NCBI GenBank assembly: GCA_913064725.1
Contig: CAJYAI010000009.1
Span: forward strand, 1-58,799
DNA from: an uncultured Alteromonadaceae bacterium
Lineage (GTDB): Bacteria; Pseudomonadota; Gammaproteobacteria; Pseudomonadales; Halieaceae
Direction: 5' to 3'
DNA: 58,799 nucleotides
A model generated the notes under the pieces. It was not told where the DNA came from, searched no databases, and saw only the letters and a program-made list of their open reading frames with translations. How positions within the stretch are numbered: position 1 is the first letter of the stretch; each line of letters starts with the position of its first letter. This document shows, in pieces, positions 1 through 58,799 of the stretch. The position numbers were made by a program, and so were the translations under genes.

Positions 1-1307
1 CGTTGCTGTGCTCTCAGTACCGGTTTCATTAGGTATGAAAGGACAGTTTTGCGCCCCGTGAGAATATCGACGTCCACCGTCATGCCAGGAATGATCGGCT
101 GCTCGGGTCCAAAGTCCACATTTCGAGTCCTGACAGTCACCTCGTAGTAGGGCTCGTCCTCACTATCTAACAGCGTATCAGCACCAATCTGTTCGATAGT
201 GCCCTCCACACCGCCATAGACAACAAAATCGTAGGCCGTGAACTTGACGTTTGCCTCCTGACCCGGGGCTAGGAAGGCAATATCTTTGGGTTTTATTTTC
301 ACCTCGAGCAACAACGTATCGTTTGCCGGAACAAGCTCAACCATATCTCGTCCGGGCAGCACAACGCCGCCCACGGTGTTGTAGTGCAGCTGCTTAATGG
401 TCCCCGCTAAGGGGGCAGTGACCTCTGTGTCACTGACGCGATCGCTGAGGCCGGCGCCAGCCTGTGACAAGGCCGCTATTCGATTGTATGTCTCAGCCAA
501 CTTTTCTCGGGTCTCGTTAAGAAACTCGAGCCGCACCGTTTCAATGTTACTGCTCGCCTCCTGCACCGACGCTTCAACCCGTCTGATACCCGCTCGCACC
601 TGCTGTAGCTCGCCCGTCGCTCTGTTAACTTCACGTTCCAGACGAAGTATCTCAACTTGAGAGGCGGCCCCTGATGCGACTAGAGGTCTCGTGACATCAA
701 GCTCATCTCTTGCCAGGGAGGCTTCAGTAACTAACTGATCCCGTTTAGCCTGCAGTTCAAGCAGCTCTTCCTCCCGCTGTCGTTTTTGCCGACGCGCAAT
801 TAATTCCTGTGTCTCGAGCTGAGTCCGACTGGTTTGAAACAGTTTTAGCTCCTCAGACACGACCTGTGGCGCTAATGCGCGCATGACAGAATCGGGCTCA
901 AAATCGCGCCGAGAGACCAAGGCGTCTAAACGCAAAGCCCGTATCTCAAGCCCCTGCCGCTCAGCCTGATTTTCACCCAGCGAGGCCTCTGAACGGGTTC
1001 GATCCAACCGCACAAGCACCTGTCCACGCTCGACGATATCACCCTCAGTTACCAGTATCTCCTGAACGATACCGCCGTCTTGAGAGCCGATCACCTGCAC
1101 CTGACTAGAGGGAATGACTTTGCCAATACCGCGCGTAACCGTATCTATACTGGCGAGGGCACTCCAGAGTAAAAGGCAGATGAGCACAGCGAATACGGCG
1201 TAGACAAGACGCCGCGCATGAGTCGGCTCTTGCTCGATAATCGCCTCATCAGATAACTCACTCCAATCGCGCCTAACTGCGTCGCTTGCTGATTGCGCCT
1301 CAGACAT
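1..1307 (-). CDS. HlyD/LapC-family type I secretion membrane-fusion protein (partial)
   Basis: Periplasmic adaptor linking the inner-membrane ABC transporter to a TolC-type outer-membrane channel. I read it directly from the minus strand. The ATG at 1307 overlaps the stop of the upstream ABC transporter by 8 bp, so the two are translationally coupled. The protein begins MSEAQSASDAVRRDW, has one membrane segment at about residues 34-53, then the biotinyl-lipoyl-like half (GSQDGGIVQEI...EGDIVERGQVLVRLD). A long, charged Glu/Gln/Arg-rich coiled coil follows, then the family's C-terminal signature (GMTVDVDILTGRKTVLSYL, then MKPVL). Only the last few residues and the stop lie beyond position 1. 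The secreted substrate and the outer-membrane partner are not in the window. The ABC partner is of the LapB/RtxB type, so a large RTX adhesin is a plausible cargo (inference). Confidence 0.93.
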   Translation of the reverse strand, partial: MSEAQSASDAVRRDWSELSDEAIIEQEPTHARRLVYAVFAVLICLLLWSALASIDTVTRGIGKVIPSSQVQVIGSQDGGIVQEILVTEGDIVERGQVLVRLDRTRSEASLGENQAERQGLEIRALRLDALVSRRDFEPDSVMRALAPQVVSEELKLFQTSRTQLETQELIARRQKRQREEELLELQAKRDQLVTEASLARDELDVTRPLVASGAASQVEILRLEREVNRATGELQQVRAGIRRVEASVQEASSNIETVRLEFLNETREKLAETYNRIAALSQAGAGLSDRVSDTEVTAPLAGTIKQLHYNTVGGVVLPGRDMVELVPANDTLLLEVKIKPKDIAFLAPGQEANVKFTAYDFVVYGGVEGTIEQIGADTLLDSEDEPYYEVTVRTRNVDFGPEQPIIPGMTVDVDILTGRKTVLSYLMKPVLRAQQ

Positions 1308-3459
1308 CTGCTCTCCCGATTTTCCCGTCTCTCAGGGCAGCGACGACCGCATCTCTCTGCCCATCCGCCACGATCTTGCCGGCGTCCACAACCAGAATGC
1401 GGTCGGCCAGCGACAGCAAGGCATTTCTATGGGTGACGACAATCAGAGTCCTACCCGTCATAAAGCTCTTCAGATTTTCAATAATAAGACGTTCGGTACT
1501 CTGGTCCGTGCCGCCCGTGGGCTCATCCATAATCAGTATCGTTGGCTCAGTAACGAGTGCGCGCGCGACCGATATACACTTGCGCTGCCCACCTGATACA
1601 GAGTCACCACGCTCTGATATCGGCATATCAAAGCCGAGAGGATGGCGATTTACCCAGTCGGCGATACCTGCCCGCTCTACAGCCCGTATCAGTTGAGCAT
1701 CGGTTATGCCCGGTCTTGCCAGCGCGATATTCTCTCGCAATGTCCCTGTAAATAGCGTCACATCCTGAGGTACATAGCCTACCGATCCTCGGTACTCACG
1801 GGGATCAAGCTGACGTATATCCACACCATCAATGCGAATCTCGCCCCCAGTTGCTTGGAATAATCCCAGTGCTAGCTTTGCAATAGTTGACTTGCCTGAC
1901 CCAACGCGACCAAGGACCGCTATGTGCTCACCCGCTGCCAGCTTGAACGATACCTGGGTTAACGAGTCAGAGTCCGCGTGAGGGTATTTGAAACTCACGT
2001 TTTTAAAGTCATAGGAGCCGGCAAACGAATCGCGGGAAATGAACGCCTTCTCTTCTTGGTATTCACTGGGCGTTGCAAATAAGGCATTTAATGATTTCAT
2101 CGCCACCTGCGCATTCTGAAACTGTGTCAGAAGCGACCCGAGCTTTGCAAAGGGACCGACGGCCCGGGTCGATAGCATCATGCTGGCGATTAACCCACCC
2201 ATACTCAGCTGGCCGGCGGCAATCAGATACACGCCGACCACGATCACTGCAAGCTGGACAATACGCTGTATCGTCGAACTACTCTGCGACAGCTGGAGAT
2301 TGAGATTGCGCGCAAGAAGATTGTGACTGGCCAGAAACCGAGTTGCCTCCTCCCACTGCCGCTGCATCACGGACTCTGCACCCATGGCCTTCAGGGTCTC
2401 TAATCCCGATAATGTTTCGATCAAGGTCGAATTCCGTTGTGCACCTGCGGCGTAGCTCGTTTCAGTAAGCCTCTCCAAGCGCGGTCTGACGACCATGGTA
2501 ATCGCCAGAAGTAGCACTATTCCGGCAATGATTGGCAACATCATCAATGGCGAAATCCAGGCAATGACAGCAATAAAAACCAACGCGAATGGGATATCGA
2601 TTAGCCCAGTGAGTGTCGCCGACGTAGTGAAGTCTCTCAGAAACTCAAAGGAGCGAAGATTGGCGGCATAAGCGCCAACCGACAGCGGTTTGTGCTCTAA
2701 ACGCATGCCTAATGTTTTCTCGAGAATGCCAGCTGACAGAGTGATATCGATTCTGCGCGCTGCGTAATCTAAGAAATAGCCGCGGGCGATTTGCAAACCC
2801 AAATCGGCCAACAGCGCGATCAGCACACCGACTGTTAGCATCCATAACGTTTCGAAAGCCGCGTTTGGAACGACCCGATCGTAAACATTCATTGTAAAAA
2901 TAGGCATCGCCAGCGCGAGCATATTGACAAAAAAAGAAGCGAGCAGAACGTCTCGATAGATTCCTTTGTGCTCAGCCATAGCCGACCAAAACCAATGGTC
3001 TTTATGCACGCCAAGTGCACCCAATGGTGATTTGCTCAATTTAAATCTAGGTCTGGCCAACAGAACAGTTCCGGTGGCCATGAGCGCGAGATCTTCTAGG
3101 GTGCTCGTGACTGGTTCATCACCCGCGTCTGGACGATATAAGTGTATCGTTCCATCCTCATTGACCGCCTCGAGAACGGCGCATTGATTATCCTCGAGGA
3201 GAATAAGGGCGGGCAGTGCCGCACGAGGAATGGTCGCGACATCGAGCGCCTGCAGTCTCGCTCTGAGCCCAGCGCGTCGAGCCGCCCGAACCAACAAGGC
3301 CGGGGTGAACTCGTCAAGCGTCGTTGGTAAACCGGTTGTTAATGAATGCGGCGTTGCGGGCACCCTGTGGTGAAGCGCAATGCGCTGCAAGCAGGCGACA
3401 AGCGCCCTTCCGTCAGTCATCGGAACGAGGGCATCACTTGTTTTGGTGCCAATTTCCAA
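1300..3459 (-). CDS. Type I secretion ABC transporter with C39-like domain (LapB/RtxB type)
   Basis: Inner-membrane ATPase/permease of a type I secretion system. At 719 aa it has the family layout: an N-terminal C39 peptidase-like domain (about residues 15-135), a six-helix transmembrane domain (about 160-440) and an ABC domain (about 480-719). The ABC domain shows Walker A GRVGSGKST, Q-loop YVPQD, signature SGGQRK, Walker B ILIMDEPT and the H-loop VVTHR. In the C39-like domain the stretch RALVACLQRIA has Ala where an active protease has its catalytic Cys. It is therefore probably a non-cleaving C39-like domain that binds the substrate, as in HlyB/LapB systems (inference from alignment by eye). 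The start is TTG with a G-rich Shine-Dalgarno just upstream; the ATG at residue 14 is an alternative. The HlyD partner follows with overlap. Confidence 0.93.
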   Translation of the reverse strand: MEIGTKTSDALVPMTDGRALVACLQRIALHHRVPATPHSLTTGLPTTLDEFTPALLVRAARRAGLRARLQALDVATIPRAALPALILLEDNQCAVLEAVNEDGTIHLYRPDAGDEPVTSTLEDLALMATGTVLLARPRFKLSKSPLGALGVHKDHWFWSAMAEHKGIYRDVLLASFFVNMLALAMPIFTMNVYDRVVPNAAFETLWMLTVGVLIALLADLGLQIARGYFLDYAARRIDITLSAGILEKTLGMRLEHKPLSVGAYAANLRSFEFLRDFTTSATLTGLIDIPFALVFIAVIAWISPLMMLPIIAGIVLLLAITMVVRPRLERLTETSYAAGAQRNSTLIETLSGLETLKAMGAESVMQRQWEEATRFLASHNLLARNLNLQLSQSSSTIQRIVQLAVIVVGVYLIAAGQLSMGGLIASMMLSTRAVGPFAKLGSLLTQFQNAQVAMKSLNALFATPSEYQEEKAFISRDSFAGSYDFKNVSFKYPHADSDSLTQVSFKLAAGEHIAVLGRVGSGKSTIAKLALGLFQATGGEIRIDGVDIRQLDPREYRGSVGYVPQDVTLFTGTLRENIALARPGITDAQLIRAVERAGIADWVNRHPLGFDMPISERGDSVSGGQRKCISVARALVTEPTILIMDEPTGGTDQSTERLIIENLKSFMTGRTLIVVTHRNALLSLADRILVVDAGKIVADGQRDAVVAALRDGKIGRADV

Positions 3460-3946
3460 CCTTCCCCCTTGTCGTACAGCTCAGCATCGGCCTACCACTC
3501 TGCCTTACTACTGCCTCGCATAGCCTGTCACTAACACTTGCTGCATGTAATGGGCGCTGAGTTCAGCCGACTCCTATCAGCCGACTCCTATCAGCCGACC
3601 CCTATCAGCCGACTCCTAACAGTCAGGTGTCGTGCGACCCGTTAGAATGACTAAAACCCCCAAAACGTGTCTGTGACTTTCTCCACATATTACGCCCAAA
3701 ATCGCGCAAACTGTGATTTCCGTATCACTTTACAGCGGCTGACGGTTGCCTGCAGACCTATTTCACAGATTTATCGGCGGTCATCGCCTCTAAATCCATC
3801 TGCGGACATGGGTTTAGTGCGAGGAAGATTGATGGCCTGAGCCTTAGCCAGGGTTGCATGCGTTTTTTAAATGATCAGGCTGTCGCCCAGCTAGGCGGCG
3901 TACGCCTTGTGCACACGGGCCTAGCGAGTCCTGCTAGAGGGTTTTG
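3460..3946. other. 487-bp intergenic region between secretion operon and heme A synthase
   Basis: No convincing gene is seen on either strand. The region lies upstream of the minus-strand secretion operon and downstream of the minus-strand heme A synthase gene, so it should hold the secretion operon's promoter. I could not pick a confident -35/-10 pair. It contains the four-copy 14-bp tandem repeat listed separately. The remainder (3620-3946) shows no recognisable RNA fold or ORF with a ribosome binding site. Confidence 0.6.
3564..3619. repeat. 14-bp tandem repeat, four copies
   Basis: The unit cagccgactcctat occurs at 3564-3577 and 3578-3591 (identical), 3592-3605 (one substitution) and 3606-3619 (one substitution, at the final base). 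A partial similarity (cagtcagg) follows. The repeat is in the upstream region of the type I secretion operon, not in a gene, and 14 bp is not a codon multiple. Confidence 0.95.
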
Positions 3947-4990
3947 CTATGAGGCGCCGAGTGGGTTTCTGCGCTCTGTGCGGTAGCAATGAACCCACAA
4001 AAGCACCGTCGTCAACAGAATGACTGCACCGCTTTGATGGGCTGCGGCAATAGTGACATTGACGTAGGAAAGAACGGTACTAATTCCCAGCAAGATCTGC
4101 CCTCCGACGGCTGCTAGCATGAGTCCACTGGCCAACCGTAGTCGTCTATCAGATGACGTCATCAAGCTTTTTGTCGCCACACCCAGCAGAACCGCACCTG
4201 TCAAATAAGCAAGCATTCGGTGGTTGAAGTGTATGGTTGTGACTTGCTCAAACGCCGATACAAGCCCGTCTCTGTACAATGCCGGCGGTATGAAACTGTC
4301 ACCCATCAACGGCCACGTTGGAAACGACAGTCCGGCATTCGTGCCGGCAACAAAGCCTCCGCTTAAAATCATGACGTAAACGAGCGCAAGCACTGCAAAC
4401 ACAGAGTCACTCACGTCTGTTCTCACCTCTCGGGCGGGCGATAGCAGGCCGATAGTCAGCCAGACGATGTACGCGTAGATGCCAACAGCGAGTCCTAAAT
4501 GGGCAGTGAGCCTGTACTGAGAGACATCGGGGCGATCGACTAGACCACTTTGCACCATGTACCAACCCATCAACCCCTGGCAGCCACCCAGAAATAGCAG
4601 GAGAATCAAATGAGGCTTTAGTGACGAGCGCACCTTTCCCAACCACAAGAACATCATGAGGGGGACGAAAAACAAGATACCAATCAGACGCCCCAGCATT
4701 CGATGCAGATACTCAAACCAAAAGATCTGCTTGAACTCATCGAGCGCCATACCGGTGTTGACCAATTGGTACTCCGGGTACTGCTTATACTGATCGAACA
4801 AACGCACCCAATCATCAGTCGACAGCGGTGGCATGACGCCCATAATTGGCTGCCAATCGACCATCGAGAGGCCCGACTCCGTTAAACGCGTAACGCCGCC
4901 CAACAAAATCATGCCAAATATCGTCACGGCACAGACGATGAGCCAACGCCCAATGAGCGCGTCATCGGCATTCTGAGTTACTGCTGTCAT
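3947..4990 (-). CDS. ctaA: Heme A synthase (COX15/CtaA family)
   Basis: Inner-membrane monooxygenase that oxidises the C8 methyl of heme O to give heme A for aa3-type cytochrome oxidase. The sequence is strongly hydrophobic with about eight membrane helices. It shows the family's heme-ligand histidine contexts: FEYLHRMLGR (helix 2), RLTAHLGLA (helix 4), HFNHRMLAY (helix 6) and AAHQSGAV (helix 8), plus the N-terminal GGVTRLTESGLSM. I start it at the ATG at 4990, preceded by a G-run (GGGGGGCAAC), rather than at an in-frame TTG four codons earlier. It is divergent from uup across a 93-bp gap. No other cytochrome oxidase genes are in the window. Confidence 0.93.
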   Translation of the reverse strand: MTAVTQNADDALIGRWLIVCAVTIFGMILLGGVTRLTESGLSMVDWQPIMGVMPPLSTDDWVRLFDQYKQYPEYQLVNTGMALDEFKQIFWFEYLHRMLGRLIGILFFVPLMMFLWLGKVRSSLKPHLILLLFLGGCQGLMGWYMVQSGLVDRPDVSQYRLTAHLGLAVGIYAYIVWLTIGLLSPAREVRTDVSDSVFAVLALVYVMILSGGFVAGTNAGLSFPTWPLMGDSFIPPALYRDGLVSAFEQVTTIHFNHRMLAYLTGAVLLGVATKSLMTSSDRRLRLASGLMLAAVGGQILLGISTVLSYVNVTIAAAHQSGAVILLTTVLLWVHCYRTERRNPLGAS

Positions 4991-5083
4991 GTTGCCCCCC
5001 AAACCAGTCCCTTAGTTTAACAAAATCAACACCACGATGGACGACTGAAGTACACTCTCGGCCCGATTAAGGAGTGCTCAGGT

Positions 5084-7012
5084 ATGACGCTGCTGCGTTT
5101 GAGTGATGCCGAGTTACATTTCGGCACGCAAGTCTTGCTCGACAACCTCAACCTGACGATCGCGAGAGGCGAGCGGCTAGGCTTATTAGGTCGAAATGGC
5201 GTGGGTAAAACCACCCTGTTTCGAGTACTGACTGGCGAGCAGCAAATCGATGACGGCGAGCGCTGGATCGATCCGACCGTCAAGCTGGCCCGACTCGAGC
5301 AAGAACTGCCAACCGAGAATAATCTGTCTGTTTTTGACTGCGTGGCAGGGGGACTGGGCAACATTGGCGAATTACTCGTCAAGTACGGCGAGCTCGCAAT
5401 GTCCGACAACGAAACTGACCTCACCGAAATGGCTGCGGTACAAGAAGTGTTGGAAGCAAACGACGGTTGGGCACTCCAACATCGTGTCGATGCCACACTG
5501 ACACAGCTAGGGCTGAATGGTCAGCAGCAGTTAAGTGACCTATCAGGGGGTTGGCGCCGACGCGTGGCGCTCGGAAGAGCCTTAGTCTCCGAGCCAGATT
5601 TACTATTGCTTGATGAGCCCACCAACCACCTCGACATCCCCACCATCACCTGGCTTGAGCAGCAACTTAAAGCATTTAACGGTGCGATCGTGCTCATTAC
5701 CCACGACCGACGTTTCTTGCAGGCTATCGCCAACCGCATCGGCGAGCTCGATCGGGGTAAATTGACCGTGTGGGAGGGACATTACCGCGACTTCCTTAAA
5801 CACCGTGCGGAGCAACTGGCCGCAGAAGCGACAGCCAACGCGCTGTTCGACAAGAAACTAGCGCAAGAGGAGGTTTGGATCCGGCAAGGCATTAAAGCCC
5901 GGCGAACACGTAACGAGGGCCGGGTACGCCAACTTGAAGCGATGCGGCAAGAGCGCGCCGAGCGCCGCAACCAGGTCGGAAAGGCCAGCATTGCGGTAGA
6001 CAATGCATCAGTGTCAGGCAAGCTAGTGGCCGAAATCGAAAACGCGGATGTGTGGTTCGACGACAAGCCCGTTATTAAAGGTGTTAACACCATCATTCAA
6101 CGTGGCGATCGCATTGGCATCGTGGGTCGAAACGGCGCCGGCAAAACCACACTCATAAAAATGTTACTTGGCGAGCTTGAACCCACCTCGGGAGGCGTCA
6201 AGACCGGATCAAAACTGCGCGTTGCGTATTCCGATCAGTTGAGAGGACATTTAGACCCCGAGGGCACCCTGATCGACAATATTTGCGGCGGTCAAGAGTT
6301 TATCGAAATAGAGGGTAAGCGCCGCCATGCCATTGGTTACCTGGGTGACTTTCTGTTCACACCCGATCGAGTCCGAGCCCCAACCAAGGTTCTGTCGGGT
6401 GGCGAACGTAACCGCGCCATCCTGGCGAAGCTCTTTACCCAACCGGCCAACCTGCTGGTACTGGATGAGCCCACCAACGATCTAGACATCGAGACACTGG
6501 AGTTACTTGAAGAGGTTCTGCTGAACTTTTCAGGTACGGTCATACTCGTGAGTCACGATCGCGACTTTATGGACCGCGTCGTCACAAGCCTCTTAGTCAT
6601 CGACGAGGAAGGTCATGTCACCGAGCAGGCAGGTAATTTCTCAGACTGGGAATCGAGAGGCGGCTCATTACTCAGTCAGGTCGACGAATCGCGCATCAAA
6701 ACGAAAACCGAGAAGACCGCGGCTACGTCTGGCGAGCGAACACCCAATACCTCGCCTGTCAGTCGGAACGATTTAAGCTATAAAAAGGTAAGTTATAAAA
6801 AGTTAAGTTATAAAGAGCAGCGCGAATTAGACGAGCTACCCGACCTCATAGCCAAACTCGAAACCGAGCAAGCCGCTTTGGAAAACGTTACCGTCGATCC
6901 CCAGTTTTTCGCACAAGACCAAGACCAAGTCCAAGAGACACTCGCGCGGCTGAGTCAAACCAGCGAGGCACTCGATGCGGCGTTAGAGCGACTTATCGAG
7001 CTGGAGGGATAG
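5084..7012 (+). CDS. uup: ABC-F family ATPase Uup
   Basis: Soluble ABC-F ATPase with two nucleotide-binding domains and no membrane segment. Members act on the ribosome; E. coli Uup affects precise transposon excision and translation or recombination quality control. NBD1 has GRNGVGKTT, LSGGWRRRVALGRAL and LLLLDEPTNHLD. NBD2 has GRNGAGKTT, LSGGERNRAILAKL and LVLDEPTNDLD. The arginine-rich interdomain linker (RRTRNEGRVRQLEAMRQERAERR, split here by eye) is typical of Uup, as is the charged coiled-coil C-terminal domain beginning KLSYKEQREL. A clear ribosome binding site (aaggag) precedes the ATG. The linker before the C-terminal domain contains an in-frame triplication (listed separately). Convergent with the next gene, only 2 bp between stops. 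Confidence 0.95.
   Translation: MTLLRLSDAELHFGTQVLLDNLNLTIARGERLGLLGRNGVGKTTLFRVLTGEQQIDDGERWIDPTVKLARLEQELPTENNLSVFDCVAGGLGNIGELLVKYGELAMSDNETDLTEMAAVQEVLEANDGWALQHRVDATLTQLGLNGQQQLSDLSGGWRRRVALGRALVSEPDLLLLDEPTNHLDIPTITWLEQQLKAFNGAIVLITHDRRFLQAIANRIGELDRGKLTVWEGHYRDFLKHRAEQLAAEATANALFDKKLAQEEVWIRQGIKARRTRNEGRVRQLEAMRQERAERRNQVGKASIAVDNASVSGKLVAEIENADVWFDDKPVIKGVNTIIQRGDRIGIVGRNGAGKTTLIKMLLGELEPTSGGVKTGSKLRVAYSDQLRGHLDPEGTLIDNICGGQEFIEIEGKRRHAIGYLGDFLFTPDRVRAPTKVLSGGERNRAILAKLFTQPANLLVLDEPTNDLDIETLELLEEVLLNFSGTVILVSHDRDFMDRVVTSLLVIDEEGHVTEQAGNFSDWESRGGSLLSQVDESRIKTKTEKTAATSGERTPNTSPVSRNDLSYKKVSYKKLSYKEQRELDELPDLIAKLETEQAALENVTVDPQFFAQDQDQVQETLARLSQTSEALDAALERLIELEG
6774..6818 (+). repeat. 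15-bp in-frame tandem repeat in uup
   Basis: Three adjacent copies of a 15-bp unit (taagttataaaaagt and close variants at 6774-6788, 6789-6803, 6804-6818). They encode LSYKK-VSYKK-LSYKE. Uup proteins normally have a single LSYKEQ motif at the entry to the C-terminal DNA/RNA-binding coiled coil, so this looks like a recent in-frame expansion that keeps the reading frame. Confidence 0.9.
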
Positions 7013-7014
7013 CG

Positions 7015-8199
7015 TCATAAGACGCTGGCTACTGCCTCGACCACGATGTCCATATTACGATCATTCAGCGCAGCGACATTGATCCGCGATGAGTCGAGCA
7101 TGTAAATGCCTGGATCTTTCCTCAATCCCTGCGCTTGCTCTACCGATAAGCCCAAAAACGAAAACATGCCTTTTTCACTTGCGATAAACGAAAAATCTTG
7201 ATTCGTTTTTTCTGACAGTTTCGTTGATAACTGGGTTCGCAATGCGATCATCCGACCACAGATTTGCGCGAGTTCGGTTTCCCACGACGCCCGCAGCTCG
7301 GGGTCAGTAAGTACGCGTCCCGCCAACAAAGCACCGTGTGCTGGCGGCATCGAATAAACACGGCGCGCGGCGCCCAGGCCGTGGCTCTGAGTCGCAGCTG
7401 CGGTCTGCATGTCCTTACCAAAAAAAAGTGCCACACCGGTTCGTTCCCTGTACAGACCAAGATTTTTTGAGCACGACGCTGCCACAATAAGTTCGCCCAA
7501 ACGGCTCGCGAGTAACCGCAGTCCCTGTACGTCCTCAGTGAGTCCCGATCCCATTCCTTGATAGGCAAGATCAACCAGCACAGTGAAACCCTGCTCTAAG
7601 GCCATGTCGGCAATCACGGACCACTGATCAAGAGTGAGGTCCGCACCCGACGGATTGTGGCAACAGCCATGCAACAGAACAATATCGCCTGCCACAGCCG
7701 CCTTTAAGTCTGACGCCATGCGATCAAAATCGACCCCGTGCGATAGTGGGTTGTAATAGCTATAAGTCGCAAATTTAAGTCCAACTGAGCCCATGAGTGG
7801 GATGTGTACAGGCCATGTGGGATCACTGATCCAAACAGTGGCACTGGGCGACGCGGCAGCCAATACCTCAGATGCAATTCGAAGGGCGCCACACCCGCCC
7901 GGTGTTTGAACCGCCGTAATGTGCGAGCCGTTCCCCGCCAACTCATCGCCAAAAACCAACGATGTCATACCCGACAGATATGCTGCGTCGCCTGCGGCAG
8001 GCAGATACGCCTTGGTTTGCTCATCGGATACGAGCTGAATTTGCGCTTGCTTTACCGCGTTGAACACCGGGCAAACACCCGACTCATCCATGTACACCCC
8101 GACCGTCAGATCGATCTTATTTGGGTTGGTGTCGGCACGACATGCCGCTGCGAGTCCCAAAATGGGATCCGGCGGTAATACAGATAATTGCTCTAGCAT
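7015..8199 (-). CDS. Aspartate/aromatic aminotransferase (class I, PLP)
   Basis: PLP-dependent transaminase of the AspC/TyrB family (394 aa, usual length). It transfers amino groups between aspartate or aromatic amino acids and 2-oxoglutarate. Visible signatures are LTVGVYMDESG near the N-terminus, QTPGGCGALRIA, HGCCHNPSGADLT (PLP-contacting Asn), VDLAYQGMGSG (Tyr) and the Schiff-base lysine in SCSKNLGLYRERTG. AspC and TyrB cannot be told apart safely by eye, so I leave the symbol empty. It is divergent from cmoA (gap about 110 bp) and convergent with uup with almost no space between stops and no visible terminator. Confidence 0.93.
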   Translation of the reverse strand: MLEQLSVLPPDPILGLAAACRADTNPNKIDLTVGVYMDESGVCPVFNAVKQAQIQLVSDEQTKAYLPAAGDAAYLSGMTSLVFGDELAGNGSHITAVQTPGGCGALRIASEVLAAASPSATVWISDPTWPVHIPLMGSVGLKFATYSYYNPLSHGVDFDRMASDLKAAVAGDIVLLHGCCHNPSGADLTLDQWSVIADMALEQGFTVLVDLAYQGMGSGLTEDVQGLRLLASRLGELIVAASCSKNLGLYRERTGVALFFGKDMQTAAATQSHGLGAARRVYSMPPAHGALLAGRVLTDPELRASWETELAQICGRMIALRTQLSTKLSEKTNQDFSFIASEKGMFSFLGLSVEQAQGLRKDPGIYMLDSSRINVAALNDRNMDIVVEAVASVL

Positions 8200-8310
8200 C
8201 GCAGGCTCTTCGGGTAAAAAAACGAACGGCGAGTATAAGGTAAGGGTAGACGACCTTAAATGCCTGATATTATGACCACCTACACTTTTTTGTCGGCTAA
8301 GCCCTCCATC

Positions 8311-9048
8311 ATGACTAACAAGGCACCAACCTCAAAACGCGACCAACTGTTCGCCGAGTTACTCACTGAGCCCTCGCAGTTCAGCTTCAACGAGTCAGTT
8401 GTTGATGTATTTCCTGACATGATCCAAAGGTCGGTTCCGGGATACCCAACTGTGGTTCGTATGAGTGGTGTTTTATCAGAGCAATACGCCAAGCCGAATA
8501 CCTGTGTGTATGACCTCGGATGCTCCTTGGGGGAGTCTATTCGGGCAGCCGAAATTGCCCTCAACGATAGGGACTGCCAGTTAGTGGGAATCGATAACTC
8601 CGCCGCAATGATTAACCGAGCGCGCGAAACGCTGGGTTCAACCTCAAAGATTAATTGGGTTCTGGGCGATGTCACTGCAATGGACTACGCGCAGAGCAGT
8701 GTCGTCATCATGAATTTCACGCTTCAATTCATTCCCATCGAGCGGCGTTTGGCATTGTTGACAAAGATACGTAACGCCATGATCCCGGGTGGGCTACTGA
8801 TACTGTCCGAGAAATTAACCATGCCCGATCCGGAAATGGACGCGCTGATGATCAACTTACATCACGATTTCAAGCGATCACAGGGCTACAGCGATATGGA
8901 AATTGCCCAGAAGCGTGACGCTATCGATAACGTTTTGATTCCCGAAACAGCGGCGACCCATCTCGATCGGCTGGCTAGCGCAGGATTTTCGCGCACTAGT
9001 GTTTGGTTTCAATGCCTCAACTTTGCCTCTTTCATCGCGGTAGCCTGA
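8311..9048 (+). CDS. cmoA: Carboxy-S-adenosyl-L-methionine synthase CmoA
   Basis: Converts SAM plus prephenate to carboxy-SAM, the donor used by CmoB to make cmo5U at tRNA position 34. The sequence has the CmoA hallmarks: FPDMIQRSVPGYPTVV, the SAM motif VYDLGCSLGES, VGIDNSAAMI, VIMNFTLQFI, the LSEKL segment and HHDFKRSQGYSDMEIAQKR, ending with WFQCLNF. I chose the ATG at 8311 because the protein from there (245 aa) matches the family length and aligns from the start. In-frame ATGs at 8260 and 8272 are possible, and no start has a strong Shine-Dalgarno. cmoB follows 5 bp later, forming an operon. Confidence 0.93.
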   Translation: MTNKAPTSKRDQLFAELLTEPSQFSFNESVVDVFPDMIQRSVPGYPTVVRMSGVLSEQYAKPNTCVYDLGCSLGESIRAAEIALNDRDCQLVGIDNSAAMINRARETLGSTSKINWVLGDVTAMDYAQSSVVIMNFTLQFIPIERRLALLTKIRNAMIPGGLLILSEKLTMPDPEMDALMINLHHDFKRSQGYSDMEIAQKRDAIDNVLIPETAATHLDRLASAGFSRTSVWFQCLNFASFIAVA

Positions 9049-9053
9049 ACCTC

Positions 9054-10043
9054 ATGAACCTTCCATCCGAACTCAGCGACGACGTATCTGCTTTCGAAAA
9101 GCGCTGGGAAGAGCCAGCGCTGAGAGCCTGGCTGAAAGAGCTACCCGAGCAGCTTGCCCGAAACATGTCTGAACAACGCTTTGGCGATCTACCCCGCTGG
9201 CGCGCCGCTATCGATGGCCTACCGCGACTGGACCCCCAATCCATCGACTTAAATGCATCGGCGATTACGATACGGGGTAATATTACCGCCAGCGAGCAAT
9301 CCCAACTCGAGGTGGCATTGCGAGGCTTACATCCCTGGCGAAAAGGTCCGTTTTCGCTGTTTGGGGTTCATATCGACACCGAGTGGCGCTCAGACTTCAA
9401 ATGGAATCGACTCGATACAGCAGTTGAGCCGTTGAATGGCCGACGCGTACTCGATGTGGGCTGCGGCAGTGGCTACCATTGCTGGCGCATGAAGGGGGCA
9501 GGCGCACGCGAGGTAATTGGTATCGACCCTACCCCATTATTCGTACTGCAGTTCAAGGCAATTCAGCGCTATGCGTCTGTGCCCAATGTACATGTATTGC
9601 CTCTGACTCTCGAGCAGTTACCCCCCAAGCTGAAGGCATTTGATACGACGTTTTCCATGGGTGTTCTTTATCATCGGCGCTCGCCCATTGACCATCTTAC
9701 GGACCTGCGTAATACACTGACACCGGGCGGGCAACTCGTGATTGAGACATTGGTTGTCGATGGCGACGAAGACCGCGTTTTTGTTCCGCCAGATCGCTAT
9801 GCCCGGATGGGTAATGTGTGGTTTTTGCCGAGCCCATCAGCACTTATGAAGTGGATGAGGAAAGTGGGTTATACGGACATTCAGTTAGTCGATGTCACGC
9901 AGACAACCGTCGATGAGCAGCGCACCACGGACTGGATGACCTTTCACTCACTCGTAAACTTTTTAGACCAAAACGACGCTACTAAAACCGTCGAAGGGCA
10001 TCCTGCGCCAAAGCGTGCAATCGTTACCGCGCGCGCGCCGTAG
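9054..10043 (+). CDS. cmoB: tRNA U34 carboxymethyltransferase CmoB
   Basis: Transfers the carboxymethyl group from carboxy-SAM to 5-hydroxyuridine-34 of tRNAs reading four-fold codon boxes. At 329 aa it is close to the usual ~323. Motifs include LHPWRKGPFSLFGVHIDTEW with the substrate-binding WRSDFKW, the SAM site VLDVGCGSGYHCWRM, IGIDPTPLFVLQFKA, FSMGVLYHRRSPIDHL and the C-terminal RTTDWMTFHSLVNFLD. The start is the ATG at 9054, six codons' width downstream of the cmoA stop region; a longer in-frame reading from 9003 would overlap cmoA and is not family-like. Cotranscribed with cmoA. Confidence 0.94.
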   Translation: MNLPSELSDDVSAFEKRWEEPALRAWLKELPEQLARNMSEQRFGDLPRWRAAIDGLPRLDPQSIDLNASAITIRGNITASEQSQLEVALRGLHPWRKGPFSLFGVHIDTEWRSDFKWNRLDTAVEPLNGRRVLDVGCGSGYHCWRMKGAGAREVIGIDPTPLFVLQFKAIQRYASVPNVHVLPLTLEQLPPKLKAFDTTFSMGVLYHRRSPIDHLTDLRNTLTPGGQLVIETLVVDGDEDRVFVPPDRYARMGNVWFLPSPSALMKWMRKVGYTDIQLVDVTQTTVDEQRTTDWMTFHSLVNFLDQNDATKTVEGHPAPKRAIVTARAP

Positions 10044-10045
10044 CC

Positions 10046-10387
10046 TCAATCCTCTGATGAAATCGTTGACGGTATCGAGGGGCTCAGCGGAAAATTAGCA
10101 ATCTTCCCCGATTCGCCGCCTTCAGTGATTTTAGCGGCTCCCTGCTTTTCAACTTCGTCGATACGAACGATGGACTGCATGGGGATGTAACTGCGTTTAA
10201 CACCCGAGAACTCACTCTTGAGCTTTTCCTCACCGGGATCAACCAATATCGCGGAGCGCTCTCCGAACATGATTTCCTCTATCTCCACAAAACCCCACAT
10301 ATCACTTTGATAAATGTGCTTAGCAAAAACCTCAAAAACCTGCTTTCCGTTATGAAAAATGATCTTGTAGACGGGTTGGTTCGACAT
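10046..10387 (-). CDS. DUF1820 family protein
   Basis: Small (113 aa) soluble protein of unknown function. The N-terminal part [19 protein letters not shown] and the central [13 protein letters not shown]...[13 protein letters not shown] are the conserved DUF1820 core. The C-terminal ~25 residues are Ser/Pro/Gly-rich and look disordered. In Pseudomonas a DUF1820 gene also sits beside miaB, divergently, so the neighbourhood is conserved. No catalytic motif is visible. Its stop lies 2 bp from the cmoB stop (convergent). Confidence 0.85.
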
Positions 10388-10481
10388 ATTTTCTGTGTTG
10401 CTCCGGTCTGGGCGCGCGATCCTACCACTTTTGCCAAAATTCTACAGCGCTTGCGGTAGGTCTTTTCTTTCTCTACACAGG

Positions 10482-10487
10482 TATAAT
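10482..10487 (+). promoter_or_regulatory. Possible -10 element of the miaB operon promoter
   Basis: A perfect TATAAT lies 31 bp before the TTG start of miaB, in the divergent gap with the DUF1820 gene. No good -35 hexamer lies 16-18 bp upstream, so the promoter may depend on an activator, or the match may be chance. This is the only strong -10 in the gap ahead of the eight-gene cluster. Confidence 0.4.
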
Positions 10488-10518
10488 AAGGCTTTTAGAA
10501 CACACTGAGCACACGCAA

Positions 10519-11859
10519 TTGACTGCAAAGACCCATCCTAAAGTTTTTATCCAAACTCACGGCTGTCAGATGAACGAGTATGACTCCGCGCGAATGGGCG
10601 ACCTGTTGAAAGAAAGTCACGGGATGGTGCGAACTGACAACGCAGAGGAAGCAGACGTTCTTCTCCTCAACACCTGCTCGATTCGCGAAAAAGCTCAGGA
10701 AAAAGTGTTTCACCAACTCGGCCGGTGGCGGGCGCTTAAGGCCAAGCGACCCGAGGTCGTGATTGGGGTCGGTGGTTGCGTGGCTAGTCAAGAAGGGGAC
10801 GCGATCAGCGATCGCGCGCCCTACGTCGACCTGATATTCGGTCCGCAAACCTTACATCGTCTTCCTGAAATGCTGGAGACGCGAAACGAGAGAAACAGTG
10901 CTGTTGTCGACATCTCGTTTCCGGAAATTGAAAAGTTCGACCGACTACCTGAGCCAACCAGCGATGGGGCGTCCGCGTTTGTCTCGATCATGGAAGGCTG
11001 CAGCAAGTACTGCACTTTTTGCGTTGTCCCCTATACGCGAGGCGAGGAGGTATCTCGACCCGTTGATGATGTCATCGCTGAAATCGCGCACTTGGCAGCC
11101 AACGGAGTGAAGGAAGTCAATCTTCTGGGGCAAAATGTTAACGCCTACCGAGGCGAGAATCACCTTGGCGAGGTCGTCGACTTCGCTGAATTACTGGGGC
11201 TGGTCAATGTGGTGCCGGGTATCGAGCGCATTCGTTACACAACGTCGCATCCGGTCGAGTTTAGCGACGCATTGATTGCGTGTTATCGAGACATCCCGGC
11301 GCTGGTAGATCATTTGCACCTGCCCGTCCAGAGTGGCTCAGATCGAATCTTGATGGCCATGAAGCGGGGCCATACGGCCATCGAGTACAAATCAAAAATC
11401 AGAGCTCTACGTGCAATCCGCCCCAATATTTCGCTGTCTTCCGACTTTATCATTGGCTTTCCGGGTGAAACAGAGCAAGACTTTTTAGCCACCATGAAAC
11501 TCATCGACGATGTCGGTTTCGATACATCCTTTAGCTTTATCTATAGCGCCCGGCCCGGCACTCCTGCGTCAGACCTACCTGATGACACACCTGAGGCAGT
11601 AAAGAAGCAACGGTTGCAGCTTTTACAAAGCCGCATCAACCAACAGGCCATGGCCATCAGTCGGCGTATGGTTGACACACAGCAGCGCATATTAGTCACC
11701 GGCGTGTCTAAGAAGCATGTTGGGGAGCTCGCTGGACGAACGGAAAATAATCGCGTAGTGAATTTTCCCTCTTTGGATCACGCGCTTATCGGCGAATTTG
11801 CCACCGTAGAGATAAACGAAGCGCTGCCAAACTCTCTGCGCGGCCGACTCATTGGTTGA
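10519..11859 (+). CDS. miaB: tRNA-2-methylthio-N6-dimethylallyladenosine synthase MiaB
   Basis: Radical-SAM methylthiotransferase that converts i6A37 to ms2i6A37 in tRNAs reading UNN codons. The UPF0004 domain carries its three cluster cysteines in [25 protein letters not shown] and [11 protein letters not shown]. The radical-SAM cluster is C161-x3-C165-x2-C168 ([17 protein letters not shown]). A TRAM RNA-binding domain closes the protein (about residues 375-446). The start is a TTG at 10519: the protein begins just before the conserved first motif and no ATG or GTG fits. First gene of a conserved miaB-phoH-ybeY-ybeX-lnt cluster. Confidence 0.95.
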
Positions 11860-11920
11860 CAAGGGCGATGAGATAGGTATCTTCACCTGCCCATACGTCA
11901 TATGAGCGGCCAAACAGTCC

Positions 11921-12958
11921 TTGGACATTGACCCGACACCTCCTGAGCCTGACAGTCGGGAGGTCATAACCTCCTCGTCATTTTCTTTAGAGCCCGAAGA
12001 CGCTAAGCACGTTGCACTGCTATGCGGGCATCTGAACACCCACTTCAAGCTCATTGAAGATCGCTTACGGGTATCGATCAGCAACCGGGGCAATTATATC
12101 TCTGTCTCCGGCCCCGATGCGGCACGCGAATCTAGCGAGCGTTTACTTAAGAAACTATACCGGGATGTGACTAATGGCATTCGACTTAGCCCTGAGGCCA
12201 TTCATCTGCAGTTACAGCAAGCAGACCTCGAGCTGTTGCAGTCTGCCGGCACGACCTCGGACTCAGTCGTGGTCAAAGGCATTAAAACGAAGCGAGGCAC
12301 CATCAAACCTCGCGGGCACAGCCAAATCAGTTATCTCAGCGACATTCAAAAGCACGATCTGAACTTTGGTATTGGCCCGGCCGGAACGGGTAAGACCTAC
12401 CTCGCAGTAGCCTGTGCAGTTCAGGCCCTACTCGAAGAAGATGTGAAGCGCATTTTGTTAGTTCGCCCCGCTGTCGAGGCGGGTGAGCGACTGGGATTTC
12501 TTCCTGGAGACCTCACGCAAAAGGTTGATCCCTATCTTCGCCCCCTGTACGACGCGCTTTACGAAATGCTGGGCTTTGATACGGTTGCCAAGTTTATCGA
12601 GCGCAACATCATCGAGGTTGCGCCTCTGGCTTTTATGCGCGGTCGAACGCTGAACAACGCCTTCATTATCCTAGACGAGGCACAAAATACGACGCGTGAG
12701 CAAATGAAGATGTTTCTTACCCGACTGGGCTTTGGCTCGACTGCGGTGATTACAGGTGATGCCACACAGATTGATTTGCCCCGCGGTCAACCCTCAGGAC
12801 TGATTCATGCGACACAGGTACTCGAGGGTGTCGATGGCGTGTCCTTTACTTGGTTCAGTAACAAAGACGTGGTGCGCCACCCATTGGTTCAGCGGGTTGT
12901 AAGCGCATACGAGGCTCACGATGCGATCATGGGCGCCCCGAAACAGGAGCAGTCGTAG
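11921..12958 (+). CDS. ybeZ: PhoH-family ATPase (YbeZ)
   Basis: PhoH-like NTPase; in E. coli YbeZ works with the endoribonuclease YbeY in rRNA/RNA metabolism. It has an N-terminal KH-like segment (about residues 28-80) and the P-loop GPAGTGKTYLA. RPAVEAGERLGFLPGD and Walker B FIILDEAQN are followed by the sensor segment TGDATQIDLPRGQPSGL. The TTG at 11921 is the only plausible start; a nearby ATG at 11902 runs into a stop within ten codons. Its stop codon shares one base with the GTG of ybeY (TAGTG), giving tight coupling. Confidence 0.93.
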   Translation: MDIDPTPPEPDSREVITSSSFSLEPEDAKHVALLCGHLNTHFKLIEDRLRVSISNRGNYISVSGPDAARESSERLLKKLYRDVTNGIRLSPEAIHLQLQQADLELLQSAGTTSDSVVVKGIKTKRGTIKPRGHSQISYLSDIQKHDLNFGIGPAGTGKTYLAVACAVQALLEEDVKRILLVRPAVEAGERLGFLPGDLTQKVDPYLRPLYDALYEMLGFDTVAKFIERNIIEVAPLAFMRGRTLNNAFIILDEAQNTTREQMKMFLTRLGFGSTAVITGDATQIDLPRGQPSGLIHATQVLEGVDGVSFTWFSNKDVVRHPLVQRVVSAYEAHDAIMGAPKQEQS

Positions 12959-13422
12959 TGAATGTGACTGTCCATATTGACGGTAAAAATGACGCGGCTC
13001 CCAGTGAAGAAAACTTTCGGACATGGGTGCATGCAGCGGTGCACGGCGATCATTTGCATAAAAACGCATCTAAGCGAGCGGAGCTCAGTATCCAGCTGGT
13101 CGAAAGCCCGGAAATGAGTCAACTCAATGCGCAGTTTCGCGGCAAAGAGGGCGACACGAATGTCTTGTCTTTTCCGGTAGATCCGGAGCTCCAAAAACGC
13201 ACCGGGCTTCTCGGTGATGTTGTTATTTGCAGCGAAGTCGTGGAACGCGAGGCGCGTGAACAAGGCAAGACCCTCGACCACCACTGGGCGCATATCACTA
13301 TTCACGGTGTGCTTCACTTACTCGGCTACGACCACATTGACGACAGCGATGCTGAAGTAATGGAGGCGTTAGAAATAGAGAAGCTTCAAGGTCTAGCCAT
13401 TCCCAATCCTTACATCGCCTGA
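12958..13422 (+). CDS. ybeY: Endoribonuclease YbeY (rRNA maturation factor)
   Basis: Single-strand endoribonuclease needed for 16S rRNA 3'-end maturation and 70S quality control. The zinc site HGVLHLLGYDH (three His) is present near residues 116-126, as are the family's RGKEGDTNVLSFP and LGDVVICSEVVEREA. Length 154 aa is typical. The GTG start overlaps the preceding stop by one base, consistent with translational coupling to ybeZ, its known functional partner. Confidence 0.95.
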   Translation: MNVTVHIDGKNDAAPSEENFRTWVHAAVHGDHLHKNASKRAELSIQLVESPEMSQLNAQFRGKEGDTNVLSFPVDPELQKRTGLLGDVVICSEVVEREAREQGKTLDHHWAHITIHGVLHLLGYDHIDDSDAEVMEALEIEKLQGLAIPNPYIA

Positions 13423-13437
13423 GACACTGATGCCCAG

Positions 13438-14286
13438 ATGAACACAAACGACTCAAAAACGAACGATGCCGACGAGCGCTCGTGGCTTGATCGCCTCACC
13501 CAGATGGTCACGGGCACGCCCTATACGCGCGCTGACCTTGAGGGACTTCTCAAATTAGCGGCCGACAACGAAGTCATCGATGAAGACGCAAAAACCATTA
13601 TGGAAGGCGCACTGATCGTTGGCGAGATGCAGGCGCGAGACGTGATGATTCCCCGCGCTCAGATGGTCGTTATTCGCGACGGCGCCACCTTATCAGACGT
13701 CTTACCGCAAATCATTCATACCGGTCACTCTCGTTATCCGGTCATCGGCGAGAGCACTGATGACATACTGGGCATTTTGTTAGCCAAGGACCTATTGCCC
13801 TTTGTATTGAACCCAGACGCTAAGTTCGATCTCAACGCCTTACTGAGACCGGCGGTGATCGTCCCCGAGAGCAAGCGACTCAACGTGCTATTGCGTGAAT
13901 TCAGACAAGCACGCAATCACATGGCCATTGTAATTGACGAGTATGGCGGTGTTGCCGGACTCGTAACGATTGAAGATGTCCTCGAAGAAATTGTCGGGGA
14001 GATTGAAGATGAAACAGACTCCGATGAGGAAATCCAGATTCGTAAACTCACCGAGGACAGTTACTTCGTACAAGCATTGACGCCGGTAGAGGATTTTAAC
14101 GATGCTTTTGACGTCGAATTCAGTGATGAAGAGTTCGACACTATCGGTGGTCTCGTGCTTCAAGCTTTTGGTCGGCTACCGGCGCGCAACGAAACAATCA
14201 ACTTTTCTGGTTTTGAGTTCCGCGTCATCAACTCTGATCAGCGCAAGCTCAATAGCTTGCGCGTAACGGTCCTTCCCGAGGCCTAA
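13438..14286 (+). CDS. ybeX: CBS/CorC_HlyC-domain protein YbeX (CorC)
   Basis: Cytosolic CNNM/CorC-type protein of 282 aa without membrane segments. Two CBS domains (about residues 65-190) include VRDVMIPRAQM-like text (ARDVMIPRAQMVVI) and HSRYPVIGES, then the MAIVIDEYGGVAGLVTIED motif. They are followed by an acidic stretch and the C-terminal transporter-associated domain (YFVQALTPVEDFND...IGGLVLQAFGRLP). Linked to Mg2+/Co2+ homeostasis and to ribosome/rRNA phenotypes in E. coli. It lies 15 bp after ybeY and 3 bp before lnt. Confidence 0.92.
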   Translation: MNTNDSKTNDADERSWLDRLTQMVTGTPYTRADLEGLLKLAADNEVIDEDAKTIMEGALIVGEMQARDVMIPRAQMVVIRDGATLSDVLPQIIHTGHSRYPVIGESTDDILGILLAKDLLPFVLNPDAKFDLNALLRPAVIVPESKRLNVLLREFRQARNHMAIVIDEYGGVAGLVTIEDVLEEIVGEIEDETDSDEEIQIRKLTEDSYFVQALTPVEDFNDAFDVEFSDEEFDTIGGLVLQAFGRLPARNETINFSGFEFRVINSDQRKLNSLRVTVLPEA

Positions 14287-14289
14287 CAC

Positions 14290-15780
14290 GTGTACCTGCA
14301 GAGTCTTGCTAGCCGGGCACTGCTCTGCCTCCTCGCCGGATCAGCATTCACACTCGGGCTATCCCCTTTTGACATAAAATGGCTGACGCTCATCAGTATG
14401 AGCGGGCTGGCACTTGCGCTACACCAGCAGACATGGCGACAAGGCCTTCTGCTTGGCTGGATATACGGTGTCGGATTCTTTGGTGCCGGCGTGTCGTGGG
14501 TTTATGTAAGCATTAATGTATACGGTAATGCCCCATTCCTGTTGGCCCTGACGCTAACTGCACTCTTTTGTGGCGGATTAGCGCTACTAACTGCCTGTCA
14601 GGCGGCGCTTTTCTGCGCCGTGCAGCCTAGGAATACCATCGCGCGAATCTTCATTTTTTCCGGCCTATGGATGCTGTTTGAATGGCTCAGGACGTGGCTC
14701 CTGACAGGTTTCCCCTGGTTATTTGCCGGGTATATCGCCCTCGATACACCTTTGGCGGGATGGGCACCGATAACCGGTATATTTGGGGTGTCATTGCTGA
14801 TTGCCATGACGGCTGCTGCACTAGCAGAACTACTCGCAAAACCTCGTCTTAAAGGGATTAGTTACCTCGCAGCTTGGTCGAGCCTTATCGTCTTTTCCGG
14901 CTATCTGCTCAGCTCAGTGCAATGGACGACTGCATCGAGTGAGGCCAAAAACGCGGCTGTCTATCAGCCAAATATGGCCTTGAGAGACACCTGGGACCGA
15001 AACAATGCCCCGCGGTTCCTCGCAGATTTTCAACAGCACGCCACCGATTATGCCGGCGAGGTGGACCTCATCGTCTGGCCTGAGGGCGCGTTGCCATTTT
15101 ACTTCGATCAAGCGCCGAGCTACATGGAAGCGTTGCGGACCATTGCTAGCGCCAATGACACTACTATTGTCACGGGAATGCCGACGCGTGAGGGTGACAG
15201 CCGCTTCAACAGCATCGTTTCTATCGATGAAACCGTCGATACCTATAACAAACAAAAGCTCGTACCGTTTGGCGAATTCGTCCCCTTGGAATCAGCGTTG
15301 CGAGGATTGATCGATTTCTTTGACCTCCCGATGTCTAACTTCAGTCGAGGCAGTAAGGATCAATCGCCTCTTCCAAGCAGTCTGGGGAAGCTCGCGCCTT
15401 TTATTTGCTACGAAATCGTCTACCCTGACTTCGTCGCTCGCGGCTCGCACGACTCTGGCCTGCTCATCACCATCTCCAACGATGCTTGGTTTGGCACCAG
15501 CCACGGCCCTCATCAACACTTTCAAATGGCTCGCTTCCGGGCTCTTGAGCTACAAAAGCCACTTATTCGGGGCGCGAATAATGGCATCACCGCCATCGTT
15601 GATTTCCGGGGACGTATCACCGCAGATCTTCCTCAATTCGACCAAGCCACACTTCTTGGAACAGTAACACCGCGGACCGGCTCAACCCCCTATGCGCGAT
15701 CGGGAAGTCTACCTATCGTATCAATTAGCTTATTTTTTCTGGTTTTTATAAGCATAAAAGCAAAGCGACAGAAGCGCTGA
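14290..15780 (+). CDS. lnt: Apolipoprotein N-acyltransferase Lnt
   Basis: Integral inner-membrane enzyme that adds the third acyl chain to the N-terminal Cys of lipoproteins. The first ~200 residues give about six membrane helices, then comes a periplasmic CN-hydrolase domain with the catalytic triad contexts [11 protein letters not shown] (Glu), [13 protein letters not shown] (Lys) and [11 protein letters not shown] (Cys). A final helix precedes a basic tail. GTG start at 14290, 3 bp after ybeX. Its product processes lipoproteins encoded nearby (LptE, Blc, the DUF885 protein). Confidence 0.95.
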
Positions 15781-15832
15781 TACTGGTAAACTGACAGTCG
15801 TTTTTACTAGAGCTACAGCGACGTCGTATTCC

Positions 15833-18280
15833 ATGAATTCAACCGAATATCACCCCGAGATACTTGAGACCGACATTCAGGCCTCATGGGTCAAGCAAAA
15901 TGCCTTTGCCGCTGTCGCCGACGACACTCGGGATAAGTTCTATTGCTTAGCCATGTTTCCTTACCCAAGCGGAAAGCTGCACATGGGGCACGTGCGCAAC
16001 TATACGATCGCTGATGTCATCGCCCGTTATCAGAGGATGTTGGGCAAAAACGTCCTGCAACCCATGGGGTGGGATGCCTTTGGTTTACCTGCGGAAAATG
16101 CGGCTATAAAAAACAACGTCGCTCCAGCAGCATGGACGCTAGACAATATTGCGGAAATGAAGCGGCAGCTATCACGTCTTGGATTTGCCTACGATTGGGA
16201 TCGTGAGCTCAGCACGTGCACCCCTGACTACTACCGCTGGGAGCAGTGGTTCTTTACACGCCTGATGAAACGAAATCTCGCTTACAAAAAGGAGAGTGAA
16301 GTCAACTGGTGCGAGACCGATCAAACCGTGCTTGCCAACGAGCAGGTGGTTGACGGTAAATGTTGGCGCTGTGACACCCCAGTAGAACGACGTGCGATTA
16401 ACCAGTGGTTCATTAAGATCACTGACTACGCTCAAGAGCTGCTCGATGACTTGGATACGCTAGAGGATTGGCCAGAGCAAGTCGTAGCCATGCAGCGCAA
16501 TTGGATTGGTCGCTCCGAGGGTGCAAACGTCCGTTTCCCTTTTGAACAGGGCAATATTGAGGTCTACACAACGCGCCCAGATACACTTATGGGGGTGACT
16601 TATCTCGCCGTAGCCCCGCAGCATCCGCTTGCGCGTCGGGCCGCGGCAGCATCACCCGAGCTTGACGCATTTATTCAGGAGTTGACGCAAACCGCGGTGG
16701 CCGAAGCCGATCTTGCGACCATGGAAAAGCGTGGCGTCGATACCGGCCTTCGTGCAACGCACCCGCTGACCGGTGACGATGTGCCCATTTGGGTCGCCAA
16801 TTTTGTACTGATGAGCTACGGCTCGGGCGCGGTGATGTCAGTCCCTGGGCATGATCAGCGCGACTGGGAGTTTGCCAGCAAGTACGGCCTACCCATCGTC
16901 CAGGTTGTCGCTAGTCAATCGGGAGACCTTGTTGACCTCAGTGAATCGGCCTATGCAGAAAAAGGGCCTTTGATGAACTCGGGTACGTTTGACGGATTGG
17001 ATTTCGAAGACGGGTTTAATGCAATTGTTGAGGCATTGCACGACAAGGGCTTGGGAGAAAAGACAGTCAATTTTAGATTGCGTGATTGGGGTGTGTCCCG
17101 ACAGCGATATTGGGGCGCTCCTATTCCTGTCGTTAATTGTGCCGCCTGCGGACCGGTGCCGGTCAGCGACGAGCAACTGCCCGTCATACTGCCCACTGAA
17201 GTCGCTTTTGACGGTGTCGCCTCACCCATAAAATCCATGACTGACTTCACTCAGACCGACTGCCCTAACTGTGGTAGGCCCGCAGAGCGTGAGACTGATA
17301 CCTTCGATACGTTTATGGAATCGTCCTGGTATTACGCTCGCTATACCAGCTCAGCCGATACCACCGCCATGCTGGGCAAAGAAGCGAACTACTGGCTGGA
17401 AGTCGACCAATACGTAGGTGGTATTGAGCATGCCATTTTACACCTGCTCTACGCGCGCTTTTTTCACAAGCTTATGCGCGATGAAGGGCTAATTAATTCA
17501 AGTGAACCCTTCAAGCGGCTTCTGACGCAAGGCATGGTGCTAAAAGACGGTGCCAAAATGTCAAAGTCAAAGGGTAATACCGTCGATCCACAAGCACTCA
17601 TCGACCGCTTCGGCGCAGATACAGTGCGTTTATTCAGCATGTTTGCGGCCCCACCAGAGCAATCGCTGGAATGGTCTGATGCTGGAGTCGAAGGATCCCA
17701 TCGCTTCTTAAAACGGCTATGGCGCCTCGTTCAAGACCGACAAAAACATGCCGCATCGATTGACGTACGCGAAGTCGATCTGAACAAGGCACAAAAAGAT
17801 CTTCGGCGAAAAACGCATGAGACAATCGCCAAAGTGAGCGATGACTTTGGTCGACGCCAAACGTTTAATACAGCGGTTGCCGCCGTAATGGAACTCTGTA
17901 ACGAGATCAGTCGGCACGACGGTGACGCGCCAGAGGACGCCGCGGTAGTCGACGAGGCTCTCACCGCCGCCGTATTGCTGCTGGCGCCCATCGTGCCTCA
18001 CATTAGCGAGGCGCTTTATGTTGAGCTAACAGGATCTTCCAGCCTAGATGCCTCATGGCCCGTGTTGGATGAGAGTGCGCTCAAGCGTGATGAAATTGAG
18101 GTGGTGGTGCAGGTCAATGGCAAAGTGCGGGCAAAGCTGTCAGTTGCTGCGCAGGCTGATAAGCACAGTATCGAGAGAGCGGCCATGGAACATGAAAATG
18201 TAAAACGTTTCGTCGAAGGTCTGACGGTCAGAAAAGTCATCGTAGTCCCCGGGAAGCTGGTCAATGTGGTCGCTAACTAA
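15833..18280 (+). CDS. leuS: Leucyl-tRNA synthetase (short form)
   Basis: Class I synthetase charging tRNA-Leu. The HIGH motif is HMGH ([16 protein letters not shown], about residue 50) and the KMSKS motif is intact ([12 protein letters not shown], about residue 575). The CP1 editing domain is present ([29 protein letters not shown]). There are two zinc-ribbon-like Cys sets: WCETDQ...CWRCD, and CAAC...CPNCGR. At 815 aa it is ~45 residues shorter than E. coli LeuRS: the stretch between QGMVLKDGA and KMSKS lacks the leucine-specific insertion, as in Bacillus-type enzymes. The last 17 bp overlap lptE. Confidence 0.96.
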
Positions 18281-18803
18281 ACACCCGCTAACTAATATCA
18301 AAATCGTGGCGATGTTTTTGATCGCCAACAGCCTTGCTGGTTGTGGGTTCGAACTGCGAGGTCAAACTGACCGAGCGGCCACCCTAGGTCGCTATCCAAT
18401 AGCCGTAGTAAGTCAGGCGCCTAATAGTGAATTCTCATCAGAGTTGCGCAGCGAGTTGCAGCGCCAGGGTGCGATCTTGTCGTCAGTCACAGACGCTAGT
18501 CTCATTCTCTATGTCGATCTGGAGGTATTCGAGCAACGCAGTCTGTCGCTCACTGCGCGGGCTCGCGCAGCTGAACTCGAACTAAAAGCAAGTGTGGCTG
18601 TTTCGGCGAAACTTGGCGGTGAGTGGTTTATCGATAACGAGCGCATCATCGTCATAGAGCAAATGCTCAACGACCCACTCAACGTTGCAGGCAAGACTGA
18701 GGAGTTGCGACTTATGCAGAGTGAACTGCGCAGTGCCTTGGTCGACGCGCTAACCCGCCGCTTGGATTACGGCATTGCCGCCTACCATGCAAATCAAACC
18801 TGA
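18264..18803 (+). CDS. lptE: LPS-assembly lipoprotein LptE
   Basis: Outer-membrane lipoprotein that plugs the LptD barrel and helps insert LPS. It has a lipoprotein signal with lipobox LAGC (Cys at about residue 27) followed by the family-typical GFELRGQ. The body is poorly conserved, as is usual, but its length (179 aa) and the leuS-lptE-holA order support the call. The ATG lies inside the end of leuS (17-bp overlap) and its own 3' end overlaps holA by 17 bp, so the three are coupled. Confidence 0.9.
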
Positions 18804-19818
18804 TCAGCTAGCACAACGTCTTAAGCAAGGTCTTTCACCCTGCTACCTAATCACTGGCGCGGAACCGCTGGTTGTTCAGGAATGTGCAGATGCTATTCGA
18901 CGCGCAGCTAGGGAAGCCGGCTGTATTGAGCGGGAACGTATAGATGCCGCTGACAAAGAGGGTTGGCAAAATTTAATCCAAAGTGCCAGTGCAATGTCGT
19001 TATTTTCGGACCGTAAGCTGATTGAAGTACAAGTTGACAGTGGCAAGCCCGGTACCGAGGGAAGTAAGGCGCTTCAGGAATATTTGTCGATAGAGACTGA
19101 CGACATCCTCCTAGTCGTTGCGGGTAAAATTGATAAGCAGTCTCAGCGCGCCAAGTGGTACACGGCGCTTGCCCAACATGGCCTTATTGTGACCGTCTGG
19201 CCTATCAGTCAGCGAGACATGCCCTCGTGGATTCAGGCGCGACTTAGACTGCGAGGCAAGAGTGGTGATAATGATGCCATCACTCTGCTCACTGAGCGTG
19301 TTGAGGGCAATCTACTCGCAGCGGCGCAGGAAATTGAGAAGCTGTGTTTACTAGCCGAGGGCGACCGCATCACGGTAGAGATCGTCACTGCATCGGTGGG
19401 CGATAGCGCTCGCTACAACGCCTTTGGTATGGTGGATTCAGCCTTGTCCGGTGACGCGCGAGGCGCATTGCGTGCACTTCGCGGTCTCAAATCAGAAGGC
19501 AGCGCAGCGCCTGCTATTTTGTGGCCTCTGTCAAAAGAATTGCGGTTGCTGATCGATGCCGAGTCAGCCGTCAGTAAAGGAACGCCACCCGGCGCCGCAC
19601 TCGATCGCCTCGGTGTCTGGCGAAGCCGCCTCAATTTAATGCAGCAGGCTCTGGGACGGCACAATCGAGCGAGTCTAGAGACCTGCTCACGCCTTAATTT
19701 TGCTGCTGACGGCAGTGCAAAGGGGTTCATGCCCGGTGACTGTTGGGATTATCTAGAATCGCTAGTCGTAGCACTTGCAGCAGGCACGAACGCGACAAGT
19801 ACGCGACGACGCGGATAG
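18787..19818 (+). CDS. holA: DNA polymerase III subunit delta HolA
   Basis: Clamp-loader subunit that opens the beta clamp. It begins [32 protein letters not shown], where the YLITG.EPLL-type motif is the family hallmark (quoted in pieces). Further features are the ATPase-like fold with LFSDRKLIEVQV and the three-domain length of 343 aa. I start at the ATG at 18787, matching family N-termini, rather than four codons upstream. Its 3' end overlaps the convergent MFS gene by 70 bp. Confidence 0.92.
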   Translation: MQIKPDQLAQRLKQGLSPCYLITGAEPLVVQECADAIRRAAREAGCIERERIDAADKEGWQNLIQSASAMSLFSDRKLIEVQVDSGKPGTEGSKALQEYLSIETDDILLVVAGKIDKQSQRAKWYTALAQHGLIVTVWPISQRDMPSWIQARLRLRGKSGDNDAITLLTERVEGNLLAAAQEIEKLCLLAEGDRITVEIVTASVGDSARYNAFGMVDSALSGDARGALRALRGLKSEGSAAPAILWPLSKELRLLIDAESAVSKGTPPGAALDRLGVWRSRLNLMQQALGRHNRASLETCSRLNFAADGSAKGFMPGDCWDYLESLVVALAAGTNATSTRRRG

Positions 19819-21008
19819 AGAGCGACCGCGGCGAGTACACCGGCGATCGATACGACCGCAAAGGTCGTGACAAAACCTGCCCACTCAGCCACTGCGCCAT
19901 TTGTCGCGGCACCCATCGCGGGTGACGCCATCATGGTCATCGACCATAAGCTCATGACTCGTCCGTGATATTGCGCGTCAATAACGAGTTGCATCAGAGC
20001 TTGACAGCCCGTCCCCGCAATTGTTGTTGTAAATGACAGTAACCCCACCATTAATGCGAGGGTTGCGAGTTCGCGGATCCAAGTCAAGGTCGCCAATAAC
20101 AAGGCGGCGACGAATAAAGCCGTCACAATGAGACGATAAAGACTCGAAATATGTGCTGACTGCCGGCTCATCACCAGCCCACCGAGTACAGCACCTACGC
20201 CGGCCGCCGCCGTCAGCCAGGCCAGTTCGCCGGCACCGCCTAGTAATAGCCGACCTGAGACTGCGGGCAAAAGCTCAATAAAGCTGCGTCCCAGCAACCC
20301 GTTAACTATCGTTGATATCAAAATTAGTGTGACCGCAGGACTGCCACGGACATAATTAAGACCGTCGATAAATTCGCGATTAACACTCTTGTTCAGGCGC
20401 GGCGGGCGTGAGCCAACCCCCTGCAATGAGGCCAATATGACGCCGGACAGCACGAAGAAACCTACGGCGGCAATCCATGCCCAGCTCACACCCCACCTCG
20501 CAATCAGCGCGGCACTCAGGGCAGGACCAAGTATGCGAGCGATATTAAATGACATCGCTGTGAGACCAACGGCGCTGGGAAGTGCGGCACGCGGCACCAG
20601 CAAGGGTACTAAAGCTAAACGCATAGGACTGTGTATGGCTGAGGCAGACCCCAAGGCCGTCGCGAGCAGCAGCAGGGTAAAACGATCAAACAAACCCAGC
20701 AATGTCATAGTGGCGCCAACAAGCCCTATCAATGAGTGAATCAACATTGACGCCATTAAGCCGTGGCGCGGGTTTATCCGATCAGACTGCACCCCAAAGT
20801 ACGGCGATAAAACAAGTGCTGGAGCCAGCATAAGCGCGCCGACTATGCCGACCCAGAGCGGTGACATTGTCAGCTCCCAGGCACTCCAGCCGAGTATGAA
20901 ACGAAGCATCCAGCTGCCCAGTCCCGAAAACCAACTCGCGGGGTAGTAGCGCCGGAACCGAGGCTCTTGTAGCGCAGAACGAACAACCTGTCGCTTTTCA
21001 CGACACAC
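19749..21008 (-). CDS. MFS transporter (EntS-like MFS_3 family)
   Basis: Inner-membrane proton-driven transporter of 419 aa with about 10-12 membrane helices. The pattern (RYYPASWFSGLGSWMLRF, loop after helix 2 SDRINPRH, QYHGRVMSLWSM near helix 10) fits the EntS/MFS_3 branch of drug or siderophore exporters. The substrate cannot be told from sequence; no siderophore genes are nearby. GTG start at 21008. The last 23 codons overlap the end of holA on the other strand. It is divergent from the LexA-controlled imuA, and 40 bp separate its start from the LexA box. Confidence 0.85.
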   Translation of the reverse strand: MCREKRQVVRSALQEPRFRRYYPASWFSGLGSWMLRFILGWSAWELTMSPLWVGIVGALMLAPALVLSPYFGVQSDRINPRHGLMASMLIHSLIGLVGATMTLLGLFDRFTLLLLATALGSASAIHSPMRLALVPLLVPRAALPSAVGLTAMSFNIARILGPALSAALIARWGVSWAWIAAVGFFVLSGVILASLQGVGSRPPRLNKSVNREFIDGLNYVRGSPAVTLILISTIVNGLLGRSFIELLPAVSGRLLLGGAGELAWLTAAAGVGAVLGGLVMSRQSAHISSLYRLIVTALFVAALLLATLTWIRELATLALMVGLLSFTTTIAGTGCQALMQLVIDAQYHGRVMSLWSMTMMASPAMGAATNGAVAEWAGFVTTFAVVSIAGVLAAVALYPRRRVLVAFVPAASATTSDSR

Positions 21009-21047
21009 GAATAACGCCTCTCTTGCTTTTCGAATGCAATGGAACTA

Positions 21048-21063
21048 CTGTTTATTTATACAG
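21048..21063 (+). promoter_or_regulatory. LexA box upstream of imuA
   Basis: CTGTTTATTTATACAG is a CTG-N10-CAG palindrome with an A/T-only core, matching the gammaproteobacterial LexA operator. It overlaps a plausible sigma70 -10 (TACTGT at 21046-21051) placed 17 bp after TTGCTT (21023-21028), so LexA binding would block the promoter. It lies 52 bp before the imuA ATG. Two more boxes of the same form precede imuB and dnaE2. Confidence 0.92.
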
Positions 21064-21115
21064 TATTTCTACTGGTACTTGATGAACATGTATCAGCCTT
21101 ATTTTGGAGCACACT

Positions 21116-21856
21116 ATGAGCTACTCTATCGAGCAAATCATCAACCGACCTGATACCTGGCAAGGCCGTGACGGCCATGGTAATTCACGTGTCATCCTAA
21201 CCACTAAGTCTGCCAATACAGACTGGCACAATAGACAAAGCGTGCCTACCGGATTTGAAAGTCTTGACAAAGAATTGCACCTGCGCGGCTGGCCAACTCA
21301 TGGCGCCGTCGAGGTACTGAGTGACCACGACGGCTCTGAGTGTATGGGACTGTTTTTACCAACCATGCAAAAACTAGCCGGCGAAAAGCGCTGGCTAGCA
21401 TTTATCAATGCACCGCATACACCTTATGCACCGCTATTGCGTGCTCACAATATCCCAACTGAGCAAGTGCTAATGGTTCATCCGAAGCATCGTGATGAAA
21501 CACTGTGGGCTACCGAGCAAGCAGTTCGAAGCACTACTTGTAGTACGGTCTTTGCGTGGCTAGGAAGCACTCACTTTCGTTATGCTGAAATCCGGAAATT
21601 ACAATTAGCAGCCGCGAGCACAGACACTTTACTTTTCTTATTTAGATCAAGCGATGCGCTATCTGACTCAACACCCGTATCGTTGCGCTTACATATTAAT
21701 GCCAACCGCGAAGTCACTGTGGTCAAGCAACGCGGCGGCAAATGTGACGTCGATATTCGTTTACCTGAAAACCCCATCTTGGCAACACACGAGGTGACAC
21801 GTCGAGGTAAAGCGGTTGCCACCAAAACAGGTACATTTTTAACACCCGTCGCATAA
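21116..21856 (+). CDS. imuA: SOS mutasome protein ImuA (SulA-like)
   Basis: RecA-fold-like accessory protein of the ImuA-ImuB-DnaE2 translesion mutasome; often annotated as SulA-like or 'translesion DNA synthesis-associated protein ImuA'. The protein (246 aa) has VPTGFESLDKELHLRGWPTHGAVEVLS, the ALGG-type opening of the family, then LAFINAPHTPYAPLLRAHNI and a Trp-rich segment DETLWATEQAVRS. It ends with KQRGGKCD, typical of ImuA. I chose the ATG at 21116 with GGAG six bases upstream, not the in-frame earlier codon. Unlike most genomes, imuB is not the next gene: it lies 4.5 kb away. A hairpin terminator follows. Confidence 0.85.
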   Translation: MSYSIEQIINRPDTWQGRDGHGNSRVILTTKSANTDWHNRQSVPTGFESLDKELHLRGWPTHGAVEVLSDHDGSECMGLFLPTMQKLAGEKRWLAFINAPHTPYAPLLRAHNIPTEQVLMVHPKHRDETLWATEQAVRSTTCSTVFAWLGSTHFRYAEIRKLQLAAASTDTLLFLFRSSDALSDSTPVSLRLHINANREVTVVKQRGGKCDVDIRLPENPILATHEVTRRGKAVATKTGTFLTPVA

Positions 21857-21867
21857 CTTCCCCAATA

Positions 21868-21906
21868 CCCCGAGACTCGGCTCCCCTCCGAGTTTCGGGG
21901 TTACTC
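21868..21906 (+). terminator. Rho-independent terminator after imuA
   Basis: Left arm ccccgagactcgg (21868-21880) pairs with ccgagtttcgggg (21888-21900): 13 positions with one G·T wobble and a 7-nt loop, followed by ttactcttct. Stem is strong, T-tract modest. It separates imuA from the following TauE/SafE gene. Confidence 0.85.
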
Positions 21907-21955
21907 TTCTAGAGGATGGACTGCGTTAATCGTCAGACCTCTAACCGAATACGTT

Positions 21956-22726
21956 ATGCTCTCGCAGCTATCTATGATCTTGTGCGAGATGCCAGAACTC
22001 CCCATAACAATCGACGTCTTATCCTTACTCGTAGCGACCAGCTTCGTGGCTTCAATGCTAACCGCATCGGTGGGTATTGGTGGTGGAACTCTGGTACTCG
22101 CCGTACTCGTCGTCACGGTACCCATAGCCGCCGTTGTTCCACTCCATAGCGTCGTCCAACTTGGCTCCAATACGGGGCGCGCCATAATGACGCGGCATCA
22201 TGTTGCGATGTCACTATTTCGACCGATACTCCTAGGTGCCATTGTCGGAACTCTTCTAGCCGCCCCCCTTACCGCCTTTTGGCTAAATGAGGTACAGCTA
22301 ACTCTCGTGCTCGCTGGCTTCACTCTTTTAGTCACGTGGATTCCAATGCCTACTGTAAAAACCCACCACAGTCATCACAATCTACTGTTCAGTGTTGGCA
22401 TCAGTTTCGTGGGCGTGTTTGTCAGCGCGACTGGCCCGCTTGTCGCGGCTTACCTTCGACATCAAGCCACTGACAGAAAAGTACTGGTTGCCACTATGGC
22501 TGCGAGTGTCTCCTTTATGAATCTGTTCCGAATCATTCTGTTTAGCGGACTCGGCTTCCTGTGGAGCGACTGGCTCATTCCCCTTCTGGCAATGGTAAGC
22601 GCTGGTTTTGCAGGTACGTTAATCGGGTTACGGCTTCTCGGAAAACTACCGGAGCGGCTGTTCCAGACCTTCCTCAAACTGGCATTAACAACTCTCGCGG
22701 CGCTTATGATCGCGAGAGTGCTCTGA
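21956..22726 (+). CDS. TauE/SafE family membrane protein
   Basis: Putative anion permease of the TauE/SafE (DUF81) family, generally linked to export or import of sulfonates, sulfite or organic acids; the substrate is unknown here. It has about eight hydrophobic helices and two half-repeats: the first has ASMLTASVGIGGGTLVL, the second VGVFVSATGPLVAAYLR. It ends directly at the convergent DUF885 gene (7 bp between stops). The ATG at 21956 is used; the ATG at 21989 (MPELPITID) is an equally good start. It lies between two SOS genes but has no LexA box. Confidence 0.85.
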   Translation: MLSQLSMILCEMPELPITIDVLSLLVATSFVASMLTASVGIGGGTLVLAVLVVTVPIAAVVPLHSVVQLGSNTGRAIMTRHHVAMSLFRPILLGAIVGTLLAAPLTAFWLNEVQLTLVLAGFTLLVTWIPMPTVKTHHSHHNLLFSVGISFVGVFVSATGPLVAAYLRHQATDRKVLVATMAASVSFMNLFRIILFSGLGFLWSDWLIPLLAMVSAGFAGTLIGLRLLGKLPERLFQTFLKLALTTLAALMIARVL

Positions 22727-22733
22727 ATACTCG

Positions 22734-24578
22734 TCAACTTTCCTTCAGTTGAGATTGCACCATGGCATCGATGTTTTCTGCCAGCTTATCAAGCGGTACT
22801 GGGCCACTTGCCAACACCGTATCGTGGAATAGACGTATATCGAATGCATCACCGAGAGCGGCGCGGGCATTTTCCCGCAACTCGAGAATACGAAGCTTAC
22901 CAATCATGTAAGCCGTCGCTTGCCCTGGCATAGCAATGTAGCGCTCAATGGCTTTGATACAGTCGTATTCGGCATTAGGTGTATTTTCGACGAGGTACGC
23001 AATAGCTTCCTCGCGACTCCAACGCTTATCGTGGATCCCCGTGTCCACAACCAGACGTGCAGCACGCCATAACTCCATAGCGAGCTGGCCAAAGCGCGAG
23101 TACGGATCCTCATAAAAGCCCATTTCATAAGCAAGCTGCTCCGTGTATAGCCCCCAGCCTTCCGAAAAGGCAGTAAAACTGAGATACCGCTGTAGGTCAG
23201 GTATATCCTCTAGCTCTGCCGTAATTGCTCGCTGTAGGTGGTGTCCCGGTAACCCCTCATGAAAAGCAAGCGCTTCAAGGTCTGTCTTTGGCATGGCTGA
23301 CATGTCGTATAAGTTGGCATAGAAAATACCCGGGCGTGATCCGTCGGGTGGGGGGCTTTGATAAAACGCCTTACCGGCACCTTGTTCTCGAAACGGCTCG
23401 ACTCGTTTTACGACTAACTCCGCTTTTGGAAGCACACCGAAATACTCAGGTAGCTTGGCTTCCATTCGCGCAATAGCAGACCTCGCATCATCAAGATACT
23501 GATCTCGTCCTTGATCAGTATTTGGATAGCGCAGCGCCTGATTTTCTCTTACCGAGACAAAAAACGCTTGTAGCGTCCCCGAAAAACCAACCTCTTGCAT
23601 GATGGCACGCATCTCATTGTGGATACGAGCTACATTGCTCAAGCCTAGCTCATGCACCTCATCCGCTGTCAGATCAGTCGTCGTGTACCACCTCAGCAGA
23701 CGTTGGTAATACTCTCCCCCATCGGGTAGTCGCCAGACACCATCATCACCGCTAGCCGACAGCGACAAACGTGCCACCGTGGCCATAAACCGCTCGTAAG
23801 CAGGCTTAAACTGCGTCAACAAAGCATCACGCCCGGCGTTAAGTAGCCGAGCTGTTTCGTCTTCAGGCAGTCCTAATTTAGCAACTTTATCTTGAAAATC
23901 AGACCACACTGGGGACGCTATCTCAGCGTCCTCAAATGGCCGGCCACTAATGACGTTACTGGCAGAGTTCAGAATGATCGGATACATCCAATCGACGAGA
24001 TAGAGACCCTTATCAGCGCGGCGCTCTAACTGCGCTTCTACTTCGCCAAGATAGCTCTCTACATTTCGTATTCGTCCAACATAGGCTTCAGCATCAGCCA
24101 GCGACGTCACACCATGGATATTGATCAGCGAACTGGGAATGCTGGTATGCGCACCGCGGTATTGGTGAACGGCATACTGATGATCCCTGAAGTCATCCAT
24201 CATTAGTGATCGCTCAAGTGATAACCGATATAAATCGAGTGAAAGCTGTCCAGAAGGTGGCAGTTCAGCTCGGTCAAACCCATCCAACTGCAATAGACGG
24301 GCCTCCATACGCTGCCGCTCTTCAATCTGAAAAGCCTCCGATTGTGGATTCCATTCATCCTGCCGGTCTTTGATGCCCAGGTAACTCGCCGTGAACGGCT
24401 GGCGCGACAAGTTATCTGCAAACACATCAGCCAGATATTGTTTAAGCCGCTCATGCTCGGATTGCTGAACTCCGATATCCGATGGCAGTTCAGCATTTCG
24501 ATCATTGCTTTCGCCACAACCCGTCAAGGTCAGCAGGAGGACACAGAGAAATAACAGAGAAGAAGCTAGACGTTGCAT
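22734..24578 (-). CDS. DUF885 family lipoprotein, putative metallopeptidase
   Basis: Large (614 aa) DUF885/COG4805 protein. The N-terminus is a lipoprotein signal peptide with lipobox LTGC (Cys about residue 21), so it is probably anchored on the periplasmic face of a membrane. The motif AFHEGLPGHHLQRAI near residues 437-451 contains the HExxH-like zinc-binding pattern, and SEGWGLYTEQLAYEMGFY supplies the downstream Glu, suggesting a metalloprotease/carboxypeptidase fold. No experimental function is known to me for this subgroup. Divergent from the carboxyltransferase gene across 134 bp that include a small CTTGC-TTGA-GCAAG hairpin (24656-24669). Confidence 0.88.
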   Translation of the reverse strand: MQRLASSLLFLCVLLLTLTGCGESNDRNAELPSDIGVQQSEHERLKQYLADVFADNLSRQPFTASYLGIKDRQDEWNPQSEAFQIEERQRMEARLLQLDGFDRAELPPSGQLSLDLYRLSLERSLMMDDFRDHQYAVHQYRGAHTSIPSSLINIHGVTSLADAEAYVGRIRNVESYLGEVEAQLERRADKGLYLVDWMYPIILNSASNVISGRPFEDAEIASPVWSDFQDKVAKLGLPEDETARLLNAGRDALLTQFKPAYERFMATVARLSLSASGDDGVWRLPDGGEYYQRLLRWYTTTDLTADEVHELGLSNVARIHNEMRAIMQEVGFSGTLQAFFVSVRENQALRYPNTDQGRDQYLDDARSAIARMEAKLPEYFGVLPKAELVVKRVEPFREQGAGKAFYQSPPPDGSRPGIFYANLYDMSAMPKTDLEALAFHEGLPGHHLQRAITAELEDIPDLQRYLSFTAFSEGWGLYTEQLAYEMGFYEDPYSRFGQLAMELWRAARLVVDTGIHDKRWSREEAIAYLVENTPNAEYDCIKAIERYIAMPGQATAYMIGKLRILELRENARAALGDAFDIRLFHDTVLASGPVPLDKLAENIDAMVQSQLKES

Positions 24579-24712
24579 AATGTGGACTCGATAACGAACA
24601 GATAGACCGCCTAGAGTAACCCAACAGGTCTCATGTGGTGGCTGTCACAAGAGAACTTGCTTGAGCAAGACTTGGACCTTATCGTCTAGTCACTCATCCA
24701 CGGGAGCCAACA

Positions 24713-26239
24713 GTGTCCACAGGACCCATACAGACAGATGCGCAGGCCCATTTAGATCAGGCCATCGCCGAGACACTCGATGCTGCGAGAACAGCAGCCC
24801 AAGACAAGCGGCATGCCAAAGGATTTCGGACAGCGCGAGAAAACCTCTATGACCTTATCGACGATGGGAGCTTCATCGAGTACGGACAACTTGCCGTTGC
24901 TGCGCAACGAGGCCGACGAGATTCGGCGTCCTTACGGATCGATACCGCCGCAGATGGCGTTATTACCGGCACGGCAACCGTCAATGCAGAGCTGATAACA
25001 AACTCCAAATCCGACGTTGCTGTCGCAATTTACGACTACAGCGTTCTCGCTGGAACGCAAGGCTTCTTCCACCATCAAAAGCTAGACCGAATTTTCGATC
25101 TTGCCGAACGTGATCATTTACCGTTCGTCATGTACACCGAAGGGGGCGGCGGTCGCCCCGGTGATACCGATGTTAAAGTCAGCATTGCTGGCCTCAACAG
25201 TACATCGTTTAGCCGATGGGCAGGTTTAACCGGCAAGGTTCCGCGCGTCACAGTCAACAACGGATACTGTTTCGCAGGCAATGCAGCCCTATTTGGAGCC
25301 GGGGATGTCCGTATCGCCACCAAATCATCCTCTATCGGTATGGCTGGCCCTGCCATGATCGAAGGTGGCGGACTCGGTGTCTTTCACCCCAATGAAATTG
25401 GTCCGGCAAATACACTATGCAATGCGGGCGCCATCGATATATTGGCTGAAGACGAAGCGCATGCGACAGCTCTTGCCAAGTGCGTTCTTAGCTATGCGCA
25501 AGGCGACATAATATCGTCTGGAGCACCGGAACAAACCGCGCTTCGATCCATACTCCCCGATAACCGCCGCATGGCCTACGATGTCAGACGCGTGATGACC
25601 GTCCTATTTGATCATCAATCGGTCATTGAATTGCGACCGGTTTACGGCCGAGCCGTGGTGACGGCCCTAGCGCGCATTGATGGTCACCCTGTTGCGGTCA
25701 TTGCGAGTGACTGTCGCCATCTGGGTGGTGCTATTGATGTCGACGCGGCGAGAAAGGCGGGGGATATGATGACGCTTGCCAAGCGTTGGCAGCTACCCAT
25801 CGTATCGCTGGTCGATACGCCTGGGTTTATGGTGGGGCCCGATAGCGAAGCGATGGGCGCTGCCAAAGTCATGCCAGAGCTCTTTAATACAGCAGCGAGT
25901 GTCGATACGCCCTGGGTAGGGCTGTTCCTGAGGCGTGGCTATGGATTGGGCGCCATGGCCCTTGTCGGCGGCTCATTTGACTTCCCCACAATCACCGCTA
26001 GCTGGCCTCAAGGCGAATTCGGCGGTATGGGTCTAGAAGGCGCTGTACGACTGGGCTTTAAGAAGGAATTAGAAGCGGTACCCGACGGCGAGGCGCGCGA
26101 TGCACTGTATGAAAAACTGGTCGCAGAGATGTACGAAAAAGGGCGTGCAACGGAAGCGGCTGCTTATCTTGAGATCGACATGGTGATTGACCCAGCTGAG
26201 AGCCGGCAGGTCATTTTACGAGGCATTCAGAAGCGATAG
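24713..26239 (+). CDS. Acyl-CoA carboxylase carboxyltransferase subunit
   Basis: Biotin-dependent carboxyltransferase (PccB/AccD-like, two crotonase-fold halves). The N-terminal half includes DDGSFIEYG, the TGTATVN and YDYSVLAGTQGFFHHQKLDR segments and the oxyanion glycine patch EGGGGRPGD. The C-terminal half has IASDCRHLGGAIDVDAARKAGDMM, LVDTPGFMVGPDSE and LRRGYGLGAMALVGG. Which acyl-CoA it uses cannot be decided by eye. No biotin carboxylase or biotin-carrier gene is adjacent, so it either pairs with one elsewhere or belongs to a self-sufficient type. GTG start with gggagcc upstream. It is not SOS-linked except by position: imuB with its own LexA box follows. Confidence 0.88.
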   Translation: MSTGPIQTDAQAHLDQAIAETLDAARTAAQDKRHAKGFRTARENLYDLIDDGSFIEYGQLAVAAQRGRRDSASLRIDTAADGVITGTATVNAELITNSKSDVAVAIYDYSVLAGTQGFFHHQKLDRIFDLAERDHLPFVMYTEGGGGRPGDTDVKVSIAGLNSTSFSRWAGLTGKVPRVTVNNGYCFAGNAALFGAGDVRIATKSSSIGMAGPAMIEGGGLGVFHPNEIGPANTLCNAGAIDILAEDEAHATALAKCVLSYAQGDIISSGAPEQTALRSILPDNRRMAYDVRRVMTVLFDHQSVIELRPVYGRAVVTALARIDGHPVAVIASDCRHLGGAIDVDAARKAGDMMTLAKRWQLPIVSLVDTPGFMVGPDSEAMGAAKVMPELFNTAASVDTPWVGLFLRRGYGLGAMALVGGSFDFPTITASWPQGEFGGMGLEGAVRLGFKKELEAVPDGEARDALYEKLVAEMYEKGRATEAAAYLEIDMVIDPAESRQVILRGIQKR

Positions 26240-26262
26240 TACACTTCTGACCATGAGAGATC

Positions 26263-26280
26263 CGACGCAACATTGCGTCG
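26263..26280. repeat. 18-bp perfect inverted repeat between carboxyltransferase gene and imuB
   Basis: CGACGCAACATTGCGTCG (26263-26280): 8-bp arms with a 2-bp centre. It could form a 6-bp stem with a 6-nt loop as a weak transcription barrier after the carboxyltransferase gene (no T-run follows), or be a protein-binding palindrome 32 bp before the imuB LexA box. Confidence 0.7.
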
Positions 26281-26311
26281 AGCACTTGTAGACCTGGCCA
26301 TCATCCATATA

Positions 26312-26327
26312 CTGTATAAATAAACAG
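26312..26327 (+). promoter_or_regulatory. LexA box upstream of imuB
   Basis: CTGTATAAATAAACAG, CTG-N10-CAG with an all-A/T core. It ends 17 bp before the chosen GTG start of imuB and would sit on the promoter -10 region (TATAAAT inside the box). Confidence 0.92.
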
Positions 26328-26344
26328 TATATGGATTGGCTTTT

Positions 26345-27787
26345 GTGCTCTGGCTCTGCCTTCATTTTCCGAAATTGCCACTTGAAGCGCTCACGGTAAA
26401 ACCCGATTTTGCCGAGACGCATTTACGCGTTGTTATCGAATCCCAGCACGTCATTACCTGTGATGACGCAGTAGAAGCCTTAGGCGTTAAAGCTGGCTTA
26501 AAGCAGTCGACAGTGCGCGGCTTACTGAGTGGTCATTCACTTCAACTGTTAAGCCGAGATCGCGGCAAAGAGCAGCAAACCCTGAAGCGTCTTAGGCAAT
26601 GGGCATATTCGATCACACCGACCCTGAGCTTGTGGCGAGAAGACTGCTTACAACTTGAGGTGAGCCGCTGTCTGTTAGTCCACAGTGGTCTTGAAAATCT
26701 ACTCCGCAAGCTGGCCATTGAGCTGGATCAACGCGGATTTAGTGTGTCTTTAGGTATGGGGCCGAGCCGAGAAGCCGCTTGGCTGTTTAGCCAATCACAG
26801 CGCGCACCGTTAGCTATGTCCGCAGCTCACAGCTTGCCACTCGAGACACAACTAGCGCCCATTCCCCTGTCCTATGTTACCGAGTTCCCCAAAGACACAA
26901 CTGCGCTTGCCAAAGCTGGTGTGCGTACTTTTAAAGACTTACTTGCACTACCGAGCGCATCAGTTAAGCGACGGTGTAGCCGCGAATTTTCACTATGGAT
27001 CGATCGCCTTCTATGCCGTACTGAACCAGCTTTGGCAGACTTTCAGCCTGATCCGGAGTACAGCGATATTATCTGGCTTGGCTACGGCTCTAAAAACCAT
27101 CAGGAGCTCCCACCACCAATGGAGACCCTCTTGACAGGCTTTGCCTCGTTCCTTCGGCATACACAGCTCGAAACGCAGCATATTTGCTGGACGTTTATAC
27201 CCACACAAGGACCACGGGTAACCCTGCACATCCGCAGCAGCGAATGCCATAACGATCCCCAACGTTGGCTGGAACAGTCCTCATTGAAATTGGAGCAAAT
27301 TACCTTTGAGGATTTGATCGAAGGTGTTCAGATCGATGCCTGTGAGCTATCGGCAGCCCAGCACCGAACGCAAGATTTATTTTTAGAATCTAAACATCAA
27401 GAGCCACTATCTCAGCTCATTGATCGCCTGCGTAGTCGTCTTGGTTTTCAGGCAGTAGAGCATGTTTACGAGCGCTCAGAGCACCTTCCAGAATACTGTT
27501 CCTATACAGACCCCAATCAACTAACTGCGGATACGACTAGTTCTGTCGCACCGAGCCGACCTTTTTGGTTACTCAAATCCCCCCAACCCATTAGTCAGCG
27601 AGGGAAACAACTGTATTGGATGGATGCGCTAGCTATTGTTAGAGGCCCTGAACGCTTGGAGGATTACTGGTGGAGTCAGCCAGCAAGTCGGGATTATTAC
27701 GTTGCAAAAACAGCTGCTGGACAACCCGTTTGGATCTTCCAAGATCGCTATAGCCGCTGTTGGTTTTTGCATGGGATATTCGAATAA
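26345..27787 (+). CDS. imuB: SOS mutasome Y-family polymerase-like protein ImuB
   Basis: Non-catalytic Y-family (DinP/UmuC-like) protein that bridges ImuA, DnaE2 and the beta clamp during SOS mutagenesis. The N-terminus LWLCLHFPKLPLEAL is the typical ImuB start. The polymerase-like palm follows, with GLKQSTVRGLLSGHSLQLLSRD in the position of the catalytic-acid region but lacking the Y-family acidic triad pattern. The helix-hairpin-helix-like AGVRTFKDLLALPSASVKRR comes next. The C-terminus (PFWLLKSPQPI, GPERLEDYWWS, RDYYVAK, CWFLHGIFE) is characteristic of the family. I favour GTG at 26345 (TGGA upstream) over TTG at 26336. Standalone transcription unit with its own LexA box. Confidence 0.88.
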   Translation: MLWLCLHFPKLPLEALTVKPDFAETHLRVVIESQHVITCDDAVEALGVKAGLKQSTVRGLLSGHSLQLLSRDRGKEQQTLKRLRQWAYSITPTLSLWREDCLQLEVSRCLLVHSGLENLLRKLAIELDQRGFSVSLGMGPSREAAWLFSQSQRAPLAMSAAHSLPLETQLAPIPLSYVTEFPKDTTALAKAGVRTFKDLLALPSASVKRRCSREFSLWIDRLLCRTEPALADFQPDPEYSDIIWLGYGSKNHQELPPPMETLLTGFASFLRHTQLETQHICWTFIPTQGPRVTLHIRSSECHNDPQRWLEQSSLKLEQITFEDLIEGVQIDACELSAAQHRTQDLFLESKHQEPLSQLIDRLRSRLGFQAVEHVYERSEHLPEYCSYTDPNQLTADTTSSVAPSRPFWLLKSPQPISQRGKQLYWMDALAIVRGPERLEDYWWSQPASRDYYVAKTAAGQPVWIFQDRYSRCWFLHGIFE

Positions 27788-27847
27788 TGTGAATTTTTTT
27801 ATTTATTACACTTTTATTTCAGAAAAACTTCATTTAAGTTACATAGG

Positions 27848-27922
27848 CTACCTAAGGTAGTTGCGGAAAATCCGCGAAACGCTGTGAAGCGATAGCACGC
27901 CGTGAGGCGTAAGGAGACTAGA
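27848..27922 (+). ncRNA. Structured 5' leader with tandem GTGA-tetraloop hairpins
   Basis: Four short stems are stacked before the start codon of the next gene: CTACC-taa-GGTAG (27848-27860); GCGG-aaaat-CCGC (27863-27875); CGCT-GTGA-AGCG (27880-27891); ACGCC-GTGA-GGCGT (27897-27910). The last two both close GNRA-type GTGA tetraloops. The Shine-Dalgarno AAGGAG (27911-27916) starts immediately after the last stem, six bases from the ATG. This looks like a cis-acting RNA element (stability or translational control). It does not match any riboswitch consensus that I know. No ligand is suggested. Confidence 0.55.
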
Positions 27923-28276
27923 ATGAAAATAAAGAACCTAGCCATAGGCCTCTGCGTTTTAGGAGGCATGTATACCTCAGCAGCATCCGCCGAGGTTGTT
28001 CAGGACTGTGTACTCACCGGCGAAGTCATCGGTGTCAGTAAGCAGGCAGATGACACCATGCGTGTCCGATTCCATAAACTCGAGGACGGTGAACTCGCCA
28101 GCTGTAACCTAAAGCGCCGAGCAAAGCGCGGGCGTGTAACCGCTGACATCACCATGTCAGGTGTAGAGCTACCACGCGGATCGGTGGTCACCTATGCATT
28201 CCAACAAACACGTTCACAAGCGACATGGGAACTCCTGAGCGCTGATCGATCTGTTCTACTCAGTTCGAATAACTGA
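27923..28276 (+). CDS. Small secreted protein of unknown function
   Basis: I do not recognise a family. The protein is 117 aa with a clear Sec signal peptide (MKIKNLAIGLCVLGGMYTSA..., cleavage likely after ASA at residue 23), giving a mature ~94-residue protein. Two cysteines (C29 and C61) could form a disulfide. The mature part is mixed-charge beta-like sequence (TGEVIGVSKQADDTMRVRF, LPRGSVVTYAFQQTR) with a basic patch KRRAKRGR; an OB- or beta-sandwich-like periplasmic fold is conceivable. The start is fixed by AAGGAG six bases before ATG 27923. It has the structured leader just described and its own terminator, so it is a monocistronic, probably well-expressed gene. Confidence 0.8.
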   Translation: MKIKNLAIGLCVLGGMYTSAASAEVVQDCVLTGEVIGVSKQADDTMRVRFHKLEDGELASCNLKRRAKRGRVTADITMSGVELPRGSVVTYAFQQTRSQATWELLSADRSVLLSSNN

Positions 28277-28298
28277 TAGATAAGAACGTCAGAACGTC

Positions 28299-28336
28299 AA
28301 TACCACCTGAGCCCGTGCTTGGGTGGTATTTGTTTT
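28299..28336 (+). terminator. Rho-independent terminator after small secreted protein gene
   Basis: Perfect 9-bp outer stem AATACCACC (28299-28307) / GGTGGTATT (28322-28330) with an inner AGC/GCT stem, followed by TGTTTTA. It lies between convergent genes and may serve both strands, though the A-tract on the left is weak. Confidence 0.85.
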
Positions 28337-28347
28337 ACTCGGTTAAT

Positions 28348-28863
28348 TTACTCAGTAGCGACCCAGATTAAGTCTGCCGTCTCGAAACCCAAGGCTTGGC
28401 TTCGAGCCATAAAACGCTCGCGCACGTCTACGCTAATCTGCGGCTCTCGCGCCAACAGCCATAGATAGTCCGTGTTGTAGCCAGAGACAAAGGCGTAGCT
28501 ATAGTCATCTGCCAGTTCAAATACAGCATAAGTACCGTAGAAAGGACCGAAAAAAGACACCTTAAGATGCCCGATGTCGTTTGAGCCCATTGGCTTGGCC
28601 ACCCCCTCAGCCTGACGCCACTCCCCTTTTTCCGTATTAAAACCTTTATTCAAAACAGCAATTGAGCCATCGTCATTCAGTTCGTAGGTCGCCGTAACGC
28701 GCTCAAGATCCCGCTCAAAACTGTGATCTAAACGTGCGATCTCGTACCACGTCCCTAGATAGCGCTCAGGATCAAAATTTCGCACTGGCTCAACATTATC
28801 AGGCAAGCCCGTACAGGCCGTTATAAAGACAACGGTACACACCGTCATAAATCGTTTCAGCAT
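28348..28863 (-). CDS. blc: Outer-membrane lipocalin Blc
   Basis: Bacterial lipocalin anchored in the outer membrane; Blc proteins bind lysophospholipids and fatty acids and are often stress-induced. From ATG 28863 (GAGAGG upstream) the protein is 171 aa with lipobox ITAC at about residue 17. The lipocalin GxW motif is YLGTWYEIARLDHSFERDL, followed by NKGFNTEKGEWRQAEGVA, VSFFGPFYGTYAVFELADDY and the C-terminal LLAREPQISVDVRERF. An upstream extension of the ORF to 28935 has no lipoprotein logic. It is divergent from the dnaE2 LexA promoter; the LexA box is 83 bp from the blc start, so it might touch both, though the box is placed for dnaE2. Confidence 0.92.
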   Translation of the reverse strand: MLKRFMTVCTVVFITACTGLPDNVEPVRNFDPERYLGTWYEIARLDHSFERDLERVTATYELNDDGSIAVLNKGFNTEKGEWRQAEGVAKPMGSNDIGHLKVSFFGPFYGTYAVFELADDYSYAFVSGYNTDYLWLLAREPQISVDVRERFMARSQALGFETADLIWVATE

Positions 28864-28945
28864 GACAATCCTCTCAACCGTGCAAAGTACAGTTAGTATG
28901 ACTGACAAAGATCCTAATAGGCGCTTTATTGTCAAAGACAGTATA

Positions 28946-28961
28946 CTGTATAAAAATACAG
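28946..28961 (+). promoter_or_regulatory. LexA box upstream of dnaE2
   Basis: CTGTATAAAAATACAG, CTG-N10-CAG, nearly the E. coli consensus. It ends only 9 bp before the dnaE2 ATG at 28971, so the transcript leader must be very short, or the box is bound just downstream of the promoter. An overlapping 12-bp palindrome ACAGTATACTGT starts at 28939. Confidence 0.93.
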
Positions 28962-28970
28962 TATTTTGTT

Positions 28971-31900
28971 ATGTCATACGCCGAACTGCATTGCTTAAGT
29001 AACTACAGCTTTTTGCGTGGCGCTTCGCATCCATCCGAACTAGTGGAGCAAGCGTCACACTTAAGCTATTCCGCACTAGCCCTTACAGATGAATGCTCAC
29101 TTGCCGGCGTCGTTAAGGCACATGTAGTTGCCAAAGAGCTCGACTTCAAACTCATTATTGGCAGTGAATTTACTGTCAGTGAAGGGCTAAAACTGATCGC
29201 CATTGCTCCGTCTCGAGCAGCTTATGGTGAACTTTCGAGTCTGATCAGTCGTTCACGACGGCGCAGCGAAAAAGGGCATTACATTACTCACCTTCGAGAC
29301 ATTTACTTTCATCTAAAGCGCTGCTTCATCATTTGGCTTCCAACACAGCCCGACAAAGAACGACATCACGCTGACATACTGTCACGACGATCTCCGGGTC
29401 GATTTTGGATTGGCGTGTCCCAACTGCTACATCACGACGATTCAAACCGATTAGCCACTCTGCAAGATGTCGCCTCAGATATGGGTGTTTCCCTACTCGC
29501 CTGCGGCAGTGTGGAAATGCACTCAGCAAATCGAAAGAGGTTGCACGATGTATTAACGGCCATACGCCACAACAGTTCAGTACAAGAACTCGGAAAACGG
29601 CGGACGTGCAACGGGCAACAGCACCTGAGGCGTCTGGACAAGCTACTGCCGCTATACCCACCCGAGCTCATCGGTGAAACCTTACGATTAGCCCAGCAAT
29701 GCCACTTCAGTTTGGATGAACTACGCTACGAATACCCAGAAGAAGTTGTGCCTAAAGGCCACTCTGCAAACAGCTATTTACGTGAATGCGTTGCAAAAGG
29801 CGCGAGTAAGCGGTGGCCAAAAGGCATCCCAAATCCAATACATGAACGTATTGAACGCGAACTCGAGCTCATTACTGAGCTCAACTATGAGTATTATTTC
29901 TTAACCGTTTACGACATCGTTAATTTCGCTCGAGAACGCGACATTTTATGCCAGGGGCGCGGGTCGGCAGCGAACTCCGTAGTTTGTTATTGCTTACACA
30001 TCACGGAAGTCTCTCCCGAGCAAGTATCACTCCTCTTCGAACGCTTCATATCGCGAGAGCGAGACGAACCCCCTGATATTGATGTCGATTTTGAGCACGA
30101 GCGGCGCGAAGAGGTTATTCAGTACTTGTATGAGAAGTACACACGACGGCGGGCAGCATTAGCCGCCACCGTCATCACTTACCGTTCACGCAGTGCGGTA
30201 CGAGATGTCGGAAAAGCCCTCGGGATGGATGCAGTGTTTGTTGAGGACCTTGCGAAATCACTCGCATGGTGGAATAGGGAGCGCGAGCTGACAGCCAAAT
30301 TTGAAGAACAGGGCATTCAATCAAGCAACCAACAAGCCGAACTCTTTCTTAACATGACACAACAAATTCTCGGCTTCCCGCGCCATTTATCACAACACGT
30401 TGGTGGCTTTGTAATCAGTCGTGGACCAATCTCAAACTTAGTGCCCATTGAAAATGCCAGCATGCCAAATCGGACAGTCATTCAGTGGGATAAAGAAGAT
30501 ATCGAGGCTCTAGGTCTGCTTAAGGTCGATATTTTAGCGCTCGGGATGCTGTCAGCTATCCGTAAAACACTGGCGCTAGTCCAACGACATGACCCCACTA
30601 TTCGTAGCATTCAGGATATACCCAAGGAGGACCAGGCTACATTTAGGATGCTACAGACCGGCGATTCTCTCGGCGTATTCCAAATAGAGTCACGCGCGCA
30701 AATGTCGATGCTGCCGCGATTAAAACCCACCTGCTTTTACGACCTCGTTATCGAAATCGCCATTGTCCGGCCCGGCCCTATTCAAGGTGACATGGTCCAT
30801 CCCTACCTACGACGTCGAGCTGGATTGGAACCCATCATTTACCCTGACCCAGCGATACAGTCAGTTTTAGAAAGCACTTTGGGAGTTCCTATATTCCAGG
30901 AACAAGTCATTCGACTGGCGATGGTGGCAGCGGGGTTTAGTGGTGGTGAAGCTGACTCTCTCAGGCGGGCCATCACAAACTGGGGTAAAAATAGCAAGCT
31001 GCTCACATTCGAACACAAGCTCAAGGCGGGCATGCTAAATCGGGGATATAGCGCAGATTTTGCAGATCAGCTTTTCAATCAAATCAAAGGCTTTGGCGGC
31101 TACGGCTTCCCCGAATCTCACTCAGCAAGCTTCGCCCTACTAGCCTACGTATCAGCCTGGTTTAAACGGCATTATCCCGGCGCCTTCTATGTGGGCCTGC
31201 TAAACAGCCAGCCTATGGGGTTTTATACACCCTCACAACTTATTCAGGACGCAGCGCGGCATGGCATTACCGCACTGCCCATCGATATCAATGTGAGCGT
31301 TTGGGACCATCAATTATTATCACCTCACACACCCTCTCACAGTTCGATTCGATTGGGCTTCAGGATAGTTAAGGGCTTGAGTAAGCGCGCTGTAGATAAT
31401 CTGATCGATGCCCGGCGCATCGGTCCCTACCAGTCGATCTTGGACCTTAAGCGACGTACACAGCTTGATAAAAATGACATGGAGGCGCTTTCAGCCGCCG
31501 ATGCCCTGGCGTCACTTACGGGACATCGTCACCAAACACATTGGTCCATAATGGCGCTGAGCGATTCTCGTCCCCTGATTATCGATACCACTATCGATAC
31601 CGCCTCAGCTGCGGAAGAATCGAGTGCTATCGCGTCACCCTCAACGATCGAAAACGTCTTATTCGACTACCAAAGCACAGGTCTGACCTTACGCTCTCAT
31701 CCTCTTGCACTCCTGCGACAACGGTCACCATTTGATCAGTGTCGCCGGCAATCCGAGCTCATCACAATGGATCATCAACGTTTTGTACGGACAGCTGGCC
31801 TGGTGACATGTCGACAGCGACCAGGGACTGCCTCAGGCGTCGTATTCCTCACCCTCGAAGACGAAACAGGCAATATTAATGTCGTGGTGTGGCCCGCGAT

Positions 31901-32060
31901 CCAAGAACAGTTCAGAGCCGCATTGATGACGGCGCAGCTGCTACTGGTAAAAGGTACTGTAGAATCTAGAGACGGCGTTACACACGTCATTGCCAGCGGT
32001 CTTTATGACCATAGTCATGCTCTGGCTGATTTGGCGGTTAAATCACGAGACTTTCATTAG
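28971..32060 (+). CDS. dnaE2: Error-prone DNA polymerase DnaE2 (ImuC)
   Basis: Alpha-subunit-type C-family DNA polymerase used for SOS translesion synthesis. It starts with the DnaE2 signature YAELHCLSNYSFLRGASHPSELV (broken here by eye) in a PHP domain. The palm carries PDIDVDFEHERREEVIQ (two catalytic Asp near residues 370-372) and LLKVDILALGM (third Asp near 518). The tyrosine-rich GFGGYGFPESHSASFALLAY region follows, then the helix-hairpin-helix (SILDLKRRTQLDKNDMEALS) and an OB domain (RTAGLVTCRQRPGTASGVVF, then LTLEDETGNINVVVWP). 1029 aa is the normal length. The ATG at 28971 is chosen because it gives the family N-terminus; the open frame extends upstream across the LexA box. Confidence 0.95.
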   Translation: MSYAELHCLSNYSFLRGASHPSELVEQASHLSYSALALTDECSLAGVVKAHVVAKELDFKLIIGSEFTVSEGLKLIAIAPSRAAYGELSSLISRSRRRSEKGHYITHLRDIYFHLKRCFIIWLPTQPDKERHHADILSRRSPGRFWIGVSQLLHHDDSNRLATLQDVASDMGVSLLACGSVEMHSANRKRLHDVLTAIRHNSSVQELGKRRTCNGQQHLRRLDKLLPLYPPELIGETLRLAQQCHFSLDELRYEYPEEVVPKGHSANSYLRECVAKGASKRWPKGIPNPIHERIERELELITELNYEYYFLTVYDIVNFARERDILCQGRGSAANSVVCYCLHITEVSPEQVSLLFERFISRERDEPPDIDVDFEHERREEVIQYLYEKYTRRRAALAATVITYRSRSAVRDVGKALGMDAVFVEDLAKSLAWWNRERELTAKFEEQGIQSSNQQAELFLNMTQQILGFPRHLSQHVGGFVISRGPISNLVPIENASMPNRTVIQWDKEDIEALGLLKVDILALGMLSAIRKTLALVQRHDPTIRSIQDIPKEDQATFRMLQTGDSLGVFQIESRAQMSMLPRLKPTCFYDLVIEIAIVRPGPIQGDMVHPYLRRRAGLEPIIYPDPAIQSVLESTLGVPIFQEQVIRLAMVAAGFSGGEADSLRRAITNWGKNSKLLTFEHKLKAGMLNRGYSADFADQLFNQIKGFGGYGFPESHSASFALLAYVSAWFKRHYPGAFYVGLLNSQPMGFYTPSQLIQDAARHGITALPIDINVSVWDHQLLSPHTPSHSSIRLGFRIVKGLSKRAVDNLIDARRIGPYQSILDLKRRTQLDKNDMEALSAADALASLTGHRHQTHWSIMALSDSRPLIIDTTIDTASAAEESSAIASPSTIENVLFDYQSTGLTLRSHPLALLRQRSPFDQCRRQSELITMDHQRFVRTAGLVTCRQRPGTASGVVFLTLEDETGNINVVVWPAIQEQFRAALMTAQLLLVKGTVESRDGVTHVIASGLYDHSHALADLAVKSRDFH

Positions 32061-32087
32061 AGCTGCATTAGAGCTGCATTAGAGCTG
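32055..32087 (+). repeat. 11-bp tandem repeat at the 3' end of dnaE2
   Basis: Three perfect copies of cattagagctg (32055-32065, 32066-32076, 32077-32087) followed by decayed copies (tattaacagctg, actaacagcagc). The first copy includes the last His codon and the TAG stop of dnaE2, so the expansion began at the gene's end and ran into the intergenic space. Confidence 0.93.
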
Positions 32088-32225
32088 TATTAACAGCTGC
32101 ACTAACAGCAGCGCAAAAACTGGGGACTGCGACCACCGAGACCAATGACACTTCGAGCTAATGACCACCCAGACTGTTACCGGTAACGCCAACAACCGCT
32201 CGATTCGTGCGCCTCAAGCTCACTG

Positions 32226-32699
32226 CTACTTGCTCCTGAGCATATCCGATGACTGATCCGCTGATATCGGCACTGTGACCGGCTGACCCTCAATACCGGC
32301 ATAAACGACTAGGATAATCGCATCTTCTTCACCGATATTGGCACCGCCGTGTGGCTGGTTGATTAGCTCAATTACCGCGTCACCCGCACGCGCAATATGT
32401 TTTTCACCACCATCCGTGCGGACCTCGATAATACCTTCAAGAACAATCCCTGCCGTCATATATGGATGCTCATGCAGCGGCAATGCCATGCCCGCAGGAA
32501 TGGTAATACGCGCCACCGTCACCTCAGGTTGACCCATTGCATATGCCGTCAAGGCTGTGCCGCCCCAATCTTGACTTGATCTCGCCAGTATCGTCGTTTC
32601 AATCGACGGCTCAGCCTCCGCCACCACACCACTGGAAAGCATGCTGACAATAATAAGGATATGGAGGCAACTTAACTCACGAGAAAACACCTGCTTCAT
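32226..32699 (-). CDS. Secreted cupin-domain protein
   Basis: 157 aa with an N-terminal signal peptide (hydrophobic LHILIIVSMLSSGVVAEA, cleavage near residue 28) and a single cupin barrel. The metal-binding motif 1 is GMALPLHEHPYMTAGIVLEGIIEV (HxH...), motif 2 is around LINQPHGGAN. Ligand or activity unknown; periplasmic cupins of this kind are often annotated only as 'cupin domain-containing'. Stands alone: 165 bp from the dnaE2 end and 190 bp from the next upstream gene, with nothing recognisable in either gap apart from the dnaE2 repeat. Confidence 0.85.
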   Translation of the reverse strand: MKQVFSRELSCLHILIIVSMLSSGVVAEAEPSIETTILARSSQDWGGTALTAYAMGQPEVTVARITIPAGMALPLHEHPYMTAGIVLEGIIEVRTDGGEKHIARAGDAVIELINQPHGGANIGEEDAIILVVYAGIEGQPVTVPISADQSSDMLRSK

Positions 32700-32890
32700 A
32701 TCGATTCAATCCCTTTCGGCCCATTGGCCAAACACTCTCATCCTACCAGTAGCAACAGCACTTTTGATTGGTCTTACCCACCGATAGCAACTGACCGTTA
32801 AGAAGCGCAGGGAGGGTGAGCAGAGTAACCTCGCCACATTTACTGACAAACATCGGTACTTGCCGCAGTCCGTCTCTCGCCGCTAGGGGA

Positions 32891-33085
32891 CTACTCAGAG
32901 TCAGCAGTCACAATTGCCGCTAGCTGACCCACACCGTCCTGCGTCACCAGGAACTCAATCGGTCTGCAACAGACTTGGCAATCCTCAATATATTGCTCAC
33001 CCAAATCCTCGGGGTTTAACAGAACGCAGATAGACTCCCAGCAATAGGGACAATCGACATAAGACTCTTGTAATGCTCTGTCCAC
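32891..33085 (-). CDS. CPXCG-motif cysteine-rich protein
   Basis: 64-aa protein with two Cys pairs, DCPYCWESI and DCQVCCRPIEF, separated by ~25 residues, the pattern of the 'CPXCG motif-containing cysteine-rich protein' family (probable zinc ribbon). Function unknown. GTG start, 5 bp after the monooxygenase stop, so probably cotranscribed with it. The tail (about residues 47-64) is acidic. Confidence 0.85.
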   Translation of the reverse strand: MDRALQESYVDCPYCWESICVLLNPEDLGEQYIEDCQVCCRPIEFLVTQDGVGQLAAIVTADSE

Positions 33086-33090
33086 AGAAA

Positions 33091-34605
33091 TTAACTCACC
33101 TGCTTGAGCTGTTCCGAGTCATTGTTGCTCGACGTGAAGATCAACGCGCCATCAGAAACAGCACTTTCTCGAAACATCTTCTTGTCCACTCGATAGTTCT
33201 GGGGATTAACCCATGGCATTTGAGTACCCTGCCGAGGAAGCTTTGGCATCATGCGCTGCATGTAACCCGCTGAAAAATCGTGAATCCAGAATCGCTTTTC
33301 CATCGTTTTGGCGAGCAGCTCGGGAATCCGCGGCGTCGCCTGATCGTACCCAAACTCTTCCATATGATTCAGGACACGACACACCCACTCGGCCGTCAAG
33401 TCGGCTCGAAGCGTCCAGGACGCATTAATATAACCGAAGGTCTGAACCATATTCGGGATGTTCGAGCACATCACACCTTTGTAGGTCCACTCGTCGGCAA
33501 AATTGACTGGCTTGCCGTCCACTGTGAACTCAGCGCCACCCAAATTGAGTAATTCGATACCGGTGGCCGACACAATGATATCCGCGTCAATGTGTTCACC
33601 CGAGCCCGTTACCAAACCATCGGCATCGACATGCGCAATCGTATCGGTTACCACATCCGCTTTACCGCTGCGTAGCGCGGTAAACAAGTCATCATCGGGT
33701 ACCAGGCATAGGCGTTGATCCCAAGGGTTGTATGTGGGCGTAAAGTGCTTTTTAACGTCAACCACGTCGCCGACCGCTTTTTCGACTTCGCCGAGTAAAT
33801 TTTGAGCCACGCGATCAGGATTGCTCCGCGTTTGCTTGTAAATAATTTGCTGCCACAGCGTATTTCGAAACCTTACCAAGCCATATGCCCAGCTTGACGG
33901 CAAAACCTTGCGAAGAAAATTGGCTACTTTGTCGACCGATGGTCGTGACACAACATAGGTAGGCGAACGCTGCACCATGGTGACTTTCTCGGCGTCATTC
34001 GCCATGTTCGGTACGAGGGTCATGGCTGTAGCGCCAGAGCCAATCACGATCACCTTCTTGCCCTGATAATCCAGGTCTTCTGGCCAGAACTGTGGGTGGA
34101 CCCACCTTCCCTGAAAATCATCACGCCCATCAAACTCGGGTTGGTGGCCCGCGTCGTAGTTATAATAGCCAGCGCACATGAGTAAAAAGTGACAGGTGAA
34201 ATAACGCGCTTCGCCCCCGACCTCAACTGTCAATAACCAAGATGCAGTCTGAGTCGACCACTCTGCGGTCACTAGTTTGTGATTGAACTGGACCCGTTCT
34301 CGAATACCGTGCTCATCTGCGGTCTCATTGACGTAATCCCAGATGGCCGGACCGTCGGCAATCGCCTTCTCGGCTTTCCATGGCTTAAAGTTGTAGCCGA
34401 GCGTATGCATGTCGGAATCAGACCGGATCCCAGGATATTTAAAGAGATCCCATGTGCCGCCAATTGCCGCGCGGCGCTCAATAATCATGTAGTCCCGGTT
34501 GGGGCAATTCTTTTGCAGGTGCACCGCTGCTCCGACACCCGACAAACCAGCGCCCACTATCATGACGTCGGTATGTCGCGCTGTCTCGCGTGTATTGTTG
34601 CTCAT
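33091..34605 (-). CDS. Flavin-dependent monooxygenase (Baeyer-Villiger type)
   Basis: FAD/NADPH monooxygenase of 504 aa. First Rossmann motif GAGLSGVGAAVHLQ, then ERRAAIGGTWDLFKYPGIRSD (FAD site). The BVMO fingerprint FxGxxxHxxxW is present as FQGRWVHPQFW, and the second Rossmann motif is GSGATAMTLVP. These proteins insert oxygen next to ketones or oxidise N/S atoms; the substrate is not predictable. It follows argG on the same strand (45 bp) and precedes the CPXCG gene. The pairing with a zinc-ribbon protein has no known meaning to me. Confidence 0.9.
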   Translation of the reverse strand: MSNNTRETARHTDVMIVGAGLSGVGAAVHLQKNCPNRDYMIIERRAAIGGTWDLFKYPGIRSDSDMHTLGYNFKPWKAEKAIADGPAIWDYVNETADEHGIRERVQFNHKLVTAEWSTQTASWLLTVEVGGEARYFTCHFLLMCAGYYNYDAGHQPEFDGRDDFQGRWVHPQFWPEDLDYQGKKVIVIGSGATAMTLVPNMANDAEKVTMVQRSPTYVVSRPSVDKVANFLRKVLPSSWAYGLVRFRNTLWQQIIYKQTRSNPDRVAQNLLGEVEKAVGDVVDVKKHFTPTYNPWDQRLCLVPDDDLFTALRSGKADVVTDTIAHVDADGLVTGSGEHIDADIIVSATGIELLNLGGAEFTVDGKPVNFADEWTYKGVMCSNIPNMVQTFGYINASWTLRADLTAEWVCRVLNHMEEFGYDQATPRIPELLAKTMEKRFWIHDFSAGYMQRMMPKLPRQGTQMPWVNPQNYRVDKKMFRESAVSDGALIFTSSNNDSEQLKQVS

Positions 34606-34650
34606 AATGTCACCCTTTTCGCCGTCACGAGGACCGCAGAATAATCTTGT

Positions 34651-35877
34651 TCACTCAGGCAATACTGAGCGGCCTCTCTCTGCCGCTATCCGCAGACGCA
34701 ACGCATTGAGCTTGATGAAACCCTCTGCATCTGCCTGATCGTATTTGCCAGCATCGTCCTCAAAGGTCGCTATTGCATCGTCAAACAGCGAGTCGGACGA
34801 CTGACGACCCGTCACTGTGACATTACCCTTGTACAACTTAATCCGAACGTCGCCGTTAACGACGCTCTGTGTATTATCGATAGCGGACTGAAGCATCAAA
34901 CGTTCGGGAGCCCACCAGTAGCCGTTATAAATCATTTTAGCGTAACGTGGCATTAATTCGTCTTTTAGATGCGCCACCTCTCGATCCAAGGTAATAGACT
35001 CAATCGCCCGGTGCGCCCGCAGCATGATGGTTCCTCCGGGCGTCTCATAACAGCCGCGCGACTTCATCCCGACGTACCGGTTTTCCACGATGTCTAGACG
35101 GCCCACGCCATGCTCACCACCCACCTTGTTAAGGTAAGCTAGGACGGTCGCAGGTGACATTGGCTCACCGTCGATAGCGACGACATCCCCACAAGCAAAG
35201 GTAAGCGTCAATTCGCGCCCCTGCTCCGGTGCCATCTCAGGAGAGACCGACCAACGCCACATTGATTCCTCTGGTGCGCACCACGGGTCTTCGAGGACAC
35301 CTCCCTCGTAAGAAATATGCAGTAAATTGGCGTCCATCGAGTAGGGCGACTTTTTAGATGTGCTTGAAAAATCAACGGGGATTGAGCGCTCAGCGCAATA
35401 AGCCATGAGCGACTCGCGCGAGTTGAGGTCCCATTCGCGCCATGGCGCAATGACTTGGATCCCCGGTTTCAATGCATAGGCACCCAGTTCAAAGCGAATT
35501 TGGTCATTGCCCTTACCCGTAGCGCCATGCGATATCGCGTCAGCACCGGTTTCATTGGCAATTTCGACCAGCCGCTTTGCAATAAGAGGCCGCGCAATCG
35601 ATGTGCCCAGTAGGTATTCACCCTCGTAAATCGTATTGGCGCGGAACATGGGAAAGACGAAATCTTTAACAAACTCTTCGCGCAAGTCATCGATGTAAAT
35701 TTCCTGCACACCCAGGCTTTCGGCCTTGGCGCGCGCTGGCTCCACCTCCTCGCCCTGTCCGATGTCCGCTGTAAACGTCACGACTTCACAGGCGTAGGTG
35801 TCTTGCAGCCACCTCACAATAACGGAGGTGTCCAGGCCGCCCGAATAGGCTAAGACAACTTTGTTTACACTGCTCAT
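34651..35877 (-). CDS. argG: Argininosuccinate synthase ArgG
   Basis: Joins citrulline and aspartate using ATP in arginine synthesis. PP-loop [15 protein letters not shown] at the N-terminus, [29 protein letters not shown], and [11 protein letters not shown]-type core ([12 protein letters not shown]). 408 aa is normal. ATG at 35877 has AGGAG seven bases upstream. Its leader contains a 22-bp tandem repeat with several ATGs (listed separately). Divergent from pyrC. Confidence 0.96.
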
Positions 35878-35894
35878 TTACGGCTCCTCTCTAC

Positions 35895-35974
35895 AGGACA
35901 TGAACTACAGAGCTCCAGGACATGAACCTCAGAGCTCCATGACATGAACTACAGAGCTCCAGGTCATGAACTAA
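35895..35974 (-). repeat. 22-bp tandem repeat in the argG leader
   Basis: Copies at 35895-35916, 35917-35938, 35939-35960 and a partial one at 35961-35974. In argG sense each unit holds GGAGCTCTG...GTTCATG, i.e. a Shine-Dalgarno-like GGAG 11 bases before an ATG. The resulting mini-ORFs overlap. One starting at 35946 (MSWSSEVHVLELCSS..., 23 codons) ends in a TGA that overlaps the argG ATG (ATGA). Another starting at 35902 (MSCREEP) stops with TAA directly before that ATG. No attenuator-like hairpin or Arg-rich leader peptide is seen. Confidence 0.9.
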
Positions 35975-36072
35975 AGGTCAAAACTGAAGGGCGTGAAGTT
36001 TACGCGCGAGAAAGCCCGATGGACAGTCGATCACTGCTAAACTAGGGACAAAGCAACATAAAAGGCCATTTT

Positions 36073-37113
36073 ATGCCTCGCATCACCATCACAAGACCGG
36101 ACGACTGGCACATCCATTTACGTGATGGCGATGTTTTGGACCGTACGGTAAATGATGTAGCCCTTTGGGCACACCGTGCAGTGGTCATGCCAAACCTCAC
36201 GCCGCCGGTCAAGACTGCAGCAGAGGCTACCCAGTATCACACGCGCATCATGGCGGCCCTTGCGGACAATAAGCGATTTGAGCCTTTGATGACCCTGTAT
36301 CTAACAGATGCAACTACACCACAGGACATTAAGGAGGCATCAGACTCAGAGCTGATCTGTGGTGTCAAACTGTACCCAGCAGGAGCAACTACGAACTCGG
36401 CAGCTGGTGTAACCGGATTGGAAACGCTCAAACCCACTCTGGCTGCCATGCAGGAATGTGATCTTCCACTGCTTATTCACGGCGAAGTGACCGATCCTGA
36501 TGTGGATATTTTCGATCGAGAAGCCAAATTCATCGAGCGCACACTGGGTCCCCTAGTCGAGGAATTTCCAACGCTGCGGATTATTTTGGAGCACATTACA
36601 ACCCAAGACTCGGTTGACTTCGTCTCCGAATCAAGGGCTGGTGTCGCTGCAACCATTACCCCACAGCACCTGCTGTTTGACCGGAACGATATGCTGGTGG
36701 GCGGCATCCGACCGCACCTATTTTGCCTGCCCATCCTCAAGCGGCGACAACATAAAGAGGCATTGAGATCAGCGGCCACCTCTGGCAATCCAAAGTTTTT
36801 CATTGGCACCGACTCGGCGCCTCACACTGTAGAGACGAAAGAGTCAGCCTGTGGCTGTGCCGGCTGTTACAGCGCTCATGCAGCCATACCGTTATACGCC
36901 GAAGTGTTTGAAGAAGAGGGTTGTCTCGACAAATTAGAAGCCTTCACCAGTCACTTTGGCGCTGACTTCTATCGCAAGGCCAGAAACGAGGATACGCTCG
37001 ATTTGGTCAGGCAAGACAACCTAGCTCCTGACTATTTGACCTTTGGCTCAAGTAGCGTCATACCGCTACGAGCCGGTGAGTCTTTGCGATGGCGACTGGA
37101 ACCCTCGCAATGA
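36073..37113 (+). CDS. pyrC: Dihydroorotase PyrC
   Basis: Zinc amidohydrolase of de novo pyrimidine synthesis, cyclising carbamoyl-aspartate. Class II E. coli-type length (346 aa). Motifs are DDWHIHLRDG (metal His pair), MPNLTPPV, GVKLYPAGATTNS (carboxylated Lys), LLIHGEVTD, LEHITTQDSVDF and IGTDSAPHTVETKESACGCAGCYSA. The argG / pyrC-rnt arrangement is shared with Pseudomonas. The 195-bp divergent gap with argG carries the argG leader repeat, plus upstream pyrC sequence without a clear promoter. Confidence 0.96.
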   Translation: MPRITITRPDDWHIHLRDGDVLDRTVNDVALWAHRAVVMPNLTPPVKTAAEATQYHTRIMAALADNKRFEPLMTLYLTDATTPQDIKEASDSELICGVKLYPAGATTNSAAGVTGLETLKPTLAAMQECDLPLLIHGEVTDPDVDIFDREAKFIERTLGPLVEEFPTLRIILEHITTQDSVDFVSESRAGVAATITPQHLLFDRNDMLVGGIRPHLFCLPILKRRQHKEALRSAATSGNPKFFIGTDSAPHTVETKESACGCAGCYSAHAAIPLYAEVFEEEGCLDKLEAFTSHFGADFYRKARNEDTLDLVRQDNLAPDYLTFGSSSVIPLRAGESLRWRLEPSQ

Positions 37114-37763
37114 CCAATATAACGCCCTTCCTTTTTAAGGATCGTTTTCGTGGCTTTCTCCCCGTCGTCGTTGACTTAGAAACCGGTGGCTTCAATGCCA
37201 GTACCGATGGAATCCTCGAAATCGCCGCGACCTTTTTTGACCTTAGCAACGACGGCTATTTGTCGATCAGTCACACAATCGCACGAAATGTTGACCCGTT
37301 TGTAGGGGCTAATCTCGAGCCATCGGCTCTCGAATTCACCGGAATTGACCCGGAAAATCCCCTGCGCGAAGCGGTTCCGGAGGAAATTGCGTTAGGTGAC
37401 ATCTTTGGTGAGGTGCGACGAGAGGTAAAAGACAAGGGGTGCAGTCGCGCTATTTTAGTCGGGCACAATGCACACTTTGATGCCGGCTTCTTAAATGCGG
37501 CATCCGAGCGCTGTCAAATAAAACGTAACCCGTTTCATCCTTTTTCTCATTTCGACACGTCGACACTCGCCGGTCTTGCATACGGTCACACCGTTTTGGC
37601 GCAAGCATGCAAGCGCGCGGGCATTGAGTTCAGTAATAGCGAAGCTCACTCGGCAGATTATGATGCTCGAAAGACTGCCGAGCTATTCGCGGGCATCGTC
37701 AATCGATGGCAAGACTTGGGTGGGTGGGCGTGGCCAGATCCCGAGGATCCCGAGACAAACTGA
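37110..37763 (+). CDS. rnt: Ribonuclease T
   Basis: DEDDh 3'-exonuclease trimming tRNA CCA ends and other stable RNAs. FRGFLPVVVDLETGGFNASTDGILEIAA carries the first two acidic residues (quoted in family order), VGHNAHFDAGFL the next Asp and HSADYDARKTAELF the His/Asp end; KRNPFHPFSHFDT is typical. The start is taken as ATG 37110, overlapping the pyrC stop as ATGA; an in-frame ATG seven codons earlier (37089) is less likely. Convergent with the LonN gene, 1 bp between stops. Confidence 0.94.
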   Translation: MTNITPFLFKDRFRGFLPVVVDLETGGFNASTDGILEIAATFFDLSNDGYLSISHTIARNVDPFVGANLEPSALEFTGIDPENPLREAVPEEIALGDIFGEVRREVKDKGCSRAILVGHNAHFDAGFLNAASERCQIKRNPFHPFSHFDTSTLAGLAYGHTVLAQACKRAGIEFSNSEAHSADYDARKTAELFAGIVNRWQDLGGWAWPDPEDPETN

Positions 37764-37764
37764 G

Positions 37765-38355
37765 CTAACCTGACAGTTCACTCAGCAGGGTATCAAGCTC
37801 TTCGATGTAAACGTGAATATCCGTGATACCCAGCAGCTCGTACTTCACCGAGTTGTCGATTGGTAACAGCTGCGATAGAACATGGCAGACCTCCCAGCAG
37901 TTTGTCGTATCAACCGTGTGGCCTAGACGCCTCACCTCCGGGTGTCGCTGCAGACCCGCCAACACATCGATCATAGATCGGCCCTCATCCGACACTCGTG
38001 CCGGCTCGGAACGAGGCTCGATATCAACGTGGGCTCGAGTAAGCCCCGACGATTCCCGCCAAACCTCCTCAATGTGAAAGCGCTCCGCCCCTTCGATGGT
38101 TATACCCAGCAGTCCATTAGGCAGTTGATCCCAATCGACAATGTTCGCCATGGTGCCATAGTCACCTAGATCTAAATTTGTCACTGATGCCTCAGCCACT
38201 TCTGACCCACGTCGAATCCAAACCACTCCGAAACCCACACCATCGCGCATGCACTGAGCAATCATATCGATGTAGCGACGCTCAAAAATCTGCAGAGGCA
38301 AACGACCAGAGGGGAACAATACAGTCCCCAGCGGAAAGAGAGGAATATTAGTCAA
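37765..38355 (-). CDS. Lon N-terminal-domain (LON substrate-binding) protein
   Basis: Stand-alone LON substrate-binding domain (about 196 aa) without the ATPase/protease parts. IPLFPLGTVLFPSGRLPLQIFERRY is the diagnostic opening, then GFGVVWIRRG, DYGTMANI, GLLGITIEGAERF. The C-terminal helices include CWEVCHVLSQLLPIDNSVKYELLGI. Function unknown; possibly an adaptor or a cereblon/YcfP-like substrate binder. Start: TTG at 38355 with CAGGAG seven bases upstream, overlapping the end of ykgJ by 8 bp; a longer reading from 38388 is less likely. Last gene of the mpl-RND-YkgJ-LonN unit. Confidence 0.87.
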   Translation of the reverse strand: MTNIPLFPLGTVLFPSGRLPLQIFERRYIDMIAQCMRDGVGFGVVWIRRGSEVAEASVTNLDLGDYGTMANIVDWDQLPNGLLGITIEGAERFHIEEVWRESSGLTRAHVDIEPRSEPARVSDEGRSMIDVLAGLQRHPEVRRLGHTVDTTNCWEVCHVLSQLLPIDNSVKYELLGITDIHVYIEELDTLLSELSG

Positions 38356-38620
38356 CGATATCTCCTGTTGGGTCACTGGTAGCCTCAAGATCGGTTAACA
38401 ACAATAACGCTTCTGTTCGGGAGCTTCCGCAAAATTCAGCCTCTGCTTGAAACTGTATGCAGCAGGTGGGGCGCCTGGGATCGCCGAATAACCGGCACAG
38501 GCCCTCGCCATCGAGATGCGTGCACCGTTGCCCCTTTGGTTTCCCGTGAGGCATTCCAAAGAAGGGGGTATGAATAGCCGGTACGATACAGCAAGCGCCA
38601 CAGCCCGCTCGACATTCCAC
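38348..38620 (-). CDS. YkgJ-family cysteine cluster protein
   Basis: 90-aa protein with the YkgJ/UPF0153-type zinc/iron-chelating pattern. CRAGCGACCIVPAI at the start is followed by CTHLDGEGLCRLFGDPRRPTCCIQF and a single further Cys. Function unknown; metal chelation is inferred from family. GTG start shares one base with the stop of the RND gene (TAGTG). Tight coupling on both sides implies co-translation with the RND protein and LonN. Confidence 0.87.
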   Translation of the reverse strand: MECRAGCGACCIVPAIHTPFFGMPHGKPKGQRCTHLDGEGLCRLFGDPRRPTCCIQFQAEAEFCGSSRTEALLLLTDLEATSDPTGDIVD

Positions 38621-41187
38621 TAGGTCGCCTCAGGCCCCAAGGGTTTTACGGAAATAATCAGTTTGGGTAAGAGGAGCAGTGCACCCATAACCGCCGCCAG
38701 CATCGCCATGACCGTTAGCACCCCAAAATAGATACTCGGTGTAAAATTCGATAGCGTCAGCATTGAGAAACCTACAACCACTGTTAACGTCGTGTAGTAC
38801 ATGGCCCGCCCAATGCTGCCGTGACTTCGATACATCGCCTCTCGGTAGTTTCGATCGATCGCAAACTCTTTCCTAAACCGATGAATGTAGTGGATGCAGT
38901 TATCTACCCCCATCCCCACAACAATCGCCGCGATGGTAATAGTCATGATGTCCAAGGGAATGCCCACTAGACCCATAACACCGAGTACTAGGCCCGCCGC
39001 CAGCATGTTAGGAGCTAGGCCCAAAAGAGCGAGAGAGATCGATCTAAACAACGCTAAAAACATGAGGCCAATAGCGACAAAGACGGCCCCCAAAGTGAGT
39101 ATCTGCGATGCATAAAGACTTTGAAGCACATTGTTGTATAGCACTAATAGTCCGGTGAATTTCACACGAGTCTCATCTAAACCCGTCTCTTCTAAAATTT
39201 GCGCGTACAGCGTCTTCAGGTATTCGTCTCGGCGCAATGTTTTGCTCGTCTCCATGGCTCGCACGGTAATCCGAGCTTGCTGCGCAACGGGATCGTAATA
39301 GGGTGCGATGAGTACATCTGCGACATCGTCGGGCAAGCTCCGCTCCACCAAGGCTAGTTCGACGCTGCCGAGCTTGTCGTCATAGAGACGGTCCATGACT
39401 GAAAAACCGGTGGACAGGGATAAGACCTTCCCAGACTCCGATCGTGCATCGACGATGTTGTGAATTTGATCAATGAGGTCTCGTCCTTCTAAAGAGAACC
39501 AGTAGCCAATTTCGGCTGAGTTTTCGTCCGCAAAGGAAATGTCCTCACCAAAGGGATCGTCCTCCCAAAAGTCATCATCACCGGTGTCGTCGAGGGCAGA
39601 CTGCGAAAATTCCGCACCGGGCAAGGCCGCGTCCTCACCAAACCCCTCATCGGCCTCAATTGCGACGACAAGGCTGCTGTCAGCATCCTCTGACGGCGGA
39701 TATAAAATGATATCCAGAGGGATCGTGCCACCCAACCTAGAGTCGAGCAGCTCCATACCCTGATAAATCTCAGTCGTATCTTTGAAATAATCAATAAAAC
39801 GATTTTCAACCTGAAGGCGAGTGAGGCCCACCACCACTAGCAAGACAAGCACGCCCGTCGCCACAAAAACAAGACCGCCAAAACGCTCAACCACTGTAGC
39901 AAATCGACCTGTCATGCTCAGCTCATCGCTGACGGCCCGCGCTCCTTGCTCAGGTAACAGCGCCATCATGGCGGGCACCAGGGTGAAACAGACAACAAAA
40001 GCCACGACAATACCCGCCGTCATCATCCAGCCAAAGTCGATAACAGGCTTGATGCCGGCCACCACCAGCGAGGTAAAAGCCACCATCGTGGTCACCGCCG
40101 TGTAAAAACAGGGTACAAACATCAGCTCTGCCGCTTTTACAGCGCGCTCGGCACGCACAAGCTCAGGCTCCGTGACTTCTAGTTCCCGGTAGCGCACTAC
40201 TAGATGGATAGCGAGAGCCAGCGATACGACCAACAGCACGGCGACGAAGTTCGATGAAATAATAGTCATCCGCCAGTCGGTAAATCCGAGAATCCCCAAC
40301 ATTATTAACGCGGACAGTGAACAGGCGATAATCGGCGTCACGACCCATCGGTAATCCCTAAATATCAGGGCCAGCATTAAAACCATCACCCCGATGATTG
40401 CGAGTCCAAAGGTCACCAAGTCATCCTGCACAAAATCCAACATGTCAGCGGCGATCATGGGGACGCCACCCACAAAAATCCGGCTTTGCCCTCGATATTT
40501 ATCAGCGACAGCTCGAACATTTTCTACCAATTGCGCGCGCGCGGCGTTTACCGTTCGAGTCGATTCGTCGTAAGCCGATTCAATCTCTGCAAGTTCCGCT
40601 TGGACCGCGGCAGATGCACCGGAGGACACCTGCTTACGAAGCTCACTGCGCAGGTCGCCCAATCGCTCGATTTCCGTGTCAGGCTCAATCGTGACCTGTA
40701 CTGCGGTCAAGTCTCCTGCCTCACTAACGACCAAGTTGCTATAGAGCTGGCTCGTCGTCAATTCGGTCAGGGCCAGCGAACGATCAACACTTGGATCCCT
40801 TAGACTCGCAATGGAATCGAGATCTGCCAAATCCGTGAGGGATATGGGCGGGCTTTCCAGCAGCGGTACATCCAGCGCAGATAGCACACTACGCACACCC
40901 TCAACCGACTCAAGGTCGGTCACCATGGCGTTAAGGCCCTGCAGTGATTGGTCACTCAGTAAGGCCGAATCAGGCTCCCAAGTGACTATTAAAAAGTCAT
41001 AGCTTTCATAGCGATCCGTGGCCTCTCGGTAGAAAGCTAAGTCCGGATCACCCTGTAACAAGAGCGAATCGGATGACGCATCCAGACGCACGTTGTCTAG
41101 CTGCGATGCAGCGAGGCCGGCCAACGCCAGCATGACTGCGATGACCAACCCAAAATGGCGGGAAATCGCATTGTGATATAGATGCAA
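38620..41187 (-). CDS. RND superfamily exporter (MMPL-like)
   Basis: 855-aa inner-membrane protein with twelve predicted helices in the RND 1+5+1+5 pattern and two large periplasmic loops, like MMPL / 'predicted exporter of the RND superfamily'. The second half has GVDNCIHYIHRFRKEF and MTITIAAIVVGMGVDN, the usual helix-4-like motif of sterol-sensing/RND proteins. Substrates of such proteins are typically lipids or hopanoids; not determinable here. Unusual is an Asp/Glu/Phe-rich insertion (about residues 500-560: GDDDFWEDDPFGEDISFADE). TTG start, GGAG eight bases upstream, 24 bp after mpl. Confidence 0.87.
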   Translation of the reverse strand: MHLYHNAISRHFGLVIAVMLALAGLAASQLDNVRLDASSDSLLLQGDPDLAFYREATDRYESYDFLIVTWEPDSALLSDQSLQGLNAMVTDLESVEGVRSVLSALDVPLLESPPISLTDLADLDSIASLRDPSVDRSLALTELTTSQLYSNLVVSEAGDLTAVQVTIEPDTEIERLGDLRSELRKQVSSGASAAVQAELAEIESAYDESTRTVNAARAQLVENVRAVADKYRGQSRIFVGGVPMIAADMLDFVQDDLVTFGLAIIGVMVLMLALIFRDYRWVVTPIIACSLSALIMLGILGFTDWRMTIISSNFVAVLLVVSLALAIHLVVRYRELEVTEPELVRAERAVKAAELMFVPCFYTAVTTMVAFTSLVVAGIKPVIDFGWMMTAGIVVAFVVCFTLVPAMMALLPEQGARAVSDELSMTGRFATVVERFGGLVFVATGVLVLLVVVGLTRLQVENRFIDYFKDTTEIYQGMELLDSRLGGTIPLDIILYPPSEDADSSLVVAIEADEGFGEDAALPGAEFSQSALDDTGDDDFWEDDPFGEDISFADENSAEIGYWFSLEGRDLIDQIHNIVDARSESGKVLSLSTGFSVMDRLYDDKLGSVELALVERSLPDDVADVLIAPYYDPVAQQARITVRAMETSKTLRRDEYLKTLYAQILEETGLDETRVKFTGLLVLYNNVLQSLYASQILTLGAVFVAIGLMFLALFRSISLALLGLAPNMLAAGLVLGVMGLVGIPLDIMTITIAAIVVGMGVDNCIHYIHRFRKEFAIDRNYREAMYRSHGSIGRAMYYTTLTVVVGFSMLTLSNFTPSIYFGVLTVMAMLAAVMGALLLLPKLIISVKPLGPEAT

Positions 41188-41211
41188 AATGGCTACTCCG
41201 TTTAACGAGGA

Positions 41212-42567
41212 CTACTGCGAAAGGGATTGTAGCAACTGCCGGTGTAAACCGCCGAAACTACCGTTACTCATTATCACTACATGATCTTGACCTTGTGTGG
41301 CGACGACCAATGCATCGTGAAGCTGTTGTGTGCAATGAAACACATGATGATGGTCGTAATCAGCAGCCGTATCGCTGATGGACCAATCAAGGCCGGTTGG
41401 CTCGAACCAATACACCGCATCCGCATTCTCGGTCGCGGGCAATAAGTCTAATTGGTGAACGCCACGCTTCATCGTATTTGAACGCAATTCAATAACAGCA
41501 ATTATACGTTGCCCACCAACAGCGCAGCGAAGACCGTCAATAGTTGAGCGAATCGCTGTTGGATGATGCGCGAAATCATCATAAACACGAATTCCATTGG
41601 GTGCGCCGAGGAGCTCTAGTCGTCGCTTGACACCTTGAAATCGATTCAGTGCCCTGCACGCCGCGGTAAGGTTCACACCCAGCTCGCAGGCGGCCGCGAC
41701 AGAGGCAAGCGCATTGTCCGCGTTATGCTGGCCGATGAGATTCCAGTCAATCTGGGCTGTTTCACCTAGGGGCGAGACTATGGTGATCTTACGACAACTT
41801 GGGTCTGTCGTAGCTAGACGCCAATCCTCGCACTTGTCTGCTCCCAAACGCGCTACCGTGGACCAACAACCACGGGCCAATACCTCGTTTATAGCACTTC
41901 CCTCACGAGCCATTATTTTACCGTTACCGGGGACACATCTTATGAGATGGTGAAACTGGGTTTGGATGGCCGACAGATCATCAAAAATATCGGCATGATC
42001 GAATTCAAGGTTGTTGATGATCAAGGTGCTTGGTTTGTAATGAACAAATTTAGAACGCTTATCAAAAAAGGCCGAATCGTATTCATCTGCCTCAACCACG
42101 AATGGCCCAGTCCCCAGTCTTGCAGAGCCACCAAAGTCATCGGGCAAGCCGCCAATTAAAAAACCAGGGTCATAGCCTTCACATTCGAGGATCCAGGTAA
42201 GCATCGCTGAAGTGGTCGTTTTGCCGTGAGTACCCGCCACCGCAGCTACGTGGCGACCTCGCAATAAATTCTCGCCCAGCCATTGAGGTCCAGAGATGTA
42301 GGGGATGCCCTGATCAAGTACAAACTCAACCGCAGCGTTACCGCGCGATAAGGCATTTCCAATCACTACCAAGTCGGGTATGGGCTCCAAATGGTGTGGC
42401 GAATAACCCTCTAACAGCTTTATCCCAGCGTCCCTAAGCATGGTGCTCATGGGCGGGTATACGTTGGCATCTGAGCCCGTCACCTCGTACCCCAAATCGC
42501 GCGCCAGCAAGGCAATGCCGCCCATGAACGTGCCACAAATACCCAATATGTGTACGCGTTTAGTCAT
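41212..42567 (-). CDS. mpl: UDP-MurNAc:L-Ala-gamma-D-Glu-meso-DAP ligase Mpl
   Basis: Murein-recycling ligase that joins recovered tripeptide to UDP-MurNAc. Starts MTKRVHILGICGTFMGGIALLARDLGYEVTGSD (quoted in pieces in the family), ATP site AGTHGKTTTSAML, EADEYDSAFFDKRSKFVHY, and the C-terminal VYDDFAHHPTAI. 451 aa is typical. The HILGICGTFMGG opening distinguishes Mpl from MurC. First gene of a minus-strand unit with the RND exporter; divergent from the phosphofructokinase gene. Confidence 0.95.
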   Translation of the reverse strand: MTKRVHILGICGTFMGGIALLARDLGYEVTGSDANVYPPMSTMLRDAGIKLLEGYSPHHLEPIPDLVVIGNALSRGNAAVEFVLDQGIPYISGPQWLGENLLRGRHVAAVAGTHGKTTTSAMLTWILECEGYDPGFLIGGLPDDFGGSARLGTGPFVVEADEYDSAFFDKRSKFVHYKPSTLIINNLEFDHADIFDDLSAIQTQFHHLIRCVPGNGKIMAREGSAINEVLARGCWSTVARLGADKCEDWRLATTDPSCRKITIVSPLGETAQIDWNLIGQHNADNALASVAAACELGVNLTAACRALNRFQGVKRRLELLGAPNGIRVYDDFAHHPTAIRSTIDGLRCAVGGQRIIAVIELRSNTMKRGVHQLDLLPATENADAVYWFEPTGLDWSISDTAADYDHHHVFHCTQQLHDALVVATQGQDHVVIMSNGSFGGLHRQLLQSLSQ

Positions 42568-42641
42568 CTAGCGCTCCAAATTGAAGCGACAAGCGTATCA
42601 TGACCGTATTCGCTTTATGTCAGTCGTTTAAGGAGACATTG

Positions 42642-43913
42642 ATGCCCTCAGGTCCAGCCCCTAACGCGTTTTACGCACAATCCGGAGGCGTCACTGCCGT
42701 CATCAATGCGAGCGCTCTAGGCGTGATAGAAACTGCGGCACAATACCCCGACAAAATTGGCCGCATCTATGCGGGTAAAAATGGCATTTTGGGTGCACTT
42801 AGAGAGGAACTCATCGACGTAGCACTAGAGGCACCTAACGTTATTAGTGGCTTGATGACCACACCTTCCGGGGCCTTTGGTTCCTGCCGCTACAAGCTCA
42901 AAGGCATCAATGAGAGCCGGGCGGAGTATGAACGCCTCATAGAAGTGTTTAAAGCGCATAACATCCGCTACTTCTTTTACAACGGCGGCGGCGATTCGGC
43001 GGACACCTGCCAGAAGGTCTCAGAAATCGGAAGAACCATGGGGTTTCCTCTGCAGGCTATTCACGTCCCTAAGACTATCGACAATGATCTGCCGTTCACT
43101 GACAACTGCCCGGGCTTTGGCTCGGTGGCAAAGTATGTCGCACTATCCACACAAGAGGCCGCAATGGATATTGCCAGTATGTGCGCCACATCGACCAAGG
43201 TCTTTATATTGGAAGTCATGGGTCGACATGCGGGATGGATTGCTGGTGCAGCCGGGCTTGCCGCACAGTCTTGTGGGGATGCGCCGCATATTATCCTCTT
43301 TCCCGAAATAGCCTTCGATGAAGCGCGATTCCTCGCTAAGGTTAAAGAAACGGTCGATAACTACGGGTTTTGTGTGATTGTGGCGTCAGAAGGGACGCAA
43401 ACGGCTGATGGCCAATTACTATCGGGCTCGACATCACGAGATGCATTTGGTCACGTTCAGTTGGGGGGTTTAGCGCCAAAACTGGCAGACCTCATTAAGC
43501 AAGCGCATGGCTACAAATACCACTGGGCCGTAGCAGACTATTTGCAGCGCGCCGCAAGGCACATCGCAAGCCAAACAGACCTAGATCAAGCATTTGCATT
43601 GGGGAAAGCAGCCGTCAGTCTCGCCGTTGAGGGGCACAACGCCATTATGCCCACGATCCAGCGAACGAGTGACGAACCCTATCAATGGACAATAGGCACC
43701 GCGCCTTTGGATGAAGTGGCCAATCAGGAAAAAATGATGCCGAAGAGCTTTTTTAGCGACGATGGCTTCGGAATTACACCCGAGGCGCGACGCTATTTTG
43801 AGCCCTTGATCGTAGGTGAAGCCTATCCTAGCTACGACAAGGGACTTCCTGTTTACGTGACGCTGGCGAAGCATCTGGTGGACAAGAAACTGCCCGTTGA
43901 CGAGAGATGGTGA
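42642..43913 (+). CDS. PPi-dependent 6-phosphofructokinase
   Basis: PfkA-superfamily enzyme converting fructose 6-phosphate to the 1,6-bisphosphate, here most likely with pyrophosphate. Evidence: PKTIDNDLPFTDNCPGFG has Lys where ATP enzymes have Gly (PGTIDND), and the nucleotide motif reads NGGGDSADT, with Asp at the position that excludes ATP. The substrate-binding MGRHAGWIAGAA is present. 423 aa from ATG 42642 (aaggag upstream) matches the group II/PPi length; the ORF opens upstream at 42600 without support. A PPi-PFK makes the step reversible. Convergent with the VanY gene. Confidence 0.9.
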   Translation: MPSGPAPNAFYAQSGGVTAVINASALGVIETAAQYPDKIGRIYAGKNGILGALREELIDVALEAPNVISGLMTTPSGAFGSCRYKLKGINESRAEYERLIEVFKAHNIRYFFYNGGGDSADTCQKVSEIGRTMGFPLQAIHVPKTIDNDLPFTDNCPGFGSVAKYVALSTQEAAMDIASMCATSTKVFILEVMGRHAGWIAGAAGLAAQSCGDAPHIILFPEIAFDEARFLAKVKETVDNYGFCVIVASEGTQTADGQLLSGSTSRDAFGHVQLGGLAPKLADLIKQAHGYKYHWAVADYLQRAARHIASQTDLDQAFALGKAAVSLAVEGHNAIMPTIQRTSDEPYQWTIGTAPLDEVANQEKMMPKSFFSDDGFGITPEARRYFEPLIVGEAYPSYDKGLPVYVTLAKHLVDKKLPVDERW

Positions 43914-43921
43914 ACCCTTTG

Positions 43922-44608
43922 TCAAACGACGTATTGTTCAAAAATCTCCTCTAGGCAATCCAAAATCAGCTCAAATCCGTCTGGCCTCAACGCGGGCCAT
44001 TTTTCCCATGCCTCACTGAGCGCAGCGGGCGTCTGATATCCCCGCAGCTGTTCGGCTCGTGGACGGTAGCTTAAATGCCATGGCTCAACGGCCACGCCAC
44101 CCTTGTCGGTATGGTAGGGACGGTCAAAATCTTCTGACACGCCTTCCTTTATCGCTCCGTCCAACCAACGAGTGAGCGACGCGAAATAGCCCCCGCTGCC
44201 GTATTCGCTGGGTATAAGCTTCAACGACTCGCCTTTTGGAATAAGAGTGGGATCAAAAATGTCGACTTCAGTGCCCCAGTGATGCCGCGATGTGCCGGGA
44301 AGAGCCGAAAATCTTAAAATACGGTGCAGCCACTCCTCCGAAGTGTGGTCTTGTCGATTAAGCACCCTGTCAAAGTCGTCCAATACCTGTCGATCTCCTC
44401 GCCACTTGGCATTAAATATCGCAAGCTGCGATGCGTACGAGCGATAACTTGAGGCGGCTTGCAGCACAAAGCCTTGCGTCAACGCTCGCGCCTGCAGGCG
44501 AACAAAGGCTTGGGCTGCTAGTTCATCGAACCTATGGCCCGACGCCAGTGAGACTAGCCCAAAATCGGAGAGCCCTAAGGCGATATCATTGTCGTTCGGT
44601 ATTTGCAT
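43922..44608 (-). CDS. VanY-type D-alanyl-D-alanine carboxypeptidase
   Basis: M15B-family zinc peptidase removing terminal D-Ala from peptidoglycan peptides. Zinc/active-site pattern SSYRSYASQLAIF, SRHHWGTEVDIFDP (first His and Asp) and VEPWHLSYRP (Glu and last His). 228 aa. No signal peptide is visible, so either the protein acts in the cytoplasm on recycled peptides (fitting the nearby Mpl recycling ligase) or the true start is different; I see no better upstream start. Divergent from dksA. Confidence 0.88.
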   Translation of the reverse strand: MQIPNDNDIALGLSDFGLVSLASGHRFDELAAQAFVRLQARALTQGFVLQAASSYRSYASQLAIFNAKWRGDRQVLDDFDRVLNRQDHTSEEWLHRILRFSALPGTSRHHWGTEVDIFDPTLIPKGESLKLIPSEYGSGGYFASLTRWLDGAIKEGVSEDFDRPYHTDKGGVAVEPWHLSYRPRAEQLRGYQTPAALSEAWEKWPALRPDGFELILDCLEEIFEQYVV

Positions 44609-44767
44609 CGCTGTCTCACACTGGGTCCGTCATTCTGTGCCGTTTTTCAATCACGACCAACACTCGCATAAGCTCCTAGCAAAGCGCCTCTAATTCTGAT
44701 AGCTTCGCGTCCGCGATTGCGCAGGTCAACTGCGATTCACTCAGTTTGCGCTTCAATGGAAATCCAA

Positions 44768-45535
44768 ATGGCAACGAAAAAGACGACAGAAACAACCACC
44801 CAAGTAAAAGCGACGCCGAAGGCGAAAGCTGCACCCAAGGCCAACGCAGCGCCCAAAGCAAAAGCTGCACCCAAAACAAAAGCTGCGCCCAAAGCGGCAG
44901 TGGCTCCTAAGGCCAAAGCAGCGCCCAAAGCAAAAGCTGCGCCCAAGGCAAAAGCTGCGCCCAAAGCGACAGCGGCTCCTAAGGCCAAAGCTGCGCCCAA
45001 AGCAAAAGCTGCGCCCAAAGCGACAGCAGCTCCCAAGGCCAAAGCTGCGCCCAAGGCAAAAGCTGCGCCCAAGGCAAGCACAAAGTCCTCGTCTAACGTT
45101 GCACGTGCCGTTGGCCAGGTCCAAAAGTTCGATAACTTTAAGCCATATAAGCCATCCCGCGGCGAGAGCTACATGAACAGTGAGCAGCTCGAGCACTTCA
45201 GGCAATTGCTCCTTTCTTGGCGATCGGATCTGGTGAACGAGGTGTCCAAGACAGTCGGACACATGAAAGACGAGGCCGCAAACTTCCCCGATCCGGCTGA
45301 TCGAGCGACACAAGAAGAAGAGTTCAGTCTTGAATTGCGAGCACGAGATCGTGAGCGCAAGCTAATCAAAAAAATTGATGGGACGCTGGAACGTATTTCT
45401 ATCGACGACTATGGTTACTGCGACGCATGCGGTATCGAAATCGGCGTTCAACGACTCGAGGCTAGGCCCACCGCAACACTGTGTATTGACTGCAAAACAC
45501 TCGCGGAAATCAAGGAACGCCAAGAGCTGGGTTAA
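44768..45535 (+). CDS. dksA: RNA polymerase-binding factor DksA with long Lys/Ala/Pro repeat N-terminus
   Basis: Binds the RNA polymerase secondary channel and, with ppGpp, controls rRNA and biosynthetic promoters. The core (about residues 120-255) is a canonical DksA: coiled coil with tip FPDPADRA (D175, D178) and a four-Cys zinc finger C218/C221 and C239/C242, then [11 protein letters not shown]. Odd: about 85 residues of AAPKAK-type hexapeptide repeats (residues 21-104) precede it, making the protein 255 aa instead of ~150. The extension is extremely basic and resembles AlgP or histone H1 tails. Start chosen at ATG 44768 (MATKKTTE); ATG 44756 is a near alternative. Operon with gluQ. Confidence 0.93.
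44828..45079 (+). repeat. 18-bp in-frame tandem repeats encoding AAPKAK
   Basis: Fourteen units of 18 bp (gctgcgcccaaagcaaaa and variants) in frame inside dksA, encoding AAPKAK with single replacements ([36 protein letters not shown]). Synonymous variation among units (gca/gct/gcg, aaa/aag) shows some age, but several neighbouring units are nearly identical, so copy number is probably still unstable. Confidence 0.95.
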
Positions 45536-45547
45536 GTTCAGTAAATC

Positions 45548-46396
45548 ATGGATGCGAAATATTCAGGACGATTCGCTCCATCTCCTACGGGGCCACTACA
45601 CCTCGGGTCCCTAATTACCGCCGTCGCCAGTTACCTTGATGCAAGAGCGTCAGGTGGTTCGTGGCGACTCCGTATTGACGATATCGACCCGCCGCGTCAT
45701 GACCAAACTAGTTTTGAGTCCATTCCGAGCTGTTTGCAAGCGCATGGCTTGACATGGGATGGGGACGTCATCCGTCAAAGTCTGCGCCGCAGCACGCACG
45801 ACCAATACCTGAAAGAGCTAGAACACCAAGGTCTTACCTTTACCTGCGTCTGCACACGTACCAGCCTTGGATCACTTGGTCAGTGCGAAGCCGACTGCTC
45901 GTCACGCCGCCACCGAACAGGCAGTATTCGCTTCAAGGTGCCAGATAACTTACCAAACACCCTCGACGATCTCATACTTGGCTCCCGAGTGACGCCGCGG
46001 CTCCCTGCGAATTTCGTTATCAGGCGAAGAGATGGTCTGATCGCGTACCAGCTAGCGACGGCAGTTGATGATCTTGATGAGCTTTACACCCATGTCATTC
46101 GCGGAGCAGACTTGCTCGAATCAGGTTACCGCCAAATGGCAATCCAATCAGCTTTAGGCCGTCAGTCGCCACGTTATGGCCACATACCTATCCTCTACGA
46201 TCAACAGGGTAATAAGTTAAGTAAGCAAACGGGCGCCGCCCCGGTCGATATTCAGACACCAGACCAGAATCTAAAGTTCGCACTACGATTTCTAAATCAA
46301 TCCACGGCACTCAGTGACACCTCGAGCGTACGAGACATCTTGGAACATGCCATTGATCACTGGAATCCCAAGGCGATAGCCCCGCCCGGGGTGTAA
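45548..46396 (+). CDS. gluQ: Glutamyl-Q tRNA(Asp) synthetase GluQ
   Basis: Truncated glutamyl-tRNA synthetase paralog that attaches glutamate to queuosine-34 of tRNA-Asp. FAPSPTGPLHLGSLITAVASY holds the HIGH-like site, WRLRIDDIDPPR is typical, the zinc-region cysteines (CVCTR...CEADC) are present, and the KMSKS-like loop reads NKLSKQTG. 282 aa, lacking the anticodon-binding domain as expected. It follows dksA by 12 bp, the conserved dksA-gluQ operon. In Pseudomonas the next gene would be cbrA; here it is missing. Confidence 0.94.
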   Translation: MDAKYSGRFAPSPTGPLHLGSLITAVASYLDARASGGSWRLRIDDIDPPRHDQTSFESIPSCLQAHGLTWDGDVIRQSLRRSTHDQYLKELEHQGLTFTCVCTRTSLGSLGQCEADCSSRRHRTGSIRFKVPDNLPNTLDDLILGSRVTPRLPANFVIRRRDGLIAYQLATAVDDLDELYTHVIRGADLLESGYRQMAIQSALGRQSPRYGHIPILYDQQGNKLSKQTGAAPVDIQTPDQNLKFALRFLNQSTALSDTSSVRDILEHAIDHWNPKAIAPPGV

Positions 46397-46485
46397 CTTT
46401 TCAACACAATAAGTGTTACCCAGTTGATACTTAAGTCACCATTCGTGTTAGCCTCACCAGCGACTTTTGGTAGGAAGAAGGTGCA

Positions 46486-47865
46486 ATGCTGACGGTTCTC
46501 TTACTCGATGATGATCCCATAAGTGCGACGCACACCGCGGATGACCTCTCCGCAGAGGGTCTCAAAGTGATTAAGGCGTCCCCTTTCTCGGCGCTTGGGG
46601 CCATTAAATCCGCTGAACGAGTCGATGTGGCTATTCTGGATCCCGGTAGAAACGAGGCCGGAGCAAGCCAGTTAATTGCTGATTTACATCCTGTACCCGT
46701 ATTCGTGCATGCCCAGCATGCGTCATTGCGTTCGGCAGTTGATCTCATGAAAGCAGGCGCCAAAGATTACTGGGCAAAGCCCGCACCCATAAAGGACGTT
46801 CTGGAAGCCATTAGACAGGCGGGATCGGGGGCTATCGCAAAACCAGACAAATCTGCAGTTGCCGTCGAAGCGTTTGTTGGTAAATCCACTAGCATGCGAA
46901 AGCTTATGAGCATGGCAAGTAAGGCTGCGAGAGCGAGCTCCACCGTCTTAATCATTGGAGAGACTGGCACTGGCAAAGAATTGGTTGCCCGCCATATTCA
47001 TCAGACAAGTGACCGCGCCAGCAAACGCATGGTCTCGGTCAATTGCGCCGCCATACCGGAGACGCTAATCGAGTCAGAACTTTTTGGCTACGAGAAAGGT
47101 GCTTTCACCGGCGCCAATGCGCAACGGGTGGGCTTAATCGAAGCCGCCGATGGTGGAACGCTTTTTCTCGATGAGATTGGCGAGTTACCGCCCTCTGCTC
47201 AGGCTCGGTTACTGCGATTCATTCAAGAGGGTGAGATAAGGCGAATTGGCTCGGTGGAAAGCGCCAGCGTAAATGTGCGCCTTATATGCGCGACCCACCG
47301 AAACTTGGTTGAACTCGAAAATACTGACGCCTTCCGCAGGGATCTATTTCACCGCATTAACGTCCTTCGCCTAGAACTGCCGCCGCTTCGGGAACGAGGC
47401 AATGACATTGAGGGCCTGACGAACTGGCTCCTAACGCGTGTTGCTGGTCGGTTAGGTTTAGAAGTTAAGCCGCTCACAAGCGGTGCCAAACAGGCTCTAA
47501 CAGCCTATAAATGGCCGGGCAACGTTCGTGAGCTAGAACATACCTTAGAGCGAGCACTCGTTATGGCTGAGAGTGATGTCATCAGCGGCAGTGATCTGAA
47601 TCTCCCGGTAACACAGATCGTAACGGAAACAGATGATAGCTCACCGATGCTCGCATCATATTCTGATCAAGATACCACCTTTGCACAAAACGATGAGGCC
47701 GGAGAGCTTTCCCTCGAAGAATACTTTCAACGCTTTGTCTTGGAAAACCAACACGCCATGAATGAAACCGAGCTAGCACAAAAGCTCGGAATCAGCAGAA
47801 AATGCCTGTGGGAGCGAAGACAACGGTTTGATCTGCCACGTAACCGCAAAAAGGGTGCAGCATAA
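46486..47865 (+). CDS. CbrB-like sigma54-dependent response regulator (no sensor partner)
   Basis: NtrC-family activator: degenerate receiver (about residues 1-120), AAA+ domain (about 130-365) with Walker A GETGTGKE, the sigma54-contact loop GAFTGA (about 205-210), LFLDEIGELPP and R-finger segment FRRDLFHRINVL, and a Fis-type HTH (ELAQKLGISRKCLWERRQR). The receiver keeps the acidic pocket LLDDDP, an Asp at 52 (AILDPG) and the Lys in YWAKPA, but the switch Thr/Ser position is Ala (VHAQHASLRS). The segment ASLRSAVDLMKAGAKDY closely recalls CbrB, and the position between gluQ and pcnB is that of cbrB in Pseudomonas. No histidine kinase gene is adjacent (gap to gluQ is 89 bp). Likely target: the sigma54 promoter just downstream. 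Confidence 0.88.
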   Translation: MLTVLLLDDDPISATHTADDLSAEGLKVIKASPFSALGAIKSAERVDVAILDPGRNEAGASQLIADLHPVPVFVHAQHASLRSAVDLMKAGAKDYWAKPAPIKDVLEAIRQAGSGAIAKPDKSAVAVEAFVGKSTSMRKLMSMASKAARASSTVLIIGETGTGKELVARHIHQTSDRASKRMVSVNCAAIPETLIESELFGYEKGAFTGANAQRVGLIEAADGGTLFLDEIGELPPSAQARLLRFIQEGEIRRIGSVESASVNVRLICATHRNLVELENTDAFRRDLFHRINVLRLELPPLRERGNDIEGLTNWLLTRVAGRLGLEVKPLTSGAKQALTAYKWPGNVRELEHTLERALVMAESDVISGSDLNLPVTQIVTETDDSSPMLASYSDQDTTFAQNDEAGELSLEEYFQRFVLENQHAMNETELAQKLGISRKCLWERRQRFDLPRNRKKGAA

Positions 47866-47886
47866 GCGTTCCTGGTGAGCTTATTC

Positions 47887-47914
47887 GTAACAACAGGGGT
47901 TTAGTTTCGTAACA
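47887..47914 (+). promoter_or_regulatory. Possible activator-binding sites (paired GTAACA) upstream of sigma54 promoter
   Basis: TTCGTAACA occurs at 47884-47892 and again at 47906-47914, a 22-bp phase (two helical turns), about 75-100 bp upstream of the -24/-12 element, where enhancer sites for NtrC-type activators usually lie. GTAACA is the half-site that I recall for Pseudomonas CbrB (TGTTAC-N14-GTAACA). Here the two are direct rather than inverted, so the match is partial. Confidence 0.45.
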
Positions 47915-47987
47915 CTTCTGTCATGAGACAATCACGAAAAGCCATTCGGAATTTATAAAGCTTTGTTTTTATTGAAAAAATATTGAG

Positions 47988-48003
47988 TGGCACGGCAAAT
48001 GCA
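47988..48003 (+). promoter_or_regulatory. Sigma54 (-24/-12) promoter
   Basis: TGGCACGGCAAATGCA matches the RpoN consensus TGGCACG-N4-TTGCW at every conserved position except the first T of TTGC. GG is at 47989-47990 and GC at 48001-48002, with exact spacing. It predicts a start at about 48014. It lies 123 bp after the sigma54 activator gene and upstream of the predicted sRNA, and is one of the cleanest regulatory sites in the window. Confidence 0.9.
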
Positions 48004-48013
48004 ACGATTACGA

Positions 48014-48104
48014 CAGAGCCAGAATAAAAATAAGCGGCCGAATAAAAATAATATGCGTCACTACGGACCTGGGCGGGGAAGGCAACTTCCCCCAGTTTCT
48101 TTTT
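48014..48104 (+). ncRNA. Predicted CrcZ-like Hfq-binding small RNA
   Basis: A ~90-nt transcript is bounded by the sigma54 promoter and a strong terminator, with no ORF that has a ribosome binding site. It contains two copies of GAATAAAAATAA (48022-48033 and 48040-48051), each holding the AAnAAnAA 'CA motif' recognised by Hfq together with Crc in Pseudomonas. Genomic slot (after a cbrB-like gene, before pcnB) and sigma54 control equal those of Pseudomonas CrcZ, which relieves carbon catabolite repression by titrating Hfq. It is much shorter than CrcZ (~400 nt). Homology rests on synteny and motifs, not on sequence identity. It may partly read through into pcnB. Confidence 0.72.
48069..48104 (+). 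terminator. Rho-independent terminator of the predicted sRNA
   Basis: GGGGAAG (48075-48081) pairs with CTTCCCC (48086-48092) around a GCAA tetraloop, extended with a bulge by CTG/CAG (48069-48071 / 48093-48095), followed by TTTCTTTTT (48096-48104). Confidence 0.92.
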
Positions 48105-48160
48105 ACCTATCTACCTCTTGACTTGATAAGATCGGTGTAGCCCTAATCGAGTCACCTAAT

Positions 48161-49420
48161 TTGCACACCATCGATTCCAGCGAACTGATTGACGCATCTG
48201 CACTGTCGAAGGCGGCCGTCGCCGTTGTGGCACGCTTAGTGGATAATGACTACAACGCCTATATCGTCGGCGGCGCCGTGCGAGACCTACTACTAGGTAA
48301 GCGCCCTAAAGATTTTGACGTTGCGACAAACGCAACGCCAGAGCAGGTAGTCGCCTTGTTCAAAGGGGCAAGGATTATTGGTCGCCGCTTCCAGATTGTT
48401 CATGTGCGCATGGGCCGAGAAATCATAGAGGTAACGACATTTCGGGGACACCATAGCGACGATACGTCAAAGGTGTCAGTTAAATCCGAGAACGGCTTGC
48501 TCTTGCGAGACAACGTTTATGGAACTCTTGATCAGGACGCGGCGCGCCGAGATCTCACGATTAACGCACTCTATTTAGACCCCCGAAAAAAAGTAATCCT
48601 AGATGATCTGGGCGGCTTAGAGGACATCGAGTCTCGTTTAATCCGAATCATTGGCAACCCTGTTACTCGCTACAGTGAAGATCCGGTTCGGATGCTTCGT
48701 GTGGCCCGTTTTGCCGCAAAGCTCGGCTTTTCGATTGATAAAGACAGCCTTGATGGGATAGCTCAGTGCCGTCATCTTTTACTGGACATTCCGGCAGCGC
48801 GACTTTTTGACGAGACACTGAAGCTGTTTATGGCCGGCGCAGCTGCACCGACCATCGAGTCTCTTGACAGACATAACTTACTTGAACCGCTTTTCCCCGC
48901 GGCAGTAGATTCCATGATGGACGCTGCGGCGCGCGCATTGATTGTTACAGCGATGCGAAATACCGATGCCCGAATTGACCGAGGAAAGCCGGTAACACCG
49001 GCTTTCTTATTAGGCGCGCTGCTCTGGCCTGCTGTGGAGTCTAAGAGCCGCGAATTGGTAAAGACGGGTAACCAAGAGGGCTCTACTGTGAACGCCGCGG
49101 CTCAACAGGTACTAGCTATCACTCTGCAGCGAGTTGCCATCCCCAAACGATTCTCCATTCCCATGAGAGAAATATGGGAGCTGCAGCCCCGTCTTGAAAA
49201 ATGTGCCTCCAAGCGCGCCAAGTCAGTGATATCACAGCGGCGATTCCGCGCTGCATTCGACCTATTATTGTTGCGCGCCGATGAGCGAGATGAGCTCCGC
49301 TCCGCGATAGCATTTTGGGAGGAACAGCAACAGCTATTTCCCGAATTAGTGGGCAGTCAGCCCGGCACCGAAATTCCGTCCCGAAAGCGACGACCGCGGC
49401 GGCGAAAGCCCAGCACATGA
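48161..49420 (+). CDS. pcnB: Poly(A) polymerase I PcnB
   Basis: Adds 3' poly(A) tails that mark RNAs for decay. Nucleotidyltransferase motif AYIVGGAVRDLLLGKRPKDFDVAT, RRFQIVHVRMG, the RRDLTINALYLD segment and the RNA-binding RMLRVARFAAKLGF; the C-terminal tail is very basic (RKRRPRRRK). 419 aa. TTG start at 48161: rare start codons are common for pcnB and keep expression low (family knowledge). The ATGA overlap with folK at its end shows coupling. A TTGACT hexamer at 48118-48123 may be part of its own promoter, but no matching -10 is clear. Confidence 0.94.
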   Translation: MHTIDSSELIDASALSKAAVAVVARLVDNDYNAYIVGGAVRDLLLGKRPKDFDVATNATPEQVVALFKGARIIGRRFQIVHVRMGREIIEVTTFRGHHSDDTSKVSVKSENGLLLRDNVYGTLDQDAARRDLTINALYLDPRKKVILDDLGGLEDIESRLIRIIGNPVTRYSEDPVRMLRVARFAAKLGFSIDKDSLDGIAQCRHLLLDIPAARLFDETLKLFMAGAAAPTIESLDRHNLLEPLFPAAVDSMMDAAARALIVTAMRNTDARIDRGKPVTPAFLLGALLWPAVESKSRELVKTGNQEGSTVNAAAQQVLAITLQRVAIPKRFSIPMREIWELQPRLEKCASKRAKSVISQRRFRAAFDLLLLRADERDELRSAIAFWEEQQQLFPELVGSQPGTEIPSRKRRPRRRKPST

Positions 49421-49911
49421 CACTAGCGGTGATTGCTTTGGGGGCTAATATTGACAGCCCTACAGAACAACTTAAAACGGCTCGTGACGCGATAAATCAA
49501 TTGCCCAACCTGTCCGATACTCACCTATCGCGCGTCTACTCCTCACCGCCAATGGGGCCACAGAACCAACCCCCCTTCTTCAACGCGGTAATGACCTGTC
49601 ACTACACTGCTGATGCCAACCAATTACTCACTGAGCTGCAGCGAATTGAAGTCAACATGGGCCGCGTGAAGCGCAGGCGATGGGGGGAGCGTTGCATTGA
49701 TTTGGACATCATCCAGCTGGGAGATGTCGTCATTGAAACAGCTCACCTATCACTACCCCACCCAGGTATCGCAGAACGGCTCTTCGTCGTGCAGCCCATG
49801 ATCGACCTGCTGGGTTGTCAACACAAGGTGCCGGGACTTGATGATCTTGGTACCCTTAGGCGCAGGCTTACGAATCAGTCATTGACCCTGTGTCAGGACG
49901 TCGAACTCTAG
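49417..49911 (+). CDS. folK: HPPK (2-amino-4-hydroxy-6-hydroxymethyldihydropteridine diphosphokinase)
   Basis: Pyrophosphorylates the pterin alcohol in folate synthesis. ALGANIDSPTEQL at the start, SRVYSSPPMGPQNQPPFFNAV, LLTELQRIEVNMGRVKRRRWGERCIDLDII (signature) and LPHPGIAERLFVVQPM. 164 aa from ATG 49417, overlapping the pcnB stop by 4 bp; the longer open frame upstream lies within pcnB. Followed by the kinase and panBC. Confidence 0.95.
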   Translation: MTLAVIALGANIDSPTEQLKTARDAINQLPNLSDTHLSRVYSSPPMGPQNQPPFFNAVMTCHYTADANQLLTELQRIEVNMGRVKRRRWGERCIDLDIIQLGDVVIETAHLSLPHPGIAERLFVVQPMIDLLGCQHKVPGLDDLGTLRRRLTNQSLTLCQDVEL

Positions 49912-49940
49912 GTTTACAACATGACACTGGCGGACATATT

Positions 49941-50621
49941 TTGATAGATACAGAAGCATTGGCTATCGACCTGAAGGGGCGCATCCCACAGCCCTATATA
50001 GCCATCGAGGGTCCTATCGGAGTTGGAAAAACAACACTGGCGCGTCAGCTGTCGGACCTTTTTGATTACCAGCTGCTGCTCGAAGATGCCCATGAAAACC
50101 CATTCCTCACCAAGTTTTATGAGAATCGGCGCCAAAATGCCTTAGCCACACAATTGTACTTCCTGTTCCAGCGTATTCAGAAAATAGATGACTTAAAGCA
50201 GCAGGACCTATTCAGACCACTTCGCATCGCCGACTTCCTGATCGATAAGGATCCGCTGTTTGCTCAAGTTAATCTAGATCCCGACGAATACGCGCTATAT
50301 CACAAAGTCTATAACCAGATGACCGTGGACGCTCCGACGCCCGACTTGGTGATCTACTTGCAAGCATCTGTGGACCGGCTACTCGAGCGCATAGAACGTC
50401 GTGGAATCGCAGCCGAGCGTGCGATTAGCCGTCACTACCTTGAAGAGCTAAATGAGGTGTACAGTGAATTCTTTCTGCACTACGATGCGGCGCCATTGTT
50501 GATAGTGAATGCCAACCAGATTGACCTGGTGAACCGAAGAGAGGACTTCGAGCAACTGGTCAATTACGCGCTGGACATCAAAGCGGGTCGGCATTATTTC
50601 AACCCAACATTCATAGATTGA
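49941..50621 (+). CDS. Deoxynucleoside kinase (dNK family)
   Basis: P-loop kinase salvaging deoxynucleosides. IAIEGPIGVGKTTLARQLS (P-loop), LLLEDAHENPFLTKFYEN, the ERS/DRS-like RPLRIADFLIDKDPLFA region, LVIYLQASVDRLLERIERRG (LID) and the acidic base-specificity area. Start uncertain: TTG 49941 (GGCGGA six bases upstream) is chosen; GTG 49890 would overlap folK by 22 bp. In many proteobacteria such a kinase sits between folK and panB, as here; it is the only non-vitamin gene in that stretch. Confidence 0.88.
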   Translation: MIDTEALAIDLKGRIPQPYIAIEGPIGVGKTTLARQLSDLFDYQLLLEDAHENPFLTKFYENRRQNALATQLYFLFQRIQKIDDLKQQDLFRPLRIADFLIDKDPLFAQVNLDPDEYALYHKVYNQMTVDAPTPDLVIYLQASVDRLLERIERRGIAAERAISRHYLEELNEVYSEFFLHYDAAPLLIVNANQIDLVNRREDFEQLVNYALDIKAGRHYFNPTFID

Positions 50622-50657
50622 CGTAATTAACTCACGTACCAAGGAGCGCTCGAATCG

Positions 50658-51452
50658 ATGTCCGATCGAATAACCACCAGCAAACTCGACGCGATGAAAA
50701 GCGCGGGCGACAAGTTTGTAATGGTCACTGCCTATGACTCAACCTTCGCACGGTTGGTCAGCGATGCTGGTGCCGAGTGTATTCTTGTAGGCGATTCGTT
50801 AGGTATGGTCTTGCAGGGACACGACACCACCGTTCCAGTATCGTTGGATGCCATGGTTTACCACACGGAGTGTGTGGCGCGGGCAAGACCCACATCGATG
50901 ATCGTGGCAGACCTCCCATTTATGACCTACTCGTCCCCTGATGTCGCTTTGACAGCCAGCATGGAACTTATGCAGCAGGGTGCCCAGATGGTAAAGCTCG
51001 AGGGAGGTGTTTGGTTGAGTGAGACTATCCACCAGCTTGTTCAACGCGGCATACCGGTATGCGCACATTTGGGTTTAACGCCGCAATCGGTGAATGTGTT
51101 TGGTGGCTACAGAGTCATGGGACGAACACCCAAGGAAGCAAAGTCTATTCTTGCCGACGCCGTTGAAATCCAAGACGCAGGTGCCAGTATGCTCTTACTC
51201 GAGTGTGTCCCCGAGAAGTTGGCAGCAGATATCTCGTCGAAACTGGATATTCCTGTCATCGGCATTGGCGCCGGCGCGGGAACTGACGCCCAAGTCTTAG
51301 TGCTCCATGATCTTCTTGGACTCACAGAGAAGCCCGCAAAATTTGTCGAGAACTTTATGGCGGATGCTGACTCCATTCAGGACGCTATTGCCGCCTTTGT
51401 TAAGGCTGTCAAAGACGGTTCCTACCCTACAGCTCAGCATACGTATCAATAA
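50658..51452 (+). CDS. panB: Ketopantoate hydroxymethyltransferase PanB
   Basis: First committed step of pantothenate synthesis: transfers a one-carbon unit from methylene-THF to ketoisovalerate. VTAYDSTFARLVSDAGAECILVGDSLGMVLQGHDTTVPVSLDAM is the family core (long, read in pieces), then AHLGLTPQSVNVFGGYRVMG and IGIGAGAGTDAQVLVLHDLLGL. 264 aa, aaggag upstream of the ATG. panC follows 2 bp later. Confidence 0.96.
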   Translation: MSDRITTSKLDAMKSAGDKFVMVTAYDSTFARLVSDAGAECILVGDSLGMVLQGHDTTVPVSLDAMVYHTECVARARPTSMIVADLPFMTYSSPDVALTASMELMQQGAQMVKLEGGVWLSETIHQLVQRGIPVCAHLGLTPQSVNVFGGYRVMGRTPKEAKSILADAVEIQDAGASMLLLECVPEKLAADISSKLDIPVIGIGAGAGTDAQVLVLHDLLGLTEKPAKFVENFMADADSIQDAIAAFVKAVKDGSYPTAQHTYQ

Positions 51453-51454
51453 CC

Positions 51455-52306
51455 GTGGATATTTTGACCAGCGCAGAGACTATGCGCAAATGGCGGTCAT
51501 CCCTACCCCATGACCAGTCAATTGGATTCGCGCCAACAATGGGTCACTTGCACTCAGGGCATATTGCGCTAATAGAAGCTTCGCGCAATAAAAGTGACGT
51601 TACCGTCGCATCAATCTTTGTCAACCCCATGCAGTTTGGCGCCAGCGAAGACCTCGAGGCCTATCCAAGAACACTGGCTGAGGACCTCGCAAAGCTAGAA
51701 CAGGCAGGCGTAGCTGCCGTGTTTACACCAAATGCCAGCGACATCTACCCCGATGGCATTGACCAACATACCGCTGTCGATGTGCCAGGACTGACTGATG
51801 TCCTATGTGGCGCGTCACGCCCCGAGCACTTTCGTGGCGTGACGACCGTCGTAACCAAATTATTAGGACTTGTTAGGCCTCATCTCGCTTTTTTTGGCGC
51901 GAAAGACCTCCAACAGGTCTTAGTTATTCAGAAAATGGTGCGCGATCTTTGCATTAATACGGAAATCATAACGGTTCCCACCATGCGCGAAGCTGATGGC
52001 CTTGCTATGAGCTCTCGAAACACGTATCTGAGCGATGAAGAGCGCGCGGCCGCCCCCACGTTTTCGGCAATTCTGGAAGCCTGTGGTACTGCATTGTCGG
52101 CGCCTTCTGCCGACTTCGACCGTATTCTAAAAGACGCCCAAAAAGCGCTGATACATGCTGGATTTTCAGTCGATTATTTAGAAGCTCGTCACACACATGA
52201 CCTATCACCCGCGTCCTCAAACAGTGACGAGGTGGCTCTATTTGGTGCTGTGCGGCTGGGTGCTACGCGACTGATCGATAATCGCATGTTACCCGCTCAG
52301 CCATAA
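51455..52306 (+). CDS. panC: Pantothenate synthetase PanC
   Basis: Condenses pantoate and beta-alanine with ATP. FAPTMGHLHSGHIALIEAS contains the HxGH site; SIFVNPMQFGASEDLEAYPRT, HFRGVTTVVTKLL, FFGAKDLQQVLVIQKMV and MREADGLAMSSRN (KMSKS-like region) are all present. 283 aa, GTG start 2 bp after panB. Convergent with the acetate symporter gene, 9 bp between ends and no clear terminator. Confidence 0.96.
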   Translation: MDILTSAETMRKWRSSLPHDQSIGFAPTMGHLHSGHIALIEASRNKSDVTVASIFVNPMQFGASEDLEAYPRTLAEDLAKLEQAGVAAVFTPNASDIYPDGIDQHTAVDVPGLTDVLCGASRPEHFRGVTTVVTKLLGLVRPHLAFFGAKDLQQVLVIQKMVRDLCINTEIITVPTMREADGLAMSSRNTYLSDEERAAAPTFSAILEACGTALSAPSADFDRILKDAQKALIHAGFSVDYLEARHTHDLSPASSNSDEVALFGAVRLGATRLIDNRMLPAQP

Positions 52307-52315
52307 GGCTATTTC

Positions 52316-54052
52316 CTAGTTACCACTTGCTGACTTAGCCGCAGCAGGCTCATGAAGGAAATCCAGTAAATCCTCCACTTCTTGAGGCGGTGGCGCAGTG
52401 ACACGACTCACCGTCAACGCAACAATAAAATTCATAATCGCTCCGACTACACCAAAGGCGTTAGGCTCGATCCCAAAGAACCAGTTTGGGGACATATCAC
52501 CAAGGAAGGACGTGCCCGGGATGAACATAATTCCCTTGTGTTGGAATACGTAGAGCAACGTCACCGAGATACCCGCGAGCATACCAGCGACGGCCCCCTC
52601 GCGATTCACTCCACGTGCGAAGATCCCCATGAGCAGTGCAGGAAATAGCGAGGATGCTGCCAGGCCAAAGGCGAGAGCGACGGTGCCTGCAGCAAAGCCT
52701 GGTGGATTCAGGCCCAAGTAACCCGCTCCCAACACGGCTGCTGCCATTGCTATCCGAGAGGCCCTCAATTCAGCCTTGTCTGAAATGGAGGGCATGTAGG
52801 TACTTTTTAATAAGTCGTGCGATATAGCACTGGATATAGCGAGAAGGAGCCCTGCTGCTGTCGACAAAGCTGCTGCCAAACCACCCGCCGCGACGAGGGC
52901 AATCACCCAGTTGGGCAACTGTGCAATCTCTGGATTTGCCAAAACCAGAATATCGTTGTCCAGCTTGGTTAATTCATTGGTATCAGGGTCGGCCGTATAT
53001 TGAATACGACCGTCGCCGTTAAGGTCTTCAACCTTGAGTAGACCCGTCTGCTCCCAATTTTCGAACCAGCCGGGTTTGTCCTCGATTAACAGTGCCTCGG
53101 CTTCCGAAGACCACATGGTGTCAATGATATTGAGTCGTGCCATAGCAGCGATAGCAGGTGCAGTTGTATATAGAATCGCGATAAACACGAGAGCCCAGCC
53201 TGCTGATCGTCGGGCTGCCGCAACACTAGGTACGGTGAAAAATCGGATGATGACATGCGGAAGACCTGCAGTCCCAATCATCAAGGAGGCGGTAAACGCC
53301 AACATGTTTAAGGTGCTGCCCCGCAAGGTCGTGGTGTACTCTTGGAAACCCAGATCAACTAAAATCAGGTCGAGCTTATCCAGCAAGTAGACATCCGTGC
53401 CGACCAGAGTTGAGCCTAGACCCAACTGAGGCAATGGATTGCCTGTGAGCTGTAGGCTTATGAAAATGGCGGGAATCGTATAGGCGGTAATAAGCACCAC
53501 ATACTGAGCAATCTGGGTATAGGTAATCCCCTTCATGCCGCCGACTACCGCATAAAAGAATACGATGAACATGCCGATGCCAAGGCCCGTTTCATAGTCG
53601 GTCTCTAAAAATCGCGAAAAAGCCACGCCCACACCTTTCATTTGGCCAATGACATAGGTCACTGAACACAAAACTAGGCAGATGACGGCCACGACGCGAG
53701 CGGTATCCGAGTAATAACGCTCACCAATAAAATCAGGGACCGTGTATTTGCCGTACTTTCGGAGATACGGCGCGATTAGCAGTGCAAGCAGAACATAACC
53801 GCCGGTCCAGCCCATTAGAAATACGGAGCCACCGTAACCGTTGTATGACAACGCAATGAGGCCAGCCATCGATATGAAGGACGCGGCCGACATCCAGTCG
53901 GCTGCGGTTGCCATACCATTAGCAATGGGGTTAACGCCGCCATCAGCAACGTAAAAATCTTTGGTCGATGATGCGCGTGTTGCAATCGCAATGGCGATAT
54001 ACACCGCGAAGGTAAAGCCAACCACAATGTACGTCAGGACAGTCAGACTCAT
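52316..54052 (-). CDS. Sodium:solute (acetate-type) symporter, VC_2705-like
   Basis: SSS-family Na+-coupled permease of 578 aa with about 13 membrane helices, related to ActP. Start [19 protein letters not shown], then GGVNPIANGMATAADWMSAASFISMAGLIAL, the sodium-site helix 1 region, and GGMKGITYTQIAQY. Its small DUF4212 partner is directly upstream (stop overlaps this start by 4 bp), the pairing seen for VC_2705-type symporters. A non-membrane loop near residues 335-360 has an EF-hand/dockerin-like DLNGDGRIQY. Divergently oriented acs makes acetate or a similar acid the probable substrate. Confidence 0.9.
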   Translation of the reverse strand: MSLTVLTYIVVGFTFAVYIAIAIATRASSTKDFYVADGGVNPIANGMATAADWMSAASFISMAGLIALSYNGYGGSVFLMGWTGGYVLLALLIAPYLRKYGKYTVPDFIGERYYSDTARVVAVICLVLCSVTYVIGQMKGVGVAFSRFLETDYETGLGIGMFIVFFYAVVGGMKGITYTQIAQYVVLITAYTIPAIFISLQLTGNPLPQLGLGSTLVGTDVYLLDKLDLILVDLGFQEYTTTLRGSTLNMLAFTASLMIGTAGLPHVIIRFFTVPSVAAARRSAGWALVFIAILYTTAPAIAAMARLNIIDTMWSSEAEALLIEDKPGWFENWEQTGLLKVEDLNGDGRIQYTADPDTNELTKLDNDILVLANPEIAQLPNWVIALVAAGGLAAALSTAAGLLLAISSAISHDLLKSTYMPSISDKAELRASRIAMAAAVLGAGYLGLNPPGFAAGTVALAFGLAASSLFPALLMGIFARGVNREGAVAGMLAGISVTLLYVFQHKGIMFIPGTSFLGDMSPNWFFGIEPNAFGVVGAIMNFIVALTVSRVTAPPPQEVEDLLDFLHEPAAAKSASGN

Positions 54053-54333
54053 TTTTCTGCCTCACTGTCATCTTGCTCGCTGTAGCGCTTCTCAAAGCGG
54101 GTCATAGCCGCAGAAAAGTAAAAAATGAGAGCAATAAAAACAAAGATCGACCCCTGCTGGGCAAACCAAAATCCCAGCTTGTAACCACCGAGTCGATACT
54201 CATTAAGCGGCTCAACTAATAGGATGCCAAAGCCAAAGCTGACAATTAGCCAAACGGCTAAGAGTTTCCACATGAGGCTGCGCACCGTCGCCGCAAACGC
54301 CTGTCTTCGTTTTGAACTTTTTGCACTCGCCAT
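54049..54333 (-). CDS. DUF4212 small subunit of the symporter
   Basis: 94-aa membrane protein with two helices ([20 protein letters not shown] and [18 protein letters not shown]) around the conserved [14 protein letters not shown], the DUF4212 signature. Forms a pair with the following symporter. ATG 54333 is used; the open frame extends upstream to 54546 only through non-family sequence that overlaps acs. Stop overlaps the symporter ATG (4 bp). Confidence 0.9.
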
Positions 54334-54459
54334 TTTATCGATATCTCTTTGGTTAAAACGTACGTTGTTCACGCGGGCAAACATATACGGCATTATTATG
54401 GTCTGAAGAGGACGCGTCGTTGGCAGTCCTGCCGCGATAGAAACACAAGGATCTATAGC

Positions 54460-56394
54460 ATGTCTAACCCGGTAACTTATCCGATTCCGTCGAGCTTTGC
54501 TGATGCCTCTATCACACCTGATAAATACCAGCAGATGTATCGTCAATCGCTGGATGATCCCGACACATTTTGGAGCGAGCAGGCAGACGAGTTTCTCTCA
54601 TGGGATACCCGCTGGCATACGGTATGTGACAGCGACATGCACACCGGATATGCGCGTTGGTTCGATGGCGGTGAGCTGAATGCGTCTGTGAACTGTATCG
54701 ATCGACACCTCCCAGCACGCGCGCAGCAAACCGCAATCCTGTGGGAGGGTGACGATCCCAACGAAAGCAGGCATATCACGTATCAAGAGTTGAAAGATGA
54801 GGTCTGTCAATTAGCCAATGTGATGAGGGATCGCGGTGTGCAAGTGGGTGACCGAGTGTGCATCTATATGCCAATGGTCCCCGAAGCGACCTATGCCATG
54901 CTAGCCTGCGCCCGAATCGGTGCAATCCACTCGGTGGTATTTGGCGGATTTTCTCCTGAAGCGTTGAAAGACCGCATCAATGACGCGAGTTGTCGTATGG
55001 TCATCACCGCAGATGAGGGCCTTAGGGCGGGCAAGACCATTCCGCTCAAAGCCAATGTTGATGCCGCGCTCTCACAATGTCCAACCGTCGACACCGTGAT
55101 CGTTCTTGAGCGGACGAATGCCCAAATACATTGGGAGGACGGACGCGATATTGCCTATGCCGCAACAACGGCAACAGCCAGTACCGAATGTACAGCCGTA
55201 TCGATGGCGAGTGAGGCACCACTATTTATTCTCTACACCTCAGGATCGACCGGAAAGCCAAAGGGCGTCCTCCATACGACCGGTGGCTACTTACTGCAAG
55301 CTGCTAGTAGCTTCAAGTATGTCTTTGACTACCGCGAAGGCGAGGTATTTTGGTGTACTGCAGATGTGGGCTGGGTAACAGGCCACTCGTATATCGTTTA
55401 CGGCCCCTTGGCAAATGGTGCCACCACGGTCATGTTTGAGGGCGTACCAACGTATCCCGATGGCGGCCGATGTTGGGAGGTCATCGACAAACACCAGATC
55501 AATACCTTCTTCACCGCACCAACGGCTATTCGCGCTCTGCAAGCACTCGGTGACGATCTCGTCACTAAGCACTCGCGCAAAAGTCTCCGCATCATCGGAT
55601 CGGTGGGCGAGCCTATAAACCCCGAAGCATGGGAGTGGTACCACCGCGTAGTTGGTGACAGTCGTTGTCCCATTGTCGACAGCTGGTGGCAGACCGAAAC
55701 TGGGGCGATGATGATTACACCTATTCCGTCTGCACATGCGTTGAAACCGGGTTACGCCAGCTTTCCTTACTTTGGTGTTGAGCCAGCTCTACTCGACGAG
55801 CAAGGACATGAAATTGAAGGTGAAGGCGCGGGCTATTTGGTCATTAAACGCTCGTGGCCAGGTCAAATCCGAACCGTGTATGGCGATCATCAGCGGCTAA
55901 TTGACACCTATTTTTCAACCTATGACGGTTATTATTTCACCGGTGATGGCGCTCTGCGTGATGCCGATGGTTATTTGCGTATCACAGGAAGAGTAGATGA
56001 CGTCTTGAATGTATCGGGACATCGCATGGGCACCGCCGAGGTCGAGAGCGCCCTCGTTCTGCATCGTGACATCTCGGAAGCTGCCGTTGTTGGCTATCCG
56101 CACCCCATTAAAGGGCAAGGCATTTACTGCTACGTCACACCAATAGCTGGGGTAGAAGACTCTGCGGCGCTGAGAGCAGAGCTAGTGCAACTCTGTGTCA
56201 AAGAAATCGGACCCATAGCAAAGCCTGACGTCATTCAGTGGGCGCCCGGTCTACCAAAAACACGTTCAGGCAAAATCATGCGCCGAATTCTTCGCAAAAT
56301 TGCTGAAAATGAACTCGATAGCTTGGGAGACACCTCGACACTGGCGGATCCATCTGTTGTTGAACAGCTCATCCTAGGTCGCGATAGTACCTGA
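54460..56394 (+). CDS. acs: Acetyl-CoA synthetase Acs
   Basis: Activates acetate to acetyl-CoA through acetyl-AMP. P-loop-like [90 protein letters not shown], and the acetylation-regulated lysine in [17 protein letters not shown]. 644 aa from ATG 54460 (AAGG upstream, within the usual spacing). Divergent from the symporter pair over a 126-bp shared regulatory region, which fits coordinated acetate uptake and activation. A weak -24/-12-like pattern at 54421-54436 is noted elsewhere as rejected. Confidence 0.95.
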
Positions 56395-56399
56395 CCGTC

Positions 56400-56456
56400 A
56401 AGATCGGTAGGTAAAAGCAAGACCCGTAGGCAAAAGCAAGATCGGTAAGCAAAAAA
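56400..56456. repeat. 19-bp tandem repeat between acs and pnp
   Basis: Three imperfect units of 19 bp (aagatcggtaggtaaaagc, aagacccgtaggcaaaagc, aagatcggtaagcaaaaaa) at 56400-56418, 56419-56437 and 56438-56456, starting six bases after the acs stop and running into the A-tract of the shared terminator. Confidence 0.9.
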
Positions 56457-56480
56457 AAGGCCCGCAGCAGCGGGCCTTTT
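56451..56480. terminator. Bidirectional terminator between acs and pnp
   Basis: GGCCCGC (56459-56465) - AGCA - GCGGGCC (56470-56476). Eight A's lie on the left (a T-run for minus-strand pnp transcripts) and TTTT on the right for acs. It serves both convergent genes and should be stronger for pnp. Confidence 0.93.
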
Positions 56481-56493
56481 CACAAAGAGGCGA

Positions 56494-58797
56494 TTACTTC
56501 GTCTCCTCTTCTCCTTCATCGGCGTCATCGGCGTCATCGGCGTCATCGGCGTCATCGGCATTGTCGCCAGAATCAGACACATCTTCGGCAGCTTCTTCAG
56601 TATCAGTTGAATCCGAATCGGCAACCTCAGCTGAGTCGACCGCTTCTGGCTCAGCGTCGTCAACCGCAGCTGACTCGTTGTCGGTCTCAGTCTCGTGAGC
56701 CGCTTCTGCCACTTCCTCGTCTAGCAATTCCTTAATAGAGAGCTTAATGCGGCCTCGCTGATCGACGTCCAAACACTTCACTGTCACCTGCTGACCTTCA
56801 GTGAGGTAATCGCCCACATTTTCAACTCGCTCATTGGCGATCTGAGAGATGTGAAGCAAACCATCTTTCCCTGGCAAGATCGTAATGAACGCACCGAAAT
56901 CAACGATACGTGCAACGGTACCGGTATACACCGCACCCACTTCCGCCTCTGCCGTAATCGCCATAATCATTTCCACAGCGGCATCGCGCGCGGATTGATT
57001 CTGGCCAAAGACCTTGACCGTGCCGTCATCATTAATATCGACGGTAGCACCAGAATCTTCAGTAATTTGACGGATGGTCGCGCCGCCCTTACCGATAATG
57101 TCCCGAATCTTGTCTTGATCGATTTTCAGAGACACCATGCTAGGCGCATTTTCAGACGTGATCTCACGCGGTGATTCTAGAACAGCATTCATCTGACCGA
57201 GGATGTGCAGACGCGCATGCAGTGCCTGCTCGAGCGCTACTTCCATGATCTGCTCATTGATGCCCTCGATCTTGATATCCATCTGCAATGCAGTGACACC
57301 CGCAGCGGTACCCGCGACTTTAAAGTCCATATCGCCAAGATGATCCTCATCACCAAGGATATCGGTCAGTACAGCGAATTGATTGCCTTCCTTGACCAAA
57401 CCCATGGCAATACCTGCTACGGGCGCCTTAAGTGGAACGCCAGCGGCCATCATAGCCAATGAACCCACGCATACTGAGGCCATGGAACTCGAACCATTGG
57501 ACTCAGTTATCTCCGAGACAACACGAATCGTATAGGGGAACTCATCTTCGGTCGGTAACACAGCCGCCAAGCCTCGGCGTGCCAAACGGCCATGGCCGAT
57601 TTCACGGCGCCCTGTGAAGCCCATACGGCCCGCTTCACCGACCGAGTAAGGAGGGAAATTATAGTGAAGCATGAAAGGATCACGTCGCTCACCCTCCAGC
57701 GCATCAATAATTTGTGCATCTCGTGTTGAGCCTAGCGTCACTGCACCAATCGCTTGCGTTTCGCCGCGAGTAAACAGCGATGATCCATGGGCGTTATCGA
57801 GAACATCTACTTCGCATGCAATCTGACGTACGGTGCGACCGTCGCGACCATCGATACGTGGCTCACCTGCAAGGATCCGCTGACGAACGATGCTTTTCTC
57901 AAGCGCTTTAAACTCATCTTTAATATCGTCCGCAGAAGGGCCACCTTCAACAGCCAGCTGTTCAACCACAGCATCCTTGACCTGACCAACACGCTCGTAG
58001 CGCGCAGCCTTCTCCGTAATGCGATACGCCTCGCCTAGGTCGGCGCCCGCTGCTGCTTCTACTTGCGCGCGAAGCGCTTCGTTGACTTCAGCTGCAGACC
58101 AATCCCAACGTGGCTTCCCGGCTTCTGTAACCAGCTCATCAATGGCTTTAATCACGGTCTGCATCTCTTGATGCGCAAACAGCACAGCACCCAGCATTTG
58201 GTCTTCAGACAGCTCTTTTGCTTCGGATTCAACCATCAAAACGGCGTCACGAGTACCCGCAACGACCATATCCAGCTTGCTATCCTTGAGCGCAGAGTAT
58301 GAAGGGTTTAATACGTAACCCTCTGCATCCGTGAAGCCCACACGTGCACCACCGATTGGCCCATTAAACGGGCAGCCCGAAATAGACAGTGCCGCTGACG
58401 TACCGATCATCGCAACAATATCGGGATCCGTATCCAAATCGGCCGACATGACAGTGCAAACCACCTGCACCTCATTCATGAAACCGTCGGCAAACAGCGG
58501 GCGGATCGGACGATCGATCAAACGTGAGGTCAGTGTTTCTTTTTCACTGGGCCGAGCCTCTCGCTTAAAGAAACCTCCCGGAATTTTGCCAACCGAATAC
58601 GCTTTTTCGATGTAATGTACAGACAATGGGAAAAATGCCTGTCCCGGCTTTTCCTTTTGCTCTGCTACCACCGTGCAAAGCACGGAAGTTGTACCCATGG
58701 TGGCCATTACGGCGCCAGAGGCTTGACGCGCTATGCGTCCTGTTTCCAGCGTGACCTCTTGGCCACCGTACTGGAATGTTTTAGTAACAACGTTCAC
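56494..58797 (-). CDS. pnp: Polyribonucleotide nucleotidyltransferase (PNPase)
   Basis: Phosphorolytic 3'-exoribonuclease, trimeric, degradosome partner. Two RNase PH domains ([64 protein letters not shown]; the active-site acids in [17 protein letters not shown]), a KH domain with [12 protein letters not shown] and an S1 domain ([34 protein letters not shown]). The GTG at 58797, two bases from the window edge, gives the family N-terminus ([13 protein letters not shown]), so the gene appears complete, though a start just outside cannot be excluded. The C-terminal ~65 residues are almost entirely acidic ([18 protein letters not shown]), unlike the short tails of most PNPases. Confidence 0.96.
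56521..56556 (-). repeat. 9-bp tandem repeats encoding the acidic Asp-Asp-Ala tail of PNPase
   Basis: Four consecutive ggcgtcatc units (56521-56556) in plus sense, in frame on the minus strand as Asp-Asp-Ala, followed at once by a degenerate unit (ggcattgtc). Together they encode a [11 protein letters not shown]-type stretch in the C-terminal tail. Confidence 0.92.
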
Positions 58798-58799
58798 TT

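Follow-up and report, generated by a model that had tools for sequence, protein, structure and literature searches.

The window, by which we mean the whole stretch of 58,799 nucleotides analysed here, is contig 9 sequence and part of a Luminiphilus (Halieaceae) genome of 2.63 Mb that is 98% complete. The locus of interest reads dksA, gluQ, a gene for a sigma-54 activator of 459 amino acids, the gene for a predicted small RNA, pcnB, folK, a deoxynucleoside-kinase-like gene, panB and panC, the last three names having been assigned by eye. The activator is taken as the CbrB orthologue from the gene order dksA-gluQ-(cbrA)-cbrB-pcnB together with its DNA-binding part. The small-RNA gene and its control region occupy positions 47887–48105, flanked by the CbrB-type activator gene and pcnB, and comprise a pair of CbrB-type half-sites, then an IHF-like site and a sigma-54 promoter, followed by two (A-R-N)4 runs and a terminator (Table 1). 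A consensus scan for a sigma-70 site 5' of pcnB found none; by eye, TTGATAAGATCGG at 48123 looks like an extended -10 element. At the other end of the locus, DksA (44762–45110) bears a long, repeat-bearing N-terminal extension rich in Lys, Ala and Pro, with the DksA domain at residues 138–246, and a similar extension is present in the Halieaceae relative L212.

Table 1. Features of the predicted small-RNA locus, in window coordinates.
Feature	Position	Strand	Remarks
CbrB-type sigma-54 activator, 459 aa, response-regulator receiver	46486..47865	+	gluQ directly 5', no cbrA between
CbrB half-site R1, GTAACA	47887..47892	+	subsite sequence from PMC6296734
CbrB half-site R2, GTAACA	47909..47914	+	22 bp downstream of R1
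IHF-like site TAAAGCTTTGTTT	47956..47968	+	consensus scan, suggestive only
Sigma-54 -24/-12 promoter TGGCACGGCAAATGC	47988..48002	+	sequence match and conservation
Predicted small RNA	48014..48105	+	start at about 48013–48015 from promoter spacing, end within the T tract; both inferred
A-R-N run 1, AAU AAA AAU AAG	48023..48034	+	predicted Hfq distal-face site
A-R-N run 2, AAU AAA AAU AAU	48041..48052	+	predicted Hfq distal-face site
GGACCTGG element adjoining the terminator	48065..48072	+	GACCTGG part common to several other families
Intrinsic terminator: 7-bp stem, GCAA loop, TTTCTTTTT	48075..48104	+	
pcnB, next gene	48161..49420	+	start codon TTG according to the ORF list

An earlier note on this DNA had placed a -24/-12 element upstream of the RNA. 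The element is indeed present there and recurs in all 30 aligned Luminiphilus relatives, where TGGCA and TGC are kept throughout and the intervening spacer varies. It is the sole exact match to TGGCAYGNNNNWTGCW in the window and, judged by sequence only, belongs to the GG-N10-GC type that is a trait of CrcZ. With one mismatch allowed, the pattern occurs five times in the window against 3.0 expected; the match alone is thus not beyond chance, and the case rests on conservation and context. The 30 loci were chosen by CbrB similarity, and two further ones, L066 and L067, for which the best match is a paralogue, were excluded from the CbrB set.

The two half-sites and the IHF-like site had escaped the first reading. 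CbrB subsites have been described as one forward (TGTTAC) and two reverse (GTAACA) copies spaced 20–25 bp apart, with IHF between (PMC6296734). In 30 of the 31 Luminiphilus loci scored, GTAAC pairs lie 101–104 and 80–82 bases before the GG, the remaining one (L014) having them at -113 and -91. The forward half-site, GTTAC at about -124, is missing from all 31, and it is present at -122 to -126 in 20 of 20 CbrA-bearing Halieaceae loci, some of which show GTTAC instead of GTAAC at -105 or have no middle site. At L049, the locus of a Pseudomonas-like genome (G056), half-sites lie at -124, -104 and -81, and the IHF-like site lies at -32, as in Luminiphilus. The distance of this last site from the promoter is constant in the 31 Luminiphilus loci and L049; it was found with a loosened form of what we take to be the IHF consensus and is suggestive only. 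The composite pattern GTAAC-14..20-GTAAC-66..86-TGGCAY-6-TGC returned one match each in 31 of 37 genomes of the genus and none in the other six, and its reversed control returned a single match across all 58 genomes. For G045 (L060) the promoter match is located about 2 kb 3' of cbrB. A separate case is L051 (G041), where two sigma-54 promoters with half-sites, at +125 and +516 after cbrB, perhaps serve two RNAs.

Downstream of the promoter, the two A-rich motif copies and the GCAA-loop terminator with its T-rich tract described in the earlier note were both recovered, and each recurs in 30 of 30 aligned relatives. The motif GAATAAAAATAA is found at 48022–48033 and 48040–48051. Its degenerate form AAYAANAAYAA has five matches in the window against 0.35 expected, a number reached by none of 100 shuffles; two of the five are the RNA motifs. 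The hairpin, GGGGAAG-GCAA-CTTCCCC at 48075–48092, is followed three bases on by the tract with eight T in nine positions. Beside it stands GACCTGG, which several families share and which occurs again in the second module of the longer forms described below.

The alignment of the 30 loci has 95 columns and a mean identity of 85%, and every locus carries the promoter, both motifs and the hairpin, so that the loss of promoter or motifs in close relatives, which the earlier note had named as evidence against the RNA, was not seen. Run 1 reads AATAANAATAA, with all four bases occurring at N. Its changes fall almost exclusively at the N positions (columns 18 and 21); the exceptions are one locus with the T changed and one with the A changed at column 22, the other seven A columns being fixed. 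This is the pattern expected of an A-R-N site for the distal face of Hfq. With L. syltensis added, exactly two AAnAAnAA motifs stand between promoter and hairpin in 31 of 31 loci, and 30 of them have two A-R-N runs that reach four triplets or more, L062 having one. Taken over its full length, the RNA shows no more stable folding than its shuffles (z 0.02). Consensus folding yielded ten pairs, seven in the terminator, which forms the sole stable conserved stem, and three in a weak GCC/GGC pairing; none is changed on both sides, and we therefore claim no structured RNA body. As a candidate conserved small ORF we considered the frame opening at ATG 48053 (22 residues in the window) and rejected it, since it closes after two codons (ATG TCA TAA) in 8 of the 30 aligned loci.

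To place the locus more widely, 84,980 genomes were scanned for the 3' element CGGACCTGGRYGGGGAAGNNNNCTTCCCC. The 45 exact matches are nearly all from Luminiphilus or Halieaceae, the other titles being Haliea sp., HTCC2080, Proteobacteria and Gammaproteobacteria. The cbrB–pcnB slot proposed in the earlier note holds in the window and in 41 of these matches, which have CbrB upstream; at the other four (L072, L073, L086 and L111) the end of the stretch is too near to show it. In 31 of the 45, the distance up to gluQ is roughly the length of a CbrB gene, too short to hold cbrA as well; another 13 stretches end too early to tell, and L097 (Haliea) encodes a CbrA between gluQ and cbrB, with 47% identity to the CbrA of G039 across 994 residues. 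By eye, the gap between RNA and pcnB at L027 and L030 holds short direct-repeat arrays of the TTCAGACCCTA and TTTCCCGGCC..TTAACAC types.

The position of all 45 matches just 5' of pcnB (tblastn) would also suit a leader or attenuator, in which the sigma-54 transcript normally passes the hairpin and tunes poly(A) polymerase. In the window pcnB starts 69 bases past the hairpin, and in most of the 20 loci of other Halieaceae the first hairpin has, by eye, a poor T tract. However, the pcnB match begins anywhere from about 100 to 740 bases downstream, varying by genome, and the window terminator has a good T tract. A leader would leave the A-R-N runs without purpose, and Pseudomonas crcZ, which occupies the same slot, is a free RNA according to the literature. 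We regard a leader function as very improbable.

A covariance model was built from the alignment of the 30 Luminiphilus loci; in the window it matches 48012–48105. Among 140 genomes of the family it matches 129, namely 52 of the 57 Luminiphilus genomes and 77 of the 83 from other genera. When the 30 genomes that supplied the model are left aside, 99 of 110 match, and for genomes with completeness of 90% or more and contamination of 5% or less the figure is 77 of 78. From the 77 matching genomes of other genera, 19 were fetched, and the RNA lies between cbrB and pcnB in each of them. Of 293 genomes drawn from the order, 36 give a match to the model, comprising 12 Halieaceae and 24 members of other families. 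These 24 matches are weak (E-values from 3e-7 to 5e-3), so that the slot, and not the score, is the evidence: 22 are in the cbrB–pcnB slot (21 of the 23 newly fetched, and G046). One of the two exceptions, G183, has two matches, each with a sigma-54 promoter and half-sites, and neither CbrB nor pcnB in the fetched stretch; the two copies (L270 and L292) are perhaps CrcX/CrcY-like. The other, G362, bears the same family label as the Pseudomonas-like G056 and has no promoter by the rule used.

Twenty further loci of other families were chosen by CbrB similarity. Sixteen show a promoter with half-sites, followed by AAnAAnAA motifs above the level of shuffles (P ≤ 0.03). The remaining four show no such RNA by the promoter-motif rule: L041, L042 and L055 have no promoter by that rule, with motifs visible by eye at L042, and L043 has a spurious promoter without motifs. 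CbrA orthologues (E 2e-197 or better) were identified beside CbrB in 17 of 21 other-family genomes, among the matches listed; one of the 17 is G056, and 13 also show a CrcZ-like RNA by the rule used. Passages of two publications describe CbrAB as exclusive or unique to the Pseudomonadaceae (PMC6296734, PMC8871633). By the present gene comparisons, however, CbrA-CbrB and predicted CrcZ-like RNAs are found across many families of the order, a spread that the first reading did not include, and Hfq/Crc-type carbon catabolite repression may therefore operate in many marine heterotrophs.

No CbrA orthologue was identified in the 37 Luminiphilus genomes (12 with a completeness of 90% or more), the best value among the matches listed being 6e-35. 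The listed matches of the genus fall in the kinase part, with one exception in G010. There, a frame of 1,156 amino acids gives a full-length match at 23% identity; this CbrA-like transporter-kinase (L194, contig 50, 10153–13161, minus strand) shares its contig with the RNA, about 8 kb past pcnB, and the stretch fetched from this genome does not include the CbrB receiver. Distant transporter-kinases (31% identity or less) also adjoin a true CbrA elsewhere, and we therefore read the G010 protein as a paralogue, which could serve as a substitute sensor in that genome. For the other Halieaceae, CbrA is known from the fetched loci only, and it stands beside CbrB in 20 of 20, including L212, where it has no transporter part: in this genome (G070) the cbrA place, 1536–2748, encodes a PAS/kinase-like protein of 404 amino acids that lacks the sodium-symporter part; the neighbouring CbrB is intact.

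The receiver of CbrB differs along the same line. Five residues (two acidic, D, T and K) are intact in all 37 loci with CbrA or its kinase part, 20 from Halieaceae and 17 from other families, and the receiver is altered in all 31 Luminiphilus loci. Three groups, set by sequence and not by a tree, can be told apart. The group of the window has T changed to A in 12 of 12, with the phospho-acceptor D kept in the window; the group of HTCC2080 and L. syltensis has the phospho-acceptor D changed to E in 9 of 9; and the third has D changed to G, T to L and K to R in 10 of 10. Compared with CbrA-bearing Halieaceae, mean identities are 32, 57 and 20% for the receiver in the three groups, 60–63% for the AAA+ part and 70–74% for the C-terminal part. 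Among other-family loci without an adjoining CbrA, L052 (G050) and L058 (G048) have E for D and L050, from a 75% complete genome, is intact; the E of L052 and L058, as in the HTCC2080 group, may be a convergent phosphomimic.

Control by a CbrA/CbrB phosphorelay, a mark of the CrcZ class, was thus not found in Luminiphilus. The search gave no CbrA orthologue there and the receiver has changed in three ways, while the DNA-binding part, the promoter and the RNA are conserved, and none of this was part of the first reading. One might suppose a relic, an RNA no longer made or relevant after the loss of CbrA, given that no orthologue appears among the matches listed for the 37 genomes and that the receiver is altered at 31 of 31 Luminiphilus loci. 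Such decay is hard to reconcile with the strong conservation of the RNA and with a C-terminal part of CbrB at 70–74% identity to CbrA-bearing relatives versus 20–57% for the receiver, and we consider it very improbable.

A different and more tentative proposal, possible although we would not count on it, is that a CrcZ-type decoy has become independent of CbrA sensing in Luminiphilus, where a CbrB that cannot be phosphorylated in the usual way would drive a minimal two-site RNA. An uncoupled activator is plausible because CbrB has been described as barely dependent on phosphorylation (PMC6296734); the distant CbrA-like protein in G010 slightly lowers the likelihood. If the proposal is true, carbon catabolite repression would be a set point, or would follow another input to the pseudo-receiver, and an RNA with two A-R-N runs, which would suffice for two Hfq hexamers, would rank with the smallest Hfq/Crc sponges in nature. 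The lack of CbrA, matched by the change in the CbrB receiver, also offers a natural experiment on how far CbrB activity needs phosphorylation.

The partners expected of a CrcZ-type RNA were found in the genomes. Hfq is present in 35 of 37 genomes of the genus, and the copy in the genome of the window shares 62 of 72 residues with P. aeruginosa Hfq; RpoN is present as well. Most genomes of the genus encode two Crc/exonuclease-like proteins. The first keeps all eight active-site positions checked, in 20 of 20 aligned sequences, and its nearest PDB entry is a Neisseria exonuclease. The second, on contig 28 of the genome of the window, has five of the eight positions changed, compared with four in P. 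aeruginosa Crc, and is encoded between rph and pyrE, as is the 87%-identical Crc of G056 (rph and pyrE identified by eye). In the 47-row tree its neighbours are altered Crc-like proteins from other families, and Pseudomonas Crc is placed elsewhere; given the rph-crc-pyrE order, positional orthology is better supported than the tree. Hfq and Crc are thus both present, the latter assigned by position and altered active site.

Taken together, we consider it probable that the RNA is a one-module, two-site CrcZ-type decoy of Hfq/Crc. CbrB bound at the two GTAACA half-sites, aided by IHF bending, would activate sigma-54 polymerase at 47988, and a transcript of about 90–95 nt would terminate at the hairpin. 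Each (A-R-N)4 run would then bind the distal face of one Hfq hexamer, with Crc; two runs of four triplets could hold two hexamers, although presumably less tightly than the six triplets of amiE. Hfq/Crc would be drawn off catabolic messengers with similar runs at their start regions, relieving carbon catabolite repression. In Pseudomonas, CrcZ lifts the preference for favoured foods. Since a CbrA orthologue was not found and the receiver is changed, the output of the RNA in Luminiphilus is probably set by the levels of CbrB, RpoN and IHF and not by a CbrA signal. A genome-wide search for AANAANAANAA returned 152 sites, with an uninformative palindromic control. Among 20 sites inspected, one clearly overlaps a ribosome site, before a gene identified by eye as DoxX-like, so that no regulon is seen.

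Part of the RNA is more conserved than a decoy would need. The stretches AGAGYC, GGCC and CGGACCTGG are nearly invariant in the 30 Luminiphilus loci, which exceeds the needs of a pure decoy, and the decoy model gives no explanation for GACCTGG beside the hairpin. Both features would be accounted for by a base-pairing class II Hfq small RNA of the ChiX kind, whose A-R-N runs anchor it on Hfq and whose single-stranded AGAGYC, CGGCC and CGGACCTGG stretches pair with messengers; GACCTGG, too, recurs in other families and in second modules. Yet beyond the genus, inspection by eye shows neither AGAGYC nor CGGCC to be preserved, and the terminator makes up much of the GC-rich conserved sequence. Promoter, activator, slot and the Crc/Hfq partners, moreover, match CrcZ, and we judge a base-pairing role unlikely, if less so than the leader or the relic. 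As a decoy, the 95-nt form would be a small object for a direct test of how many A-R-N sites a working decoy needs.

The earlier note had proposed a short functional analogue of CrcZ outside the Pseudomonadaceae. The slot, the promoter type and the A-R-N motifs agree with this proposal, as do the Hfq, the RpoN and the positional orthologue of Crc identified here; the RNA is not a local form, being found in several families, no CbrA orthologue was found in the genus, and the Rfam CrcZ model (RF01675), a check suggested in the note, gave no match in the window, nor in the interval in a permissive search. A search of the whole genome with this model was likewise without a match, and its controls were silent too. 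As a positive control, L049 of G056 scored 306.8 bits in the same slot, the sole match in 15 loci scanned; this match opens with a pair of A-R-N runs separated by 10 nt, and a GGGGAGC/GCTCCCC hairpin lies close to its other end. In the open-access literature, the titles and abstract openings of the leading results mention no CrcZ-like RNA in Halieaceae and no CbrB without CbrA. The relevant excerpt of a study of a mesopelagic community mentions cbrA and cbrB transcripts and does not name the RNA there (PMC5073097).

CrcZ of P. aeruginosa is 407 nt long, carries six (A-R-N)n runs with n of at least 4, binds the Hfq distal face and titrates Hfq (PMC4063720); the A-R-N geometry and the decoy model have also been described (PMC6422490). 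Among known systems, Pseudomonas CrcZ, with CrcX and CrcY, comes closest to the Luminiphilus RNA. Shared with CrcZ are the cbrB–pcnB slot, the sigma-54 promoter, R1/R2 half-sites and an IHF-like site at equal distances, (A-R-N)n runs, including a 5' pair separated by about 10 nt, a GC-rich terminator, and a genome that also encodes Hfq, a Crc-like protein and RpoN. It differs in size, with about 95 nt and two runs versus about 400 nt and five or six runs, and in having no Rfam match, no CbrA orthologue and no forward half-site.

Also close is the two-module RNA of other Halieaceae described here, the first module of which has the same A-R-N arrangement and GGACCTGG hairpin. Unlike Luminiphilus, 17 of the 20 loci compared (all except L195, L196 and L212) have more A-R-N runs past the first hairpin, and in 14 of these 17 GACCTGG occurs a second time. 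Compared in this way, the Luminiphilus RNA looks like the first module of the longer RNA closed by a terminator, and the short form may have arisen by loss from it.

ChiX-type class II Hfq small RNAs present A-R-N runs to the Hfq distal face and act by base pairing. They share such runs with the RNA described here but are neither located in the cbrB–pcnB slot nor under CbrB. RsmY/RsmZ and CsrB titrate RsmA/CsrA via GGA motifs. The decoy logic is the same, repeated sites drawing off a global translational repressor, a parallel to which CrcZ has been compared before (PMC4063720), whereas the proposed target of the Luminiphilus RNA is Hfq, bound via A-R-N runs.
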